Source: Bacteroidota bacterium
Lineage (GTDB): Bacteria > Bacteroidota > Ignavibacteria > UBA10030 > UBA8401
Assembly: GCA_008933835.1 (NCBI GenBank)
Contig: WBUG01000021.1
Span: 1-46,125, forward strand
Length of the DNA: 46,125 nucleotides
Direction: 5' to 3'
Under the pieces are notes generated by a model, which was not told the origin of the DNA, ran no database searches, and saw nothing but the letters and a program-made list of their open reading frames with translations. The number at the start of each line of letters is the position of its first letter. Within the stretch, counting starts at the first letter, position 1. A program made the translations under genes and the position numbers. Of this stretch, positions 1 to 46,125 are shown in pieces.

Positions 1-1165
1 CCACCATCCCGACGGGGGCCGCGGCGGAGGGGGACTCGAAGTTGATACGGAAGGCGTTGTCGTTGCTGAACACGCGGACGCGCCGCTCGCGGGAACCGGT
101 CACGACGATGTTGTTCTCGAACTGACGCTGGAGCGATGCCAGCTGCGTCAGCATCCGTTCGTTCACCAATGGGCGCTCCTGCTCCATGCGGCGCATCGCC
201 TGTTCATGGATGCTGTCCACGTTCATCGCCACTTCGGCGATGCCGACCGTATCGCGCGAGATGACGAGGTACGTGCTCCGGTGATCGGGGGCCGGGGCCG
301 CCCTCCGGATGGCCACCGGCGTAAGGGCGGGGGCGTCCACCGGCATCACATCGAACGGCGCTTCGCGGTCCGCCAGCATCCGGCGGAACCGCGCCCGCTG
401 CGGCGGCTCCATCGTCGCGGCGAGCGAATACACCATCGTCCGGTTAAGGTCCGCAAGCTGCTCGTGGATGGCGATCTCGTCGTTCTCCCCCACCAGGATG
501 GCCCCCTGCAGTTTCCGCTGGTAGGATCCGAGGATGGAGTCCACGACGCGCACCTGGTCGTGACGGACGATGCCGATGTCATCGCAGAACCCGCGCACCG
601 TCACGGGAGGCGCCGCGGGCCGCATGGAGGCCTGCACGATCTCGATCTGCGAACCTTTGTCCGCCGTGTTCCGGACGTGCAGTGCCGTACCGCCGGACGA
701 ATCCAGCGCGATGCTGCCGGACAGGGCGAAGGACAGGACGTCGTCGGTGCCGAGACCCGCGAGGAAGGGCATCACCGCTCCGGTCAGCAGACTGCTCTCC
801 ATCCGGTTCTTCTTCTCTTCGAACAGCCGCCGGAACAGCGGTGCTTCGGAGTAATAGACGGTGCCGATGACCGCAACGGTGAACAGAACGGCGAGGGAAG
901 CTGCGAACGCCGGACGCAGGCGCCGAACGGTCTGCCGGCGCGGTTCGAGCCGGTTGGAAAGTTTCAGCCAAAACCAGGCGTCGGTATTGAGCCGGGGCTT
1001 CGTCCCAAGCGATTCCCGGGCGGAACGGAGCACGGCAACGTCCCGCGCCGCCGCCGGATGCGCCGAGAGGTACGACTCGAACTTCTTCCGTTCCGCATCA
1101 TCCAGTTCGCCGTCGATGTAGAGCGAGACGATCCTCTCCAGGTCCTTGGTATCAATATTGGTCAT
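1..1165 (-). CDS. Membrane-anchored anti-sigma factor (3' end cut by window edge)
   Basis: The frame stays open from an ATG at 1165 to the left edge, at least 388 codons. The N-terminus (MTNIDTKDLERIVSLYIDGELDDAE) has the helical 'YIDGELDxxE' look of anti-sigma domains, but the HxxxCxxC zinc motif is absent. One hydrophobic segment lies around residues 86-104 (AFAASLAVLFTVAVIG), followed by a long, probably periplasmic part. Within it a helical stretch around residues 210-262 with a PPQRARFRRML segment recalls CnrX/CpxP-like sensor helices; this is inference. It starts 4 bases after the ECF sigma gene stop, the usual sigma/anti-sigma operon order. No protease site or C-terminus can be judged because the end is missing. 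Confidence 0.8.
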   Translation of the reverse strand, partial: MTNIDTKDLERIVSLYIDGELDDAERKKFESYLSAHPAAARDVAVLRSARESLGTKPRLNTDAWFWLKLSNRLEPRRQTVRRLRPAFAASLAVLFTVAVIGTVYYSEAPLFRRLFEEKKNRMESSLLTGAVMPFLAGLGTDDVLSFALSGSIALDSSGGTALHVRNTADKGSQIEIVQASMRPAAPPVTVRGFCDDIGIVRHDQVRVVDSILGSYQRKLQGAILVGENDEIAIHEQLADLNRTMVYSLAATMEPPQRARFRRMLADREAPFDVMPVDAPALTPVAIRRAAPAPDHRSTYLVISRDTVGIAEVAMNVDSIHEQAMRRMEQERPLVNERMLTQLASLQRQFENNIVVTGSRERRVRVFSNDNAFRINFESPSAAAPVGMV

Positions 1166-1169
1166 GTCG

Positions 1170-1769
1170 TCAGGCGATGAGTGGTGTCAGAGCGTCCTTG
1201 AGCATCGTCCGGCCGCGCGAGAGGCGCGACTTCACGGTACCGACCTCACATTCCAGTACGTCGGCGATCTCGTCGTAGGACAACCCTTCGATATCCTTGA
1301 GAACGATCGGCATCCGGTACTTCTCGGGCAGCTTCCCCAGTTCCCGTTCGATGACCTCCCGTGTCTGCTCGTCATCGAAGGTCGTGGTCATCAGGTTCTC
1401 CATCTTCAGGTTGGTCGTCGATTCGACCGTCTGAAAGGAGAAGAAACGTTTCACCTTGCGCCGGCGCATCTCGTCGCGGGAGCGGTTCACCGCGATGCGG
1501 TACAGCCAGGTGTAGAAGGAGGATTCGAACCGGAACCGCGGCAGCGCTTCGTACGCCTTGATGAAGACCTCCTGCGCGAGGTCGTCAACAATGTCCGCTT
1601 CGTTGAAGATGGAATAGATGAGGTTCCGCACACGGTCCTGATACCGTTCCACCAGATACCGGAAGACCGCCGTGTTCCCCTCCTGGAAGGATTGGATCAG
1701 CGCATCGTCACTCTTCTGTGCGTCGGGGATATGTGCGTTGTGGAGTTGAATGACCGCGGTCTTGCCCAT
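1170..1769 (-). CDS. ECF-type RNA polymerase sigma factor (RpoE-like)
   Basis: A 199-residue sigma-70 family protein of typical ECF length. Region 2 spans about residues 37-105, with DDLAQEVFIKAYEALPRF and SSFYTWLYRIAVNRSRD covering the core-binding and -10 recognition helices. Region 4 spans about 140-193, with LPEKYRMPIVLKDIEGLSYDEIA and the recognition helix GTVKSRLSRGRTML. No region 3 lies between them, which defines the ECF class. The downstream gene (stop-to-start gap 4 bases) is its anti-sigma factor. A candidate autoregulated ECF promoter lies at 1788-1816, leaving a very short leader before the ATG at 1769. The same promoter motif precedes the efflux operon at 13364, so that operon is the best candidate target. 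Confidence 0.95.
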   Translation of the reverse strand: MGKTAVIQLHNAHIPDAQKSDDALIQSFQEGNTAVFRYLVERYQDRVRNLIYSIFNEADIVDDLAQEVFIKAYEALPRFRFESSFYTWLYRIAVNRSRDEMRRRKVKRFFSFQTVESTTNLKMENLMTTTFDDEQTREVIERELGKLPEKYRMPIVLKDIEGLSYDEIADVLECEVGTVKSRLSRGRTMLKDALTPLIA

Positions 1770-1787
1770 ACGACGTCGTTTTGACGG

Positions 1788-1816
1788 TTAGACGCACCAA
1801 CAATGAATCTGGTTCC
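1788..1816 (-). promoter_or_regulatory. Putative ECF sigma promoter (autoregulation)
   Basis: Read on the minus strand, GGAACC (1816-1811) is followed 18 bases later by TCTAA (1792-1788), an arrangement like GGAAC/TCTAA-type ECF promoters. The 16-mer TTGTTGGTGCGTCTAA at 1803-1788 differs by one base from 13303-13318 in front of the efflux operon. The inferred start site near 1781 leaves about a dozen bases before the sigma ATG. Assignment rests on the shared motif and has not been tested. Confidence 0.6.
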
Positions 1817-1823
1817 AAAGAAA

Positions 1824-1852
1824 AAAGGACCGGTCAACAACCCCGGTCCTTT
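1824..1852 (-). terminator. Rho-independent terminator of the Hc1-like gene
   Basis: Perfect 10-bp stem AAAGGACCGG / CCGGTCCTTT with a 9-base loop, running into a T-rich tract on the minus strand (the A run 1818-1826). It lies 18 bases beyond the stop of the Hc1-like gene at 1871 and insulates it from the sigma gene promoter just downstream. Confidence 0.85.
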
Positions 1853-1870
1853 GCAAACTGCTCGATTCCA

Positions 1871-2083
1871 TCAATTTTGAGGAGTCTCTTCCGTCCCGGC
1901 CTCATCAGCACCGGTACCTTTGATCTCCTGTACTTCAACACGGATCGCCTGCGCTTTTCTCTTCAATTCCGCCATGTGCTTGCGGACCCGCGTCCCGGCC
2001 GACTTGTTCCCCTTGTCATAGAACTTAATGAAGTCCTTTTCGAACGATTGAACCAATTCGACCAGTTCAGTAAAGCGGCTCAT
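1871..2083 (-). CDS. Histone H1-like Hc1-type protein
   Basis: A 70-residue, Lys/Arg-rich helical protein: MSRFTELVELVQSFEKDF, then FYDKGNKSAGTRVRKHMAEL and KRKAQAIRVEVQEIKG, with an acidic Gly/Glu-rich tail. The 'KGNKxAGTRxRKxMxELK' segment is the hallmark of the short Hc1-like proteins common in Bacteroidota and Chlorobiota, thought to bind DNA. The ATG is preceded by a strong AAAGGAG ribosome-binding site. It is a single-gene unit with its own promoter (2131-2159) and terminator (1824-1852). The DNA-binding role is inferred from the family. Confidence 0.85.
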   Translation of the reverse strand: MSRFTELVELVQSFEKDFIKFYDKGNKSAGTRVRKHMAELKRKAQAIRVEVQEIKGTGADEAGTEETPQN

Positions 2084-2130
2084 TCTGACTCCTTTGATTG
2101 ATGGTTGTGAGTAGAGACGAGAACAGTGAG

Positions 2131-2159
2131 AATATTGCCGATATTATTGAAATAGTCAA
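2131..2159 (-). promoter_or_regulatory. Sigma-70-like promoter of the Hc1-like gene
   Basis: On the minus strand TTGACT (2159-2154) and AATATT (2136-2131) are separated by exactly 17 bases in an AT-rich gap. The predicted start site lies roughly 40 bases upstream of the ATG at 2083. Confidence 0.6.
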
Positions 2160-2190
2160 GGGAAAATTAGAAGTGTGGAATTCTCGTTAT

Positions 2191-3003
2191 TTAGGGCACT
2201 TCAGAAGTGCTCCTTTTTCTCCATAAAATGAACGAAATGCTGAGCATGATGATAGAAACGAGTATGCCCTCACTGATAAAAAGTATGCCGTTTGCCGCAA
2301 AAAAAGCATCGTTCTCAAACAACATAGAGGTGAGCAGAATGGGATTGAACACGGCCAGACCGATTCGGAAGGAATATGAATACCAGATGGTTCGGTATGA
2401 ATTCGCAAGCGCGGTCCAGAGCAAAGAGGATGAAAAAAAGAACATCACTGATGCCGCAAATCCTGGCAGAGAAATGCCTTCCGTCCCGGTGATATCCGCC
2501 AGACAGTAGAAGAGCCAGAGGACCGATGTGATCAGGAGTGCCCGCAAGGGAGATCGTCGCTGAAGTTCCGATCGAAACAGAAGCGAACGGAAAACGGCCT
2601 CTTCGATGAGGAGCGTGAAGGCCGAAAAGACGTAGACGGCGGGAATATCGAACAGGGCGCCAAGCAGGAGGGTTTCGGGATTGTCCAGCGGCTTGAACGA
2701 CACGCCACCCGCTGCCATACCGATGAAGGCAGGAACCAATAAAACGGCGATCGGTGCCAGGAACCAGAGTATCGCCGGCATCAACCGCCAGCCGGTCACT
2801 CCGAAGGAGGAGAGTTCCGGATTGAACGCTCCCTTCCGGCGCAGCCACACCAGTGCCGCCATAAGGACCGCGATGCGGCCGTCCACCGGTATCTCCCACA
2901 CCGTGATCTGGATCGGCAGACCGAAGTACGCGGCGATGGCGGCGGCGGCGGAGACGATACCGATGAGGAAGGAGAAGGGCCGGAGTGCGGATACGGATAT
3001 CAT
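2191..3003 (-). CDS. CPBP-family (Abi/CAAX-protease-like) membrane protein, motifs partly degenerate
   Basis: A 270-residue polytopic membrane protein with about seven hydrophobic segments. The EExxxR motif of the CPBP glutamic-type intramembrane protease family is present as LLIEEAVFRSLLF (Glu134, Glu135, Arg139). The second motif normally has FxxxH, but the matching helix reads SVLWLFYCLADI with no His. The third motif (HxxxN/D) is replaced by SYSFRIGLAVFNP. The protein may therefore be inactive as a protease or use a different arrangement. The ATG overlaps the stop of the SRPBCC gene (ATGA at 3003-3000), so the two are probably translationally coupled. The 3' third is clearly more AT-rich than the rest. 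Confidence 0.75.
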   Translation of the reverse strand: MISVSALRPFSFLIGIVSAAAAIAAYFGLPIQITVWEIPVDGRIAVLMAALVWLRRKGAFNPELSSFGVTGWRLMPAILWFLAPIAVLLVPAFIGMAAGGVSFKPLDNPETLLLGALFDIPAVYVFSAFTLLIEEAVFRSLLFRSELQRRSPLRALLITSVLWLFYCLADITGTEGISLPGFAASVMFFFSSSLLWTALANSYRTIWYSYSFRIGLAVFNPILLTSMLFENDAFFAANGILFISEGILVSIIMLSISFILWRKRSTSEVP

Positions 3004-3452
3004 GGTCGTCGGAAGTGAAGGAGCATACGCCGGTGCCGGTACCGGAAGAGAGCGGTGTTCAGCCGCCGCACGAACAGGGCGTCGATGGACCGGCCGAGGA
3101 TACCGCCCGGAAGTTCATACGTGATGCGGTCGGTCATGACAGTGAGACCGTTCGCCGCACGGAAGCGGTGCTCGTGCCGCCAGGAGGCGAAAGGACCGCG
3201 ACCGTCCTGCACGTCCACCAGCAGTTCGGGAGCACGCAGCGTTTCGACCCGAACGTCCCACGGCGTCCACCGGAAGAGCGTGAACACTCCGACCGTCATC
3301 CGACCCCCTTGGATGAGCCGTTCCGGCGCTCCGGTGAAACGGAGCGGAATGAACGAAGGGGTGACGACGCGGACGTTCCGAACATCGCAGTGGAAGGCGA
3401 ACACCGAGTCGATGTCCGCCGCGATCTCCAGTGTGAACTCCAGCGTCGTCAC
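3000..3452 (-). CDS. SRPBCC / START-like ligand-binding protein
   Basis: A 150-residue protein with the helix-grip pattern of the SRPBCC superfamily. It opens with a beta strand and acidic helix (TLEFTLEIAADIDSVFAFHCDVRNV), continues with alternating strands including VGVFTLFRWTPWDVRVETL and FASWRHEHRFRAANGLTVMTDRITYELP, and ends in a long C-terminal helix (LNTALFRYRHRRMLLHF). Ligand and reaction cannot be read from the sequence. It starts 4 bases after the SDR gene stop and overlaps the CPBP gene by ATGA, making a three-gene operon. Confidence 0.8.
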   Translation of the reverse strand: MTTLEFTLEIAADIDSVFAFHCDVRNVRVVTPSFIPLRFTGAPERLIQGGRMTVGVFTLFRWTPWDVRVETLRAPELLVDVQDGRGPFASWRHEHRFRAANGLTVMTDRITYELPGGILGRSIDALFVRRLNTALFRYRHRRMLLHFRRP

Positions 3453-3456
3453 CTCA

Positions 3457-4215
3457 TCACCCGATGAGGACGCTGCCGCCGTTCACGTTGAGGATCTCGC
3501 CGGTGATATGACGCGCGAGGTCCGATGCGAGGAAGACGATGGGACCGGCGATGTCCTCCGGCGTCGGGATACGCTGAATGGGGATCTTCTTCCGTTCTTG
3601 TTCCTTGTACTTCCTGTCGGCGAACACTTCCGCGTTCAGTTCCGTGTCCACCCATCCGGGCGCGACGGAGTTCACGTTGATGTTGAAGGGACCGAGTTCC
3701 GTCGCGATGGCCTTCGTGAAGGAGATCATTCCCCCCTTCGACGCGGCGTAGTGCGAGTGCTCCGCCTCACCCCGCTGACCGGCGGTGCTGGAGATGTTGA
3801 TGATCTTCCCTTCCTTCTTCTTTTTCATGAGCGGTACGACGGCGTTCGTCATGTAGAACATGCCGTCGAGGTTCACCTCCATCGTCTCCTTCCATTCCTG
3901 TCCGTCCATCTCTCCGATCAGACCGTACGTCCAGATGCCGGCGTTGTTGACGAGCACGTCGACCGTGCCGAACGCCTGGACCGTCTTCCGGACCACCATC
4001 TCTGCACTGCTCTTCTTCGCGATATCGGCCTTGATGGCCAGACACGTCCTCCCGAATTTTTTCACCGCCGCAATGACGTTTCGCGCCGCTGCGGCATTTT
4101 TTGCATAGGTGATAACGACATCGGCACCCGCTTCCGCGAACATGACCGCGGCCGCTGCGCCGATACCGCGGGAACCTCCTGTAATCACAACGACTTTGCC
4201 TGACAGATCTATCAT
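3457..4215 (-). CDS. SDR-family oxidoreductase, 3-oxoacyl-ACP reductase (FabG)-like
   Basis: A 252-residue classical short-chain dehydrogenase. Features are the TGGSRGIG nucleotide-binding turn near the N-terminus, NNAG (LVNNAGIWTYG), the catalytic Ser (NISSTAGQRG), YAASKGG (YxxxK), and a C-terminal ITGEILNVNGGS typical of FabG-like enzymes. An upstream in-frame ATG at 4284 would add 23 residues with no counterpart in the family, so MIDLSGKVVVITGG at 4215 is chosen. The Arg/Lys environment suits NADPH, but the true substrate is unknown; a dedicated fatty-acid operon is not adjacent. It is divergent from the Fur gene across an AT-rich spacer that also carries TTTAGAC-like half-sites. Confidence 0.85.
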   Translation of the reverse strand: MIDLSGKVVVITGGSRGIGAAAAVMFAEAGADVVITYAKNAAAARNVIAAVKKFGRTCLAIKADIAKKSSAEMVVRKTVQAFGTVDVLVNNAGIWTYGLIGEMDGQEWKETMEVNLDGMFYMTNAVVPLMKKKKEGKIINISSTAGQRGEAEHSHYAASKGGMISFTKAIATELGPFNINVNSVAPGWVDTELNAEVFADRKYKEQERKKIPIQRIPTPEDIAGPIVFLASDLARHITGEILNVNGGSVLIG

Positions 4216-4363
4216 ACTCCCTATTCCGGATAATTTGGTATTGTTTTTGTATCTCTCTATGGTGAATATACGAAATTCTCTCACCGTTGAAAATGGGCTT
4301 ATTTAGACTCTCCTTCCATTCTGTGGTCTAATCTATTATTTTGTTCAAAATTCACAGAAAATA

Positions 4364-4392
4364 TTGAAATAGGACTAATCTTGTCTTATATT
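4364..4392 (+). promoter_or_regulatory. Sigma-70-like promoter of fur-feoAB
   Basis: TTGAAA (4364-4369) and TATATT (4387-4392) are separated by exactly 17 bases; each hexamer matches the classical consensus at 5 of 6 positions. The predicted start near 4399 leaves a leader of only about 23 bases before the ATG at 4422 and falls inside the palindromic operator at 4395-4413. Confidence 0.7.
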
Positions 4393-4394
4393 CT

Positions 4395-4419
4395 ATTTAG
4401 ATTAAGTCTAAATTAAGAC
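4395..4419 (+). promoter_or_regulatory. Fur/PerR-type operator, two overlapping palindromes
   Basis: ATTTAGATTAAGTCTAAAT (4395-4413) is a 19-bp palindrome with one mismatched pair around a central base, the geometry of Fur-family boxes. A second imperfect palindrome, GTCTAAATTAAGAC (4406-4419), overlaps it. Together they cover the predicted transcription start and end just before the ATG of the Fur-family gene, as expected for autorepression. Further half-sites occur upstream (ATTTAGAC 4301-4308, GTCTAATC near 4326, GACTAATC near 4373). Confidence 0.7.
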
Positions 4420-4421
4420 AC

Positions 4422-4862
4422 ATGAATTTGCAGCTTGCCAAGGAACGATTCACACAGTATCTGAAGTCCGGTAACTACCGGATCACTCCGGAGCGGTTCG
4501 TCATCCTTGATTCGGTGATGCAGACCGACGGGCACTTCGATGCGGACGAACTGTTCTCGCAGATGAAGACGGGGGGACAGAAGGTCTCCCGGGCGACGGT
4601 GTATAACACGCTCGACCTGCTGCAGGACTGCGGACTCATCTCGAAGTACCGTTTCGGCGAGAACCATTCGCGGTACGAGAAGGCGTTCGGACGTCCGCAC
4701 CATCATCACCTCATCTGTCTGGAGTGCGGCGACATCATCGAGTTCGTGAGCGAGAAGATCGAGAAGGTGGAGCGGGAGGTCTGCACCTCCAACAGTTTCA
4801 AGGCACAGACCACGACGCTGCAAATATTCGGGACATGCGCACGATGCCAAAAGGACGAATGA
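4422..4862 (+). CDS. fur: Fur-family metalloregulator
   Basis: A 146-residue Fur/PerR-family repressor. The N-terminal winged helix includes RITPERFVILDSVM and the recognition helix KVSRATVYNTLDLL. The C-terminal dimerisation domain has the metal motif HHHHLICLECGDIIEF (His93-96, Cys99, Cys102) and a second pair, Cys139 and Cys142 (CARC), giving the CxxC...CxxC structural zinc site. Operon position directly upstream of feoAB with ATGA overlap argues for iron-sensing Fur, though PerR cannot be excluded from motifs alone. Likely represses its own operon through 4395-4419. Confidence 0.9.
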   Translation: MNLQLAKERFTQYLKSGNYRITPERFVILDSVMQTDGHFDADELFSQMKTGGQKVSRATVYNTLDLLQDCGLISKYRFGENHSRYEKAFGRPHHHHLICLECGDIIEFVSEKIEKVEREVCTSNSFKAQTTTLQIFGTCARCQKDE

Positions 4863-5119
4863 AGACACTTGCCCAAACCCCCGCCGGTTCGGTGGTGACC
4901 ATTTCCCGCCTCGAATCGCATCCGGACACTTGCAACCGTCTGCGGGAGATCGGGTTCTGCGAGAACGCCACCATCCGCTGCGTCACCAACGGCTCATCGC
5001 AGATGATCTGCGAAGTGTGCAATACGCGCGTGGGTCTGAACTACACCACGGCCAACGCCATCTTCGTCCTCCCTCAGGATGCGGGCAAGGATCCGGAGAA
5101 CCGGGAACGGACCGAATGA
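4859..5119 (+). CDS. feoA: FeoA, SH3-like ferrous iron transport accessory protein
   Basis: An 86-residue protein starting MKTLAQTPAGSVVTISRLES, the usual FeoA opening, followed by RLREIGFCENATIRC and ending in NAIFVLP, a compact SH3-like fold. The start at 4859 overlaps the fur stop and its own stop overlaps feoB (both ATGA), so all three are translationally coupled. Unusually for FeoA it carries five cysteines, including a CEVC pair in the strand region; a redox or metal role is possible but only inferred. Confidence 0.9.
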   Translation: MKTLAQTPAGSVVTISRLESHPDTCNRLREIGFCENATIRCVTNGSSQMICEVCNTRVGLNYTTANAIFVLPQDAGKDPENRERTE

Positions 5120-7218
5120 ATCCAGCGGCAACGGTCACCGGCACCATCGCCATCATCGGCAACCCGAACTGCGGGAAGACGACCCTCTTCAACGCGCTCA
5201 CGGGTCTCCGCCACAAGGTGGGAAACTATCCCGGCGTGACGGTCGAGAAGAAGGAAGGGCGTGTCACGCTCGCGGACGGTTCGGATGCTCTGCTGCTCGA
5301 CCTTCCGGGGACCTACTCCCTCTCCCCCAACTCCCCGGACGAGAAGATCGTCTCGGACGTGCTGTTCGGCAGGATGCCCGGAACCGCAGTGCCGGACGTC
5401 GTCATCTGCGTCGTGGACGCGACGAACCTCGAACGGAACCTCTACCTCCTCAGTCAGTTGACGGACCTCAAGTTCCCCGTCGTGGTCGCGCTGAACATGA
5501 CCGACCTCGCCGAAGAGCACGGGATCGACATCGACATCCCCGCCCTCGAACAGGCGTTCGGCGTCCGTTTCATCTCCACCGTCGCACGCAAAGGGACCGG
5601 TCTGACGGAGCTCATCGCGGCGCTCCCCGGCGCTTCGACGAACGAAGGGAGCATCCGGCGGTGGTATCTTCCGGAACTCGCCCGGAAGGAGCATCAGGAA
5701 CTGGTGGAGATGCTCGTCCGCAACGACCGTTTGACGGAAGCCGCTGCGTACCACGAAGCGCAGCTGCTGCTCGCCGCTCCGGCGGTGGACGATTCCTACC
5801 ACGGGCGATATTCTCCGGAGACCCTCTCCCATGTCCGGCAGGACCATACGGTCCTACACGAAGGCGGCATCAACCGTCATTCGGTCTTCGTGGAATCGAG
5901 ATTCAAGTGGGTCTATAGTGTCTATAATATGGCGGTGAAGCATCGCCGGACGCGCACGGTCCACTCCATCAGCGACCGGCTCGACGCCGTCCTGACGCAC
6001 CGGGTGTGGGGCCTCGCCATCTTCTTCCTGCTGATGGCGCTCATGTTCCAGACCATCTTCACCTGGGCCTCCTATCCGATGGAGCTCATCGGCGCCGGGT
6101 TCGACCTCCTTGCGGAGGGGGTATCGTCGCTCATTCCCCCGGGCGATCTGCAGCAGCTGGTCACCAAAGGGGTCATCGGCGGCGTCGGCGCGGTCGTCAC
6201 GTTCCTTCCGCAGATCCTGTTCCTGTTCCTGTTCCTCGGATTCCTCGAGGACACCGGGTACATGGCGCGCGCGGCGTTCAACATGGACCGGATGATGAGC
6301 ACGGTGGGACTGCATGGGAAGTCGTTCATCCCGCTCCTCTCTTCCTTCGCCTGCGCCATCCCGGGCATCATGGCCACGCGCACCATCGAGAATCCCCGCG
6401 ACCGGCTGGTGACGATCCTTGTCGCACCGCTGATGAGCTGCAGCGCGCGGCTGCCGGTGTTCGCGCTGCTCATCGCCTCGTTCGTTCCGGACCGGCACGT
6501 GCTCGGCTTCATCGGTCTGCCGGCGCTCGTCCTCATCTCGATGTACCTGCTCGGACTGGGGGCGGCGCTCGTCACCGCGAAGCTGCTGAAGGGGACGGTG
6601 CTGAAGGGTCCCGCACCCGCGTTCATCATGGAACTTCCGCCCTACCGGCTCCCCGCGCTGAAGAACACGTTCATCCACATGTGGGAACGGTCGGTCCTCT
6701 TCCTGAAGAACGCCGGCACCATCATCCTCGGCGTCTCGGTCATCCTCTGGTTCCTCGCCACGTATCCGAAGATGGAGGAAGGGACCGCCGCCGAACGACT
6801 GGCGCACAGCTATGTGGGCCAGGCGGGGAAGTTCATCGAGCCGGCGCTGACGCCGCTGGGATTCGACTGGAAGATCGGCATCGGGATCATCAGTTCCGTC
6901 CTGCAGCGGGAAGTGTTCGTCAGCACGCTCGGCACCATCTATAATATCGAGGATGCGGACGAAGGGAGCACATCGCTCATGGAGAGGCTCCGCAGCGACG
7001 TCGACCCCGTCACCGGGGCGCCGACGTTCACATTGCTGACCGCCATCTGCGTGATGGTCTACTACGTGCTCGCGATGCAGTGCCTCTCCACCGTGGCGGT
7101 GGTGCGGCGGGAGACGAACGGGTGGAAGTGGCCGGCGTTCCAGTTCGCGTACATGACCGTGCTGGCGTACGGCGCAACGTTCCTCACCTACCGGATCGGA
7201 ACATGGATCATCTCATGA
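5116..7218 (+). CDS. feoB: FeoB ferrous iron transporter
   Basis: A 700-residue Fe(II) importer of the inner membrane. The N-terminal G domain has G1 GNPNCGKT (residues 15-22), the switch region NYPGVTVEKKEG, G3 DLPGTYSL and G4 NMTD. It is followed by the helical GDI-like domain and a polytopic core with two Gate repeats (FLFLGFLEDTGYMARAAFNMDRMM with G-KSFIPLLSSFACAIPGIM, and ILGVSVILWFLATYP with VLQREVFVSTLGTIY). Start at 5116 overlaps the feoA stop. Length and domain order are normal, with no sign of damage. Confidence 0.97.
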   Translation: MNPAATVTGTIAIIGNPNCGKTTLFNALTGLRHKVGNYPGVTVEKKEGRVTLADGSDALLLDLPGTYSLSPNSPDEKIVSDVLFGRMPGTAVPDVVICVVDATNLERNLYLLSQLTDLKFPVVVALNMTDLAEEHGIDIDIPALEQAFGVRFISTVARKGTGLTELIAALPGASTNEGSIRRWYLPELARKEHQELVEMLVRNDRLTEAAAYHEAQLLLAAPAVDDSYHGRYSPETLSHVRQDHTVLHEGGINRHSVFVESRFKWVYSVYNMAVKHRRTRTVHSISDRLDAVLTHRVWGLAIFFLLMALMFQTIFTWASYPMELIGAGFDLLAEGVSSLIPPGDLQQLVTKGVIGGVGAVVTFLPQILFLFLFLGFLEDTGYMARAAFNMDRMMSTVGLHGKSFIPLLSSFACAIPGIMATRTIENPRDRLVTILVAPLMSCSARLPVFALLIASFVPDRHVLGFIGLPALVLISMYLLGLGAALVTAKLLKGTVLKGPAPAFIMELPPYRLPALKNTFIHMWERSVLFLKNAGTIILGVSVILWFLATYPKMEEGTAAERLAHSYVGQAGKFIEPALTPLGFDWKIGIGIISSVLQREVFVSTLGTIYNIEDADEGSTSLMERLRSDVDPVTGAPTFTLLTAICVMVYYVLAMQCLSTVAVVRRETNGWKWPAFQFAYMTVLAYGATFLTYRIGTWIIS

Positions 7219-7379
7219 ATCATTGGCAGGAGTCCCTCTCCCTGTTCCTGACCGCGCTCGCCGTGCTGTACGTGACGCGCCGGAAGGTCCGGGAGGTTCG
7301 GACATCACGGAACTCCTGTGACCGCTGCGGGATCGCCCGCGGCACCGACATTCCCGCGGGTCCTCCCCGGGAACGCTAA
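7215..7379 (+). CDS. FeoB-associated Cys-containing small membrane protein
   Basis: A 54-residue protein whose ATG overlaps the feoB stop (ATGA). It has a single membrane segment (LSLFLTALAVLYVT, about residues 8-21), then basic residues and a CDRCG motif near residues 34-38. This matches the small FeoB-associated Cys-rich membrane proteins that follow feoB in many genomes, although only two Cys are present and similarity beyond layout cannot be shown by eye. Confidence 0.65.
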   Translation: MNHWQESLSLFLTALAVLYVTRRKVREVRTSRNSCDRCGIARGTDIPAGPPRER

Positions 7380-7428
7380 AAAAAAAGCGTATCACCACAC
7401 GTCCCCGTCAAAGGCCATGGTGATACGC
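7378..7428 (-). terminator. Intrinsic-terminator-like hairpin pointing to the minus strand
   Basis: Perfect 10-bp stem GCGTATCACC (7387-7396) / GGTGATACGC (7419-7428) with a 22-base loop. The poly-A run at 7378-7386 lies on its left, so a U-tract follows the stem only when transcribed on the minus strand. On the plus strand no T run follows. Both flanking genes are plus-strand, so a minus-strand transcript ending here is not explained. Confidence 0.55.
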
Positions 7429-7582
7429 CCGAACAACAGAGCGCGCAAAGCGGCTCATCGACGGTAAGATAGGGAAGAAATCCCCCCTCTGCAATCGGTA
7501 TTTCCCGTCGAAGACCCCCGCGCCGCGTCCTGTCCGTACCATCGCACCATCCGTCCCAACGGACACGAAAGGAGTCCTCGCT

Positions 7583-8530
7583 ATGACCGTTTCCCTTCCC
7601 CTCCGCACCGGCGTCCTCATGAGCGTCCTGCTGTTGAGCACCTTCTCACCTCTTCCGGCCGCATCGCCGGAGCAGGGACGGCAGAAGATCGGCGTGCTGC
7701 TCGCCAATCACGGTTCCCGTTCCGCCACGTGGAGGAACGCGCTGACGGACCTGGAGGCCGGCGTCCGTGACCGTCTGCTGGCCGTCCCGGGAGTGACCGG
7801 CGTGAAGACGGCGTTCATGGAGTACAACGAACCGTCCATCGCCACGCGCATGAAGGAGTTCGACGCCGAAGGATACACCGACGTCATCATCGTGCCGGTG
7901 TTCCTGACGGTGAGCGCCCATACGTTCGACGACATCCCCACCATCCTCGGTCGGAAGACCGATCCGCACTCGCTGGAACTGCTGAAGATCGAGCGCATCG
8001 AACGGTACACCCCGAAGGCCTCCACCGTCATCGCACCGACGCTCGATTTCACCGCGCTGCTCAAGGAGAACATCGTGCGGCGGGCCGCGGCGCTGTCCGC
8101 GGACGCGAAGAACGAGGGGCTCGTGCTCATCGCGTACGGCGACGCACAGTACGAGCGGGAGTGGATCGAGCTGATGAACGCCGTCGGCGAGCATGTGAAG
8201 AAGGAACTGGGCATCGCCTCCTACGCGTACGGATGGTGCGGACACATCGCCCATTACGATCCGCAGCGAACCACGGACGCCATCGGACATGTCCTGGCGA
8301 AGAAGGAGAAGGCGGTAGTGGTGCCGGTGCTGGTGGCACACGACGAGATGTTCCAGGTGAAGATCATCGGCGACGGCATCGCGGCCGTTCCCGACCACCG
8401 GCGCCGGGTGGCGTACAGACCCGACTCCATCCTGCCGGACCCGGCCGTCGAGCGGTGGATCGTCGACGCGGTGCACCGCGAGGCGTCCGGTCTCCGCGCC
8501 ACCACATCGTCGCAGGAGGGCGGGCGGTGA
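7583..8530 (+). CDS. Exported CbiX/CbiK-like chelatase
   Basis: A 315-residue class II chelatase-like protein. A hydrophobic signal sequence (residues about 8-27, VLMSVLLLSTFSPLPAA) indicates export. The first half carries both hallmark histidines of CbiX: ANHGSR (His43) and VPVFLTVSAHTFDDIP (His113). The second repeat has YGDAQYEREW, where the usual HG reads YG, and VPVLVAHDEMFQ. Cytoplasmic CbiX/CbiK insert Co into sirohydrochlorin, and a periplasmic haem-associated CbiK exists in Desulfovibrio. No cobalamin genes are nearby; the neighbours are haem-uptake genes, so haem demetallation or haem/tetrapyrrole handling is the favoured inference. The ribosome-binding site AAAGGAG precedes the ATG, and the stop overlaps the next gene (GTGA). 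Confidence 0.75.
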   Translation: MTVSLPLRTGVLMSVLLLSTFSPLPAASPEQGRQKIGVLLANHGSRSATWRNALTDLEAGVRDRLLAVPGVTGVKTAFMEYNEPSIATRMKEFDAEGYTDVIIVPVFLTVSAHTFDDIPTILGRKTDPHSLELLKIERIERYTPKASTVIAPTLDFTALLKENIVRRAAALSADAKNEGLVLIAYGDAQYEREWIELMNAVGEHVKKELGIASYAYGWCGHIAHYDPQRTTDAIGHVLAKKEKAVVVPVLVAHDEMFQVKIIGDGIAAVPDHRRRVAYRPDSILPDPAVERWIVDAVHREASGLRATTSSQEGGR

Positions 8531-9093
8531 GCGGCGTGAACCTTCGGCGGTGGAACATCGTGCTCCACCGCGACATCGGCTACTTCCTCTCCGGGCTCGT
8601 CGTCATCTACTCTCTCTCCGGCATCGCGCTGAACCATGTGGACGACTGGAACCCCGATTTCATCATCACGAAACGGAGCGTGACGATTCCGGAGGGCATC
8701 GACCTGGACGGTACCGGATCCGAGACGCTCGCACAGCTGAACGCGCTGGTGAACGAGCCGCGGCAGACCGTGCACGACACGCCGGCGCCGGGGCACCTGA
8801 AACTGTACTACGACAATGCGACCTTCCACATCGACCTGCGGGCGCGGACAGGACAGTACGAGCGCATCGAGCGGCGTCCGGTGTTCTACGAATCGAACCT
8901 GCTCCACCGGAACACCGTGCGAGGCTGGAAGTGGATCTCGGACATCTTCGGCGTGCTGCTCATCTTCCTGAGCGTCTCCGGCTGGTTCATGCTGAAGGGG
9001 GCCAACGGGCTGTCCGGCCGCGGCAAGTGGTTCATCGCCGCCGGCATGCTCCCACCCGCCGCCGCGATGTTCCTGTTCTATGCATTGCAATGA
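8527..9093 (+). CDS. PepSY-associated transmembrane protein
   Basis: 188 residues from a GTG at 8527 that overlaps the preceding stop; a second GTG at 8536 is possible. It opens NLRRWNIVLHRDIGYFLSGLVVIYSLSGIALNHVDDW, the basic-aromatic lead plus first helix typical of PepSY_TM proteins. A soluble loop of about 100 residues follows (LKLYYDNATFHIDLRARTGQYE, a PepSY-like strand pair). Two further helices lie near the end (WISDIFGVLLIFLSVSGWFMLKG and FIAAGMLPPAAAMFLFYAL). Such proteins often accompany TonB-dependent siderophore or haem receptors and may move electrons or reduce iron across the membrane; that role is inferred. The stop overlaps the monooxygenase ATG. Confidence 0.75.
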   Translation: MSGVNLRRWNIVLHRDIGYFLSGLVVIYSLSGIALNHVDDWNPDFIITKRSVTIPEGIDLDGTGSETLAQLNALVNEPRQTVHDTPAPGHLKLYYDNATFHIDLRARTGQYERIERRPVFYESNLLHRNTVRGWKWISDIFGVLLIFLSVSGWFMLKGANGLSGRGKWFIAAGMLPPAAAMFLFYALQ

Positions 9094-9458
9094 CCGTTCA
9101 CCGACACCAACCATCGACGCCCATGGAACGCCGACCCGCCTTCGTTGCCATCAATTTCATCACCTGCACACCGTCGTACCGTGCGAGGTTCGAAGAGGTC
9201 TTCGCGACCCGTGCCCATGCCATCGACCGGATGCCCGGATTCGTGGAGATGCAGGTGCTCCGTCCGAAGGAGGAGAACGGGACGTACCTCATCGTGAGTC
9301 ACTGGGAGAGCGAGGAGGCGTTCAAGCACTGGACCGATTCGCCGGAGTTCCTCGAAGGACACCGGCGCGGTTTCGCCGATGTCGCCGAAGCCAGGAAGAA
9401 GGGTGAGGAACCTCCGATGCGTTCCGACTTCAAGGTATACGATGTCCTGAGCCGGTGA
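9090..9458 (+). CDS. HmoA/IsdG-like antibiotic-biosynthesis-monooxygenase-fold protein
   Basis: 122 residues from an ATG overlapping the previous stop; an ATG at 9123 (MERRPAFVAINF) is an alternative. The dimeric ABM fold is visible: AFVAINFITC strand, YRARFEEVFATRAHAIDRMPGF helix, then MQVLRP, TYLIVSHWESEEAFKHWTDSPEF and a C-terminal FKVYDVL strand. This pattern (MPGFxxxxVLRP ... YLIVSHWESEEAFKxW) is characteristic of HmoA/HmoB haem-degrading monooxygenases. No signal peptide is present, so it would act in the cytoplasm on imported haem. Placement between PepSY and a TonB receptor supports haem use. Confidence 0.75.
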   Translation: MTVHRHQPSTPMERRPAFVAINFITCTPSYRARFEEVFATRAHAIDRMPGFVEMQVLRPKEENGTYLIVSHWESEEAFKHWTDSPEFLEGHRRGFADVAEARKKGEEPPMRSDFKVYDVLSR

Positions 9459-9501
9459 CATCACCGGCAGGTTGAAAAGTATGGCACGGAATTGGAAACT
9501 T

Positions 9502-9518
9502 ACATTGTCATACAATGT
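9502..9518 (+). promoter_or_regulatory. Candidate operator upstream of the TonB receptor
   Basis: ACATTGTCATACAATGT is a perfect 7-3-7 inverted repeat, 38 bases upstream of the receptor ATG at 9556, in an AT-rich gap that could hold a promoter. It does not match the fur operator at 4395-4419, so the binding protein is unknown. Its symmetry and position suggest separate control of the receptor and HmuY-like genes. Confidence 0.45.
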
Positions 9519-9555
9519 TCTTTCACCGGTAAACAAACAGCAGTACAACGAAACA

Positions 9556-11733
9556 ATGAAATCTCTTAACTTTTTCATCGCTTTCATCATTTTCTCCAGT
9601 GTTTCCAGCGCCGGCAGTATACGTGGAAAAGTCACTCTTGGGAACGAGAAGATGACCATTTCCGGTGTGAGCATTCATTTAGTGGATAAAAAAGTCCGTT
9701 TTGGCACTGATAGGAATGGCGAGTTCGTCATTCCCAACCTTACCAAAGGAACCTTTACGATTGAAGCGATGCAACTGGGGTATACCCGTTCGTCCGTGAC
9801 GGTGACGCTGGTGAGCGACAACGACGTGCAGGAGGTGTCACTTCATCTGGAGGAGTCACCCTTCCAATTGAACGAAGTGGTGGTCACCGGTTCGTTCAAT
9901 AAGCACCTCCTGAAGGACGCGCCGGTCATCACCGAGGTGATCGGCCGGCGGGACATCGAGCGGACCGGGAGCGCCGACCTTTCCGAGGTCATCCGGACGC
10001 AGACCGGCATCGAGCTCGGTACCAGCATCGGACAGACGCAGAACGTGCGGATGCAGGGACTGAACAAGAACCAGGTGCTGGTGCTCGTGGACGGCGAACG
10101 GATGTCCGGCAAAGTGGACGACGCCGTGGACCTCGGCCAGATCCCGGTGAACATGATCGAGAAGATCGAGGTGGTGAAGGGTCCCCTCTCCTCCATCTAC
10201 GGTTCCGAAGCGATCGGCGGCGTGGTGAACATCATCACGAAGAATCCGAAGCATGCACCCTCGTTGCATGCGGGAGTGACCGGCGGTTCCAACGGACGTC
10301 AGGACTACGAACTGGCGGCCGCCCATACCTTCGGCGGGCTGTTCGATTCCACGCACGAGCTCTCGATGCTCGTCAACGCCGGCTACAACAAGTACTTCGG
10401 CGTGACGCACTACGACACCTCGTTCTCCTTCGACGGCATTCCGGAGTACGACCGAAAGAACGTGGACCTGAAGCTGAACTTCTCGAACGGTGACCGGCTG
10501 CAGGCGGACGTGAAGGCGGGGTACTTCGAGGATTACATGATCTGGCAGGCGAGCTCCATCGACTTCTACGAGACCGAGACCAAGGCTACGAACCGGAAAC
10601 GGACCCTCTCCTCCTCGCTCAACTACCAGTTGACGAACGGTTCGAACATCAGGGTGTCCGCCCACTACTCCGAGAACGAACACGGTTCGGTGAAGATCGC
10701 CAACACCGGCGTGCACGCAGACCCCAACATCGCGACCGAGAAGGTGCAGACCTACCGCGGACAGTACACCTTCATCCCGTACGCCTCCAGCGTACTCACC
10801 ATCGGCGCGGAACACAACTCGGAAGGCTCGACCTCCGGACGGCTGAAGGAGGGCGCACGCACCATCGCCAACGACGTGGCGTACGTCGAGGACGAATGGT
10901 CCATCGGCGACTACACGCTCGCGTTCGGCGGACGCTACTCGGCGAACTCGGTCTTCGGCGGCTTCTTCGCCCCGCGGCTCAGCTTCCGCTACAAAGCGAC
11001 GGAGAAGCTGACGTTCCGGGCGTCGTACGGCCGCGGCTTCCGGGCGCCGAGCTTCATCGAGCTGTTCTTCGATTTCAACCACTCCGCGCTCAACTATGTG
11101 GTGGAGGGGAACACCGCCCTGCAGCCCGAGAAATCACACGGCTTCAACTTCGGGATCGACTACGCCCGGGACGACATCATCTGGTTCCGGACGAACTTCT
11201 ACTACAACGACGTGACGAACCTCATCGAAGACTACATCAAGCAGCAGGCGACCGTCGGGAACCCGTACACCATCTTCTCCTACCTCAACATCGCCGAGGC
11301 GGTGACGAAGGGGGTGGACGTGGACGTGGACATCCAGCTCCACCATACGACGCTGCTGAGCGTCGGCTACAATTACACCTCCGCCACGGACGGCAACGGC
11401 GTGGAGCTCCCCTTCCGCACGCCGCACACCGTCACGGTGAAAGGGACGTACGACCATCCGGCGTGGGGCACCTCGTTCAACCTCCGCGCGCGCTGGCAGG
11501 ACGCGACGCTCGTCAACGACCGTCGGCAGAACAATCAGACCCTCACCGGCGCGGTGGAGGAATCGGACATCGTCACGCCGGCCCACGGTGTCGTGGACCT
11601 GAAGGCCATCCAGCCGGTGTACGACATGGTGCAGGTGTCCGCGGGCATCAACAACGTTCTCAACAAGACCGTCTTCCCGTACGGTCAGATCAAAGGACGG
11701 GAGTTCTTTGCAGGCATCCAGATCCGACTCTAA
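9556..11733 (+). CDS. TonB-dependent outer-membrane receptor, probable haem receptor
   Basis: A 725-residue receptor. The chosen ATG (9556) gives a signal peptide (MKSLNFFIAFIIFSSVSSAG); a longer frame from 9472 would put untypical residues before it and run across the candidate operator. Next comes a carboxypeptidase-regulatory-like domain (about 21-95, SIRGKVTLGNEKMTISGVSI), then the plug (DAPVITEVIGRRDIE ... VLVLVDGERMSGK ... IEVVKGPLSSIYGSEAIGG). The beta-barrel ends in the aromatic/charged strand FFAGIQIRL. The FRAP-like segment YGRGFRAPSFIELFF and NPL-like GNTALQPEKS are present as in haem receptors. The first ~80 codons are markedly AT-richer than the rest. It is followed 27 bases later by the HmuY-like lipoprotein, the classical HmuR-HmuY pairing. 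Confidence 0.9.
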   Translation: MKSLNFFIAFIIFSSVSSAGSIRGKVTLGNEKMTISGVSIHLVDKKVRFGTDRNGEFVIPNLTKGTFTIEAMQLGYTRSSVTVTLVSDNDVQEVSLHLEESPFQLNEVVVTGSFNKHLLKDAPVITEVIGRRDIERTGSADLSEVIRTQTGIELGTSIGQTQNVRMQGLNKNQVLVLVDGERMSGKVDDAVDLGQIPVNMIEKIEVVKGPLSSIYGSEAIGGVVNIITKNPKHAPSLHAGVTGGSNGRQDYELAAAHTFGGLFDSTHELSMLVNAGYNKYFGVTHYDTSFSFDGIPEYDRKNVDLKLNFSNGDRLQADVKAGYFEDYMIWQASSIDFYETETKATNRKRTLSSSLNYQLTNGSNIRVSAHYSENEHGSVKIANTGVHADPNIATEKVQTYRGQYTFIPYASSVLTIGAEHNSEGSTSGRLKEGARTIANDVAYVEDEWSIGDYTLAFGGRYSANSVFGGFFAPRLSFRYKATEKLTFRASYGRGFRAPSFIELFFDFNHSALNYVVEGNTALQPEKSHGFNFGIDYARDDIIWFRTNFYYNDVTNLIEDYIKQQATVGNPYTIFSYLNIAEAVTKGVDVDVDIQLHHTTLLSVGYNYTSATDGNGVELPFRTPHTVTVKGTYDHPAWGTSFNLRARWQDATLVNDRRQNNQTLTGAVEESDIVTPAHGVVDLKAIQPVYDMVQVSAGINNVLNKTVFPYGQIKGREFFAGIQIRL

Positions 11734-11760
11734 CCCAACAACCATCTCAAAGGAAGCATC

Positions 11761-12732
11761 ATGAAACGTTCCCTGCTCTTCGCCGTTCTGGCCGCGGCGG
11801 TCTTCATCGGCTGCGAAAAGGACGATGACAATCCGGTCGATCCCGGCACCAACACCGGCGCGACCTTCACCACCGGAAACATCAAGACGCGCCCGGTCCA
11901 TTTCAGCTTCGCGACCAAGGACACCGTCGCCGCCTCGGCCGCGTGGGACATGAAACTGACCACCCTCTATTCCCCGGACGATTCGCTGCGTCAGTATCCC
12001 TTCCCCGGCATCGTGCTGAACCCGACCACCGGCGTCACCGGCACGTTCGTGGACCAGAAGTTCGACCTCGTCACCGCCTCCGCCGTGACCGGCCTGAAAA
12101 AGGACATCCTGGACACGGTGGCGGTGGACAGCATCCGCACCAGCATCAAGACTTCACCGGTCTACTACAGCTTCGACCTTCGTGACACCGTCTCCGCCTC
12201 CGGAAACTGGGACATCAAATGGACCGTCAACGCTTCGAACGAACCGCTCGTCGTCCTGAACCGGAACAAGGGCGTGACCGGCACCGTGCTGGAGGGGACC
12301 GATTTCGCGACGCTGAACACCGCGGCCTTGTCGCTCGGCACCACCGATGCGAACGATACCACCCTGGTGATCGGCAACAAGTGCTTCCTGTACGCCGGTC
12401 CGCCGACGCACCGCCTGAACCCTGTCGCCGGCCGCGTCTTTGTGGTGCGGACCATCAACGGCGCGCGGGTGAAGTTCCGGACCCTGTCATACTACAACGC
12501 GGCCGGAACCTCCGGTTTCCCGAAGTTCGAGTACGCCGCTCCCGAGCGGTACTCCATCGGCACGTTCATCCTGAAGTACGCCGGTCCGCCGACACATAAA
12601 CTGAACCCGTTCACCGACCGGACGTTCGTCGTCAAGACCGGCGCGGGCGCCTTCGTGAAGTTCGAGATTCTCACCTACTACAACGAAGCCGGCACTTCGG
12701 GTTACGTGAAGTTCAAGTACCAGATCCAGTGA
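11761..12732 (+). CDS. HmuY-like haem-binding lipoprotein with duplicated half-domains
   Basis: A 323-residue lipoprotein (signal peptide, lipobox FIGC, Cys18). Two N-terminal units resemble each other: residues about 43-107 (TRPVHFSFATKDTVAASAAW) and 131-190 (TSPVYYSFDLRDTVSASGNW), each ending in a GVTGT...DF/FDL segment. Two C-terminal units follow: 211-272 (YAGPPTHRLNP, FVVRTINGARVKF, YYNAAGTSG) and 273-323 (YAGPPTHKLNP, FVVKTGAGAFVKF, YYNEAGTSG). In HmuY proteins one A-like half is followed by one B-like half with an HxIxP and a V.R/KT.dGkyaKlqilsYY motif. Here each half is doubled (A-A-B-B). The ribosome-binding site AAAGGAA is present and a terminator follows. Haem binding is inferred from family and neighbour. 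Confidence 0.8.
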   Translation: MKRSLLFAVLAAAVFIGCEKDDDNPVDPGTNTGATFTTGNIKTRPVHFSFATKDTVAASAAWDMKLTTLYSPDDSLRQYPFPGIVLNPTTGVTGTFVDQKFDLVTASAVTGLKKDILDTVAVDSIRTSIKTSPVYYSFDLRDTVSASGNWDIKWTVNASNEPLVVLNRNKGVTGTVLEGTDFATLNTAALSLGTTDANDTTLVIGNKCFLYAGPPTHRLNPVAGRVFVVRTINGARVKFRTLSYYNAAGTSGFPKFEYAAPERYSIGTFILKYAGPPTHKLNPFTDRTFVVKTGAGAFVKFEILTYYNEAGTSGYVKFKYQIQ

Positions 12733-12753
12733 CCGCAACGGTCCCGGACAACA

Positions 12754-12787
12754 GGGGGAGCGGCCCGGCCGTTCCCTCTTTTTTTTT
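12754..12787 (+). terminator. Rho-independent terminator of the haem locus
   Basis: GGGGAGCGGCC pairs with GGCCGTTCCC (one G-U wobble) around a single C turn, followed by a run of nine T after a C. It lies 22 bases after the stop of the HmuY-like gene. Confidence 0.85.
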
Positions 12788-12791
12788 GAAC

Positions 12792-12821
12792 TTGCATGAT
12801 ACCGGCCTTGTTGTGTATCAT
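12792..12821 (+). promoter_or_regulatory. Promoter of the SufT-like gene with embedded inverted repeat
   Basis: TTGCAT (12792-12797) and TATCAT (12816-12821) are 18 bases apart. ATGATAC (12796-12802) and GTATCAT (12815-12821) form a perfect 7-bp inverted repeat that spans the spacer and overlaps the -10, a plausible operator. A GAGGAG ribosome-binding site precedes the ATG at 12842. Confidence 0.5.
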
Positions 12822-12841
12822 AGTGCAGAGGAGCAACGACC

Positions 12842-13165
12842 ATGGAAGAGACCATTACCCCCACACCCACGAAAGAGATGGTCTACACCGCCCTGAAGGA
12901 CGTGTACGACCCCGAGATCCCGGTGAGCATCGTGGACCTGGGCTTGGTGTACGACGTGAAGATCATCGACGACTGGATCGGCGTCAAGATGACCCTCACC
13001 TCCCCCGGCTGCGGTCTCGCCAATCAGATCGCCGACGCCGTACGCCGCCGTGTCGCGTCGCTCCCCGGCGTGAGCGACGCCGATGTCCGCATCGTATGGC
13101 AGCCGGAATGGAACCCGTCCATGATGAGCGATGAGGCGAAAGCCAAAGTCCGCTTCACCGGTTAG
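12842..13165 (+). CDS. MIP18/SufT-family Fe-S cluster assembly factor
   Basis: A 107-residue single-domain protein of the MIP18 (DUF59) family. Diagnostic motifs are YDPEIPVSIVDLGLVYDVKI, the TSPGC motif (LTSPGCGLANQI, with the conserved reactive Cys) and the C-terminal VWQPEWNPSMMSDEAKAKV. SufT-like proteins help mature Fe-S proteins in the cytoplasm. It stands alone with its own promoter, downstream of the haem locus terminator, not in a suf operon. Confidence 0.9.
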   Translation: MEETITPTPTKEMVYTALKDVYDPEIPVSIVDLGLVYDVKIIDDWIGVKMTLTSPGCGLANQIADAVRRRVASLPGVSDADVRIVWQPEWNPSMMSDEAKAKVRFTG

Positions 13166-13291
13166 CCCCGCTGCAGCAATCAGGACGGTCCTCTCCCTTG
13201 CTTACCAACGACTCTCTCCGTACCTTTTCGCTCTGAACGCCGATAGTGGTCTCCGTTCGGCGTGCAGGGGCGTTTTTACCCCCTCCCGGGA

Positions 13292-13318
13292 CAACTTTTC
13301 GCTTGTTTGTGCGTCTAA
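13292..13318 (+). promoter_or_regulatory. Putative ECF sigma promoter of the efflux operon
   Basis: CAACTT (13292-13297), 16 bases, then TCTAA (13314-13318). The 16-mer TTGTTTGTGCGTCTAA (13303-13318) matches the region in front of the window's ECF sigma gene at 15 of 16 positions; the -35 parts are less alike and the spacers differ (16 against 18). Because the -10 abuts an in-frame ATG at 13319, that ATG cannot be translated from this promoter, which favours the ATG at 13364 as the gene start. Confidence 0.6.
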
Positions 13319-13363
13319 ATGACGTATCCCGTTCCTCATCAACGACTTTCCCCCGGCCCTCTT

Positions 13364-14656
13364 ATGAAGATCCCACAGTTGTTCCTCCGGTTCAGCCTCC
13401 TTTCCCGGCGTTCCCGCATCCTCATCAGTATCGTGATACCCGCCCTCCTGATCGTCCTCCTGTTCCTGATGACATCGGACGGCGTCGACGCGTCGTCGGA
13501 CCTCATCATCACCCCGGCCATCGGTGATTTTTCGGTGACCATCACCACGACGGGGGAACTGCAGGCGAAGAGCTCCATCGAGATCAAAGGACCCGAACAG
13601 GCGCGCGCCGCCGGCATCTGGCAGATGAAGATCTCGAACCTCATCGCCGAAGGGACGGTGGTGAAGAAGGGAGAGTTCGTGGCCGAACTGGACAAGGCCG
13701 AGGTCGCCAACCGCCTGAAAGAGTCGGAGCTCTCGGTCCAGAAACTGGACGCGCAGTACACCCAGGCGAAGCTGGACAGCACGCTCGCCCTCTCGCAGGC
13801 GCGGGACGAGCTCATCAACCTGCAGTACAGCCTGGAAGAGAAGAAGATCATCCTTGAGCAGTCCACCTACGAAGCCCCGGCGGTGCAACGGCAGGCGCAG
13901 ATCGACCATGACCGCGCACGCCGTTCGCTGGCGCAGGCAAAGAAGAACTACGTGACGAAGACGAAACAGTCCATCGCCAAGATCCAGGCGGTGGAGGCGG
14001 ACCTGCGGAAGGAACAACAGCGGATGGCGATCATGGTGGACGTGATGAAGCAGTTCACCATCCTGGCGCCGGCGGACGGTATGGTGGTGTACGCGCGGGA
14101 ATGGAACGGAAAGAAGAAGGTGGTGGGAGCCACGCTGAGCCCGTGGGAGCCGACGGTGGCGACGCTGCCGGACCTCACGACCATGGAGTCCATCACCTAC
14201 GTGAACGAGGTCGACATCCAGAAGATCGCGGTCGGACAGCCGGTGACGCTGCGGCTCGACGCCGATCCGAACAAGAAACTCGCCGGCACGGTGACGAACG
14301 TGGCCAACATCGGCGAGCAGCGTCCGAACTCCGACTCCAAGGTGTTCGAGGTGCGCATCGTCGTCACCGCGCAGGACACCACACTGCGTCCGGCCATGAC
14401 GACGGCGAACGAGATCCTCGTCGCCTCTGCCGCGAACGTGCTCTCGGTTCCGCTGGAGGCCATCCATACCGACCAGGGCGTGACGTTCGTCTATCTCAAG
14501 AAAGGCGGGGTCGTCCGGCAGGCGGTGACGCTCGGTCTGCAGAACGAGAACGCCGCGGTGGTCACCGCGGGGCTCCGTCCCGGCGATGCGGTGTACCTCT
14601 CCCCTCCCCCCGGTGCCGGGGAGGCCCCCATCAATCCGCTGCAGGCGTCGCTGTGA
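13364..14656 (+). CDS. MacA/HlyD-like periplasmic adaptor protein
   Basis: A 430-residue membrane fusion protein. A single N-terminal anchor (ILISIVIPALLIVLLFLM) is followed by the barrel-lipoyl half (TTTGELQAKSSIEIKGPE, EGTVVKKGEFVAELD), a long helical hairpin (residues about 110-240, rich in Ala/Gln/Lys/Glu), the second lipoyl strand set (FTILAPADGMVVYA), and beta-barrel and membrane-proximal domains (VGQPVTLRLDADPNKKLAGTV, VPLEAIHTDQGVTFVYL). It would link an inner-membrane permease to a TolC-type duct. The start at 13364 is preferred over 13319 because the putative promoter -10 ends at 13318. The stop overlaps the permease start (GTGA). Confidence 0.9.
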   Translation: MKIPQLFLRFSLLSRRSRILISIVIPALLIVLLFLMTSDGVDASSDLIITPAIGDFSVTITTTGELQAKSSIEIKGPEQARAAGIWQMKISNLIAEGTVVKKGEFVAELDKAEVANRLKESELSVQKLDAQYTQAKLDSTLALSQARDELINLQYSLEEKKIILEQSTYEAPAVQRQAQIDHDRARRSLAQAKKNYVTKTKQSIAKIQAVEADLRKEQQRMAIMVDVMKQFTILAPADGMVVYAREWNGKKKVVGATLSPWEPTVATLPDLTTMESITYVNEVDIQKIAVGQPVTLRLDADPNKKLAGTVTNVANIGEQRPNSDSKVFEVRIVVTAQDTTLRPAMTTANEILVASAANVLSVPLEAIHTDQGVTFVYLKKGGVVRQAVTLGLQNENAAVVTAGLRPGDAVYLSPPPGAGEAPINPLQASL

Positions 14657-16044
14657 AGGAGACGCGTATCGCCGCGGCGTTCCGCCGGTTCGTCATCGCG
14701 CACGGACTGCTGAGCAACTTCCTCACCGCCGTCGAAGCCATCACGCGGAACAAGCTCCGCTCCACCCTCACCTCGCTGGGCATCGTCTTCGGCGTGGCCT
14801 CCGTCATCTCGATGCTCGCCATCGGCCGCGGCGCCCAGCAGGAGATCCTGGACCGGATGCGCCTGCTGGGGACCAACAACATCATCATCACCCCCATCGT
14901 GGAGCAGGAGGAGGGGAAGGCCGAAGGGAACGAATCGGAGAAGACGCGCGAGAAGAAGAAGTTCAGTCCGGGCCTCACCCTGGCCGATGCGCGGGGGATC
15001 GGGACGGTCATCCCCGCCGTGGAATCCGTCAGTCCCGAAGTGATCCTCGAGACGACCGCCATTCGGGAAGGGTTGAAACGGACGACGAAACTGGTGGGTG
15101 TGGACACGACCTTCTTCCGCCACACCGACTTCGAACTGGCCGCCGGATCGTTCTTCTCGCCGCAGCAGCACGAACGCTCCTTGCCGGTGGCGGTGATCGG
15201 GCACGCCATCAAGACGAAGTTCTTCACACGGGAGGACCCGATCGGCCGGCAGATCAAGTGCGGCAAGCTGTGGCTGACCGTGGTGGGGGTGCTCAAGGAA
15301 CGGAACATCTCCAAACAGAACATCCAGCACCTCGGTCTGCGAGACTACAACTACGATATCTACTCCCCCGTCAACACCGTCCTGCTGCGGTACAAGAACC
15401 GCTCCCTCGTCACGCGCCGCGACATCCAGAACGCCGCCCGTGAGGGGAACAACAACTCGTCCGACGAGGAGGAGACGAAAAAGGCGGTGAACTATCACCA
15501 GATCGACCGCCTGGTGGTGCGGGTGCAGAACTCGGCGCAGATCCGTCCGGTGGCCGACGTGGTGAGCCGCATGCTGCAGCGGCGCCATAACGGCGTGGTG
15601 GACTTCTCCGTGACCATTCCGGAGGAACTGCTGAAGCAGGAGCAGCGGACGAAGGAGATCTTCAACATCGTGCTCGGCGCCATCGCCTCCATCTCCCTCG
15701 TCGTGGGCGGCATCGGCATCATGAACATCATGCTCGCCTCGGTGCTCGAGCGGACGAAGGAAATCGGCATCCGCCGGTCGGTCGGCGCGACGCGGAAGGA
15801 CATCATTCTCCAGTTCCTCTCCGAAGCGACCACCATCAGCGTGAGCGGCGGCATCGTCGGTATCCTTCTGGGCCTGGGCATCAGTACGGTCATCGAACGG
15901 ACGGCCGGCATCCTCACGATCGTCTCCCTCTCGTCCGTGGTCATCTCGTTCGCCATCTCCATCTCCATCGGCATCGCCTTCGGATTCTTCCCCGCCCGCA
16001 CGGCGGCGTACCAGGACGTCATCCAGTCGCTCCGGTACGAATGA
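14653..16044 (+). CDS. MacB-like ABC transporter permease (no ATPase domain)
   Basis: 463 residues from a GTG overlapping the adaptor stop. It shows the MacB_PCD / FtsX architecture: first helix (LRSTLTSLGIVFGVASVISMLAIGRGAQ) after the EAITRNK amphipathic lead, a large periplasmic domain (about 70-330) with a charged Glu/Lys-rich insertion, and three helices at the C-terminus (LGAIASISLVVGGIGIMNIMLASVLERTKEIGIRRSVGATRKDI and two more). True MacB carries an N-terminal ATPase; here it is absent and no separate ATPase gene occurs in the operon, so one must be supplied from elsewhere. Confidence 0.9.
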   Translation: MKETRIAAAFRRFVIAHGLLSNFLTAVEAITRNKLRSTLTSLGIVFGVASVISMLAIGRGAQQEILDRMRLLGTNNIIITPIVEQEEGKAEGNESEKTREKKKFSPGLTLADARGIGTVIPAVESVSPEVILETTAIREGLKRTTKLVGVDTTFFRHTDFELAAGSFFSPQQHERSLPVAVIGHAIKTKFFTREDPIGRQIKCGKLWLTVVGVLKERNISKQNIQHLGLRDYNYDIYSPVNTVLLRYKNRSLVTRRDIQNAAREGNNNSSDEEETKKAVNYHQIDRLVVRVQNSAQIRPVADVVSRMLQRRHNGVVDFSVTIPEELLKQEQRTKEIFNIVLGAIASISLVVGGIGIMNIMLASVLERTKEIGIRRSVGATRKDIILQFLSEATTISVSGGIVGILLGLGISTVIERTAGILTIVSLSSVVISFAISISIGIAFGFFPARTAAYQDVIQSLRYE

Positions 16045-16060
16045 ACGCCCGGAACCCCCT

Positions 16061-17539
16061 ATGAAGCACCGACCAATCCTCTTCATGCTGACGCTCCTCC
16101 TTGCCGCCGCACCGGCGGCGAGACCGCAGACCGCCGGCTCCCCGGTCACGGTCACGCTCACGCTCGCCGAATGCATCCGGATGGGCCATCTGAGCGGACC
16201 GAACGCACGGATGGCCGCGGCGGCGTACGAGAGCCGGAAGCACCGCTACGAGGCCTACACCTCACGATTCCTCCCACAGCTTTCGGTCAGCGGGGATGCC
16301 CCGCAGTTCATTCGTTCCATCAACAGCATCACCCAGCCGGACGGCAGCAGTTCGTACCTCCTGCAGCGCCAGGCTCAGTCGTCCGTCTCGCTGGCGCTGG
16401 CGCAGGAACTGCCGTGGACCGGGACGCAGATCTGGGTCTCGTCCGCGCTGAACCGGCTGGACAATCTCGAAACACGCTCCTCCTTCTACCGTTCGACGCC
16501 GCTCTCGCTGTCGCTCCGCCAACCGCTCTTCAGCATCAACACGACCGCGTGGACGTACGAACAGGAGGAACTGACGTACCGTTCGTCGCACCGCGAGTTC
16601 GTCGAAGCGATGGAAGACGCCGCCATCGACGTCACCAACAAGTTCTTCGGGTTCTACCTGGCTTCCATGACCGTCGCCAACGCGCGATTGAACCTCTCCA
16701 TCAACGACACGCTCTATCAAGTGACCCAGGGACGGTTCAACGTGGGGAAGATCGCCGAGAACGACCTTCTCCAGAGCGAACTGGCCGTGCTGAACGCCCG
16801 GACCAACTATGAGAACGCGCTCATCGACCTCGAACGGGCGAAACGGAACCTCCTGCACGCCGTCGGTCTGCCGGAGGGAACGGAGCTCGCCGTCATTCCG
16901 GACGAATCGGTGCTCTCCGGTATAGTGGACCCGGCTGAAGCGCTGCGGTACGCCCGAGAGAACCGGAGCGACATGCTCTCGTTCGAACTGCAGAAGCTCT
17001 CCGCCGAACGGAGCATCCGTCAGGCCGAATCGTCCAACTCGCTCTCCATGACGGTGTCGGCGAACATCGGCCTGAACCAGAAAGCGAACGGACTGCAGGA
17101 CGCGTACGCGGGTCTCTTGGACCAGCAGCAGTTCTCCGTCCAGTTCCAACTGCCGCTCCTCTCCTGGGGCGCCGGCAGCCATGCAGTAGAGGCGGCACGG
17201 GCCGAAGCGTCCCGCGTCGACGCCTCCATCGCCACGCAGCGCTTCACGCTCGAGCAGGAGGTGTCGTACCAGGTGCGCCGGTTCACCCAGCTGCAGCGGC
17301 AGGTGATGCTCGCCGGGAAGGCGGACACCGTGGCGCAGCGGCGGTACGACGTGGCGCGCGAGCGCTTCGTCATCGGGAAGATCGACGTCACCAATCTCTT
17401 CCTGGCGCAGTCCGAGAAGGACAATGCGTACCGTTCTCGCATCCAGGCACTGTGGGATTACTGGACGACCTACTACCGGCTCCGCCGGCTCACGCTGTAC
17501 GATTTCGCCACACGGCAGCCGCTGGTCGCCTCCGAGTGA
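16061..17539 (+). CDS. TolC-family outer-membrane efflux protein
   Basis: 492 residues with a signal peptide (MLTLLLAAAPAARPQ). The two structural repeats of the OEP family are visible as long helical stretches: EAMEDAAIDVTNKFFGFYLASMTVANARLNL with QVTQGRFNVGKIAENDLLQSELAVL, and EQEVSYQVRRFTQLQRQVMLAG with RRYDVARERFVIGKIDVTNLFLAQ. The R-Y/F-xVGKIxxxxLLxxE signature occurs in both halves. It begins 16 bases after the permease and completes the tripartite exporter. Confidence 0.9.
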   Translation: MKHRPILFMLTLLLAAAPAARPQTAGSPVTVTLTLAECIRMGHLSGPNARMAAAAYESRKHRYEAYTSRFLPQLSVSGDAPQFIRSINSITQPDGSSSYLLQRQAQSSVSLALAQELPWTGTQIWVSSALNRLDNLETRSSFYRSTPLSLSLRQPLFSINTTAWTYEQEELTYRSSHREFVEAMEDAAIDVTNKFFGFYLASMTVANARLNLSINDTLYQVTQGRFNVGKIAENDLLQSELAVLNARTNYENALIDLERAKRNLLHAVGLPEGTELAVIPDESVLSGIVDPAEALRYARENRSDMLSFELQKLSAERSIRQAESSNSLSMTVSANIGLNQKANGLQDAYAGLLDQQQFSVQFQLPLLSWGAGSHAVEAARAEASRVDASIATQRFTLEQEVSYQVRRFTQLQRQVMLAGKADTVAQRRYDVARERFVIGKIDVTNLFLAQSEKDNAYRSRIQALWDYWTTYYRLRRLTLYDFATRQPLVASE

Positions 17540-17577
17540 CGATGCACCCGACCGTTCCTCACGAACCGAGAACCATC

Positions 17578-18063
17578 ATGCAACGCACCGCACGCATCCT
17601 GATCGTCCTGACGCTCCTCACCGGAGCGTCGACTGCACAGTCCGACACGATGGCACCCGCTCCGGTGTTCGGCCGGTACCGTCCCGCGGCGGACCCGCAC
17701 CGGCAGTTGAAGGAAGCGGTCGCCGAAGCGGCCGGAAGCCGCCGGATCCTTCTGGAGGTCGGTGGTGAATGGTGCATCTGGTGCCACCGTCTCGACACGC
17801 TCTTCCTCCGGAACCCCGACCTGACGGGGTACCTGAAGCGGCATTTCGTGCTCGTCAAGATCAACGTCAGTCCGGAGAACGAGAACAAGGAATTCCTGAA
17901 GGCGTATCCGAAAGTGCCGGGATACCCTCACCTCTTCGTGCTGGAGAACGACGGCAGATTCCTGCATTCGCAGGATACGGGCGAACTGGAGAAAGGAAAA
18001 GGGCACGACCGCGAGAAGGTGATGGAGTTCCTCCGGCGTTGGACCCTGCCGAGAAAGGAATGA
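17578..18063 (+). CDS. Exported thioredoxin-like protein with WCxWCH motif
   Basis: 161 residues from the ATG at 17578, giving a signal peptide (MQRTARILIVLTLLTGASTA); an ATG at 17542 is an alternative without it at the N-terminus. The active-site motif GGEWCIWCHRLD (residues 63-73) and the following FLRNPDLTGYLKRHFVLVKINV, cis-Pro segment VPGYPHLFVLENDG (typical 'xYPT/Hxxxx') identify a thioredoxin_7/DUF255-like fold. It may act as a disulfide reductase or copper-binding redox protein in the periplasm. Four bases separate it from the next lipoprotein gene, which has several cysteines and could be a partner. Confidence 0.8.
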   Translation: MQRTARILIVLTLLTGASTAQSDTMAPAPVFGRYRPAADPHRQLKEAVAEAAGSRRILLEVGGEWCIWCHRLDTLFLRNPDLTGYLKRHFVLVKINVSPENENKEFLKAYPKVPGYPHLFVLENDGRFLHSQDTGELEKGKGHDREKVMEFLRRWTLPRKE

Positions 18064-18067
18064 CCTC

Positions 18068-18466
18068 ATGAGACCGACGTTCGCATTACTCGTTTTGCTG
18101 ACCGCCGCGACCGTCACCGGCTGTGAGACGCTCGGCTCCGGCAGCAGGGAATCCGACGAGCAGGACCTTCGTCAGCGCCGGGAACAGATACAACTCCTCC
18201 TCTCCTCCGCGGCCTGCTCCGGAAGCGCCGAATGCCGGTACACGGCGTTCGGTTCGAAGCCGTGCGGAGGTCCGTGGGAGTATCTCGTGTACCCCGCAAC
18301 GATGGACACCGTCCGGTTCCTGGCGATGGTGAAGGCGTACAACGAGCGTGAGGATGCCTATAACAGGACCTGGGGGATGATGTCCGACTGCATGGCCGTC
18401 GGACCTCCGGACAGCGTCGCCTGCATCGACGGGCGATGCCGGGCGGTCGCAAAACCGCTCCCCTGA
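18068..18466 (+). CDS. Conserved Cys-containing lipoprotein of unknown function
   Basis: 132 residues with a signal peptide and lipobox (TVTGC, Cys about 19). The mature part has paired cysteines (SSAACSGSAECRYTAFGSKPCGGPWEYLVY, then SDCMAV and ACIDGRC), consistent with disulfides. The 'CxYTAFGSKPCGGPWEYLVYP' pattern recurs in hypothetical lipoproteins of Bacteroidota as I recall them, with no function I can name. It is the last gene of the efflux operon; its disulfides may be substrates of the thioredoxin-like neighbour. Confidence 0.7.
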   Translation: MRPTFALLVLLTAATVTGCETLGSGSRESDEQDLRQRREQIQLLLSSAACSGSAECRYTAFGSKPCGGPWEYLVYPATMDTVRFLAMVKAYNEREDAYNRTWGMMSDCMAVGPPDSVACIDGRCRAVAKPLP

Positions 18467-18470
18467 CCGC

Positions 18471-18499
18471 TTGACTTCCGGCCCCGCCTTTTCTACATT
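18471..18499 (+). promoter_or_regulatory. Sigma-70-like promoter of the CBS-domain gene
   Basis: TTGACT (18471-18476) and TACATT (18494-18499) are separated by exactly 17 bases. A strong GGAGGAGG ribosome-binding site sits between the inferred start site and the ATG at 18535. Confidence 0.65.
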
Positions 18500-18534
18500 G
18501 GCGGAACACCCACCATTCCGGAGGAGGCGTACCG

Positions 18535-18981
18535 ATGAAAGCGAAGGACATCCTGGCCACGAAGGGGACCTCGGTCATCACCATCCCCGAAGAGAGCGAC
18601 GTTCAGCAGGCGGTCGAGGAGCTCACCAGCCGGAAGATCGGCTTCCTCATCGTGATGAACGCGGGGGGCGACGTGACGGGGGTGCTCTCGGAACGGGACG
18701 TCATCAACAAGTGCGTGAGCGCAAGGAAGGACCCGGCGGCGTGCCGGGTGAAGGAGATCATGACGCCGCGGGAGCGGATCGTACTCGGGTTCGAGGAGGA
18801 CGACATCCAGAGCATCATGAACACGATGACGGAGCGGAAGATCCGGCACCTTCCCATCTTCCGGGAGAACGCGCTGACCGGTATCATCTCCATCGGGGAC
18901 GTGGTGAAAGTGCTGCTGGAATCGAAGGACAAGGAGATCCAGGCGTTGTCCGCCTATGTGCAGGGGAACTATCCGGGGTGA
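18535..18981 (+). CDS. CBS-pair domain protein
   Basis: 148 residues made of two CBS motifs: MKAKDILATKGTSVITIPEESDVQQAVEELTSRKIGFLIVMNAGGDVTGVLSERDVI (about 1-62) and VKEIMTPRERIVLGFEEDDIQSIMNTMTERKIRHLPIFRENALTGIISIGDVVKVLL (about 73-129), plus a short C-terminal helix. Stand-alone CBS pairs bind adenosine nucleotides and usually sense energy state; the target is unknown. Monocistronic, with its own promoter and terminator. Confidence 0.9.
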   Translation: MKAKDILATKGTSVITIPEESDVQQAVEELTSRKIGFLIVMNAGGDVTGVLSERDVINKCVSARKDPAACRVKEIMTPRERIVLGFEEDDIQSIMNTMTERKIRHLPIFRENALTGIISIGDVVKVLLESKDKEIQALSAYVQGNYPG

Positions 18982-19003
18982 CGGGAACGGGTGACGTGAA
19001 CAC

Positions 19004-19034
19004 AAAAAGGCCGCTGCGGTGCAGCGGCCTTTTT
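19004..19034. terminator. Bidirectional terminator between convergent genes
   Basis: A5, a perfect 9-bp stem GGCCGCTGC / GCAGCGGCC with a GGT loop, then T5. It serves both the CBS-domain gene (plus) and the cbb3 locus (minus), whose last gene ends at 19034. Confidence 0.95.
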
Positions 19035-19783
19035 CATTCACAGCAGTCCACTTCGGTCTTCGGTTCTGCGGAGGGGGCGCCGTCGTGTGCCGCCGGGGCG
19101 GCGACCTGCGTGACCTTGGGGCTGACCATCGGAATGCCGAGGTTCATCCCCCGCAGGATGAGGATGGCGGCGAGGACGACGGTCAGCACCGGTACGGCGC
19201 GCGTCAGCAGGGTCCGGTACTTCACCGCCAGCACCCGTCCGGTGAACGCGACGATGATGAGGGCCGGAGCGGTGGCCGCTCCGAACACCATCATGAACAG
19301 GGCGCTCTGCACCGGGTCCGCCACCGCCGTGGCGCCGACGAGCGCGGTGTAGACGAGACCGCACGGGAGCAGACCGTTCAGCAGGCCGAGCGTGAAGAGC
19401 GCCGTCCATCCCTTCTTCGCCAGAAACGAGGCGAAGTGCCGCTGCGTGAACGCATAGACGCGGGAGAGCGGTGACCAGCGTCCGAGACGGGAACGGAATC
19501 CGAACGGCACGAGCACCGTCAGCAGCACCGCGACGCCGAGCACGATGGAAAGCTCCTGCTGCACGCCGATGAGCAGCGACGTACCGACGAGACCGAGCAC
19601 CGTTCCCATCACGCCGTACGTGATGATCCTGCCGAGATTGAAGATGACGCGCTCTCCGAGAAAGGTCCACCTCGAGCGGTCCGATCCCGGCACCGCCAGC
19701 GCGAGCGGCCCGCACATACCGATGCAGTGGAGGCTTCCCACCGCACCGAGCATGAAGGCCGCGACAAGGTCCACAGAGTTCAT
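19034..19783 (-). CDS. SafE/TauE (UreH-like) family membrane protein of the cbb3 locus
   Basis: 249 residues with about six membrane helices. The motif GSLHCIGMCGPLALAV in the first helix is diagnostic of the UreH/SafE-like branch found beside ccoGH. A paired helix motif GLLNGLLPCGLVYTALVGA follows. The C-terminal tail ends in VDCCE, a possible Cu-binding pair. Proteins of this type are linked to cbb3 copper supply or cytochrome maturation rather than sulfite export; that is inferred from context. The start at 19783 overlaps the ccoH stop (ATGA); a start at 19852 would lie inside ccoH. Confidence 0.8.
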   Translation of the reverse strand: MNSVDLVAAFMLGAVGSLHCIGMCGPLALAVPGSDRSRWTFLGERVIFNLGRIITYGVMGTVLGLVGTSLLIGVQQELSIVLGVAVLLTVLVPFGFRSRLGRWSPLSRVYAFTQRHFASFLAKKGWTALFTLGLLNGLLPCGLVYTALVGATAVADPVQSALFMMVFGAATAPALIIVAFTGRVLAVKYRTLLTRAVPVLTVVLAAILILRGMNLGIPMVSPKVTQVAAPAAHDGAPSAEPKTEVDCCE

Positions 19784-20226
19784 GGGAACACCACCGGCTG
19801 TTCGTGATAGAACGATCTCCCCCCCTCCGTCCAGTCCACCTGCAGTCTCCACAGTCCTTTCTCCAGCACCGTCACCGGTATCCGCTGGCGTCCCGTTCCG
19901 TCCAGCGCGATGGGAACGGCGATGTCGCGCCGGCCGTCCGAAGGACGGAAGAGCCGGAGCATTCCCGTAACGGCGGCGGCGGTGTCGGACCGCGGTACGG
20001 TGACGATGAGCATTCCGTCGCTCAGGATCGCCGAGACCGCACTGTCCAGTGCCGCCGCATCGGCCATCCGTTGCATCTGGCGCTGGTGCGACAATCCGCG
20101 TTCATAGTAATCGTCGGAGACCAGTTCGATGCGGTTGCTGAAGGCGATGTACAGCGATACCGCCAGGCCCGCTCCGAAGATGATGAAACTGAGCACGATG
20201 CCGTGCCCCCAATGGAACTTCTTCAT
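19780..20226 (-). CDS. ccoH: CcoH/FixH-like protein
   Basis: 148 residues: MKKFHWGHGIVLSFIIFGAGLAVSLYIAFSN gives one N-terminal membrane helix, followed by LVSDDYYERGLSHQRQMQRM, the DYYExxLxYQxxxDR-like motif of FixH, then a beta-rich periplasmic domain with GLWRLQVDWTEGGRSFYHEQ near the end. It is needed for cbb3 assembly in other bacteria. It overlaps ccoG by ATGA and the SafE-like gene by ATGA. Confidence 0.88.
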   Translation of the reverse strand: MKKFHWGHGIVLSFIIFGAGLAVSLYIAFSNRIELVSDDYYERGLSHQRQMQRMADAAALDSAVSAILSDGMLIVTVPRSDTAAAVTGMLRLFRPSDGRRDIAVPIALDGTGRQRIPVTVLEKGLWRLQVDWTEGGRSFYHEQPVVFP

Positions 20227-21641
20227 GGCTTCTTCTCCACCGGTCCGAGGAACGACGTCGTGATGCGGTGCACTTCGTTCCCGCCGGACTTCACGACGAT
20301 CTGCAGCGGCGTGTTCATCTTCGTGACGGCCGATTTGTCCAGCAGCACGAAGAACTTCGCCAGGGTCGGTTCCTGCGGCGGGACCGAGACCGGGTCGCCG
20401 AGGATACGGATCTCGCCCGGTACGCCGGCCAGTTCCAGCGTGATGTCGCGCCGGTCGAACGTCTTGTTCAGGACCTTCATGTCGTACAGGTTCGACACTC
20501 GTCCGTCCGGCTGGTCCTGGTAGAACATTCCCGGTGTGCGGAGGATGGTGATGTCGATCTCGGAGCGGGTGGTGAGGAAGTACGCGAGCACGACGAGCAG
20601 GAGGGTCTGCACGATGCTGTACCCGATGACCCGCGGCGTGAAGATGCGGCGCACCTTGTCCCGGATCCCGACCATCGAATCGTACCGGATGAGCCCGCGC
20701 GGCTTCCCGATCTTGTCCATCACCGTGTCGCAGGCGTCGATGCAGGCGGTGCAGTTGACGCATTCCAGCTGCGTGCCGTTGCGGATGTCGATGCCGGTCG
20801 GGCAGACGACGACGCATTCCTTGCAGTCGATGCAGTCCCCTTTCGTCCGTTGCTCGCCGCGCGTGAGACGCCCGCGGGGCTCTCCGCGCACGTCGTCATA
20901 CGCAATGACGATGGAGTTCGGGTCCAGCAGCACCCCCTGCAGGCGGCCGTACGGACAGACGAGGATGCAGGCCTGTTCGCGGAACCAGATGAAGATGAAA
21001 TAGAAGAGTCCGGTGAAGAGCATCATCGCCGTGAATCCGGCGAGGTGCTGCTCCACGGGGTCCGTGACGATGCGGCCGAGCTCCTCCACCCCGATGACCC
21101 ACGCCAGGAGCATGTTCGAGACGAGGAAGGAGATGGCGAAGTAGACGGCGTATTTCACCCCTTTGCGGACAACCTTCGTACCGTTCCAGGGCGATTCGTT
21201 GAGCCGCTGCTGCGCCCGGTGGTCCCCTTCGATCCAGTAGTCGATCTTCCGGAAGACCATCTCCATGAAGACCGTCTGCGGGCAGACCCATCCGCAGAAG
21301 AGCCTGCCGAAGACCGCCGTGAAGAGGAAGATGAAGACGACGGTGGTGATGATGGTGAGACCGAGCAGGTAGAAGTCGTGCGGTCCGAACGGCACACCGA
21401 AGAGGATGAACTTGCGCGTGACGATGTTGAAGAGCATCAGCGGATGGCCGTCCACCGAAACGAACGGCACGCCGAAGAGGACGGCGAGCAGCATGGCGGA
21501 GAAGAGCACACGGAGCCGGTGGAACCGCCCCTGCGGCTTCTTCGGGTAGAGCCATTTACGCTTTCCGCTCTTCTCGACGATGCCGAGAGAGTCGCGGAAC
21601 GATTCATCGGCCGGTGGGCCGGCCGGAACGGGTTCGTTCAT
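20223..21641 (-). CDS. ccoG: CcoG/FixG/RdxA cbb3 oxidase accessory protein
   Basis: 472 residues. Helices around FHRLRVLFSAMLLAVLFGVPF, a GRLFCGWVCPQTVFMEMVFRKIDYWIEG motif, further helices with REQACILVCPYGRLQG, and two ferredoxin-type 4Fe-4S sites CIDCKECVVVCP and CVNCTACIDAC. A C-terminal helix and an Ig-like periplasmic domain (about 360-472) follow. CcoG reduces Cu for cbb3 assembly in studied bacteria. It lies 21 bases after ccoP and overlaps ccoH. Confidence 0.95.
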   Translation of the reverse strand: MNEPVPAGPPADESFRDSLGIVEKSGKRKWLYPKKPQGRFHRLRVLFSAMLLAVLFGVPFVSVDGHPLMLFNIVTRKFILFGVPFGPHDFYLLGLTIITTVVFIFLFTAVFGRLFCGWVCPQTVFMEMVFRKIDYWIEGDHRAQQRLNESPWNGTKVVRKGVKYAVYFAISFLVSNMLLAWVIGVEELGRIVTDPVEQHLAGFTAMMLFTGLFYFIFIWFREQACILVCPYGRLQGVLLDPNSIVIAYDDVRGEPRGRLTRGEQRTKGDCIDCKECVVVCPTGIDIRNGTQLECVNCTACIDACDTVMDKIGKPRGLIRYDSMVGIRDKVRRIFTPRVIGYSIVQTLLLVVLAYFLTTRSEIDITILRTPGMFYQDQPDGRVSNLYDMKVLNKTFDRRDITLELAGVPGEIRILGDPVSVPPQEPTLAKFFVLLDKSAVTKMNTPLQIVVKSGGNEVHRITTSFLGPVEKKP

Positions 21642-21662
21642 CGTGGGTACGACGGTCCTTCC

Positions 21663-22490
21663 TTACTGGTTCTTCGCCGCCGCGGTGTCCTTCGCCGCAG
21701 CGACCGGCTGCACGTACAGGTTCCCTTCGGGACCCTTGCCGCCCGGCGGATTCGTCCCCTGCAGCGAGAGCACAAAACTGGCGAGCTGCTGCATCTGTTT
21801 CTGGGAGAAGACGAGCTGCCAGGAGATCATTCCCTTGGCGGGAACGCCCATCTTGATGGTGCTGTAGACGTCCTTGACAGTGCCGCCGTGGATCCAGTAC
21901 TGGTCCGTCAGGTTGGGACCGACCAGGCCGCCCGCCTGCGCGCCGTGACACGACACGCAGTACTTCTGGAAGTTCTCCGCGCCGAGCTTCAGCGAGGGTT
22001 CGTCACGGAGGACGGCCAGGGCGTTCTCGTCGATCTCGCCGTCCGCCGCCATCGAGATGCGTTTGAGGATCTCGGCGTTCTGCACTTCGGCGGTGTACTC
22101 CGCACCGGAGAGGGGCGAGATGCCGAAGACGTGGTAGTCCAGCAGGTACACGAACGCGAAGATGACGGTGCCGAGGAACAGGTAGTTGAACCAGGGCGGG
22201 ATGCGGTTGTCGAGCTCGCGGATGCCGTCGAAATCATGGCCGAGGTCCTCGGCCACTTCCGTTTCGGGGGGATGGACGTAGTTCTTGATCTTCGCGTACA
22301 GGTCCGCGATGGGGTCCACATCCCCGCCCATGATGACGAGGATGAACATCAGCGTGGCGACCACGAAGACGAGGAACGACACCGTCGTGATCATGCCGAG
22401 CTGCGTTCCGGGGTCGGTGGTCTGCGCCGCCGCCGGGAGGGCGATGAACAGCGTCAGGAGGAGGAGCGTGAGCGATCTGGTGATGGTCAT
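21663..22490 (-). CDS. ccoP: cbb3 oxidase subunit CcoP with a single haem c site
   Basis: 275 residues. A signal-like N-terminal helix (SLTLLLLTLFIALPAAA) and a second helix (MITTVSFLVFVVATLMFILVIMGG) lead into the CcoP_N-type segment EVAEDLGHDFDGIRELDNRIPPWFNYLFLGTVIFAFVYLLDYH. One cytochrome c domain follows with CVSCH near residue 178, Met ligand candidates in GVPAKGMISW, and a low-complexity tail. Classical CcoP has two CxxCH sites; only one is present, as in other Bacteroidota-type cbb3 oxidases. Start at 22490 overlaps ccoQ by ATGA. Confidence 0.92.
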   Translation of the reverse strand: MTITRSLTLLLLTLFIALPAAAQTTDPGTQLGMITTVSFLVFVVATLMFILVIMGGDVDPIADLYAKIKNYVHPPETEVAEDLGHDFDGIRELDNRIPPWFNYLFLGTVIFAFVYLLDYHVFGISPLSGAEYTAEVQNAEILKRISMAADGEIDENALAVLRDEPSLKLGAENFQKYCVSCHGAQAGGLVGPNLTDQYWIHGGTVKDVYSTIKMGVPAKGMISWQLVFSQKQMQQLASFVLSLQGTNPPGGKGPEGNLYVQPVAAAKDTAAAKNQ

Positions 22491-22681
22491 GGTGTGGTCT
22501 CCGTGTCTTGCGGTGCCGCGCCGGACTCCTCCAGCGGCAGCCGGCTCATGTGATGGATGTACCCCCTGTCCAGCCTGACGATCCAGACGGCGACCGCCAG
22601 GAAGAACGGTACGAAGATGAGCAGCGAGATGACGGGGTATTGCGCGACCCCGTCGATGGAACTCAGAACGTTCGAGAGCAT
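22487..22681 (-). CDS. ccoQ: cbb3 oxidase small subunit CcoQ
   Basis: 64 residues: a single membrane helix (YPVISLLIFVPFFLAVAVWIV) followed by RLDRGYIHHMSRLPLEE, resembling the 'DxxYxxxMSxLPL' tail of CcoQ-type proteins. It is placed between ccoNO and ccoP and overlaps ccoP by ATGA. Confidence 0.85.
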   Translation of the reverse strand: MLSNVLSSIDGVAQYPVISLLIFVPFFLAVAVWIVRLDRGYIHHMSRLPLEESGAAPQDTETTP

Positions 22682-22690
22682 GGCGGTCTC

Positions 22691-24805
<2,115 letters not shown>

Positions 24806-24815
24806 TGATCCCTCG

Positions 24816-24992
24816 TCAGTTAGATGATTGGTGAGATGGTCCGTTGTTCGTGGGGGCGTCGTCCAGCAGGATGCGGACGGACGGCGTATACTTGTCCTCG
24901 TATTGGCCCGAACGCACGGACCAGAGGAACGCCGCGAGGAAACCCGCCGCGACGATGAAACTTCCGACGATCATGATGAGGATGACCGACAT
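24816..24992 (-). CDS. ccoS: cbb3 oxidase maturation protein CcoS
   Basis: A 58-residue protein found by direct translation between ccoI and ccoNO. One membrane helix (MIVGSFIVAAGFLAAFLW) is followed at once by SVRSGQYEDKYTPSVRILLDD, matching the CcoS hallmark FLWAxKSGQFDDxxxPaxRIL. The ATG overlaps the ccoI stop (ATGA at 24994-24990) and its stop lies 10 bases before ccoNO. CcoS is required to insert redox cofactors into the oxidase in other bacteria. Confidence 0.92.
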   Translation of the reverse strand: MSVILIMIVGSFIVAAGFLAAFLWSVRSGQYEDKYTPSVRILLDDAPTNNGPSHQSSN

Positions 24993-27403
24993 CAGAGCAG
25001 TCCTTTCCGGCGCGCAGCGATGCGCGTCGCCGCCGTGGCGATGATGACGATGGTGATGGAGCTCGCCGGCATCAGGATGGCAGCCATGACGGGCGACAGT
25101 TCCCCCTGCACCGCGAAGTAGAGACCCACGGTGTTGTAGAGGAACGCGAAGACGAAGCTCGCGATGACGACACGGATGCTCGTCCGGGCGAAGGCCAGGA
25201 GGTCCGGCAGCCGGCCGAACGCCGCTCCGGCGAGGATGGCGTCGGAGGAGGGAGAGAACTGCGCCACATCCTCGGAGACGGCGATGCCGACGTCGCTGTG
25301 CAGCAGGGCGCCGGCGTCGTTCAGACCGTCCCCCACCATGAGCACTCTCCGTCCCTCCGCCTGCATGGATCCGACGGCGTTCCGCTTATCCTGCGGCAGC
25401 TGCGCGAAACGCATCTCGGTCCCGGCCGGGAAGAGCGATTCCAGGTACGGACGCTCCGCCGCGGTATCGCCGGAGAGGATGCCGAAACGGTACCGGTGCC
25501 GCAGCCGTTCCACCACCGAGGCGGTCTCGGCACGGTACCCGTGCCGGACGGCGAAGAAGCCGCGCAGCTCTCCGTCGACGGAACAGTACACCCGGCTTTC
25601 ATTGGGGATGCGTTCGGCGCCGGCAACGCTTCCGGCGAACTCCGCGGAACCGATGCGCACCGAAAGTCCGCCCGCCGTACCCGCCACGCCCCGTCCGGTC
25701 TCTTCCACGAACCCGTCGACCCGAAGCGCTTCCGACGTGAGTCCCGCGGCGATGACGGCGCTGAGGGGATGGATCGAGTTCCGCGCCACGGAACGCACGG
25801 CATGCATTTCCCGTTCGGAGAGGTTCCCGCCGTGGAACGACACGGACGAACCCTGCGGATAGGTCAGCGTCCCGGTCTTGTCGAACACGACCGTGCCGAT
25901 CTTCGCCATCCTCTCGATGACGCCGGTGTTCTTGACGTAGAATCCGTTGCGGCCGAAGATGCGCAGCGCCGTGCCGAGCGTGAACGGGATGGAGATGGCC
26001 AGCGCGCACGGGCAGGCGACGATGAGGATGCCGGTGAAGGCGTTCAAGGCGGTGGCGACGTCCGTCGGGAGCCAGTAGAGGCCGACGGCGGCCGCGAGGG
26101 TCAGAACGGCCGCGGTGAAGTACTTGCTGACGGTGTTGGAGAGTTCGGAGAGGTTCCCCTCTCCCTTCCGGCCTCCGCGGAAGTCGTTCCACAGCTGCGT
26201 GAGGTAGCTCTGCGACACCTCCTTCATCACTTCCAGTTCGATGGCTCCCCCCGTCTGCCGTCCGCCCGCATAGATCATCTCGCCGAGCACCTTCGGCACC
26301 GGTGCGGCCTCGCCCGTGACGAAGCTGTAGTCGATGAAGGCGTTCCCCTGCAGGAGCATCGCGTCGGCGGGAACGATCTCGTTGCTGCGCACGACGATGC
26401 GCTGCCCGCGCGAGAGCGCCGAGAGCGGCACGGTGGTCTCGACGCCGCCCCGCTTGGTGGTGACCGCGATGGGGAAGTACGAAGTGTAGCTGCGTTCGAA
26501 GTTCATCCGGTCGTACGTCTTGCTCTGGAAGACGCGGCCGAGGAGCAGGAAAAAGAGCAGACCGCAGAGGGAGTCGATGAAGCCGGCGCCGGAACCGGTC
26601 AGGATCTCCGCCGCGCTCCGTCCGAACAGGAGGACGATGCCGATGGCGATGGGGAGGTCGATGTTGATGACCCTCTTCCGCAGGCCGCCCCAGGCGGACC
26701 GGTAGTACTCAAGACTGCAGTACGTCGCGACCGGTATGCCGAGGAGCAGATTAAGGTAGGAGAACACCTCCCGCAGCAGCTGTTCGCTCGCGTCGACCCC
26801 GAGGTACTCCGGGAAGCTAAAGAGCATCGAGTTGCCGAAACAGAATCCGGCGATGCCGATCTTATAGTACAGGGAGCGGGTGACGTCACTGACCTCGCGC
26901 CGCTCCATCGAGTCCAGCCGGAGGTCCGGTTCGTACCCAAGACTCGACAGCAACATCACCACGGCACGGAGCGACGTGACGCGCATGTCGTACGAAACGG
27001 AAATGGTCTTCTTGAGGAAATCGACGCGGGATGACGTGACGCCGGCATCGAGCCGATAGAGGTGTTCCAACAGCCAGATACAGGAACTGCAGTGGATGGA
27101 AGGGAGCGACAGCGTGACCGAGGCGGTGCGTCCGTCCATGAAGTTCAGAAGCTTTTTCTGGACCCCCTCATCGTTGAGGTAGTCGAAGCGCATCGTTTCG
27201 ACGGGAGCGGGCTGGTTGCCAGGAGTCTTGTCGATGGCGTAATACTGACAGAGATCGTTCCGGTTGAGGATGTCGTACACCACTTTGCATCCGGAACAAC
27301 AGAACACCTTACCGTCATGGTCCACCCGGTCGCCGCGCACCGAGTCGCCGCAATGATAACATACACCGACCGCTTGGGAAGTCGAAGAGGTTTTCTCCAT
27401 CAT
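24992..27403 (-). CDS. ccoI: CcoI/FixI-type copper-transporting P-type ATPase
   Basis: 803 residues. The N-terminal Cys-rich segment CYHCGDSVRG...FCCSGCKVVYDIL is typical of FixI-type ATPases. It is followed by an HMA-like domain with CSSC (SIHCSSCIWLLEHL), eight membrane helices, the metal channel motif VACPCALAISIPF, the phosphorylation motif DKTGTLTYP, the TGE actuator loop (FVTGEAAPV) and GDGLNDAGAL. It supplies copper for the oxidase CuB centre. It is the first gene of the cbb3 operon, with 123 bases of AT-rich leader before it. Confidence 0.95.
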   Translation of the reverse strand: MMEKTSSTSQAVGVCYHCGDSVRGDRVDHDGKVFCCSGCKVVYDILNRNDLCQYYAIDKTPGNQPAPVETMRFDYLNDEGVQKKLLNFMDGRTASVTLSLPSIHCSSCIWLLEHLYRLDAGVTSSRVDFLKKTISVSYDMRVTSLRAVVMLLSSLGYEPDLRLDSMERREVSDVTRSLYYKIGIAGFCFGNSMLFSFPEYLGVDASEQLLREVFSYLNLLLGIPVATYCSLEYYRSAWGGLRKRVINIDLPIAIGIVLLFGRSAAEILTGSGAGFIDSLCGLLFFLLLGRVFQSKTYDRMNFERSYTSYFPIAVTTKRGGVETTVPLSALSRGQRIVVRSNEIVPADAMLLQGNAFIDYSFVTGEAAPVPKVLGEMIYAGGRQTGGAIELEVMKEVSQSYLTQLWNDFRGGRKGEGNLSELSNTVSKYFTAAVLTLAAAVGLYWLPTDVATALNAFTGILIVACPCALAISIPFTLGTALRIFGRNGFYVKNTGVIERMAKIGTVVFDKTGTLTYPQGSSVSFHGGNLSEREMHAVRSVARNSIHPLSAVIAAGLTSEALRVDGFVEETGRGVAGTAGGLSVRIGSAEFAGSVAGAERIPNESRVYCSVDGELRGFFAVRHGYRAETASVVERLRHRYRFGILSGDTAAERPYLESLFPAGTEMRFAQLPQDKRNAVGSMQAEGRRVLMVGDGLNDAGALLHSDVGIAVSEDVAQFSPSSDAILAGAAFGRLPDLLAFARTSIRVVIASFVFAFLYNTVGLYFAVQGELSPVMAAILMPASSITIVIIATAATRIAARRKGLL

Positions 27404-27526
27404 ACCGTGTGTGAAATCGGCAACAATAATGCCAAAAAAGAGGGGTAAAATGGATACAATTGACCGATTATTCCCCCCGTTTTTGCATCGTTGACAATGA
27501 TAAAGAGGGGTTTCCCAGAAATAGAA

Positions 27527-28363
27527 CTAAATGAGTTCTATGTCTGGCACGTGTGGAATGATGCCTTTCTCGTGGCCGAGACGGAAGAGGAGTTCGAGCG
27601 CCTTTCGTCCGTTCTCGCCCATGTCGATGGTGAGTTCGCTGACGTACATCTTCACGAACTTCTCTCCGAGCGAGAGGTCGATGCCGCGTCCCCACTTCAT
27701 GGCGTAGGGGATGGATTCGTTCTGGTGTTCGTACCCGTACCGGATGCTCTCCTTCAATCCGCGCGAGAGCGCCGTCCCCATCGTGCGGCCCAGGTCCTTC
27801 CGCACCACATCCAGGCCGAGCGGCAGCGGAAGTCCGCCGGTCCGTTCGTTCCAGAACTCGCCGAAGTCGAGGATCTTGTTGAACCCTTCGGCGCCGTACG
27901 TGAGCTGTCCCTCATGGATGAGCAGACCGGCGTCGAACTCTCCCGAGTCGACGCGGGCCATGATCTCGTCGAACGGGACGTCCACATGCTCGATCCCTTC
28001 GGTGAAGATGCGGAACAGCAGCGTGGCGGTGGTGAGCCTCCCCGGTGTGGCGACGCGTTTCCCCTTCAGCTGGTCGAGCGTCGTGTACTTCTTGGAGACG
28101 ATGACGGGGCCGTACCCTTCGCCCATGCTCGCTCCGGTCACCATCACCCAGTACTTGTCCGCCACGTACGGATACGTGTGCGCCGAGATGGCGGTGACTT
28201 CGAGCTCTCCCTGCATGGCGCGGACGTTAAGGGACTGGATGTCTTCGAGCATGTGCTCGATGGTGATGCCCTCGAGCTTCACCTTCTCGCTGGCGAGGCC
28301 GTAGAACATGAACGCGTCGTCGGGATCGGGACTGTGTCCCACTTTGATGATACGGTCAGCCAT
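27527..28363 (-). CDS. mqnD: MqnD-like 1,4-dihydroxy-6-naphthoate synthase (menaquinone, futalosine route)
   Basis: 278 residues with a periplasmic-binding-protein fold but no signal peptide. Family marks are KVGHSPDPDDAFMFYGL near the N-terminus, LNVRAMQGELEVTAISAHTYPYV, GYGPVIVSKKY, RVATPGRLTTATLL, and DAGLLIHEGQLTYG containing the conserved His. MqnD forms 1,4-dihydroxy-6-naphthoate from cyclic de-hypoxanthine futalosine. MqnA has the same fold, but the SPDPDDAF and IHEGQL motifs favour MqnD. It starts 3 bases after the ubiE stop, forming a menaquinone operon. Confidence 0.85.
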   Translation of the reverse strand: MADRIIKVGHSPDPDDAFMFYGLASEKVKLEGITIEHMLEDIQSLNVRAMQGELEVTAISAHTYPYVADKYWVMVTGASMGEGYGPVIVSKKYTTLDQLKGKRVATPGRLTTATLLFRIFTEGIEHVDVPFDEIMARVDSGEFDAGLLIHEGQLTYGAEGFNKILDFGEFWNERTGGLPLPLGLDVVRKDLGRTMGTALSRGLKESIRYGYEHQNESIPYAMKWGRGIDLSLGEKFVKMYVSELTIDMGENGRKALELLFRLGHEKGIIPHVPDIELI

Positions 28364-28366
28364 GGA

Positions 28367-29062
28367 TCACTTCACTCCGGTATAGATGGTGGCGATGCCC
28401 GCGGTGAGCCGCCGTTCGCGCAGGGAGGAGAATCCCGCGCGGCCGAGCCGCATCAGGAAGTCCGCCCCGTCGGGGAACGACATCACCGTATCGGGAAGGT
28501 ATTGGTAGGCCTGCCGGTCGCGGGAGATGAAGCGGCCGATGAGCGGCAGGACGTTCCTGAAATAGAAGAGATACAGTTGTCGGAACGGGAAGCGGCGGGG
28601 ACGGGAGAACTCCAGCACCACGATGCGTCCGCCGGGCCGCAGCACGCGGCACATTTCGGAGAGCCCCTTGTCCAAATCCTCGAAGTTGCGCGCACCGAAC
28701 GCGACGATTGCGGCATCGAACGAGGCGTCCGGAAACGCCAGCGCCTCGGCCTCGCCGGTCTCGAGGCGGATGCGGTCCGTCCAGCCGCGCCTGGCCACTT
28801 TCCGGCGGCCGATCTCGAGCATCGGCTCCGAGATGTCCACGCCGATGATGCTCTTCGGTCCGCTCCGCATCGCTGCAATGGCGAAATCGGCGGTCCCCGT
28901 CGCGACATCGAGGATGCGCTCCGGCCGCTCCTCCGTCATCAGTTGCACGGCCGCACGACGCCAGTACAGGTCGATGCCGCCGCTCAACAGGTGGTTGAGC
29001 AGGTCGTACCGGTAGGCGATGCCGTCGAAGAGGGAGCGGACGTAGGCTTTTTCCATAAGCAT
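28367..29062 (-). CDS. ubiE: Demethylmenaquinone methyltransferase UbiE/MenG
   Basis: 231 residues of a class I SAM methyltransferase. UbiE signature segments are VRSLFDGIAYRYDLLNHLLSGGIDLYWRR, SAM motif I ILDVATGTADFAIAA, IIGVDISEPMLEIGRRK, and the UbiE-specific AIVAFGARNFEDLDKGLSEMCRVLRPGGRIVVLEFSRP and Y-YLPDTVMSFP. It carries out the last methylation of menaquinone. An in-frame ATG two codons later (29056) is an equally good start. Paired with mqnD. Confidence 0.95.
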   Translation of the reverse strand: MLMEKAYVRSLFDGIAYRYDLLNHLLSGGIDLYWRRAAVQLMTEERPERILDVATGTADFAIAAMRSGPKSIIGVDISEPMLEIGRRKVARRGWTDRIRLETGEAEALAFPDASFDAAIVAFGARNFEDLDKGLSEMCRVLRPGGRIVVLEFSRPRRFPFRQLYLFYFRNVLPLIGRFISRDRQAYQYLPDTVMSFPDGADFLMRLGRAGFSSLRERRLTAGIATIYTGVK

Positions 29063-29134
29063 GACAATATACGGAATTTTTCCCGTTGTTCGGGAGGAAA
29101 TTGGAATTCCCCGCGCTCTTCAGTACCTTGATGC

Positions 29135-30007
29135 ATGCGGCCGTACCTCTTCATCATCGTCATCGGACTTCTTCCGCTCCGCGCGCAGGAGCCTCACGGC
29201 AACGGTCCGGGGCGGAAGGAGATCGTCGCCGGCGTGCTCATCGGTTATTCGGCCCTGTCGTTCTACACGGAGTACCAATGGTGGTGGAACGGGAACTACC
29301 ATGCGTTCCGGTACGAGGATGACGGGTTCCTGCACAACTACAGTCTGGGGGTGGACAAGGCGGGACACTTCTACACGTCGTACCTGTATTTCACGGCGGT
29401 CTCGGAGCTGATGACCTGGGCGGAGTTCGATGAATCGACCGTCCTTGCCGTCGCGGTGGCGATGCCGCTCACCCACGCGCTCTCCATCGAGATCGGGGAC
29501 GGATTCTCCACCTATGCCTTCTCGGGCGTCGACCTGGCGGCGAACGTGCTGGGCATCGGTTTCGGCGCGCTGCAGCGCCGGGTCCCCTTCTTCCGCAACT
29601 TCACCGTCAAGTGGAGCTACTATCCCTCCGGCATCGTCCCCTTCGACCGGCACTACCGGCTGACGGACGATTACGACGGACACATCTACTGGCTGAGCTG
29701 GAACGTGCACGGAACCCTGCCGGAGGAGTGGAAGTCCTACTGGCCGACGTTCCTCAACATCGCGGTCGGCTACGGCGGACGGAACATCTCCGGACGCCCC
29801 GCGTACATCGGCGCGCCCATCGCGCCGCCCGGACCGCCGGAACGGAAGTTCGCCGTCGCACTGGACCTGAACCTGCGCTCGTTCGAGATGGAGCCGGGCG
29901 CTCTCCGGGCGCTCCGCAACACGGCGGACCTGTTCAAACTACCGGCGCCGGGGATGCGGTCCACCGGTGCGTCGTCCCCCGAACTCTCCCCCCTTCTGCT
30001 GAACTAG
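29135..30007 (+). CDS. DUF2279 (YfiM-like) family protein
   Basis: 290 residues with an N-terminal hydrophobic signal (LFIIVIGLLPLRA). The core has the DUF2279-like features SALSFYTEYQWWWNGNYHAF, LGVDKAGHFYTSYLYFTAVSEL, MPLTHALSIEIGDGFSTYAFSGVDLAANVLGIGFGAL and a long aromatic-rich tail typical of cell-envelope proteins. Function is unknown. Its TAG stop shares the CTAG at 30004-30007 with the convergent arfB gene, so the two coding regions overlap tail to tail by 4 bases. Confidence 0.75.
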   Translation: MRPYLFIIVIGLLPLRAQEPHGNGPGRKEIVAGVLIGYSALSFYTEYQWWWNGNYHAFRYEDDGFLHNYSLGVDKAGHFYTSYLYFTAVSELMTWAEFDESTVLAVAVAMPLTHALSIEIGDGFSTYAFSGVDLAANVLGIGFGALQRRVPFFRNFTVKWSYYPSGIVPFDRHYRLTDDYDGHIYWLSWNVHGTLPEEWKSYWPTFLNIAVGYGGRNISGRPAYIGAPIAPPGPPERKFAVALDLNLRSFEMEPGALRALRNTADLFKLPAPGMRSTGASSPELSPLLLN

Positions 30008-30429
30008 TCGGCGGAGGGACGCTCCCGCCGCAGACGCTTCGTATCGCCCCGCCGTTTCTTCCCTTCCACCCGTTCCCGTTTCGATGACGCCGTAGGCCGG
30101 GTCGCCCGCCGCGCCTTCTCCTCCTTCAGTCCTTCGAGGAACATCTCACGCACACGCTCTTCCGCCTCCATCCGGTTCTGCCACTGACTGCGCGAACCCT
30201 GAGCGACGACGCGGAGGAGACCCGCGGCATCGACGGCATGGCCGAGCCGCCGGAGCAGACGCTGCCGCGCCCCGTTGGACATCGGCACCTCAGCGAGCGT
30301 GACGGAGAGCTCCACACGGGTGGAGACTTTGTTCACGTGCTGTCCCCCTTTCCCGCCGCTGCGGGTGAAGCGAAGACGCACGGCGGAGGCGGGAACGGTG
30401 ATACGGTCGTTGATGATGATGTCGTCCAT
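30004..30429 (-). CDS. arfB: ArfB/YaeJ-type peptidyl-tRNA hydrolase for ribosome rescue
   Basis: 141 residues: a release-factor catalytic domain with RFTRSGGKGGQHVNKVSTRVEL (GGQ at residues 28-30), and a basic C-terminal tail (KRERVEGKKRRGDTKRLRRER) that in ArfB enters the empty mRNA channel. There is no codon-recognition domain. It rescues stalled ribosomes. Ends on a shared CTAG with the convergent gene; a hairpin at 30437-30461 separates it from the upstream gene. Confidence 0.93.
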   Translation of the reverse strand: MDDIIINDRITVPASAVRLRFTRSGGKGGQHVNKVSTRVELSVTLAEVPMSNGARQRLLRRLGHAVDAAGLLRVVAQGSRSQWQNRMEAEERVREMFLEGLKEEKARRATRPTASSKRERVEGKKRRGDTKRLRRERPSAD

Positions 30430-30436
30430 AAAGACG

Positions 30437-30461
30437 AAGGACCGCCGACAGGGCGGTCCTT
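30437..30461 (-). terminator. Hairpin between the enoyl-reductase-like gene and arfB
   Basis: Perfect 10-bp stem AAGGACCGCC / GGCGGTCCTT with a GACAG loop. On the minus strand only a broken T tract (CGTCTTTA) follows, so it may be a weak terminator or a transcript-processing point that lowers arfB expression. Confidence 0.5.
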
Positions 30462-30492
30462 CACGTGTTCGGTCCGTTTCAGGGTCGGCCGG

Positions 30493-31320
30493 TCATTCCG
30501 GAGCGCCGATGAACTCGACCACATCCTCTCCGCCGTCCACGCCGATGGTGTTGCCAGAAACGAAGAAGGCATCGTCATGCGAGAGGAGCGAGATGGCCTT
30601 GGCGACCGCTTCCGGCGTGGTGAGCATCAGCGAAGGATTCTTGGACTTCGCCAGCTCGATCATCTTCTTGGCGCCGGGGATCTTCGCGAGCGCCGCCGTT
30701 TCGGTGACACCGGCCATGATGGCATTGGCGGTGATGCCGTACGGGCCCAGTTCGAGCGCCAGTTGACGGATGTACGATTCGGAGGCCGCTTTGGCCGCGG
30801 AGACCGCGCCGTAATCGGGGAACTGCGAGGTGCCGCCGGAACTGGTCATGGTGTAGATGCGGCTGCCGCGCTTCAGGAAGCCGCTGTTGAAGGCGGCCTG
30901 CGTCCAGTAGATGAGGCAGTTCGCCATCACGTCCATCGTCATTTCGATCTGCGCCTGCGTGAGCTGGTTCTTCGGGTCTTTCGACACGAACGGCTTGAGC
31001 GACCCGAACGCGAGGGAGTGCATGACCACCTTCACCCGGGATTCGGGAGCCGTGAGCTCCTTCGACAGGGCGTCCATCACCTCTCTCCGCTTCTCCGGGT
31101 CCGAGGCGTTCATATTGAAGAACATCGTCTTCACGCCGTTCGCTTCGCAGTCCGCCTTCACCTTTTCGGCGTTGGGGATGGTCGCCGCGCGGTCCAGATG
31201 GACCCCGCAGATGTTCATCCCGTGACGCGACAACTCCACGGCGGTGGCCCCTCCGAATCCGCTGGAAGCCCCCAAAATGATCGCCCAATCGGTGTTCTTG
31301 AATCGATAGTCAACAGACAC
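30493..31320 (-). CDS. SDR-family enoyl-ACP reductase-like protein (FabI/FabL type)
   Basis: 275 residues. Rossmann start WAIILGASSGFGGATAVEL, then VMHSLAFGSLKPF, which recalls the HS(I/L)AF motif of enoyl-ACP reductases, and YGAVSAAKAASESYIRQLALELGPYGITANAI with the Y-x6-K spacing of FabI/FabL rather than the YxxxK of FabG. The C-terminal VSGNTIGVDGG also fits FabL. It probably reduces trans-2-enoyl-ACP in fatty acid elongation, but an alternative SDR substrate cannot be excluded. A promoter candidate overlaps the glmS end upstream (31352-31380). Confidence 0.65.
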   Translation of the reverse strand: MSVDYRFKNTDWAIILGASSGFGGATAVELSRHGMNICGVHLDRAATIPNAEKVKADCEANGVKTMFFNMNASDPEKRREVMDALSKELTAPESRVKVVMHSLAFGSLKPFVSKDPKNQLTQAQIEMTMDVMANCLIYWTQAAFNSGFLKRGSRIYTMTSSGGTSQFPDYGAVSAAKAASESYIRQLALELGPYGITANAIMAGVTETAALAKIPGAKKMIELAKSKNPSLMLTTPEAVAKAISLLSHDDAFFVSGNTIGVDGGEDVVEFIGAPE

Positions 31321-31351
31321 GGTGTATCCTCATGTAATGGATGTGATGAGG

Positions 31352-31380
31352 AAAATACGTGTTTTCCCCCAATTATTCAA
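31352..31380 (-). promoter_or_regulatory. Putative promoter of the enoyl-reductase-like gene
   Basis: On the minus strand TTGAAT (31380-31375) and TATTTT (31357-31352) are 17 bases apart, in the 61-base gap after glmS. The GGAAAA/TTTTCC inverted repeat at 31350-31367 overlaps it and could instead end the glmS transcript. Confidence 0.4.
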
Positions 31381-31381
31381 C

Positions 31382-33214
31382 CTATTCCACCGTCACGCTC
31401 TTGGCCAGATTCCTCGGCTGGTCCACGTTGCACCCCCGGAGAACGGCGATATGGTACGCCAGCAGCTGCAGCGGGATGACGTTCAGGATGGGCGAGAGCA
31501 TGTCCGCCGTCTGCGGCACAAGAATGATATGGTCGGCGAGGTCCTTCAGGTGGTCCGTCTCGTTCGCGATGGCGATGACCCGTCCCTTCCGCGCCTTCAC
31601 CTCCTGGATGTTGGAGATGACCTTGTCGTACGTGGAATCTTTGGTGGCGATGACGACCACCGGCATGTTCTCGTCGATGAGGGCGATAGGACCGTGCTTC
31701 ATCTCGGCGGCCGGATACCCTTCGGCATGGATGTAGGAGATCTCCTTCAGCTTGAGCGCCCCTTCGAGGGCGACGGGGAAGTTGTACCCGCGGCCAAGGT
31801 AGAGGAAGTTGGAGGTGTCCTTGAACTCCTGTGCGATGGCACGGACGGCGTCGGCGTTGCGGAGGATCGCCTCCGCCTTCTCCGGAAGGGCGAGCATCTC
31901 CTCGCTGACGATCCGTCCCTGCTCGGCGGTCATGGTGCCGCGCTGCCGCGACACGAGGAGCGTGATGAGGGAGAGGACCACCAGCTGCGAGGTGAAGGCC
32001 TTGGTGGACGCCACGCCGATCTCCGGACCGGCGTGGATGTACACGCCCCCCTGGCTCTCCCGCGCGATGGTGCTGCCGACCACGTTGCAGATGCCGAGCA
32101 CCGACGCCCCCTTCGTCTTCGCCTCGCGGAGCGCAGCGAGGGTGTCGGCCGTCTCTCCGCTCTGGCTGATGAGGAAGAGAAGGTCCGTCGGACGGACGAT
32201 GGGATTGCGGTACCGGAACTCCGACGCGTACTCCACTTCGACAGGGACTTTTGCGTACTGCTCGAGCATGTACTCGCCCACCAGACCGGCATGCCAGGAG
32301 GTGCCGCAGGCGGTGATGATCATCCGCTGGGCGCTCTCGAGCAGGAGCATCACGTCGCGCAGTCCGCTGAGCTTCGCCGTCCCCTCCGCCGCCAGCACCC
32401 GCCCCCGCATCGCGTTCCGCAGCGTCTCGGGCTGCTCCATGATCTCCTTCAGCATGAAGTGGTCGTATCCCCCCTTCTCGATCTCGCCGATGTCGAAGGT
32501 GACCTGATGGACCTGTTTGACGATGTCCACATTATCGATGGTCTTCGTCTCGAACCGGTCCTTCGTCAGCACCGCCATTTCGCCGTCCTCAAGGTAGACC
32601 ACGTGCCGCGTGTACGGAACGATCGCCGCCGCGTCCGATGCGGCGAAATGCTCCCCCTCCCCCACGCCGATGATGAGCGGGCTCCCCTTCCGCGCCACGA
32701 TGATCCTGTCCGGTTCCTGGGACGAGACCACGGCCACGCCGTAAGTGCCGTCCACCTGCCGCAGCGCCAGCCGGACAGCGGTCTCGAGGTCGCCGGTGAC
32801 CTTCTTCATCTCCTGCACCAGATGAACCAGCGCCTCAGTGTCCGTCGCGGAAACGAACACATAGCCGAGCTTCTCCAGTTTGGCGCGGATGGAACGGTAG
32901 TTCTCGATGATGCCGTTGTGGATCAGCGCGACGGTGCCGTCGTGGCTCACGTGCGGATGGGCGTTCACATCGCTCGGTTCCCCGTGCGTGGCCCAGCGCG
33001 TATGCCCGATGCCGACCGCGCCGTCGTACCGGTCCGGCGGCGCGGTCCGTTCGAGCTCCGACACCTTTCCGACCTTCTTTTGGACCTTCAGCTCTCCTCC
33101 GCGCAGCACCGCGATGCCGGACGAATCGTACCCCCGGTACTCGAGACGCTTGAGCCCGTCGATGAGCATCGGCAGCGCCGTTCTCGTCCCGACATATCCG
33201 ACAATTCCGCACAT
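31382..33214 (-). CDS. glmS: Glutamine-fructose-6-phosphate aminotransferase
   Basis: 610 residues of normal length. The N-terminal glutaminase domain begins MCGIVGYVG (Cys2 nucleophile after Met removal) with LKRLEYRGYDSSGIAV and HTRWATHGEPSDVNAHPH. Two SIS sugar-phosphate domains follow (ITACGTSWHAGLVGEYML, FLISQSGETADTLAALREAK, FLGRGYNFPVALEGALKLKEISYIHAEGYPAAEMKHGPIAL). The C-terminus ends in DQPRNLAKSVTVE, which is diagnostic. It makes glucosamine-6-phosphate for cell-wall and LPS synthesis. It lies 15 bases after pgeF. Confidence 0.98.
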   Translation of the reverse strand: MCGIVGYVGTRTALPMLIDGLKRLEYRGYDSSGIAVLRGGELKVQKKVGKVSELERTAPPDRYDGAVGIGHTRWATHGEPSDVNAHPHVSHDGTVALIHNGIIENYRSIRAKLEKLGYVFVSATDTEALVHLVQEMKKVTGDLETAVRLALRQVDGTYGVAVVSSQEPDRIIVARKGSPLIIGVGEGEHFAASDAAAIVPYTRHVVYLEDGEMAVLTKDRFETKTIDNVDIVKQVHQVTFDIGEIEKGGYDHFMLKEIMEQPETLRNAMRGRVLAAEGTAKLSGLRDVMLLLESAQRMIITACGTSWHAGLVGEYMLEQYAKVPVEVEYASEFRYRNPIVRPTDLLFLISQSGETADTLAALREAKTKGASVLGICNVVGSTIARESQGGVYIHAGPEIGVASTKAFTSQLVVLSLITLLVSRQRGTMTAEQGRIVSEEMLALPEKAEAILRNADAVRAIAQEFKDTSNFLYLGRGYNFPVALEGALKLKEISYIHAEGYPAAEMKHGPIALIDENMPVVVIATKDSTYDKVISNIQEVKARKGRVIAIANETDHLKDLADHIILVPQTADMLSPILNVIPLQLLAYHIAVLRGCNVDQPRNLAKSVTVE

Positions 33215-33229
33215 ACACTCTACTCCGTA

Positions 33230-33964
33230 TTAATGGATCAGCCCGATCACCGCCGCCATCCGGCCCGAAACCAGACCGTCCCGTCGATAGGAATGGTACA
33301 GTTCGTTGTGGATGGTGCAGTCAGGATGGACCTCAATATGGGATTCCTGCATCCCAGACGCAAGCATCTGCAGCACATTGGTCCGTTTCACATCGAGCAG
33401 GAATTTCCCTCCATCCTTCGGCACAGCGCATTCGGCCGGGAACCGTGCGGCCACGTCCGTCCCGACTTCGTAGCAACAACCTCCCGCCGACGGGCCGACG
33501 AACGCCTTCAATTCCGACGGTTCGCACCGCCACCGTTCCGCCATCATGTCGAGCGCGCGCCGAACGATACCGGCGGCCGTCCCGCGCCATCCGGCATGCA
33601 CGGCCGCGATGACGCGGCGCCGCGGGTCGAAGAGGAGCACCGGCGTGCAGTCGGCCACCGTCACCCCGAGCACGGCGGACGTTCCGTCCGTCACCAATCC
33701 GTCGCACGACGGCTGAACGGACGGTCCGGTGCAGTACCGGACAACGTCGGTGTGCTCCTGCCCCGGCAGCACGACGGACGATGCCGCGACACCGGCCACT
33801 TCGAAGAAGCGGCGCCGGTTCTCGCGAACGTTCTCCGGATCGTCGCCGACCCTGAACGAGATGTTCAGGTCGAGCGCCGGACCGCTGACGCCCCCGTTGC
33901 GGGTGCTCATCGCGGCGATGACGCCGTCGCCGGGACCGAAGATGGCGGGACGGATGATGGTCAT
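33230..33964 (-). CDS. pgeF: PgeF/YfiH laccase-domain protein (peptidoglycan editing factor)
   Basis: 244 residues. Conserved metal-site motifs of the family are VLPGQEHTDVVRY (His), GVTVADCTPVLLFD (Cys), AAVHAGWRGTAAGIV (His) and GPSAGGCCYEVG. YfiH proteins act as purine nucleoside-metabolising oxidoreductases and prevent incorporation of wrong residues into peptidoglycan. Position just upstream of glmS fits the peptidoglycan role. A hairpin (33975-34001) lies between it and pyrC. Confidence 0.9.
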   Translation of the reverse strand: MTIIRPAIFGPGDGVIAAMSTRNGGVSGPALDLNISFRVGDDPENVRENRRRFFEVAGVAASSVVLPGQEHTDVVRYCTGPSVQPSCDGLVTDGTSAVLGVTVADCTPVLLFDPRRRVIAAVHAGWRGTAAGIVRRALDMMAERWRCEPSELKAFVGPSAGGCCYEVGTDVAARFPAECAVPKDGGKFLLDVKRTNVLQMLASGMQESHIEVHPDCTIHNELYHSYRRDGLVSGRMAAVIGLIH

Positions 33965-33974
33965 AGAGACAGCA

Positions 33975-34001
33975 CGGCCTTCCGGTCATCCCGGAAGGCC
34001 G
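33975..34001 (-). terminator. Strong hairpin between pyrC and pgeF
   Basis: Perfect 11-bp stem CGGCCTTCCGG / CCGGAAGGCCG with a 5-base loop, 9 bases after the pyrC stop. No T-run follows on the minus strand, so it may be a processing site or partial terminator rather than a full one. Confidence 0.5.
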
Positions 34002-34010
34002 CGTCCTTGT

Positions 34011-35291
34011 TCAGTACTGCAGCAATGTGCCGTTGTTGTAGATGCCGACCGCGCGGCCCCGGAGGGTCCGTCCTTCGAACGGGGAGTTCTTCGATTTGGA
34101 GCGGAAATCGCTCGTCTTGACGGTCCATTCCGCCGACGGATCGAAGAACGTGAGGCAGGCCGGGGCGCCCGGCTTCACCTCGACCGGACGGCCGATGATG
34201 CGGCGCGGATTGGTCGAGAACTTCTCCACCATCTGCATCAGGTTCAGGCGTCCCTTCTCCACGAGCATGGAGACAGTGAGTCCGATGGCGGTCTCGAGTC
34301 CCACGATGCCGAACGGCGCCTGCAGGTAGTCCACCTCCTTCTCGTCCAGCGAATGCGGCGCATGGTCCGTCGCGATGACGTCGATGGTGCCGTCCTGCAG
34401 ACCGGCGATGACCGCTTCGACGTCCTCCGCGGTGCGGAGCGGCGGGTTCATCTTCGTGTTCGTATCGAAGGAGCGGACCGCATCGTCCGTGAGCGTGAAG
34501 TGGTGCGGCGTCACTTCGCACGTCACGCGGATCCCTTTCCGCTTCGCTTCGCGCACGAGTTCGACCGAACGGGCGGTGCTCATATGGCAGACGTGGTACC
34601 GCGAACCGGTGTACTCGGCCAGGAGCAGGTCGCGGGCGATCATGATCTCCTCCGCGATGCCGGGGATGCCCGGCAGTCCGAGCTCGGTCGAGACGAACCC
34701 TTCGTTCATCACCCCCCCCTTGGCGAGCTCCGGGATCTCGCAGTGCTGCATCACCGGAACGCCGTACATCGAGGCGTACTCGAGCGCCCGGCGCATCACC
34801 TTGGCGTCGAACACCGGGGCGCCGTCGTCGCTGAGGCCCACCGCGCCGGCGGAGACCAGCTCGGCGATGGGCGAGAGGGTCTTCCCTTCACGGCCCTTGC
34901 TGACGGAGGCGATGGGATAGACGTCAACGATGCCGCCGTTGACCCGCTTCGCCTGCGACATCACGAACGTGACCAGCGACTCGTCGTCGATGGCGGGATT
35001 CGTGTTCGGCATGCAGCAGACGGCGGTGAATCCGCCGTACGCGGCCGAGCGGGACCCCGTTTCGATGGTCTCCTTGTGCTCGTACCCCGGTTCGCGGAGA
35101 TGGACGTGGATGTCGATGAACCCGGGAGCGACGATGCGTCCTTCCATCGGCACGACGGCCGTGCCGGGCGGGACCGCCAGTCCGCTGCCGACGGCGGTGA
35201 TGACGCCGTCCGTGATGAGGATGTCGACCGTTTCGTCCCGGTGCGTCGCCGGATCGATGAGCCGGCCCTTCTGAATGAGTGTTGTCGTCAT
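34011..35291 (-). CDS. pyrC: Dihydroorotase
   Basis: 426 residues of the class I dihydroorotase/amidohydrolase family. Motifs are GFIDIHVHLREPGYEHKETIETGS (HxH metal ligands), GGFTAVCCMPNTNPAIDD (substrate loop), VMQHCEIPELAKGG, HVCHMSTARSVELV, and DVIATDHAPHSLDEKE with the catalytic Asp. It converts carbamoyl-aspartate to dihydroorotate. It begins 9 bases after pyrB. Confidence 0.95.
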   Translation of the reverse strand: MTTTLIQKGRLIDPATHRDETVDILITDGVITAVGSGLAVPPGTAVVPMEGRIVAPGFIDIHVHLREPGYEHKETIETGSRSAAYGGFTAVCCMPNTNPAIDDESLVTFVMSQAKRVNGGIVDVYPIASVSKGREGKTLSPIAELVSAGAVGLSDDGAPVFDAKVMRRALEYASMYGVPVMQHCEIPELAKGGVMNEGFVSTELGLPGIPGIAEEIMIARDLLLAEYTGSRYHVCHMSTARSVELVREAKRKGIRVTCEVTPHHFTLTDDAVRSFDTNTKMNPPLRTAEDVEAVIAGLQDGTIDVIATDHAPHSLDEKEVDYLQAPFGIVGLETAIGLTVSMLVEKGRLNLMQMVEKFSTNPRRIIGRPVEVKPGAPACLTFFDPSAEWTVKTSDFRSKSKNSPFEGRTLRGRAVGIYNNGTLLQY

Positions 35292-35300
35292 GGTCGGCCT

Positions 35301-36224
35301 CTACGATTGGGTTCCGAGCAGGTACAGCACCGCCATGCGGACCGCGACGCCGTTCTGCACCTGTTCAAGGATGAGCGACTGGGGCCCGTCCGCCACGTCG
35401 GCGGAGAGTTCCACGTCGCGGTTGATGGGACCGGGATGGAGGATGGTGATGGGGCGGCCGGCGCGGTCGAGACGCTCTTTGGTCACGCCGAAGTACCGGT
35501 GGAACTCCCGGAGCGAGGGGAAATACCCTCCCGCTTCACGCTCCATCTGGATGCGCAGCACGTTGAGCGCGTCCACCGTCGGCAGGACGTCGTCCAGATG
35601 GTGGTAGACCTCCACGCCCATCCGTTCGATGCCTCGCGGCATGAGCGTGGCCGGGCCGCAGACGGAGACGCGCGCACCCATCGTCTTCAGACCGTAGATG
35701 TTCGACCGGGCGACGCGACTGTGCAGGATGTCGCCCACGATGCAGACGTGCAGACCCTCCAGCCGTCCGAACTTCTCGCGGAGGGTGTACATGTCCAGCA
35801 GGCCCTGCGTCGGATGCTCGTGCTGTCCGTCGCCGCCGTTGATGACGTTCGCGTCGATGATGCGCGAGAGGAAGTGCGCACTGCCGGCGGCGCCGTGCCG
35901 GACGACCACCATGTCGATCTTCATCGCCTCGATGTTCCGGGCGGTGTCCTTCAGCGTCTCCCCTTTGCTGACGCTGGAGGTGGAGGCGGCGAAGTTGAGC
36001 ACGTCCGCGGAGAGACGGCGTTCCGCCAGTTCGAACGACGTGCGCGTGCGGGTGGAGTTCTCGAAGAAGAGGTTGACGATGGTCTTCCCCTGCAGGGTCG
36101 GCACCTTCTTGATGGGCCGATTGATGATCTCCTTGAACGACACCGCGGTGTCGAGGATGAGCTGGATGTCCTCCCGGGGCGTTCCCTGAAGCCCGAGGAG
36201 ATGTCGGCTGCTGAGTCCCATCAT
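35301..36224 (-). CDS. pyrB: Aspartate carbamoyltransferase catalytic subunit
   Basis: 307 residues. Carbamoyl-phosphate site VNLFFENSTRTRTSFELAERRL, the second domain LLDMYTLREKFGRLEGLHVCIVGDILHSRVARSN, and HPGPINRDVELS with LILEQVQNGVAVRMA near the C-terminus. No pyrI regulatory subunit is adjacent. The ATG overlaps the pyrR stop (ATGA at 36224-36221), which couples it to pyrR translation and hence to the leader control upstream. Confidence 0.97.
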   Translation of the reverse strand: MMGLSSRHLLGLQGTPREDIQLILDTAVSFKEIINRPIKKVPTLQGKTIVNLFFENSTRTRTSFELAERRLSADVLNFAASTSSVSKGETLKDTARNIEAMKIDMVVVRHGAAGSAHFLSRIIDANVINGGDGQHEHPTQGLLDMYTLREKFGRLEGLHVCIVGDILHSRVARSNIYGLKTMGARVSVCGPATLMPRGIERMGVEVYHHLDDVLPTVDALNVLRIQMEREAGGYFPSLREFHRYFGVTKERLDRAGRPITILHPGPINRDVELSADVADGPQSLILEQVQNGVAVRMAVLYLLGTQS

Positions 36225-36766
36225 GCGTCTCCTTTCTCGGCGAGGTGGACCGCGTCCTCGCCGTCGATCTCGGTCATCCGGACGCGGACCTCCTGCTCCG
36301 GCGACGTGGGAATATTCTTGCCGATGAAGTCGGCCTTGATGGGAAGCTCGCGGTGTCCGCGGTCCACCAGCACCGCCAATTGGATGGAGGCCGGACGGCC
36401 GAGGTCCATCAGCGCGTTCAGCGCGGAACGGACCGTCCGTCCGGTGAAGAGGACGTCATCGACGACGATGATGTCCTTCCCCTGGATGTCGAAGAGGATG
36501 TCGGTGGTCCTGAGCAGCGGCTGATTGAGCCTGCCGCGCAGGTCATCGCGGTAGAGCGTGATGTCCAGGCTGCCGATGGGGACCGAGATCCCCTCCATGA
36601 GGGCGATCTTCTGGGCGATGCGGTGGGCCAGCAGGTCTCCGCGGGTGCGGATGCCGACGATGCCGAGGGTGTCGGCCCCCTTGTTGCGTTCGATGATCTC
36701 GTGGGCGAGGCGGTTGATGGTCCGCACGAAGCCCTTCGCGTCGATGAGGGTCTGTGCGGTCACCAT
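36221..36766 (-). CDS. pyrR: Bifunctional pyr regulator / uracil phosphoribosyltransferase PyrR
   Basis: 181 residues of the PyrR family: TINRLAHEIIERNKG, IVGIRTRGDLLAHRIAQKI, GSLDITLYRDDLRG and the PRPP-binding loop DIIVVDDVLFTGRTVRSAL. PyrR binds a specific stem-loop in pyr mRNA when UMP is present. Exactly such a loop occurs in its own leader (36837-36856). The ribosome-binding site GGAGG (36780-36776) is buried in a hairpin, and the ATG overlaps the end of a 21-codon leader ORF. Confidence 0.96.
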   Translation of the reverse strand: MVTAQTLIDAKGFVRTINRLAHEIIERNKGADTLGIVGIRTRGDLLAHRIAQKIALMEGISVPIGSLDITLYRDDLRGRLNQPLLRTTDILFDIQGKDIIVVDDVLFTGRTVRSALNALMDLGRPASIQLAVLVDRGHRELPIKADFIGKNIPTSPEQEVRVRMTEIDGEDAVHLAEKGDA

Positions 36767-36825
36767 ATGAAAATACCTCCGGTTCCGGGAACGAAACGGA
36801 GGTACAATACGGCTGAGTGCTGCAT
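36760..36825 (-). CDS. Putative 21-residue leader peptide of the pyr operon
   Basis: A short ORF beginning MQHSAVLYLRF and ending GGIFIW, preceded by a strong AAAGGAG site (36837-36831) five bases before its ATG. Its TGA (36762-36760) overlaps the pyrR start within ATGGTGA. Its codons run through the hairpin 36774-36804 that hides the pyrR ribosome-binding site, so translating it would open that hairpin. Coding status is inferred from layout, not from homology. Confidence 0.6.
   Translation of the reverse strand: MQHSAVLYLRFVPGTGGIFIW
36774..36804 (-). promoter_or_regulatory. Hairpin sequestering the pyrR ribosome-binding site
   Basis: In the minus-strand RNA, UACCUCCG (36804-36797) pairs perfectly with CGGAGGUA (36781-36774) across a 15-base loop. 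The 3' arm contains the GGAGG ribosome-binding site of pyrR, 9 bases from its AUG, and the 5' arm is an anti-SD. This predicts low pyrR initiation unless a ribosome on the leader peptide melts it. Confidence 0.7.
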
Positions 36826-36836
36826 GCGTGCTCCTT

Positions 36837-36856
36837 TCCTACCTCTCGGGATAGAA
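36837..36856 (-). promoter_or_regulatory. PyrR-binding stem-loop in the pyr leader
   Basis: Minus-strand TTCTATCCCGAGAGGTAGGA folds as 5' UUCUA, a bulged U, CC, loop CGAGA, GG, UAGGA. It matches the PyrR consensus ARUCCNGNGAGGYU at its core (UCC-N-G-N-GAGG-Y); the outer A-U pair is swapped for U-A, a compensating change. Its 3' arm directly abuts the AAAGGAG of the leader peptide, so bound PyrR should block that site. Confidence 0.75.
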
Positions 36857-36889
36857 TTAAAGGATGATGTGGATGAGAACGTCGGTATG

Positions 36890-36918
36890 AAGATACGGAA
36901 AATCGCCCTTGCGGGCAA
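36890..36918 (-). promoter_or_regulatory. Possible pyr operon promoter
   Basis: On the minus strand TTGCCC (36918-36913) and TATCTT (36895-36890) are 17 bases apart. The -35 overlaps the terminator stem of the upstream GWxTD gene. The match to consensus is moderate, so the call is tentative. Confidence 0.35.
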
Positions 36919-36921
36919 GGG
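36906..36921 (-). terminator. Short hairpin after the GWxTD gene
   Basis: CCCTTG / CAAGGG six-pair stem with a four-base loop directly after the stop codon, followed on the minus strand by CGATTTTCC. A short, moderately convincing intrinsic terminator. Confidence 0.5.
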
Positions 36922-38301
36922 TCAGTTGGACTGCACCTGCCGGAGCCAGTTATCGTCCCGCAGTTCGTTCCGGTGCGTGGAATGCAGGAGGACGTAATCC
37001 GAGAATCCGGTGCGGTCCCCGAACACGAAGATGACCCCTCCCTGGATCGAATTATAGTACCAGATCTCGTACGGCTTCGAATCGATCTCGTTGGCATGCC
37101 GTTCCACCTCGCTCGGGGTCCCGTACAGGACGTACACCCGGCCCCGGTCGGTGCGCCATCCGTCGCGGGTGCCGGCGCGGTACTGCTGGTTGGCGTACGC
37201 CACGCGGCGGAAATACTCCTGCTTGGTCTCGTTCATCGGCGTCGCTTTATCCTCGTCCCGCAGCGACCAGAACTCGTACAGCGCCTTTCGCTTGCCGTCC
37301 ACCCCCTTCAGCTTCTTGTACCGTTCCAGTTCGTTCGCCGATGCGACGTAGCGTGACTGTTCGAACTCGCGGTCCAGTTCCTCTTCGGACATGGTCGCGT
37401 ACTCCGTGGCGTCCACCGTGTTCGCCGACGGATTGACGAGCGTGTCCACCGGAAGCGACGGGTTGTAGATGAAGAAGCGTTTCGACGACGAGACGCGCAG
37501 GTTCTCGGCGGAGTCGATGATGCTGTACGTGAAGGTGTACGACCCGGAACGGAGCGAGTTCACCTTCACGAACCCGACCTCCACGTTCGATTCGTTCGCA
37601 CGGCGCTTCGCCTTCTCGTGGCTGACGACCTCCTTGCCCACGGCGTTGGTGACCACCGCCTTGGTGAGATAGGTCGGCGACGCACCGGCCGAGAGGTTGT
37701 ACGCCTCCAGATAGTAGAAGAGGACCGGCTGATGCTGTCCGTACAGTTTGGCGGGATTCGGACGGACCTCGAAGGTGTTCTTGTAGAACCGGTTGGACGA
37801 ATCGCGTTCCGCCGGCACGATGGAGACGGCGAGTTCGACGTCGCTCAGAGACGTCCGGCCGTCGGGGATCTGCTGCACGTCCACCAGTACCGAGACGCTG
37901 TCGCGCACCGACGGGGCGTTCAGGTCGTACACCACGATGTACATCCGGTACAGTTCCGGCTTCAGCAGGAAGCCGGCCAGGTCGGTGTAGGAACGTGATT
38001 CCTTCAGCATCGCCTGGTCCGGGACGCTGAACGGAATGCGCCACGCCTGCCGTGCGGCGACGGAATCGTCGCTGGACCGTTTGAACCAGACCGACGCCAC
38101 CGCCTCACCTTTGAAGGCCCCGCCGTTCGGCGCATAGGCGAGCGACGTGACGTCGAACGAGTAATACACTTCGGTGTAGACCGAACCGTCGTAACCGCGG
38201 AAGCGGGACAGGTCGTACTGCAGTGAGAGGGTCGCCGGTTTCTGACCGGACGCGATCATCGTCACGGCGAGAAGCAACGGCGTAAGAATGCGGAGGCGCA
38301 T
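36922..38301 (-). CDS. GWxTD-domain secreted protein
   Basis: 459 residues from the ATG at 38301, which gives a signal peptide (ILTPLLLAVTMIASGQ); the frame is open much further upstream but runs through the MFS gene. A beta-rich N-terminal two thirds (for example EVYYSFDVTSLAYAPNG) is followed by a helical charged linker (SEEELDREFEQSRYVASANELERYKKL). The C-terminal domain has the motif DGWRTDRGRVYVLYGTPSEVERH that names the GWxTD family, ending with PYEIWYYNSIQGGVIFVFGDRTGFSDYVLLHST. The family is found in Bacteroidota, Acidobacteriota and relatives; its function is unknown. A promoter candidate lies at 38339-38367. Confidence 0.88.
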   Translation of the reverse strand: MRLRILTPLLLAVTMIASGQKPATLSLQYDLSRFRGYDGSVYTEVYYSFDVTSLAYAPNGGAFKGEAVASVWFKRSSDDSVAARQAWRIPFSVPDQAMLKESRSYTDLAGFLLKPELYRMYIVVYDLNAPSVRDSVSVLVDVQQIPDGRTSLSDVELAVSIVPAERDSSNRFYKNTFEVRPNPAKLYGQHQPVLFYYLEAYNLSAGASPTYLTKAVVTNAVGKEVVSHEKAKRRANESNVEVGFVKVNSLRSGSYTFTYSIIDSAENLRVSSSKRFFIYNPSLPVDTLVNPSANTVDATEYATMSEEELDREFEQSRYVASANELERYKKLKGVDGKRKALYEFWSLRDEDKATPMNETKQEYFRRVAYANQQYRAGTRDGWRTDRGRVYVLYGTPSEVERHANEIDSKPYEIWYYNSIQGGVIFVFGDRTGFSDYVLLHSTHRNELRDDNWLRQVQSN

Positions 38302-38338
38302 GGATGGAGGTCCTTCACGAATGGGGGATCGACTAGGG

Positions 38339-38367
38339 AATATACGCAATCCGGCGCTGATAATCAG
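38339..38367 (-). promoter_or_regulatory. Putative promoter of the GWxTD gene
   Basis: On the minus strand CTGATT (38367-38362) and TATATT (38344-38339) are 17 bases apart. The -35 overlaps the stop of the upstream MFS gene, where CTGATAATCAG forms an 11-base palindrome. Confidence 0.45.
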
Positions 38368-39869
38368 GGTTCGTCGTCCCGCACGAACATCACCAGCAGT
38401 CCCGCCAGCATCATCGACCCTCCGCCCATCAGCAGGGCATAGATGGCCTCCCCGCCGAAGACCGTCTTCACGAAGAAACCGAGGATGGCGGCGGCGGTGA
38501 TCTGCGGAATGACGATGAAGAAGTTGAAGATGCCCATGTAGACCCCCATCTTCTTCGCCGGGATCGAGCCGGCGAGGATGGCGTACGGCATCGCCAGGAT
38601 GGAGGCCCAGGCGAGCCCGATGCCGAGCTCCGAGATGAGGAGCATCCGCGGGTCCTTGATGACGTAGAACGAAGCGAACGATAACCCGCCGATCATCAAA
38701 CTGATCATGTGCACCGTCTTCCGGTTCGTCAGCCGCGCCAGCCACACCAGCACGAAGGCCATCACCGCGGCGAAGCCGTTGTAGGTGGACATCAGCACGC
38801 CCACCCAGTCCGCCCCCTCGTTATAGAGCGGCGACGACGGGTCCGTGGCACCGTAGATGTGATGCGTGACCGCCGGAGTGGTGTAGATCCACATGGCGAA
38901 GAGGGCGAACCAGGAGAAGAACTGCACCACCGCAAGCCGGCGCATGGTGTCGGGCATGCGGTACAGGTCGGTGAGGATGGAGACGAGACCGTCCGGCTCC
39001 CCGTTCCGGGCCGAGCGTGACGCCGCCAACAATTGGATGAGACCGAAGAGGGCCGAACCGATGAAGAGGACGTACAGGCCGAGGTCTTCTTCGTTCAGGA
39101 CGAACGCGAGAAGCGCCGCTCCCGTCGTACCGGCAGCGGTCCAGAGCACGCCGTTACGGCGGAACACCGGGGCGGGGACCGTTTCGGCCATCGCGGCGCC
39201 GGAGACCTTGCCGGCAGCGCCCTCCCCCGAGAAGGCAGCGAGCTCTTCCGGCGGATATTCCCGCGTCCGCAGGACGGTCCAGAGGACGGCCAGGAGGAAG
39301 ACCGCTCCGCCGGCGTAGAACGAATAACGGACCGACGGCGGGATCTCTCCCGGCGCGGCGGTGTTCGGGACGCCGAACCAGTTGGTCATCATGTACGGGA
39401 GGGCCGACGCCACGACCGCGCCGATGCCGATGAAGAAGCTCTGCATCGAGAATCCGATGGTGCGCTGGTCGGACGGGAGCATGTCGCCGACGAAAGCGCG
39501 GAACGGTTCCATCGCGATGTTGATGGAGGCGTCCATGATCCACAGCATGCCGGCGGCCACCCAGAGCGCAGGCGAGTTCGGCATCACCAGGATGGCCGCG
39601 GAGGCGAGGAGTGCGCCGCCGAGGAAGTACGGCCGACGGCGTCCCAGCCGGTTCCACGTCCGGTCGCTCATGTGTCCGATGACGGGCTGCACGAGAAGGC
39701 CGGTCACCGGCGCGGCGATCCAGAGGATGGGGATGGCGTCGATGCTCGCGCCGAGCGTCTCGAAGATGCGGCTTACGTTGGCGTTCTGCAGGGCGAAGCC
39801 GAACTGGATGCCGAGGAAGCCGAAGCTCATGTTCCAGATCTGCCAGAAGGACAAGCGGGGTTTTTGCAT
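38364..39869 (-). CDS. SLC45-like MFS sugar transporter
   Basis: 501 residues, about twelve membrane helices. It begins MQKPRLSFWQIWNMSFGFLGIQFGFALQNANVSRIFETLG. The helix 2-3 loop GHMSDRTWNRLGRRRPYFLGG and the segment NIAMEPFRAFVGDMLPSDQRTIGFSMQSFFIG are typical of the SLC45/sucrose-maltose transporter branch common in Bacteroidota. In the second half, GLAWASILAMPYAILAGSIPAKKMGVYMGIFNFFIVIPQI repeats the pattern. It is the last gene of the alpha-glucan cluster, 8 bases after malG; maltose or maltodextrin uptake is the likely role. Confidence 0.88.
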   Translation of the reverse strand: MQKPRLSFWQIWNMSFGFLGIQFGFALQNANVSRIFETLGASIDAIPILWIAAPVTGLLVQPVIGHMSDRTWNRLGRRRPYFLGGALLASAAILVMPNSPALWVAAGMLWIMDASINIAMEPFRAFVGDMLPSDQRTIGFSMQSFFIGIGAVVASALPYMMTNWFGVPNTAAPGEIPPSVRYSFYAGGAVFLLAVLWTVLRTREYPPEELAAFSGEGAAGKVSGAAMAETVPAPVFRRNGVLWTAAGTTGAALLAFVLNEEDLGLYVLFIGSALFGLIQLLAASRSARNGEPDGLVSILTDLYRMPDTMRRLAVVQFFSWFALFAMWIYTTPAVTHHIYGATDPSSPLYNEGADWVGVLMSTYNGFAAVMAFVLVWLARLTNRKTVHMISLMIGGLSFASFYVIKDPRMLLISELGIGLAWASILAMPYAILAGSIPAKKMGVYMGIFNFFIVIPQITAAAILGFFVKTVFGGEAIYALLMGGGSMMLAGLLVMFVRDDEP

Positions 39870-39877
39870 GGGAACCT

Positions 39878-40720
39878 TCAGCCTTTCACGCTGCCGAGCG
39901 TCAGCCCGGAGACGAGGTATTTGCTCAGGGAGAGGAAGAGGACGACGACCGGCACCGTCACGATCATCGACGCTGCGCCGTAGAGCCCCCATTCGGTGCT
40001 CATATTGGACTCGAAGGACTTCAGTCCGATGGGGAGCGTCCAGAGCGCGGTGTCCTGCAGGATCTGCGCCGCGACCACGTACTCGGTCCACGACGACATG
40101 AACGAGAAGAGCGCCGTGATGACGAGCGCGGGCGACGCCAGGGGGAGGATGATCTTGGTGAAGGTCTGGAACTGCGAACAGCCGTCGATGCGCCCCGCCT
40201 CCTCCAGGCTCGACGGGATGGTGTCGTAGTACCCCTTCATCTGCCAGACGCAGAACGGGAGCGCGGTGGCGGAGTACATGATCATGATGCCGAGGTAGCT
40301 GTTGATGAGGCCGAGCTTCACGAGCATGATGTACATCGGGAGCAGCAGCATGGTGGCCGGGAACATCTGCGTGACGAGCATGCTCTGCAGCGCCGCCTTC
40401 TTGCCGACGAACGCGAAGCGCGAGAAACCGTATCCGGCGGTGGAGGCGAGCGCGACACCGGTGAGCGTCACCGTGAGGGTGACGAGCACGCTGTTCCCCA
40501 TCCAGCGGAGGAAGTCGGTGCGGGTGAAGAGATTGATATAGTTGTCGAGCGTCGCGTTCGCCGGGATGATCTCCAGCGATGTGGAGAGGAGGCGGTCCGC
40601 CGGACGGAGCGAGACGGTGAGCACCTGGGAGACCGGGTAGACGGCGATGAGACAGAAGAGCACGAGCACGGCGTACGACGCCGTGACGCGGAGGTTCCTT
40701 TTGAAGGTCGGTTTCGGCAT
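39878..40720 (-). CDS. MalG-type ABC sugar permease
   Basis: 280 residues with six membrane helices. It carries the EAA loop for contact with the ATPase (TIPSSLEEAGRIDGCSQFQTFTKIILPLASPALV) and a C-terminal GLTLGSVKG as in MalG, where the tail reaches the ATPase. It pairs with the MalF-type gene 14 bases upstream. No ATPase gene is in the visible operon. Confidence 0.93.
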   Translation of the reverse strand: MPKPTFKRNLRVTASYAVLVLFCLIAVYPVSQVLTVSLRPADRLLSTSLEIIPANATLDNYINLFTRTDFLRWMGNSVLVTLTVTLTGVALASTAGYGFSRFAFVGKKAALQSMLVTQMFPATMLLLPMYIMLVKLGLINSYLGIMIMYSATALPFCVWQMKGYYDTIPSSLEEAGRIDGCSQFQTFTKIILPLASPALVITALFSFMSSWTEYVVAAQILQDTALWTLPIGLKSFESNMSTEWGLYGAASMIVTVPVVVLFLSLSKYLVSGLTLGSVKG

Positions 40721-40734
40721 GCGGTGCTCCCCTC

Positions 40735-41631
40735 CTAATACACGGCGTCGGCGGCCTTGGTCCGCCGCATGAAGACGAGACTGAAGGCCAGCAGGATGAA
40801 GAAGATGACCATCGACAGCGCCGCGCCGTACCCGTAGCGGTAGAAGTTGAACGCGGCCTTGTACACGAACGAGACGAGGATATGCGTGCTGTCCGAGGGC
40901 TCACCGGCGTTGCTGACGAGCCAGATGATGTTCAGGTTGTTGAAGGTCCAGATGGTGCCGAGCGTGATGGCGGGGACCATCACCGGTTTGATGAGCGGAA
41001 TGGTGATGTTCCGGAGCTTGTGGTACCACGAGGCGCCGTCGATGTCCGCCGCCTCGTACAGGTCGTGCGGGATGCTCTGCAGCGCGCCGAGGGCGATGAC
41101 CATCATGAACGGGAACCCGAGCCACACGTTGGTGATGATGACGGCGATGAACGCTTCGGTCGGACCGCGCAGCCATTCCACCGCCGGCAGACCGAGCCGC
41201 GTCATGATCTGATTGATGCTGCCGTACTCGTAGTTGAACATCCCGCGCCAGGTGAGCGCGACGATGAGCTGGGGGACCGCCCACGGGAGCACGAGGACGG
41301 TGCGGAAGATCCCCTTCCCGCGGATCTCCTTCTGGTTGAGGACGAGCGCCAGGAATACGCCGATGACGACGTGGAAGAAGAGGTTGACGACCGTCCAGAC
41401 GACCGTCTTGATGAAGATGACGTAGAAGTCCGGCTGCGACGGTTCGGTGAACACCTTCACGTAGTTCCGGAGCCCGACGATCTCCCAGTCGCGGATGTGC
41501 CGCAGGTTCATGTTGGAGAACGAGAGGACCACGTTGTACACGAAGGGGTACACGACCACGCCGATGAGGATCACGAACGCCGGCGCGACGAGGAAGGCGA
41601 TGAACAGGTTCTTGCGGAGTGAGGGGCTCAT
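40735..41631 (-). CDS. MalF-type ABC sugar permease
   Basis: 298 residues with six helices, lacking the large periplasmic P2 loop of enterobacterial MalF, as usual outside that group. The EAA loop is SIPHDLYEAADIDGASWYHKLRNITIPLIKPVM. It begins one base after the malE stop and forms the transmembrane dimer with the MalG-type protein. Confidence 0.93.
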   Translation of the reverse strand: MSPSLRKNLFIAFLVAPAFVILIGVVVYPFVYNVVLSFSNMNLRHIRDWEIVGLRNYVKVFTEPSQPDFYVIFIKTVVWTVVNLFFHVVIGVFLALVLNQKEIRGKGIFRTVLVLPWAVPQLIVALTWRGMFNYEYGSINQIMTRLGLPAVEWLRGPTEAFIAVIITNVWLGFPFMMVIALGALQSIPHDLYEAADIDGASWYHKLRNITIPLIKPVMVPAITLGTIWTFNNLNIIWLVSNAGEPSDSTHILVSFVYKAAFNFYRYGYGAALSMVIFFILLAFSLVFMRRTKAADAVY

Positions 41632-41632
41632 A

Positions 41633-42877
41633 TCATTCGTTCATTTCCCGGATGCGCTGGAGCGCCTGGAGCTGCATGTCCGTCGCCGCCTGTTCCGGCG
41701 AGCGGGACCCGGCGAGCACCGCCTGGTAGCTGGGACGCATCGCGTCCCAGATGGCGCGCAGTTCCGGCACCACCGGCATCGGCTGGCCGTTGTCGATCTG
41801 GATCTGGGAATTGCGGAGGATCTCGTTGTTCTGGACGAAGCCGCTCCGGATGACGTTCCGGTTCGTCGGCATCGTGAAGAGGGTCCGGGTCGCCTCCATC
41901 TGGTTCTCTTCCGAGGTCAGGTACCGGATGAGCTCCACCGCCCACCGCTTCTTCTCCTCCGTGATGTTGGCGTTGATGGAGAACCCTTTCGGCGACACCA
42001 TCGTGCCGCACCACAGGCCGGTGGAGGTGATCTTCGGCAGCGGCGCCACGCCGATGTCCAGCCCCGCCTTCTGATACCCGGCCCACGACCAATCCCCGTT
42101 GATGATCATGCCGGCGTGTCCGTCCTTGAACAGCGCGTCGGCGATGTTGTAGTCCGCCTCGTTGGGGATGATGCGGTGTTCGTCCCGCAGCGCTTTGATG
42201 AACTTCAGTCCGTTCACGGTGCCGGCGGTGTTGAGCGTCGGCCGGTCCTCCTCGTCCATGATCCAGCCGCCGAAGCCGGTCATGAACGGGATGAAGAAGA
42301 ACGGTTCGGTGTAGTTCCACGTCAGCCCGTACTGGTCCACCTTCCCGTCGCCGTTGGTGTCCTTCGTGAGGGCCTTTCCCATCGCCACCAGTTCGGCCTC
42401 CGTTCTCGGCGGGACCGGCACCAGCTTCTTATTGTAGACCAGCGTCAGATGGTTCCCCATCTTGTCCGCGATCTTGTACAGCCGTCCTTTATAGTACGTC
42501 AACGCTTTCGGAGTGAACTGGTCGAGGAAGGTGCGGTCGAAGAGCGAATCGAGCGGCAGGATGATGTCCATGACCTGGAAGGGTCCGACCTGGTCCGACG
42601 GGCCGTACACGATCTCTGGCCCTTGCCCCGCGATGGCGGCGATGATGAATCCGGAACGGAGCTCTTCCGTCTCCTTGAAGAGCTGTTCCACCTTCACCTC
42701 GGGATGGAGCGCCATGAAGCGGTCCAGTTGCTTCTGCAGAACGTCCCGAACGTCCGGCCGGTCCTGATGCCAGATGGTGATGCGCACCCGGTCGTCCTTC
42801 GGACCGCCGCAACCGGATAGGGACACCGCTGCGGCGAGGAGCAGGAACAACGGCCGTATCGGCAGACCATACCGCAT
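41633..42877 (-). CDS. MalE-type sugar-binding lipoprotein
   Basis: 414 residues from the ATG at 42877, which overlaps the stop of the upstream MFS gene. Signal peptide and lipobox LSGC are followed by GG. Cluster 1 binding-protein features are RITIWHQDRPDVRDVLQKQLDRF, GPEIVYGPSDQVGPF, YKIADKMGNHLTLVYNKKL, DGKVDQYGLTWNYTEPFFFIPFMTGFGG, and GHAGMIINGDWSW. Closest in style to maltose/maltodextrin-binding proteins, which fits the GH57 neighbour. Confidence 0.93.
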   Translation of the reverse strand: MRYGLPIRPLFLLLAAAVSLSGCGGPKDDRVRITIWHQDRPDVRDVLQKQLDRFMALHPEVKVEQLFKETEELRSGFIIAAIAGQGPEIVYGPSDQVGPFQVMDIILPLDSLFDRTFLDQFTPKALTYYKGRLYKIADKMGNHLTLVYNKKLVPVPPRTEAELVAMGKALTKDTNGDGKVDQYGLTWNYTEPFFFIPFMTGFGGWIMDEEDRPTLNTAGTVNGLKFIKALRDEHRIIPNEADYNIADALFKDGHAGMIINGDWSWAGYQKAGLDIGVAPLPKITSTGLWCGTMVSPKGFSINANITEEKKRWAVELIRYLTSEENQMEATRTLFTMPTNRNVIRSGFVQNNEILRNSQIQIDNGQPMPVVPELRAIWDAMRPSYQAVLAGSRSPEQAATDMQLQALQRIREMNE

Positions 42878-44148
42878 CAATGGCTCACCGGCGGAGGTGC
42901 GGCCGCCGCTTCGGTTCCGCGCTGTTCCCGTACGAACAACCACGAGAGGGCGGAGAGCGCAAGCGACGCGCCGCTGATGAGGAAGATGACGTTCTTGTCC
43001 GGAGCGGCGAGGACGACGGCGCCGACCGCGAGACTGACGAAGAGTTGCGGGAGCACCACGGAGAGGTTGAAGATGCCCATGAAGAAGCCCATCCGGCTGC
43101 GGTCCACCTTCTCCGACATGATGGCGAACGGAAGGCTGACGATGGAAGCCCAGCCGATGCCGCAGACCGCCATGAGCGCGTAGAGGGTGACGGGGGTGGA
43201 CGCCAGGAACGCGATGCCGAAATATCCGGCCGCCATCACGGCCACGGTGGCGCGGTGCACCCGCACACGGCCGAAGCGCTCCGCCAGCGGCTCCAGCACG
43301 AACGCCGGGAGGAGGAATCCGACCGTGTTGAGCACGGCGAAGGAGACCGCGATGACGGGGCCCGAATCGACCGCCGCGCCCGGGGCGTCGCCGAGGATCC
43401 GCTGCTGGATGAACGCGATGATGTACACGAACATCGTCTGGACGCCGATCCACGAGAATCCGTGCGCGATGTAGATGCGCCAGAGCTGTCCCCACTCCGT
43501 CGCGGTGCTCCGTTCCGCCGCGGCGGCGGCCGGTCCTTCCCGCCGTTCGGTGATGAAGAACATCGGAACGACCGAGAAGAGGAACACCACTCCCACGCCG
43601 GCGGTGATGAGCGTATCGTTGCCGAACCACGCCCCGACGACGTACGCGAGCACGCCGAAGAAACCGGAGATGGTCTGCATCCAGGTATAGCCCTTCGTAC
43701 GGGCGTTCCCTTCGGGCGTCACGTCCGCGATGACGGAGCGGGTAGGATTGAAACTCACGTTGATGGAGAGGTCGAGCGTGAGCGCCACCGCCACGGCGAC
43801 GGCCAGGAGATTGCCGACGCCGAGCGCCGCATCGATGCTCCCGATGTTCGGAAGGGCGAGCAGCATCAGCGCGGCCAGGGTGCCGCCGATGAGCACGAAG
43901 GGCCGGCGCCGGCCTCCCCAGAACCAGACGTTGTCGCTGATGAGGCCGACGATGACCTGGCCGAAGATGCCGGCGAGCGGTCCGGCCGCCCAGACGATTC
44001 CCACTTCGTGGATGTCCAGACCGTACCGCGTCGTCAGCAGCCAGCTCAGGGCGGAGATCTGGATGGAGAGCGCGAACCCCATCGCGGTCGCCGGCAGGCT
44101 GATGACGGCGTAGAAGAGGTTCGAGAGTCGATGCTGCATCTCATGCAT
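42877..44148 (-). CDS. Second SLC45-like MFS sugar transporter
   Basis: 423 residues, about twelve helices. SLC45-like loop GLISDNVWFWGGRRRPFVLIGG, then NVSFNPTRSVIADVTPEGNARTKGYTWMQTISGFFG, and in the second half VCGIGWASIVSLPFAIMSEKVDRSRMGFFMGIFNLSVVLPQL. The same design as the protein at 38364-39869 but clearly diverged. It begins 21 bases after the GH57 gene stop and overlaps malE by ATGA. Confidence 0.88.
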   Translation of the reverse strand: MHEMQHRLSNLFYAVISLPATAMGFALSIQISALSWLLTTRYGLDIHEVGIVWAAGPLAGIFGQVIVGLISDNVWFWGGRRRPFVLIGGTLAALMLLALPNIGSIDAALGVGNLLAVAVAVALTLDLSINVSFNPTRSVIADVTPEGNARTKGYTWMQTISGFFGVLAYVVGAWFGNDTLITAGVGVVFLFSVVPMFFITERREGPAAAAAERSTATEWGQLWRIYIAHGFSWIGVQTMFVYIIAFIQQRILGDAPGAAVDSGPVIAVSFAVLNTVGFLLPAFVLEPLAERFGRVRVHRATVAVMAAGYFGIAFLASTPVTLYALMAVCGIGWASIVSLPFAIMSEKVDRSRMGFFMGIFNLSVVLPQLFVSLAVGAVVLAAPDKNVIFLISGASLALSALSWLFVREQRGTEAAAAPPPVSH

Positions 44149-44169
44149 GGAGGTCGCTCCGGTCCTGGG

Positions 44170-46125
44170 TCACGGCATCACGCCGAACACGTCGCTGACG
44201 ACGATGCGCGGTACCGTGCCGTCGACGACGAGCCGGCGGTTCCGGGAGGGGAACTCCTCCCCTTCCCACGTGCCGCGCGGACCGCTGTTGGTGTATTTGT
44301 ATTCGAGCTCCACTCCCGCCGGCACCTGGAGCACGAGGGTGTAGATGGAATCGTTCGCGACCTCGTCCCCCGTCGTCCGGTCGTCGTACATACGGACCGC
44401 GTTCGGAGTCCAGTTCCCGAGCAGTTCATGGTTGCCGGTGATGTAGATGCCGCGGCGGACGAAGATCTTCCGGGCGTCGCACTGGAAGAGGACGATGACA
44501 CTGTCCTTCCGGCTCTGCGCCATCGTTCCGCCGGCGGTGCGGCTCACCATCTCCTCCTTCACGGTGATGATGGGGGTGAACTCGCGGTCGGGGAACGTTC
44601 CGCCCGCCTTCCGTCCGAACTGGTACAGATTGCGCAGATGGGTGATGAACGCGATATCGAACGGCTTGTCGCCGGCCGGCGCGTTCTGGTCCGTGCCGTA
44701 CCACCAGAACCAATCGGACCCTTCGGCGGCGTACATCGCCTCCCACGTCTTATAGGCGTACCACTTCTTCGTTCCGGAGCGCGGTTCGGGGGCCTTCGGA
44801 TCGGGCTGCGGCACACCGGACCGGGCGAGGTCCATCCGCGCGGTGCGCAGGTAGTTCCAGGCAGTGTTCTCTTCCTGTTCGCCGATCCAGGTGTCGTAGT
44901 TGGCGTTGATCCACGAACCGGGATAGAGCCAGTCCAGTTTCTTCATGGACTCGACCGGATGGGCGTCCACGCCGCGTTTCGGATTGCCGTGGATGAACTC
45001 GGACATCGTGACCGTCACCACCTGACGCGATTTGTACAGCTTCGACAGTTTCCGGTAGAGCGCGTGGAGGAACTCCTTGGCATCGTTGTCGCGCCGGTAC
45101 CATTCCCAGGCGTTCTCACCGTCGAGGATGACGGTGAGCAGCCGGTCCGGCTCCCCCGCGGCAGGGGCGTACCGGAGGATGCTCTTGATGAAATCGTCCG
45201 CCGCGTCCTCACCGACGAAGTTCTGGTACGTGAAGCCGATCTTGTCGGACAGTTCCGTCTCGCGGAACACCACGGCAACGTCGGAGGTGTCCACTTCGTA
45301 CGGGAAGAACTTCGGCTGTCCGGCGGGTTTAGACCGGGCGAGGATCTTCTCGTCCGTCGCGATCCATTGGATGCCGTTCTTCCGGAAGATGGGGACCACC
45401 TCGTGCGCCACCGAACCCTCTCCCGGCCACATGCCGAGCGGCGGCTGGCCGAAGGTCTTGGTGTAGAACTCGACCGCCATCGCCACCTGGGCGTCGGCGT
45501 CCTCGGGATACGCATACCGTTCCGGCATCGGATCGCCGGGTTGGCAGATGCGCGCAAGGTCCGAATCGAAGATGAGGGGGAGGATCGGATGGTAGAACGG
45601 CGTGGTCGCCACTTCGATCTGTCCCTGGCGGCGCACATGGTCGTACATCAGCTTACGGTGGATGGGGATCACGTTCGCGCACACCTTGTAGGTCTCGGCG
45701 ACGATGCGGTTGCAGTCCTCCTCCGTCACCGTGCGGGTGAGGTGGTAGGTGCCGTCCGCGTGCTTCGTCACCAGGTCGGTCAGGTCCACCACGGTGCCGT
45801 CCGGCAGCCACACTTTCTGCTCGAGGAAATCGGGGTCGAAGTGCGCCAGATAGAACCAGAACTTCACGTCGCGCAGTTCCTGTTCGGTGAACGCCCCCTT
45901 CTTCGCGTTCTTCTCCTTCAGCCTCTGGTAGGCGGGGAAGCGTGCGATCTGCACTTCGCTGATGCCGAACGCGTTCCAGGTGTTCCGCAGCAGCAGATGC
46001 AGTTCCTTCTCGCCGAACCCCTTCGTCGGCTTCAGCGCGAGGTCGATCCACGGGTCGGTCTTCCCTTCCCACGCGGCGAGGAACTTCTTCGCGTCCACCC
46101 GGTTCTTCTTCGTGTCCACGAACGG
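44170..46125 (-). CDS. GH57 alpha-glucan-acting enzyme with C-terminal CBM20 (5' end cut by window edge)
   Basis: At least 651 codons; the frame is open to the right edge, so the true start and the N-terminal HQPxY region lie outside. GH57 marks are YHPILPLIFDSDLARICQPGDPMPERYAYPEDADAQ, GMWPGEGSVAHEVVPIFRKNGIQWIATDE (catalytic Glu in WPGEG), and TVILDGENAWEWYRRDNDAKEFLHALYRKLS (the DGEN region with the acid/base Asp). The C-terminus (about the last 105 residues) is a CBM20-like starch-binding domain: VIVLFQCDARKIFVRRGIYITGNHELLGNWTPNAVRM and LEYKYTNSGPRGTWEGEEFPSRNRRLVV. Likely an amylase/amylopullulanase-type enzyme that releases maltodextrins for the adjacent transporters. Localisation cannot be judged without the N-terminus. 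Confidence 0.92.
   Translation of the reverse strand, partial: PFVDTKKNRVDAKKFLAAWEGKTDPWIDLALKPTKGFGEKELHLLLRNTWNAFGISEVQIARFPAYQRLKEKNAKKGAFTEQELRDVKFWFYLAHFDPDFLEQKVWLPDGTVVDLTDLVTKHADGTYHLTRTVTEEDCNRIVAETYKVCANVIPIHRKLMYDHVRRQGQIEVATTPFYHPILPLIFDSDLARICQPGDPMPERYAYPEDADAQVAMAVEFYTKTFGQPPLGMWPGEGSVAHEVVPIFRKNGIQWIATDEKILARSKPAGQPKFFPYEVDTSDVAVVFRETELSDKIGFTYQNFVGEDAADDFIKSILRYAPAAGEPDRLLTVILDGENAWEWYRRDNDAKEFLHALYRKLSKLYKSRQVVTVTMSEFIHGNPKRGVDAHPVESMKKLDWLYPGSWINANYDTWIGEQEENTAWNYLRTARMDLARSGVPQPDPKAPEPRSGTKKWYAYKTWEAMYAAEGSDWFWWYGTDQNAPAGDKPFDIAFITHLRNLYQFGRKAGGTFPDREFTPIITVKEEMVSRTAGGTMAQSRKDSVIVLFQCDARKIFVRRGIYITGNHELLGNWTPNAVRMYDDRTTGDEVANDSIYTLVLQVPAGVELEYKYTNSGPRGTWEGEEFPSRNRRLVVDGTVPRIVVSDVFGVMP

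Follow-up and report, generated by a model that had tools for sequence, protein, structure and literature searches.

An RpoE-like sigma factor with a probable envelope-stress regulon, and an efflux operon that may be its weaker member, in an Ignavibacteriales relative

The window analysed here is the whole of contig C104 (46,125 nucleotides) from a draft genome of 3,565,079 bases in 163 contigs. Among the products of the window is an RpoE-like ECF sigma factor, which very probably drives several cell-envelope genes in what looks like a sigma-E-type envelope-stress regulon. A drug-efflux operon for a MacA/HlyD-type adaptor, a permease and a TolC-type channel lies 11.5 kb from the sigma gene (Table 1) and is best read, from its upstream region and those of its orthologs, as a weaker and lineage-restricted member of this regulon. 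Since a housekeeping-type promoter (P1) and an ECF-type candidate (P2) both precede the operon, two tandem promoters are the most likely arrangement.

Table 1 Positions of the genes and promoter elements in the window
Feature	Position	Strand	Basis
Putative anti-sigma factor, 388 aa visible, cut by contig end	2..1165	-	position, profile match
RpoE-like ECF sigma factor, 199 aa	1170..1769	-	Pfam Sigma70_r2 and r4_2; NCBIfam; structure match
Putative ECF autopromoter: GGAAC 1816-1812, 18-base gap, GTCTAA 1793-1788	1788..1816	-	ortholog conservation
Terminator-like stem-loop and T run, ending the Hc1-like gene	1826..1844	-	terminator scan
Hc1-like gene	2083-1874	-	Hc1 domain
P1, putative housekeeping-type promoter TTG-N20-TACCTTTT	13198..13228	+	window scan, ortholog conservation
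P2, candidate ECF-type promoter: ACAAC 13291-13295, 17-base gap, GTCTAA 13313-13318	13291..13318	+	-10 identical to that of the autopromoter
MacA/HlyD-type adaptor, 430 aa, start ATG 13364	13364..14656	+	HlyD_3, RND_mfp
MacB-like permease (MacB_PCD and FtsX), no ATPase domain	14653..16044	+	Pfam, NCBIfam
TolC-type outer-membrane channel	16061..17539	+	OEP, TolC
Thioredoxin/DsbH-like protein	17578..18063	+	Thioredoxin_7; DsbH-like below cut-off
Small putative lipoprotein	18068..18466	+	open frame

The sigma gene and the efflux operon had been linked in a first-pass annotation by a shared 16-mer, TTGTTGGTGCGTCTAA upstream of the sigma gene (1803-1788, minus strand) and TTGTTTGTGCGTCTAA upstream of the operon (13303-13318, plus strand). 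Both lie where it placed them, with 15 of 16 bases identical, and the window holds no third copy at up to three mismatches. The genome-wide scan that it proposed, run at the same tolerance, adds a single match with a broken -10 and no further copies. By our own arithmetic, chance would supply about 0.001 additional 16-mers at up to one mismatch over both strands of 46 kb, a descriptive figure given that the search pattern was built from the two sites themselves; the pair is not background. The -35 elements, which the first-pass annotation had left unplaced, are located here at 1816-1812 (minus) and 13291-13295 (plus). The functional identity between the two sites consists of CGTCTAA and AAC, the remainder of the 16-mer being spacer, and the 16-base identity, mostly spacer, is itself no evidence for co-regulation of the sigma gene and the operon. 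The last nine spacer bases, TTGTTkGTG, agree at eight of nine positions, compared with one to four for all other pairs among six promoter sites of this genome. Because the spacers are unconserved across orthologs of either gene, the match is most likely a coincidence that made the pair of sites visible to a reader. It is very improbable that TTGTTkGTG is a second regulatory element, bound by an activator or contacted as an extended -10, that ties the two promoters together separately from the other members of the regulon; were it one, the pump would be co-induced with the sigma factor itself. An origin of the 16-mers as copies of one DNA segment, a duplicated or mobile promoter, is scarcely credible and was rejected because the flanks differ: the pair is unique in the genome at 15 of 16 bases, but the identity ends at both borders, and the -35, the spacer length (18 versus 17) and the downstream bases are all different.

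The sigma protein consists of domains 2 and 4 alone (Sigma70_r2 at residues 39-105 and r4_2 at 138-190, Pfam) joined by a short linker, which is how ECF sigma factors are defined (PMC8103513). Its nearest NCBIfam model is RpoE (TIGR02939) at 152.6 bits, below the curated equivalog cut-off of 236.15, and the protein is RpoE-like without being filed as RpoE; the nearest solved structure is the E. coli sigma-E chain 1or7. Directly downstream, in the window as in all 34 loci read, lies an anti-sigma-like gene whose product has an N-terminal anti-sigma-like domain, one putative transmembrane segment and a large extracytoplasmic part. Its profile matches are to the N-terminal domains of RsiW and RseA/MucA. 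An AlphaFold model of the N-terminal domain (pLDDT 84, pTM 0.47) has anti-sigma domains as its best 16 PDB matches, none of them significant at E 0.001.

Upstream of the sigma gene, the putative autopromoter follows just after the terminator-like stem-loop. Comparison of more than 50 upstream regions of sigma orthologs, some of them duplicate records, yields 27 distinct sites of the form GGAAC-N17/18-CGTCTA(A/T). The search demanded GGAAC and GTCTA, whose invariance is therefore by construction; the C preceding GTCTA was not demanded and is present in 27 of 27, while no bases are conserved between the two boxes. Since these sites share AAC in the -35 and CGT in the -10, the autopromoter is convincing and the sigma factor very probably drives its own gene, as the first-pass annotation had proposed. 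One ortholog from the same genus (L104, genome G001) lies directly after the Hc1-like gene and lacks the GGAAC/CGTCTA autopromoter, the MoxR site being kept, so autoregulation seems to have been lost there. In many other orthologs (L005, L008, L013, L117 and others) an ATG (GTCTATATGAGTGA) abuts the -10, upstream of the expected transcript start; automated annotation may make these sigma genes too long, just as choosing 13319 would lengthen the adaptor.

The same promoter form recurs elsewhere in the genome. GGAAC-N16/17-CGTCTA has 11 matches against two for the reversed control pattern, most of them inside genes and four outside plausible coding frames; AAC-N16/17-CGTCTAA has nine against three, and the -10 variant CGTCTAT has five. 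Several of the sites recovered by the proposed genome scan stand before envelope genes. They precede, besides the sigma gene itself, genes for a two-PDZ periplasmic protein, a MoxR-type ATPase operon and a Sel1-repeat protein, and an AGAAC-type site precedes uppS, which is followed by a POTRA/BamA-type gene. Of the 20 closest loci of the PDZ gene, 16 carry a perfect GGAAC-17/18-CGTCTA(A/T); a site also precedes uppS in six loci, this genome's included, and the MoxR operon in four genomes. Because such sites precede the PDZ gene, uppS-bamA and the MoxR operon, the regulon reads as one of envelope stress. A CGTCTAA within mtnA, about 2.4 kb upstream of degP (C89:45165) and recurring in several relatives, was not counted, since it lies inside coding sequence and is explained by the conserved peptide ERMRxVxRL. 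Four genomes (L268, L269, L270 and L271) share a conserved inverted repeat, ATGTCAG[AC]CAC ... GGTGTCTGACATC, located after the sigma-type promoter and before the start codon of MoxR. It could be REP-like or could form a hairpin in the leader; similar GATGTCAGAC/GTCTGACATC palindromes occur before macA in L134 and L135.

The efflux operon departs from a canonical MacAB-TolC system, in which MacB carries an N-terminal ATPase: its permease has MacB_PCD and FtsX only. No ABC ATPase gene was assigned within the operon, and the energy source of the pump is not evident. The Thioredoxin_7 match of the fourth gene was obtained on a longer reading (17452-18063), and the putative lipoprotein has no family match. 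The adaptor start at 13364, which the first-pass annotation had regarded as settled by the promoter, proves right on other grounds: the ATG is kept at the same codon in seven of eight orthologs and lies one codon earlier in the eighth, so it stands independently of any promoter. The alternative ATG at 13319, chosen by a simple ORF caller, directly follows the P2 -10 and would lie upstream of any P2 transcript. After the operon, a housekeeping-type promoter sequence TTG-N20-TACATTGG (18471-18499) stands before a CBS-domain-like gene, which is probably transcribed separately.

P1, absent from the first-pass annotation, lies about sixty bases upstream of P2. Its full form occurs once in the window against 0.01 expected and is kept in all eight close macA orthologs against about 0.03 expected per region; the looser TTG-N20-TAnnTT is itself enriched in the window (seven versus 0.44 expected). 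The element resembles the Bacteroidota primary-sigma promoter, with TTTG around -33 and TAnnTTTG at -7 (PMC7366714), differing in its last base, T instead of G, in a host that is an Ignavibacteriales relative. Scans with the sigma-70 consensus and Rfam gave no match at P1 or P2. Between the two promoters lies a 7-bp inverted repeat, ACGCCGA ... TCGGCGT (13238-13264), in a stretch that is longer in the window than in the orthologs; the repeat could attenuate transcripts from P1.

P2 combines a perfect -10 with AAC at the right spacing, in a -35 that reads ACAAC and lacks the GG present in nearly every core site. In no macA ortholog does GGAAC precede CGTCTAA. Four of the eight close orthologs (G000, G001, G020 and G021) carry CGTCTAA itself 33-45 bases ahead of the adaptor start, G011 and G019 have aligned one-base variants (CGTTTAA and CGTGTAA respectively), and the element is missing in G003 and G017. 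A matrix trained on 47 promoter sites from other genomes gives P2 a score of 14.4, lower than that of any training site (minimum 18.9); within its own genome the sigma, PDZ and uppS promoters score 18.0, 19.2 and 20.0. None of 300 first-order shuffles of its own region scores as high (p = 0.0033, the floor), and p is 0.0066, 0.0066 and 0.033 in three orthologs with an intact CGTCTAA and 0.01 and 0.06 in two with a one-base change, values that are not multiplicable as independent because the orthologs are related. By our own arithmetic, about ten scores at the level of P2 would arise by chance among some thousands of upstream regions of a genome, so the case for P2 rests on the orthologs, themselves related.

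These data bear on whether P2 works at all. If its CGTCTAA, at 13312, were a chance or decaying remnant, the operon would be transcribed from P1 alone, as might be suspected from a P1 kept in eight of eight orthologs beside a P2 kept in just four, from the poor -35 and from a -10 that is mutated or missing in G011, G019, G003 and G017. We regard this as unlikely, since a heptamer with a background of about 0.015 per 200 bases turns up 33-45 bases ahead of the adaptor's first codon in four genomes, which belong to two genera, and AAC stands at exactly the right spacing in the window. It is more improbable still that P2 is a genuine ECF promoter used chiefly by a different ECF sigma factor. The genome has 15 sigma-70 region-2 genes, most of them ECF-sized, with about a dozen ECF-type sigma genes besides this one, and in Flavobacterium several ECFs may share a single CGT-type motif (PMC9723704). 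Against this reading, no GGAAC/CGTC-type autopromoter was found before the other sigma genes, and the P2 -10 heptamer is identical to that of the RpoE-like factor's own promoter. The first-pass assignment of the operon to the sigma regulon thus stands in part: it is favoured by the shared -10 heptamer at the right spacing from AAC, and tempered by the missing GG, by a -10 intact in only four of eight close orthologs and by the better conserved P1, which means that the operon is not simply driven by the sigma factor.

We consider it probable that a sigma/anti-sigma envelope regulon is combined with tandem efflux promoters, P2 adding modest stress-induced transcription. From the observed sequence elements and their conservation, we infer promoter status, the sigma factor that reads P2 and the inducing signal. 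The membrane anti-sigma factor, whose gene lies immediately downstream, would hold the RpoE-like factor until envelope stress releases it; once free, the sigma factor would drive GGAAC-N17/18-CGTCTA(A/T) promoters before its own gene, the PDZ gene, uppS-bamA and the MoxR operon. P1 would supply constitutive basal transcription of the efflux operon, and P2, with its sub-optimal -35, would most likely add its modest contribution in the genus and a few relatives.

The system is closest in design to E. coli sigma-E (RpoE)/RseA, which likewise pairs an autoregulated ECF sigma factor with a membrane anti-sigma factor encoded downstream, uses a GGAAC -35 and a GTCTAA -10, and has targets that include BamA and periplasmic quality control; BAM genes are under sigma-E control in E. 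coli (PMC6737893). It differs in phylum, in a sigma factor below the RpoE equivalog cut-off, and in predicted targets that add uppS, upstream of the bamA-type gene, the MoxR operon and possibly the MacA/permease/TolC operon. SigW/RsiW of B. subtilis and AlgU/MucA of P. aeruginosa are sequence relatives of the sigma and anti-sigma factors with different targets, and SigW uses a different -35 (PMC8103513). Within the Bacteroidota, Flavobacterium psychrophilum SM6 has a CGT-box ECF promoter class with a sigma/anti-sigma pair; unlike here, type IX secretion genes form the core of its regulon, and the available part of that report names no MacA/TolC-type efflux operon (PMC9723704). Among the papers searched, none was found that places MacAB in an ECF regulon.

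Overall, this is ordinary biology in a new clade. What it offers is an envelope-stress regulon open to testing in an uncultured clade of the Ignavibacteriales, for which none was found described in the literature searched. The core of this regulon (the sigma gene itself, the PDZ protein, uppS-bamA and the MoxR operon) recalls that of E. coli sigma-E. The efflux operon, whose P2 -10 is found in some close relatives and has decayed in others next to a P1 that stays fixed, may be joining or leaving that regulon.
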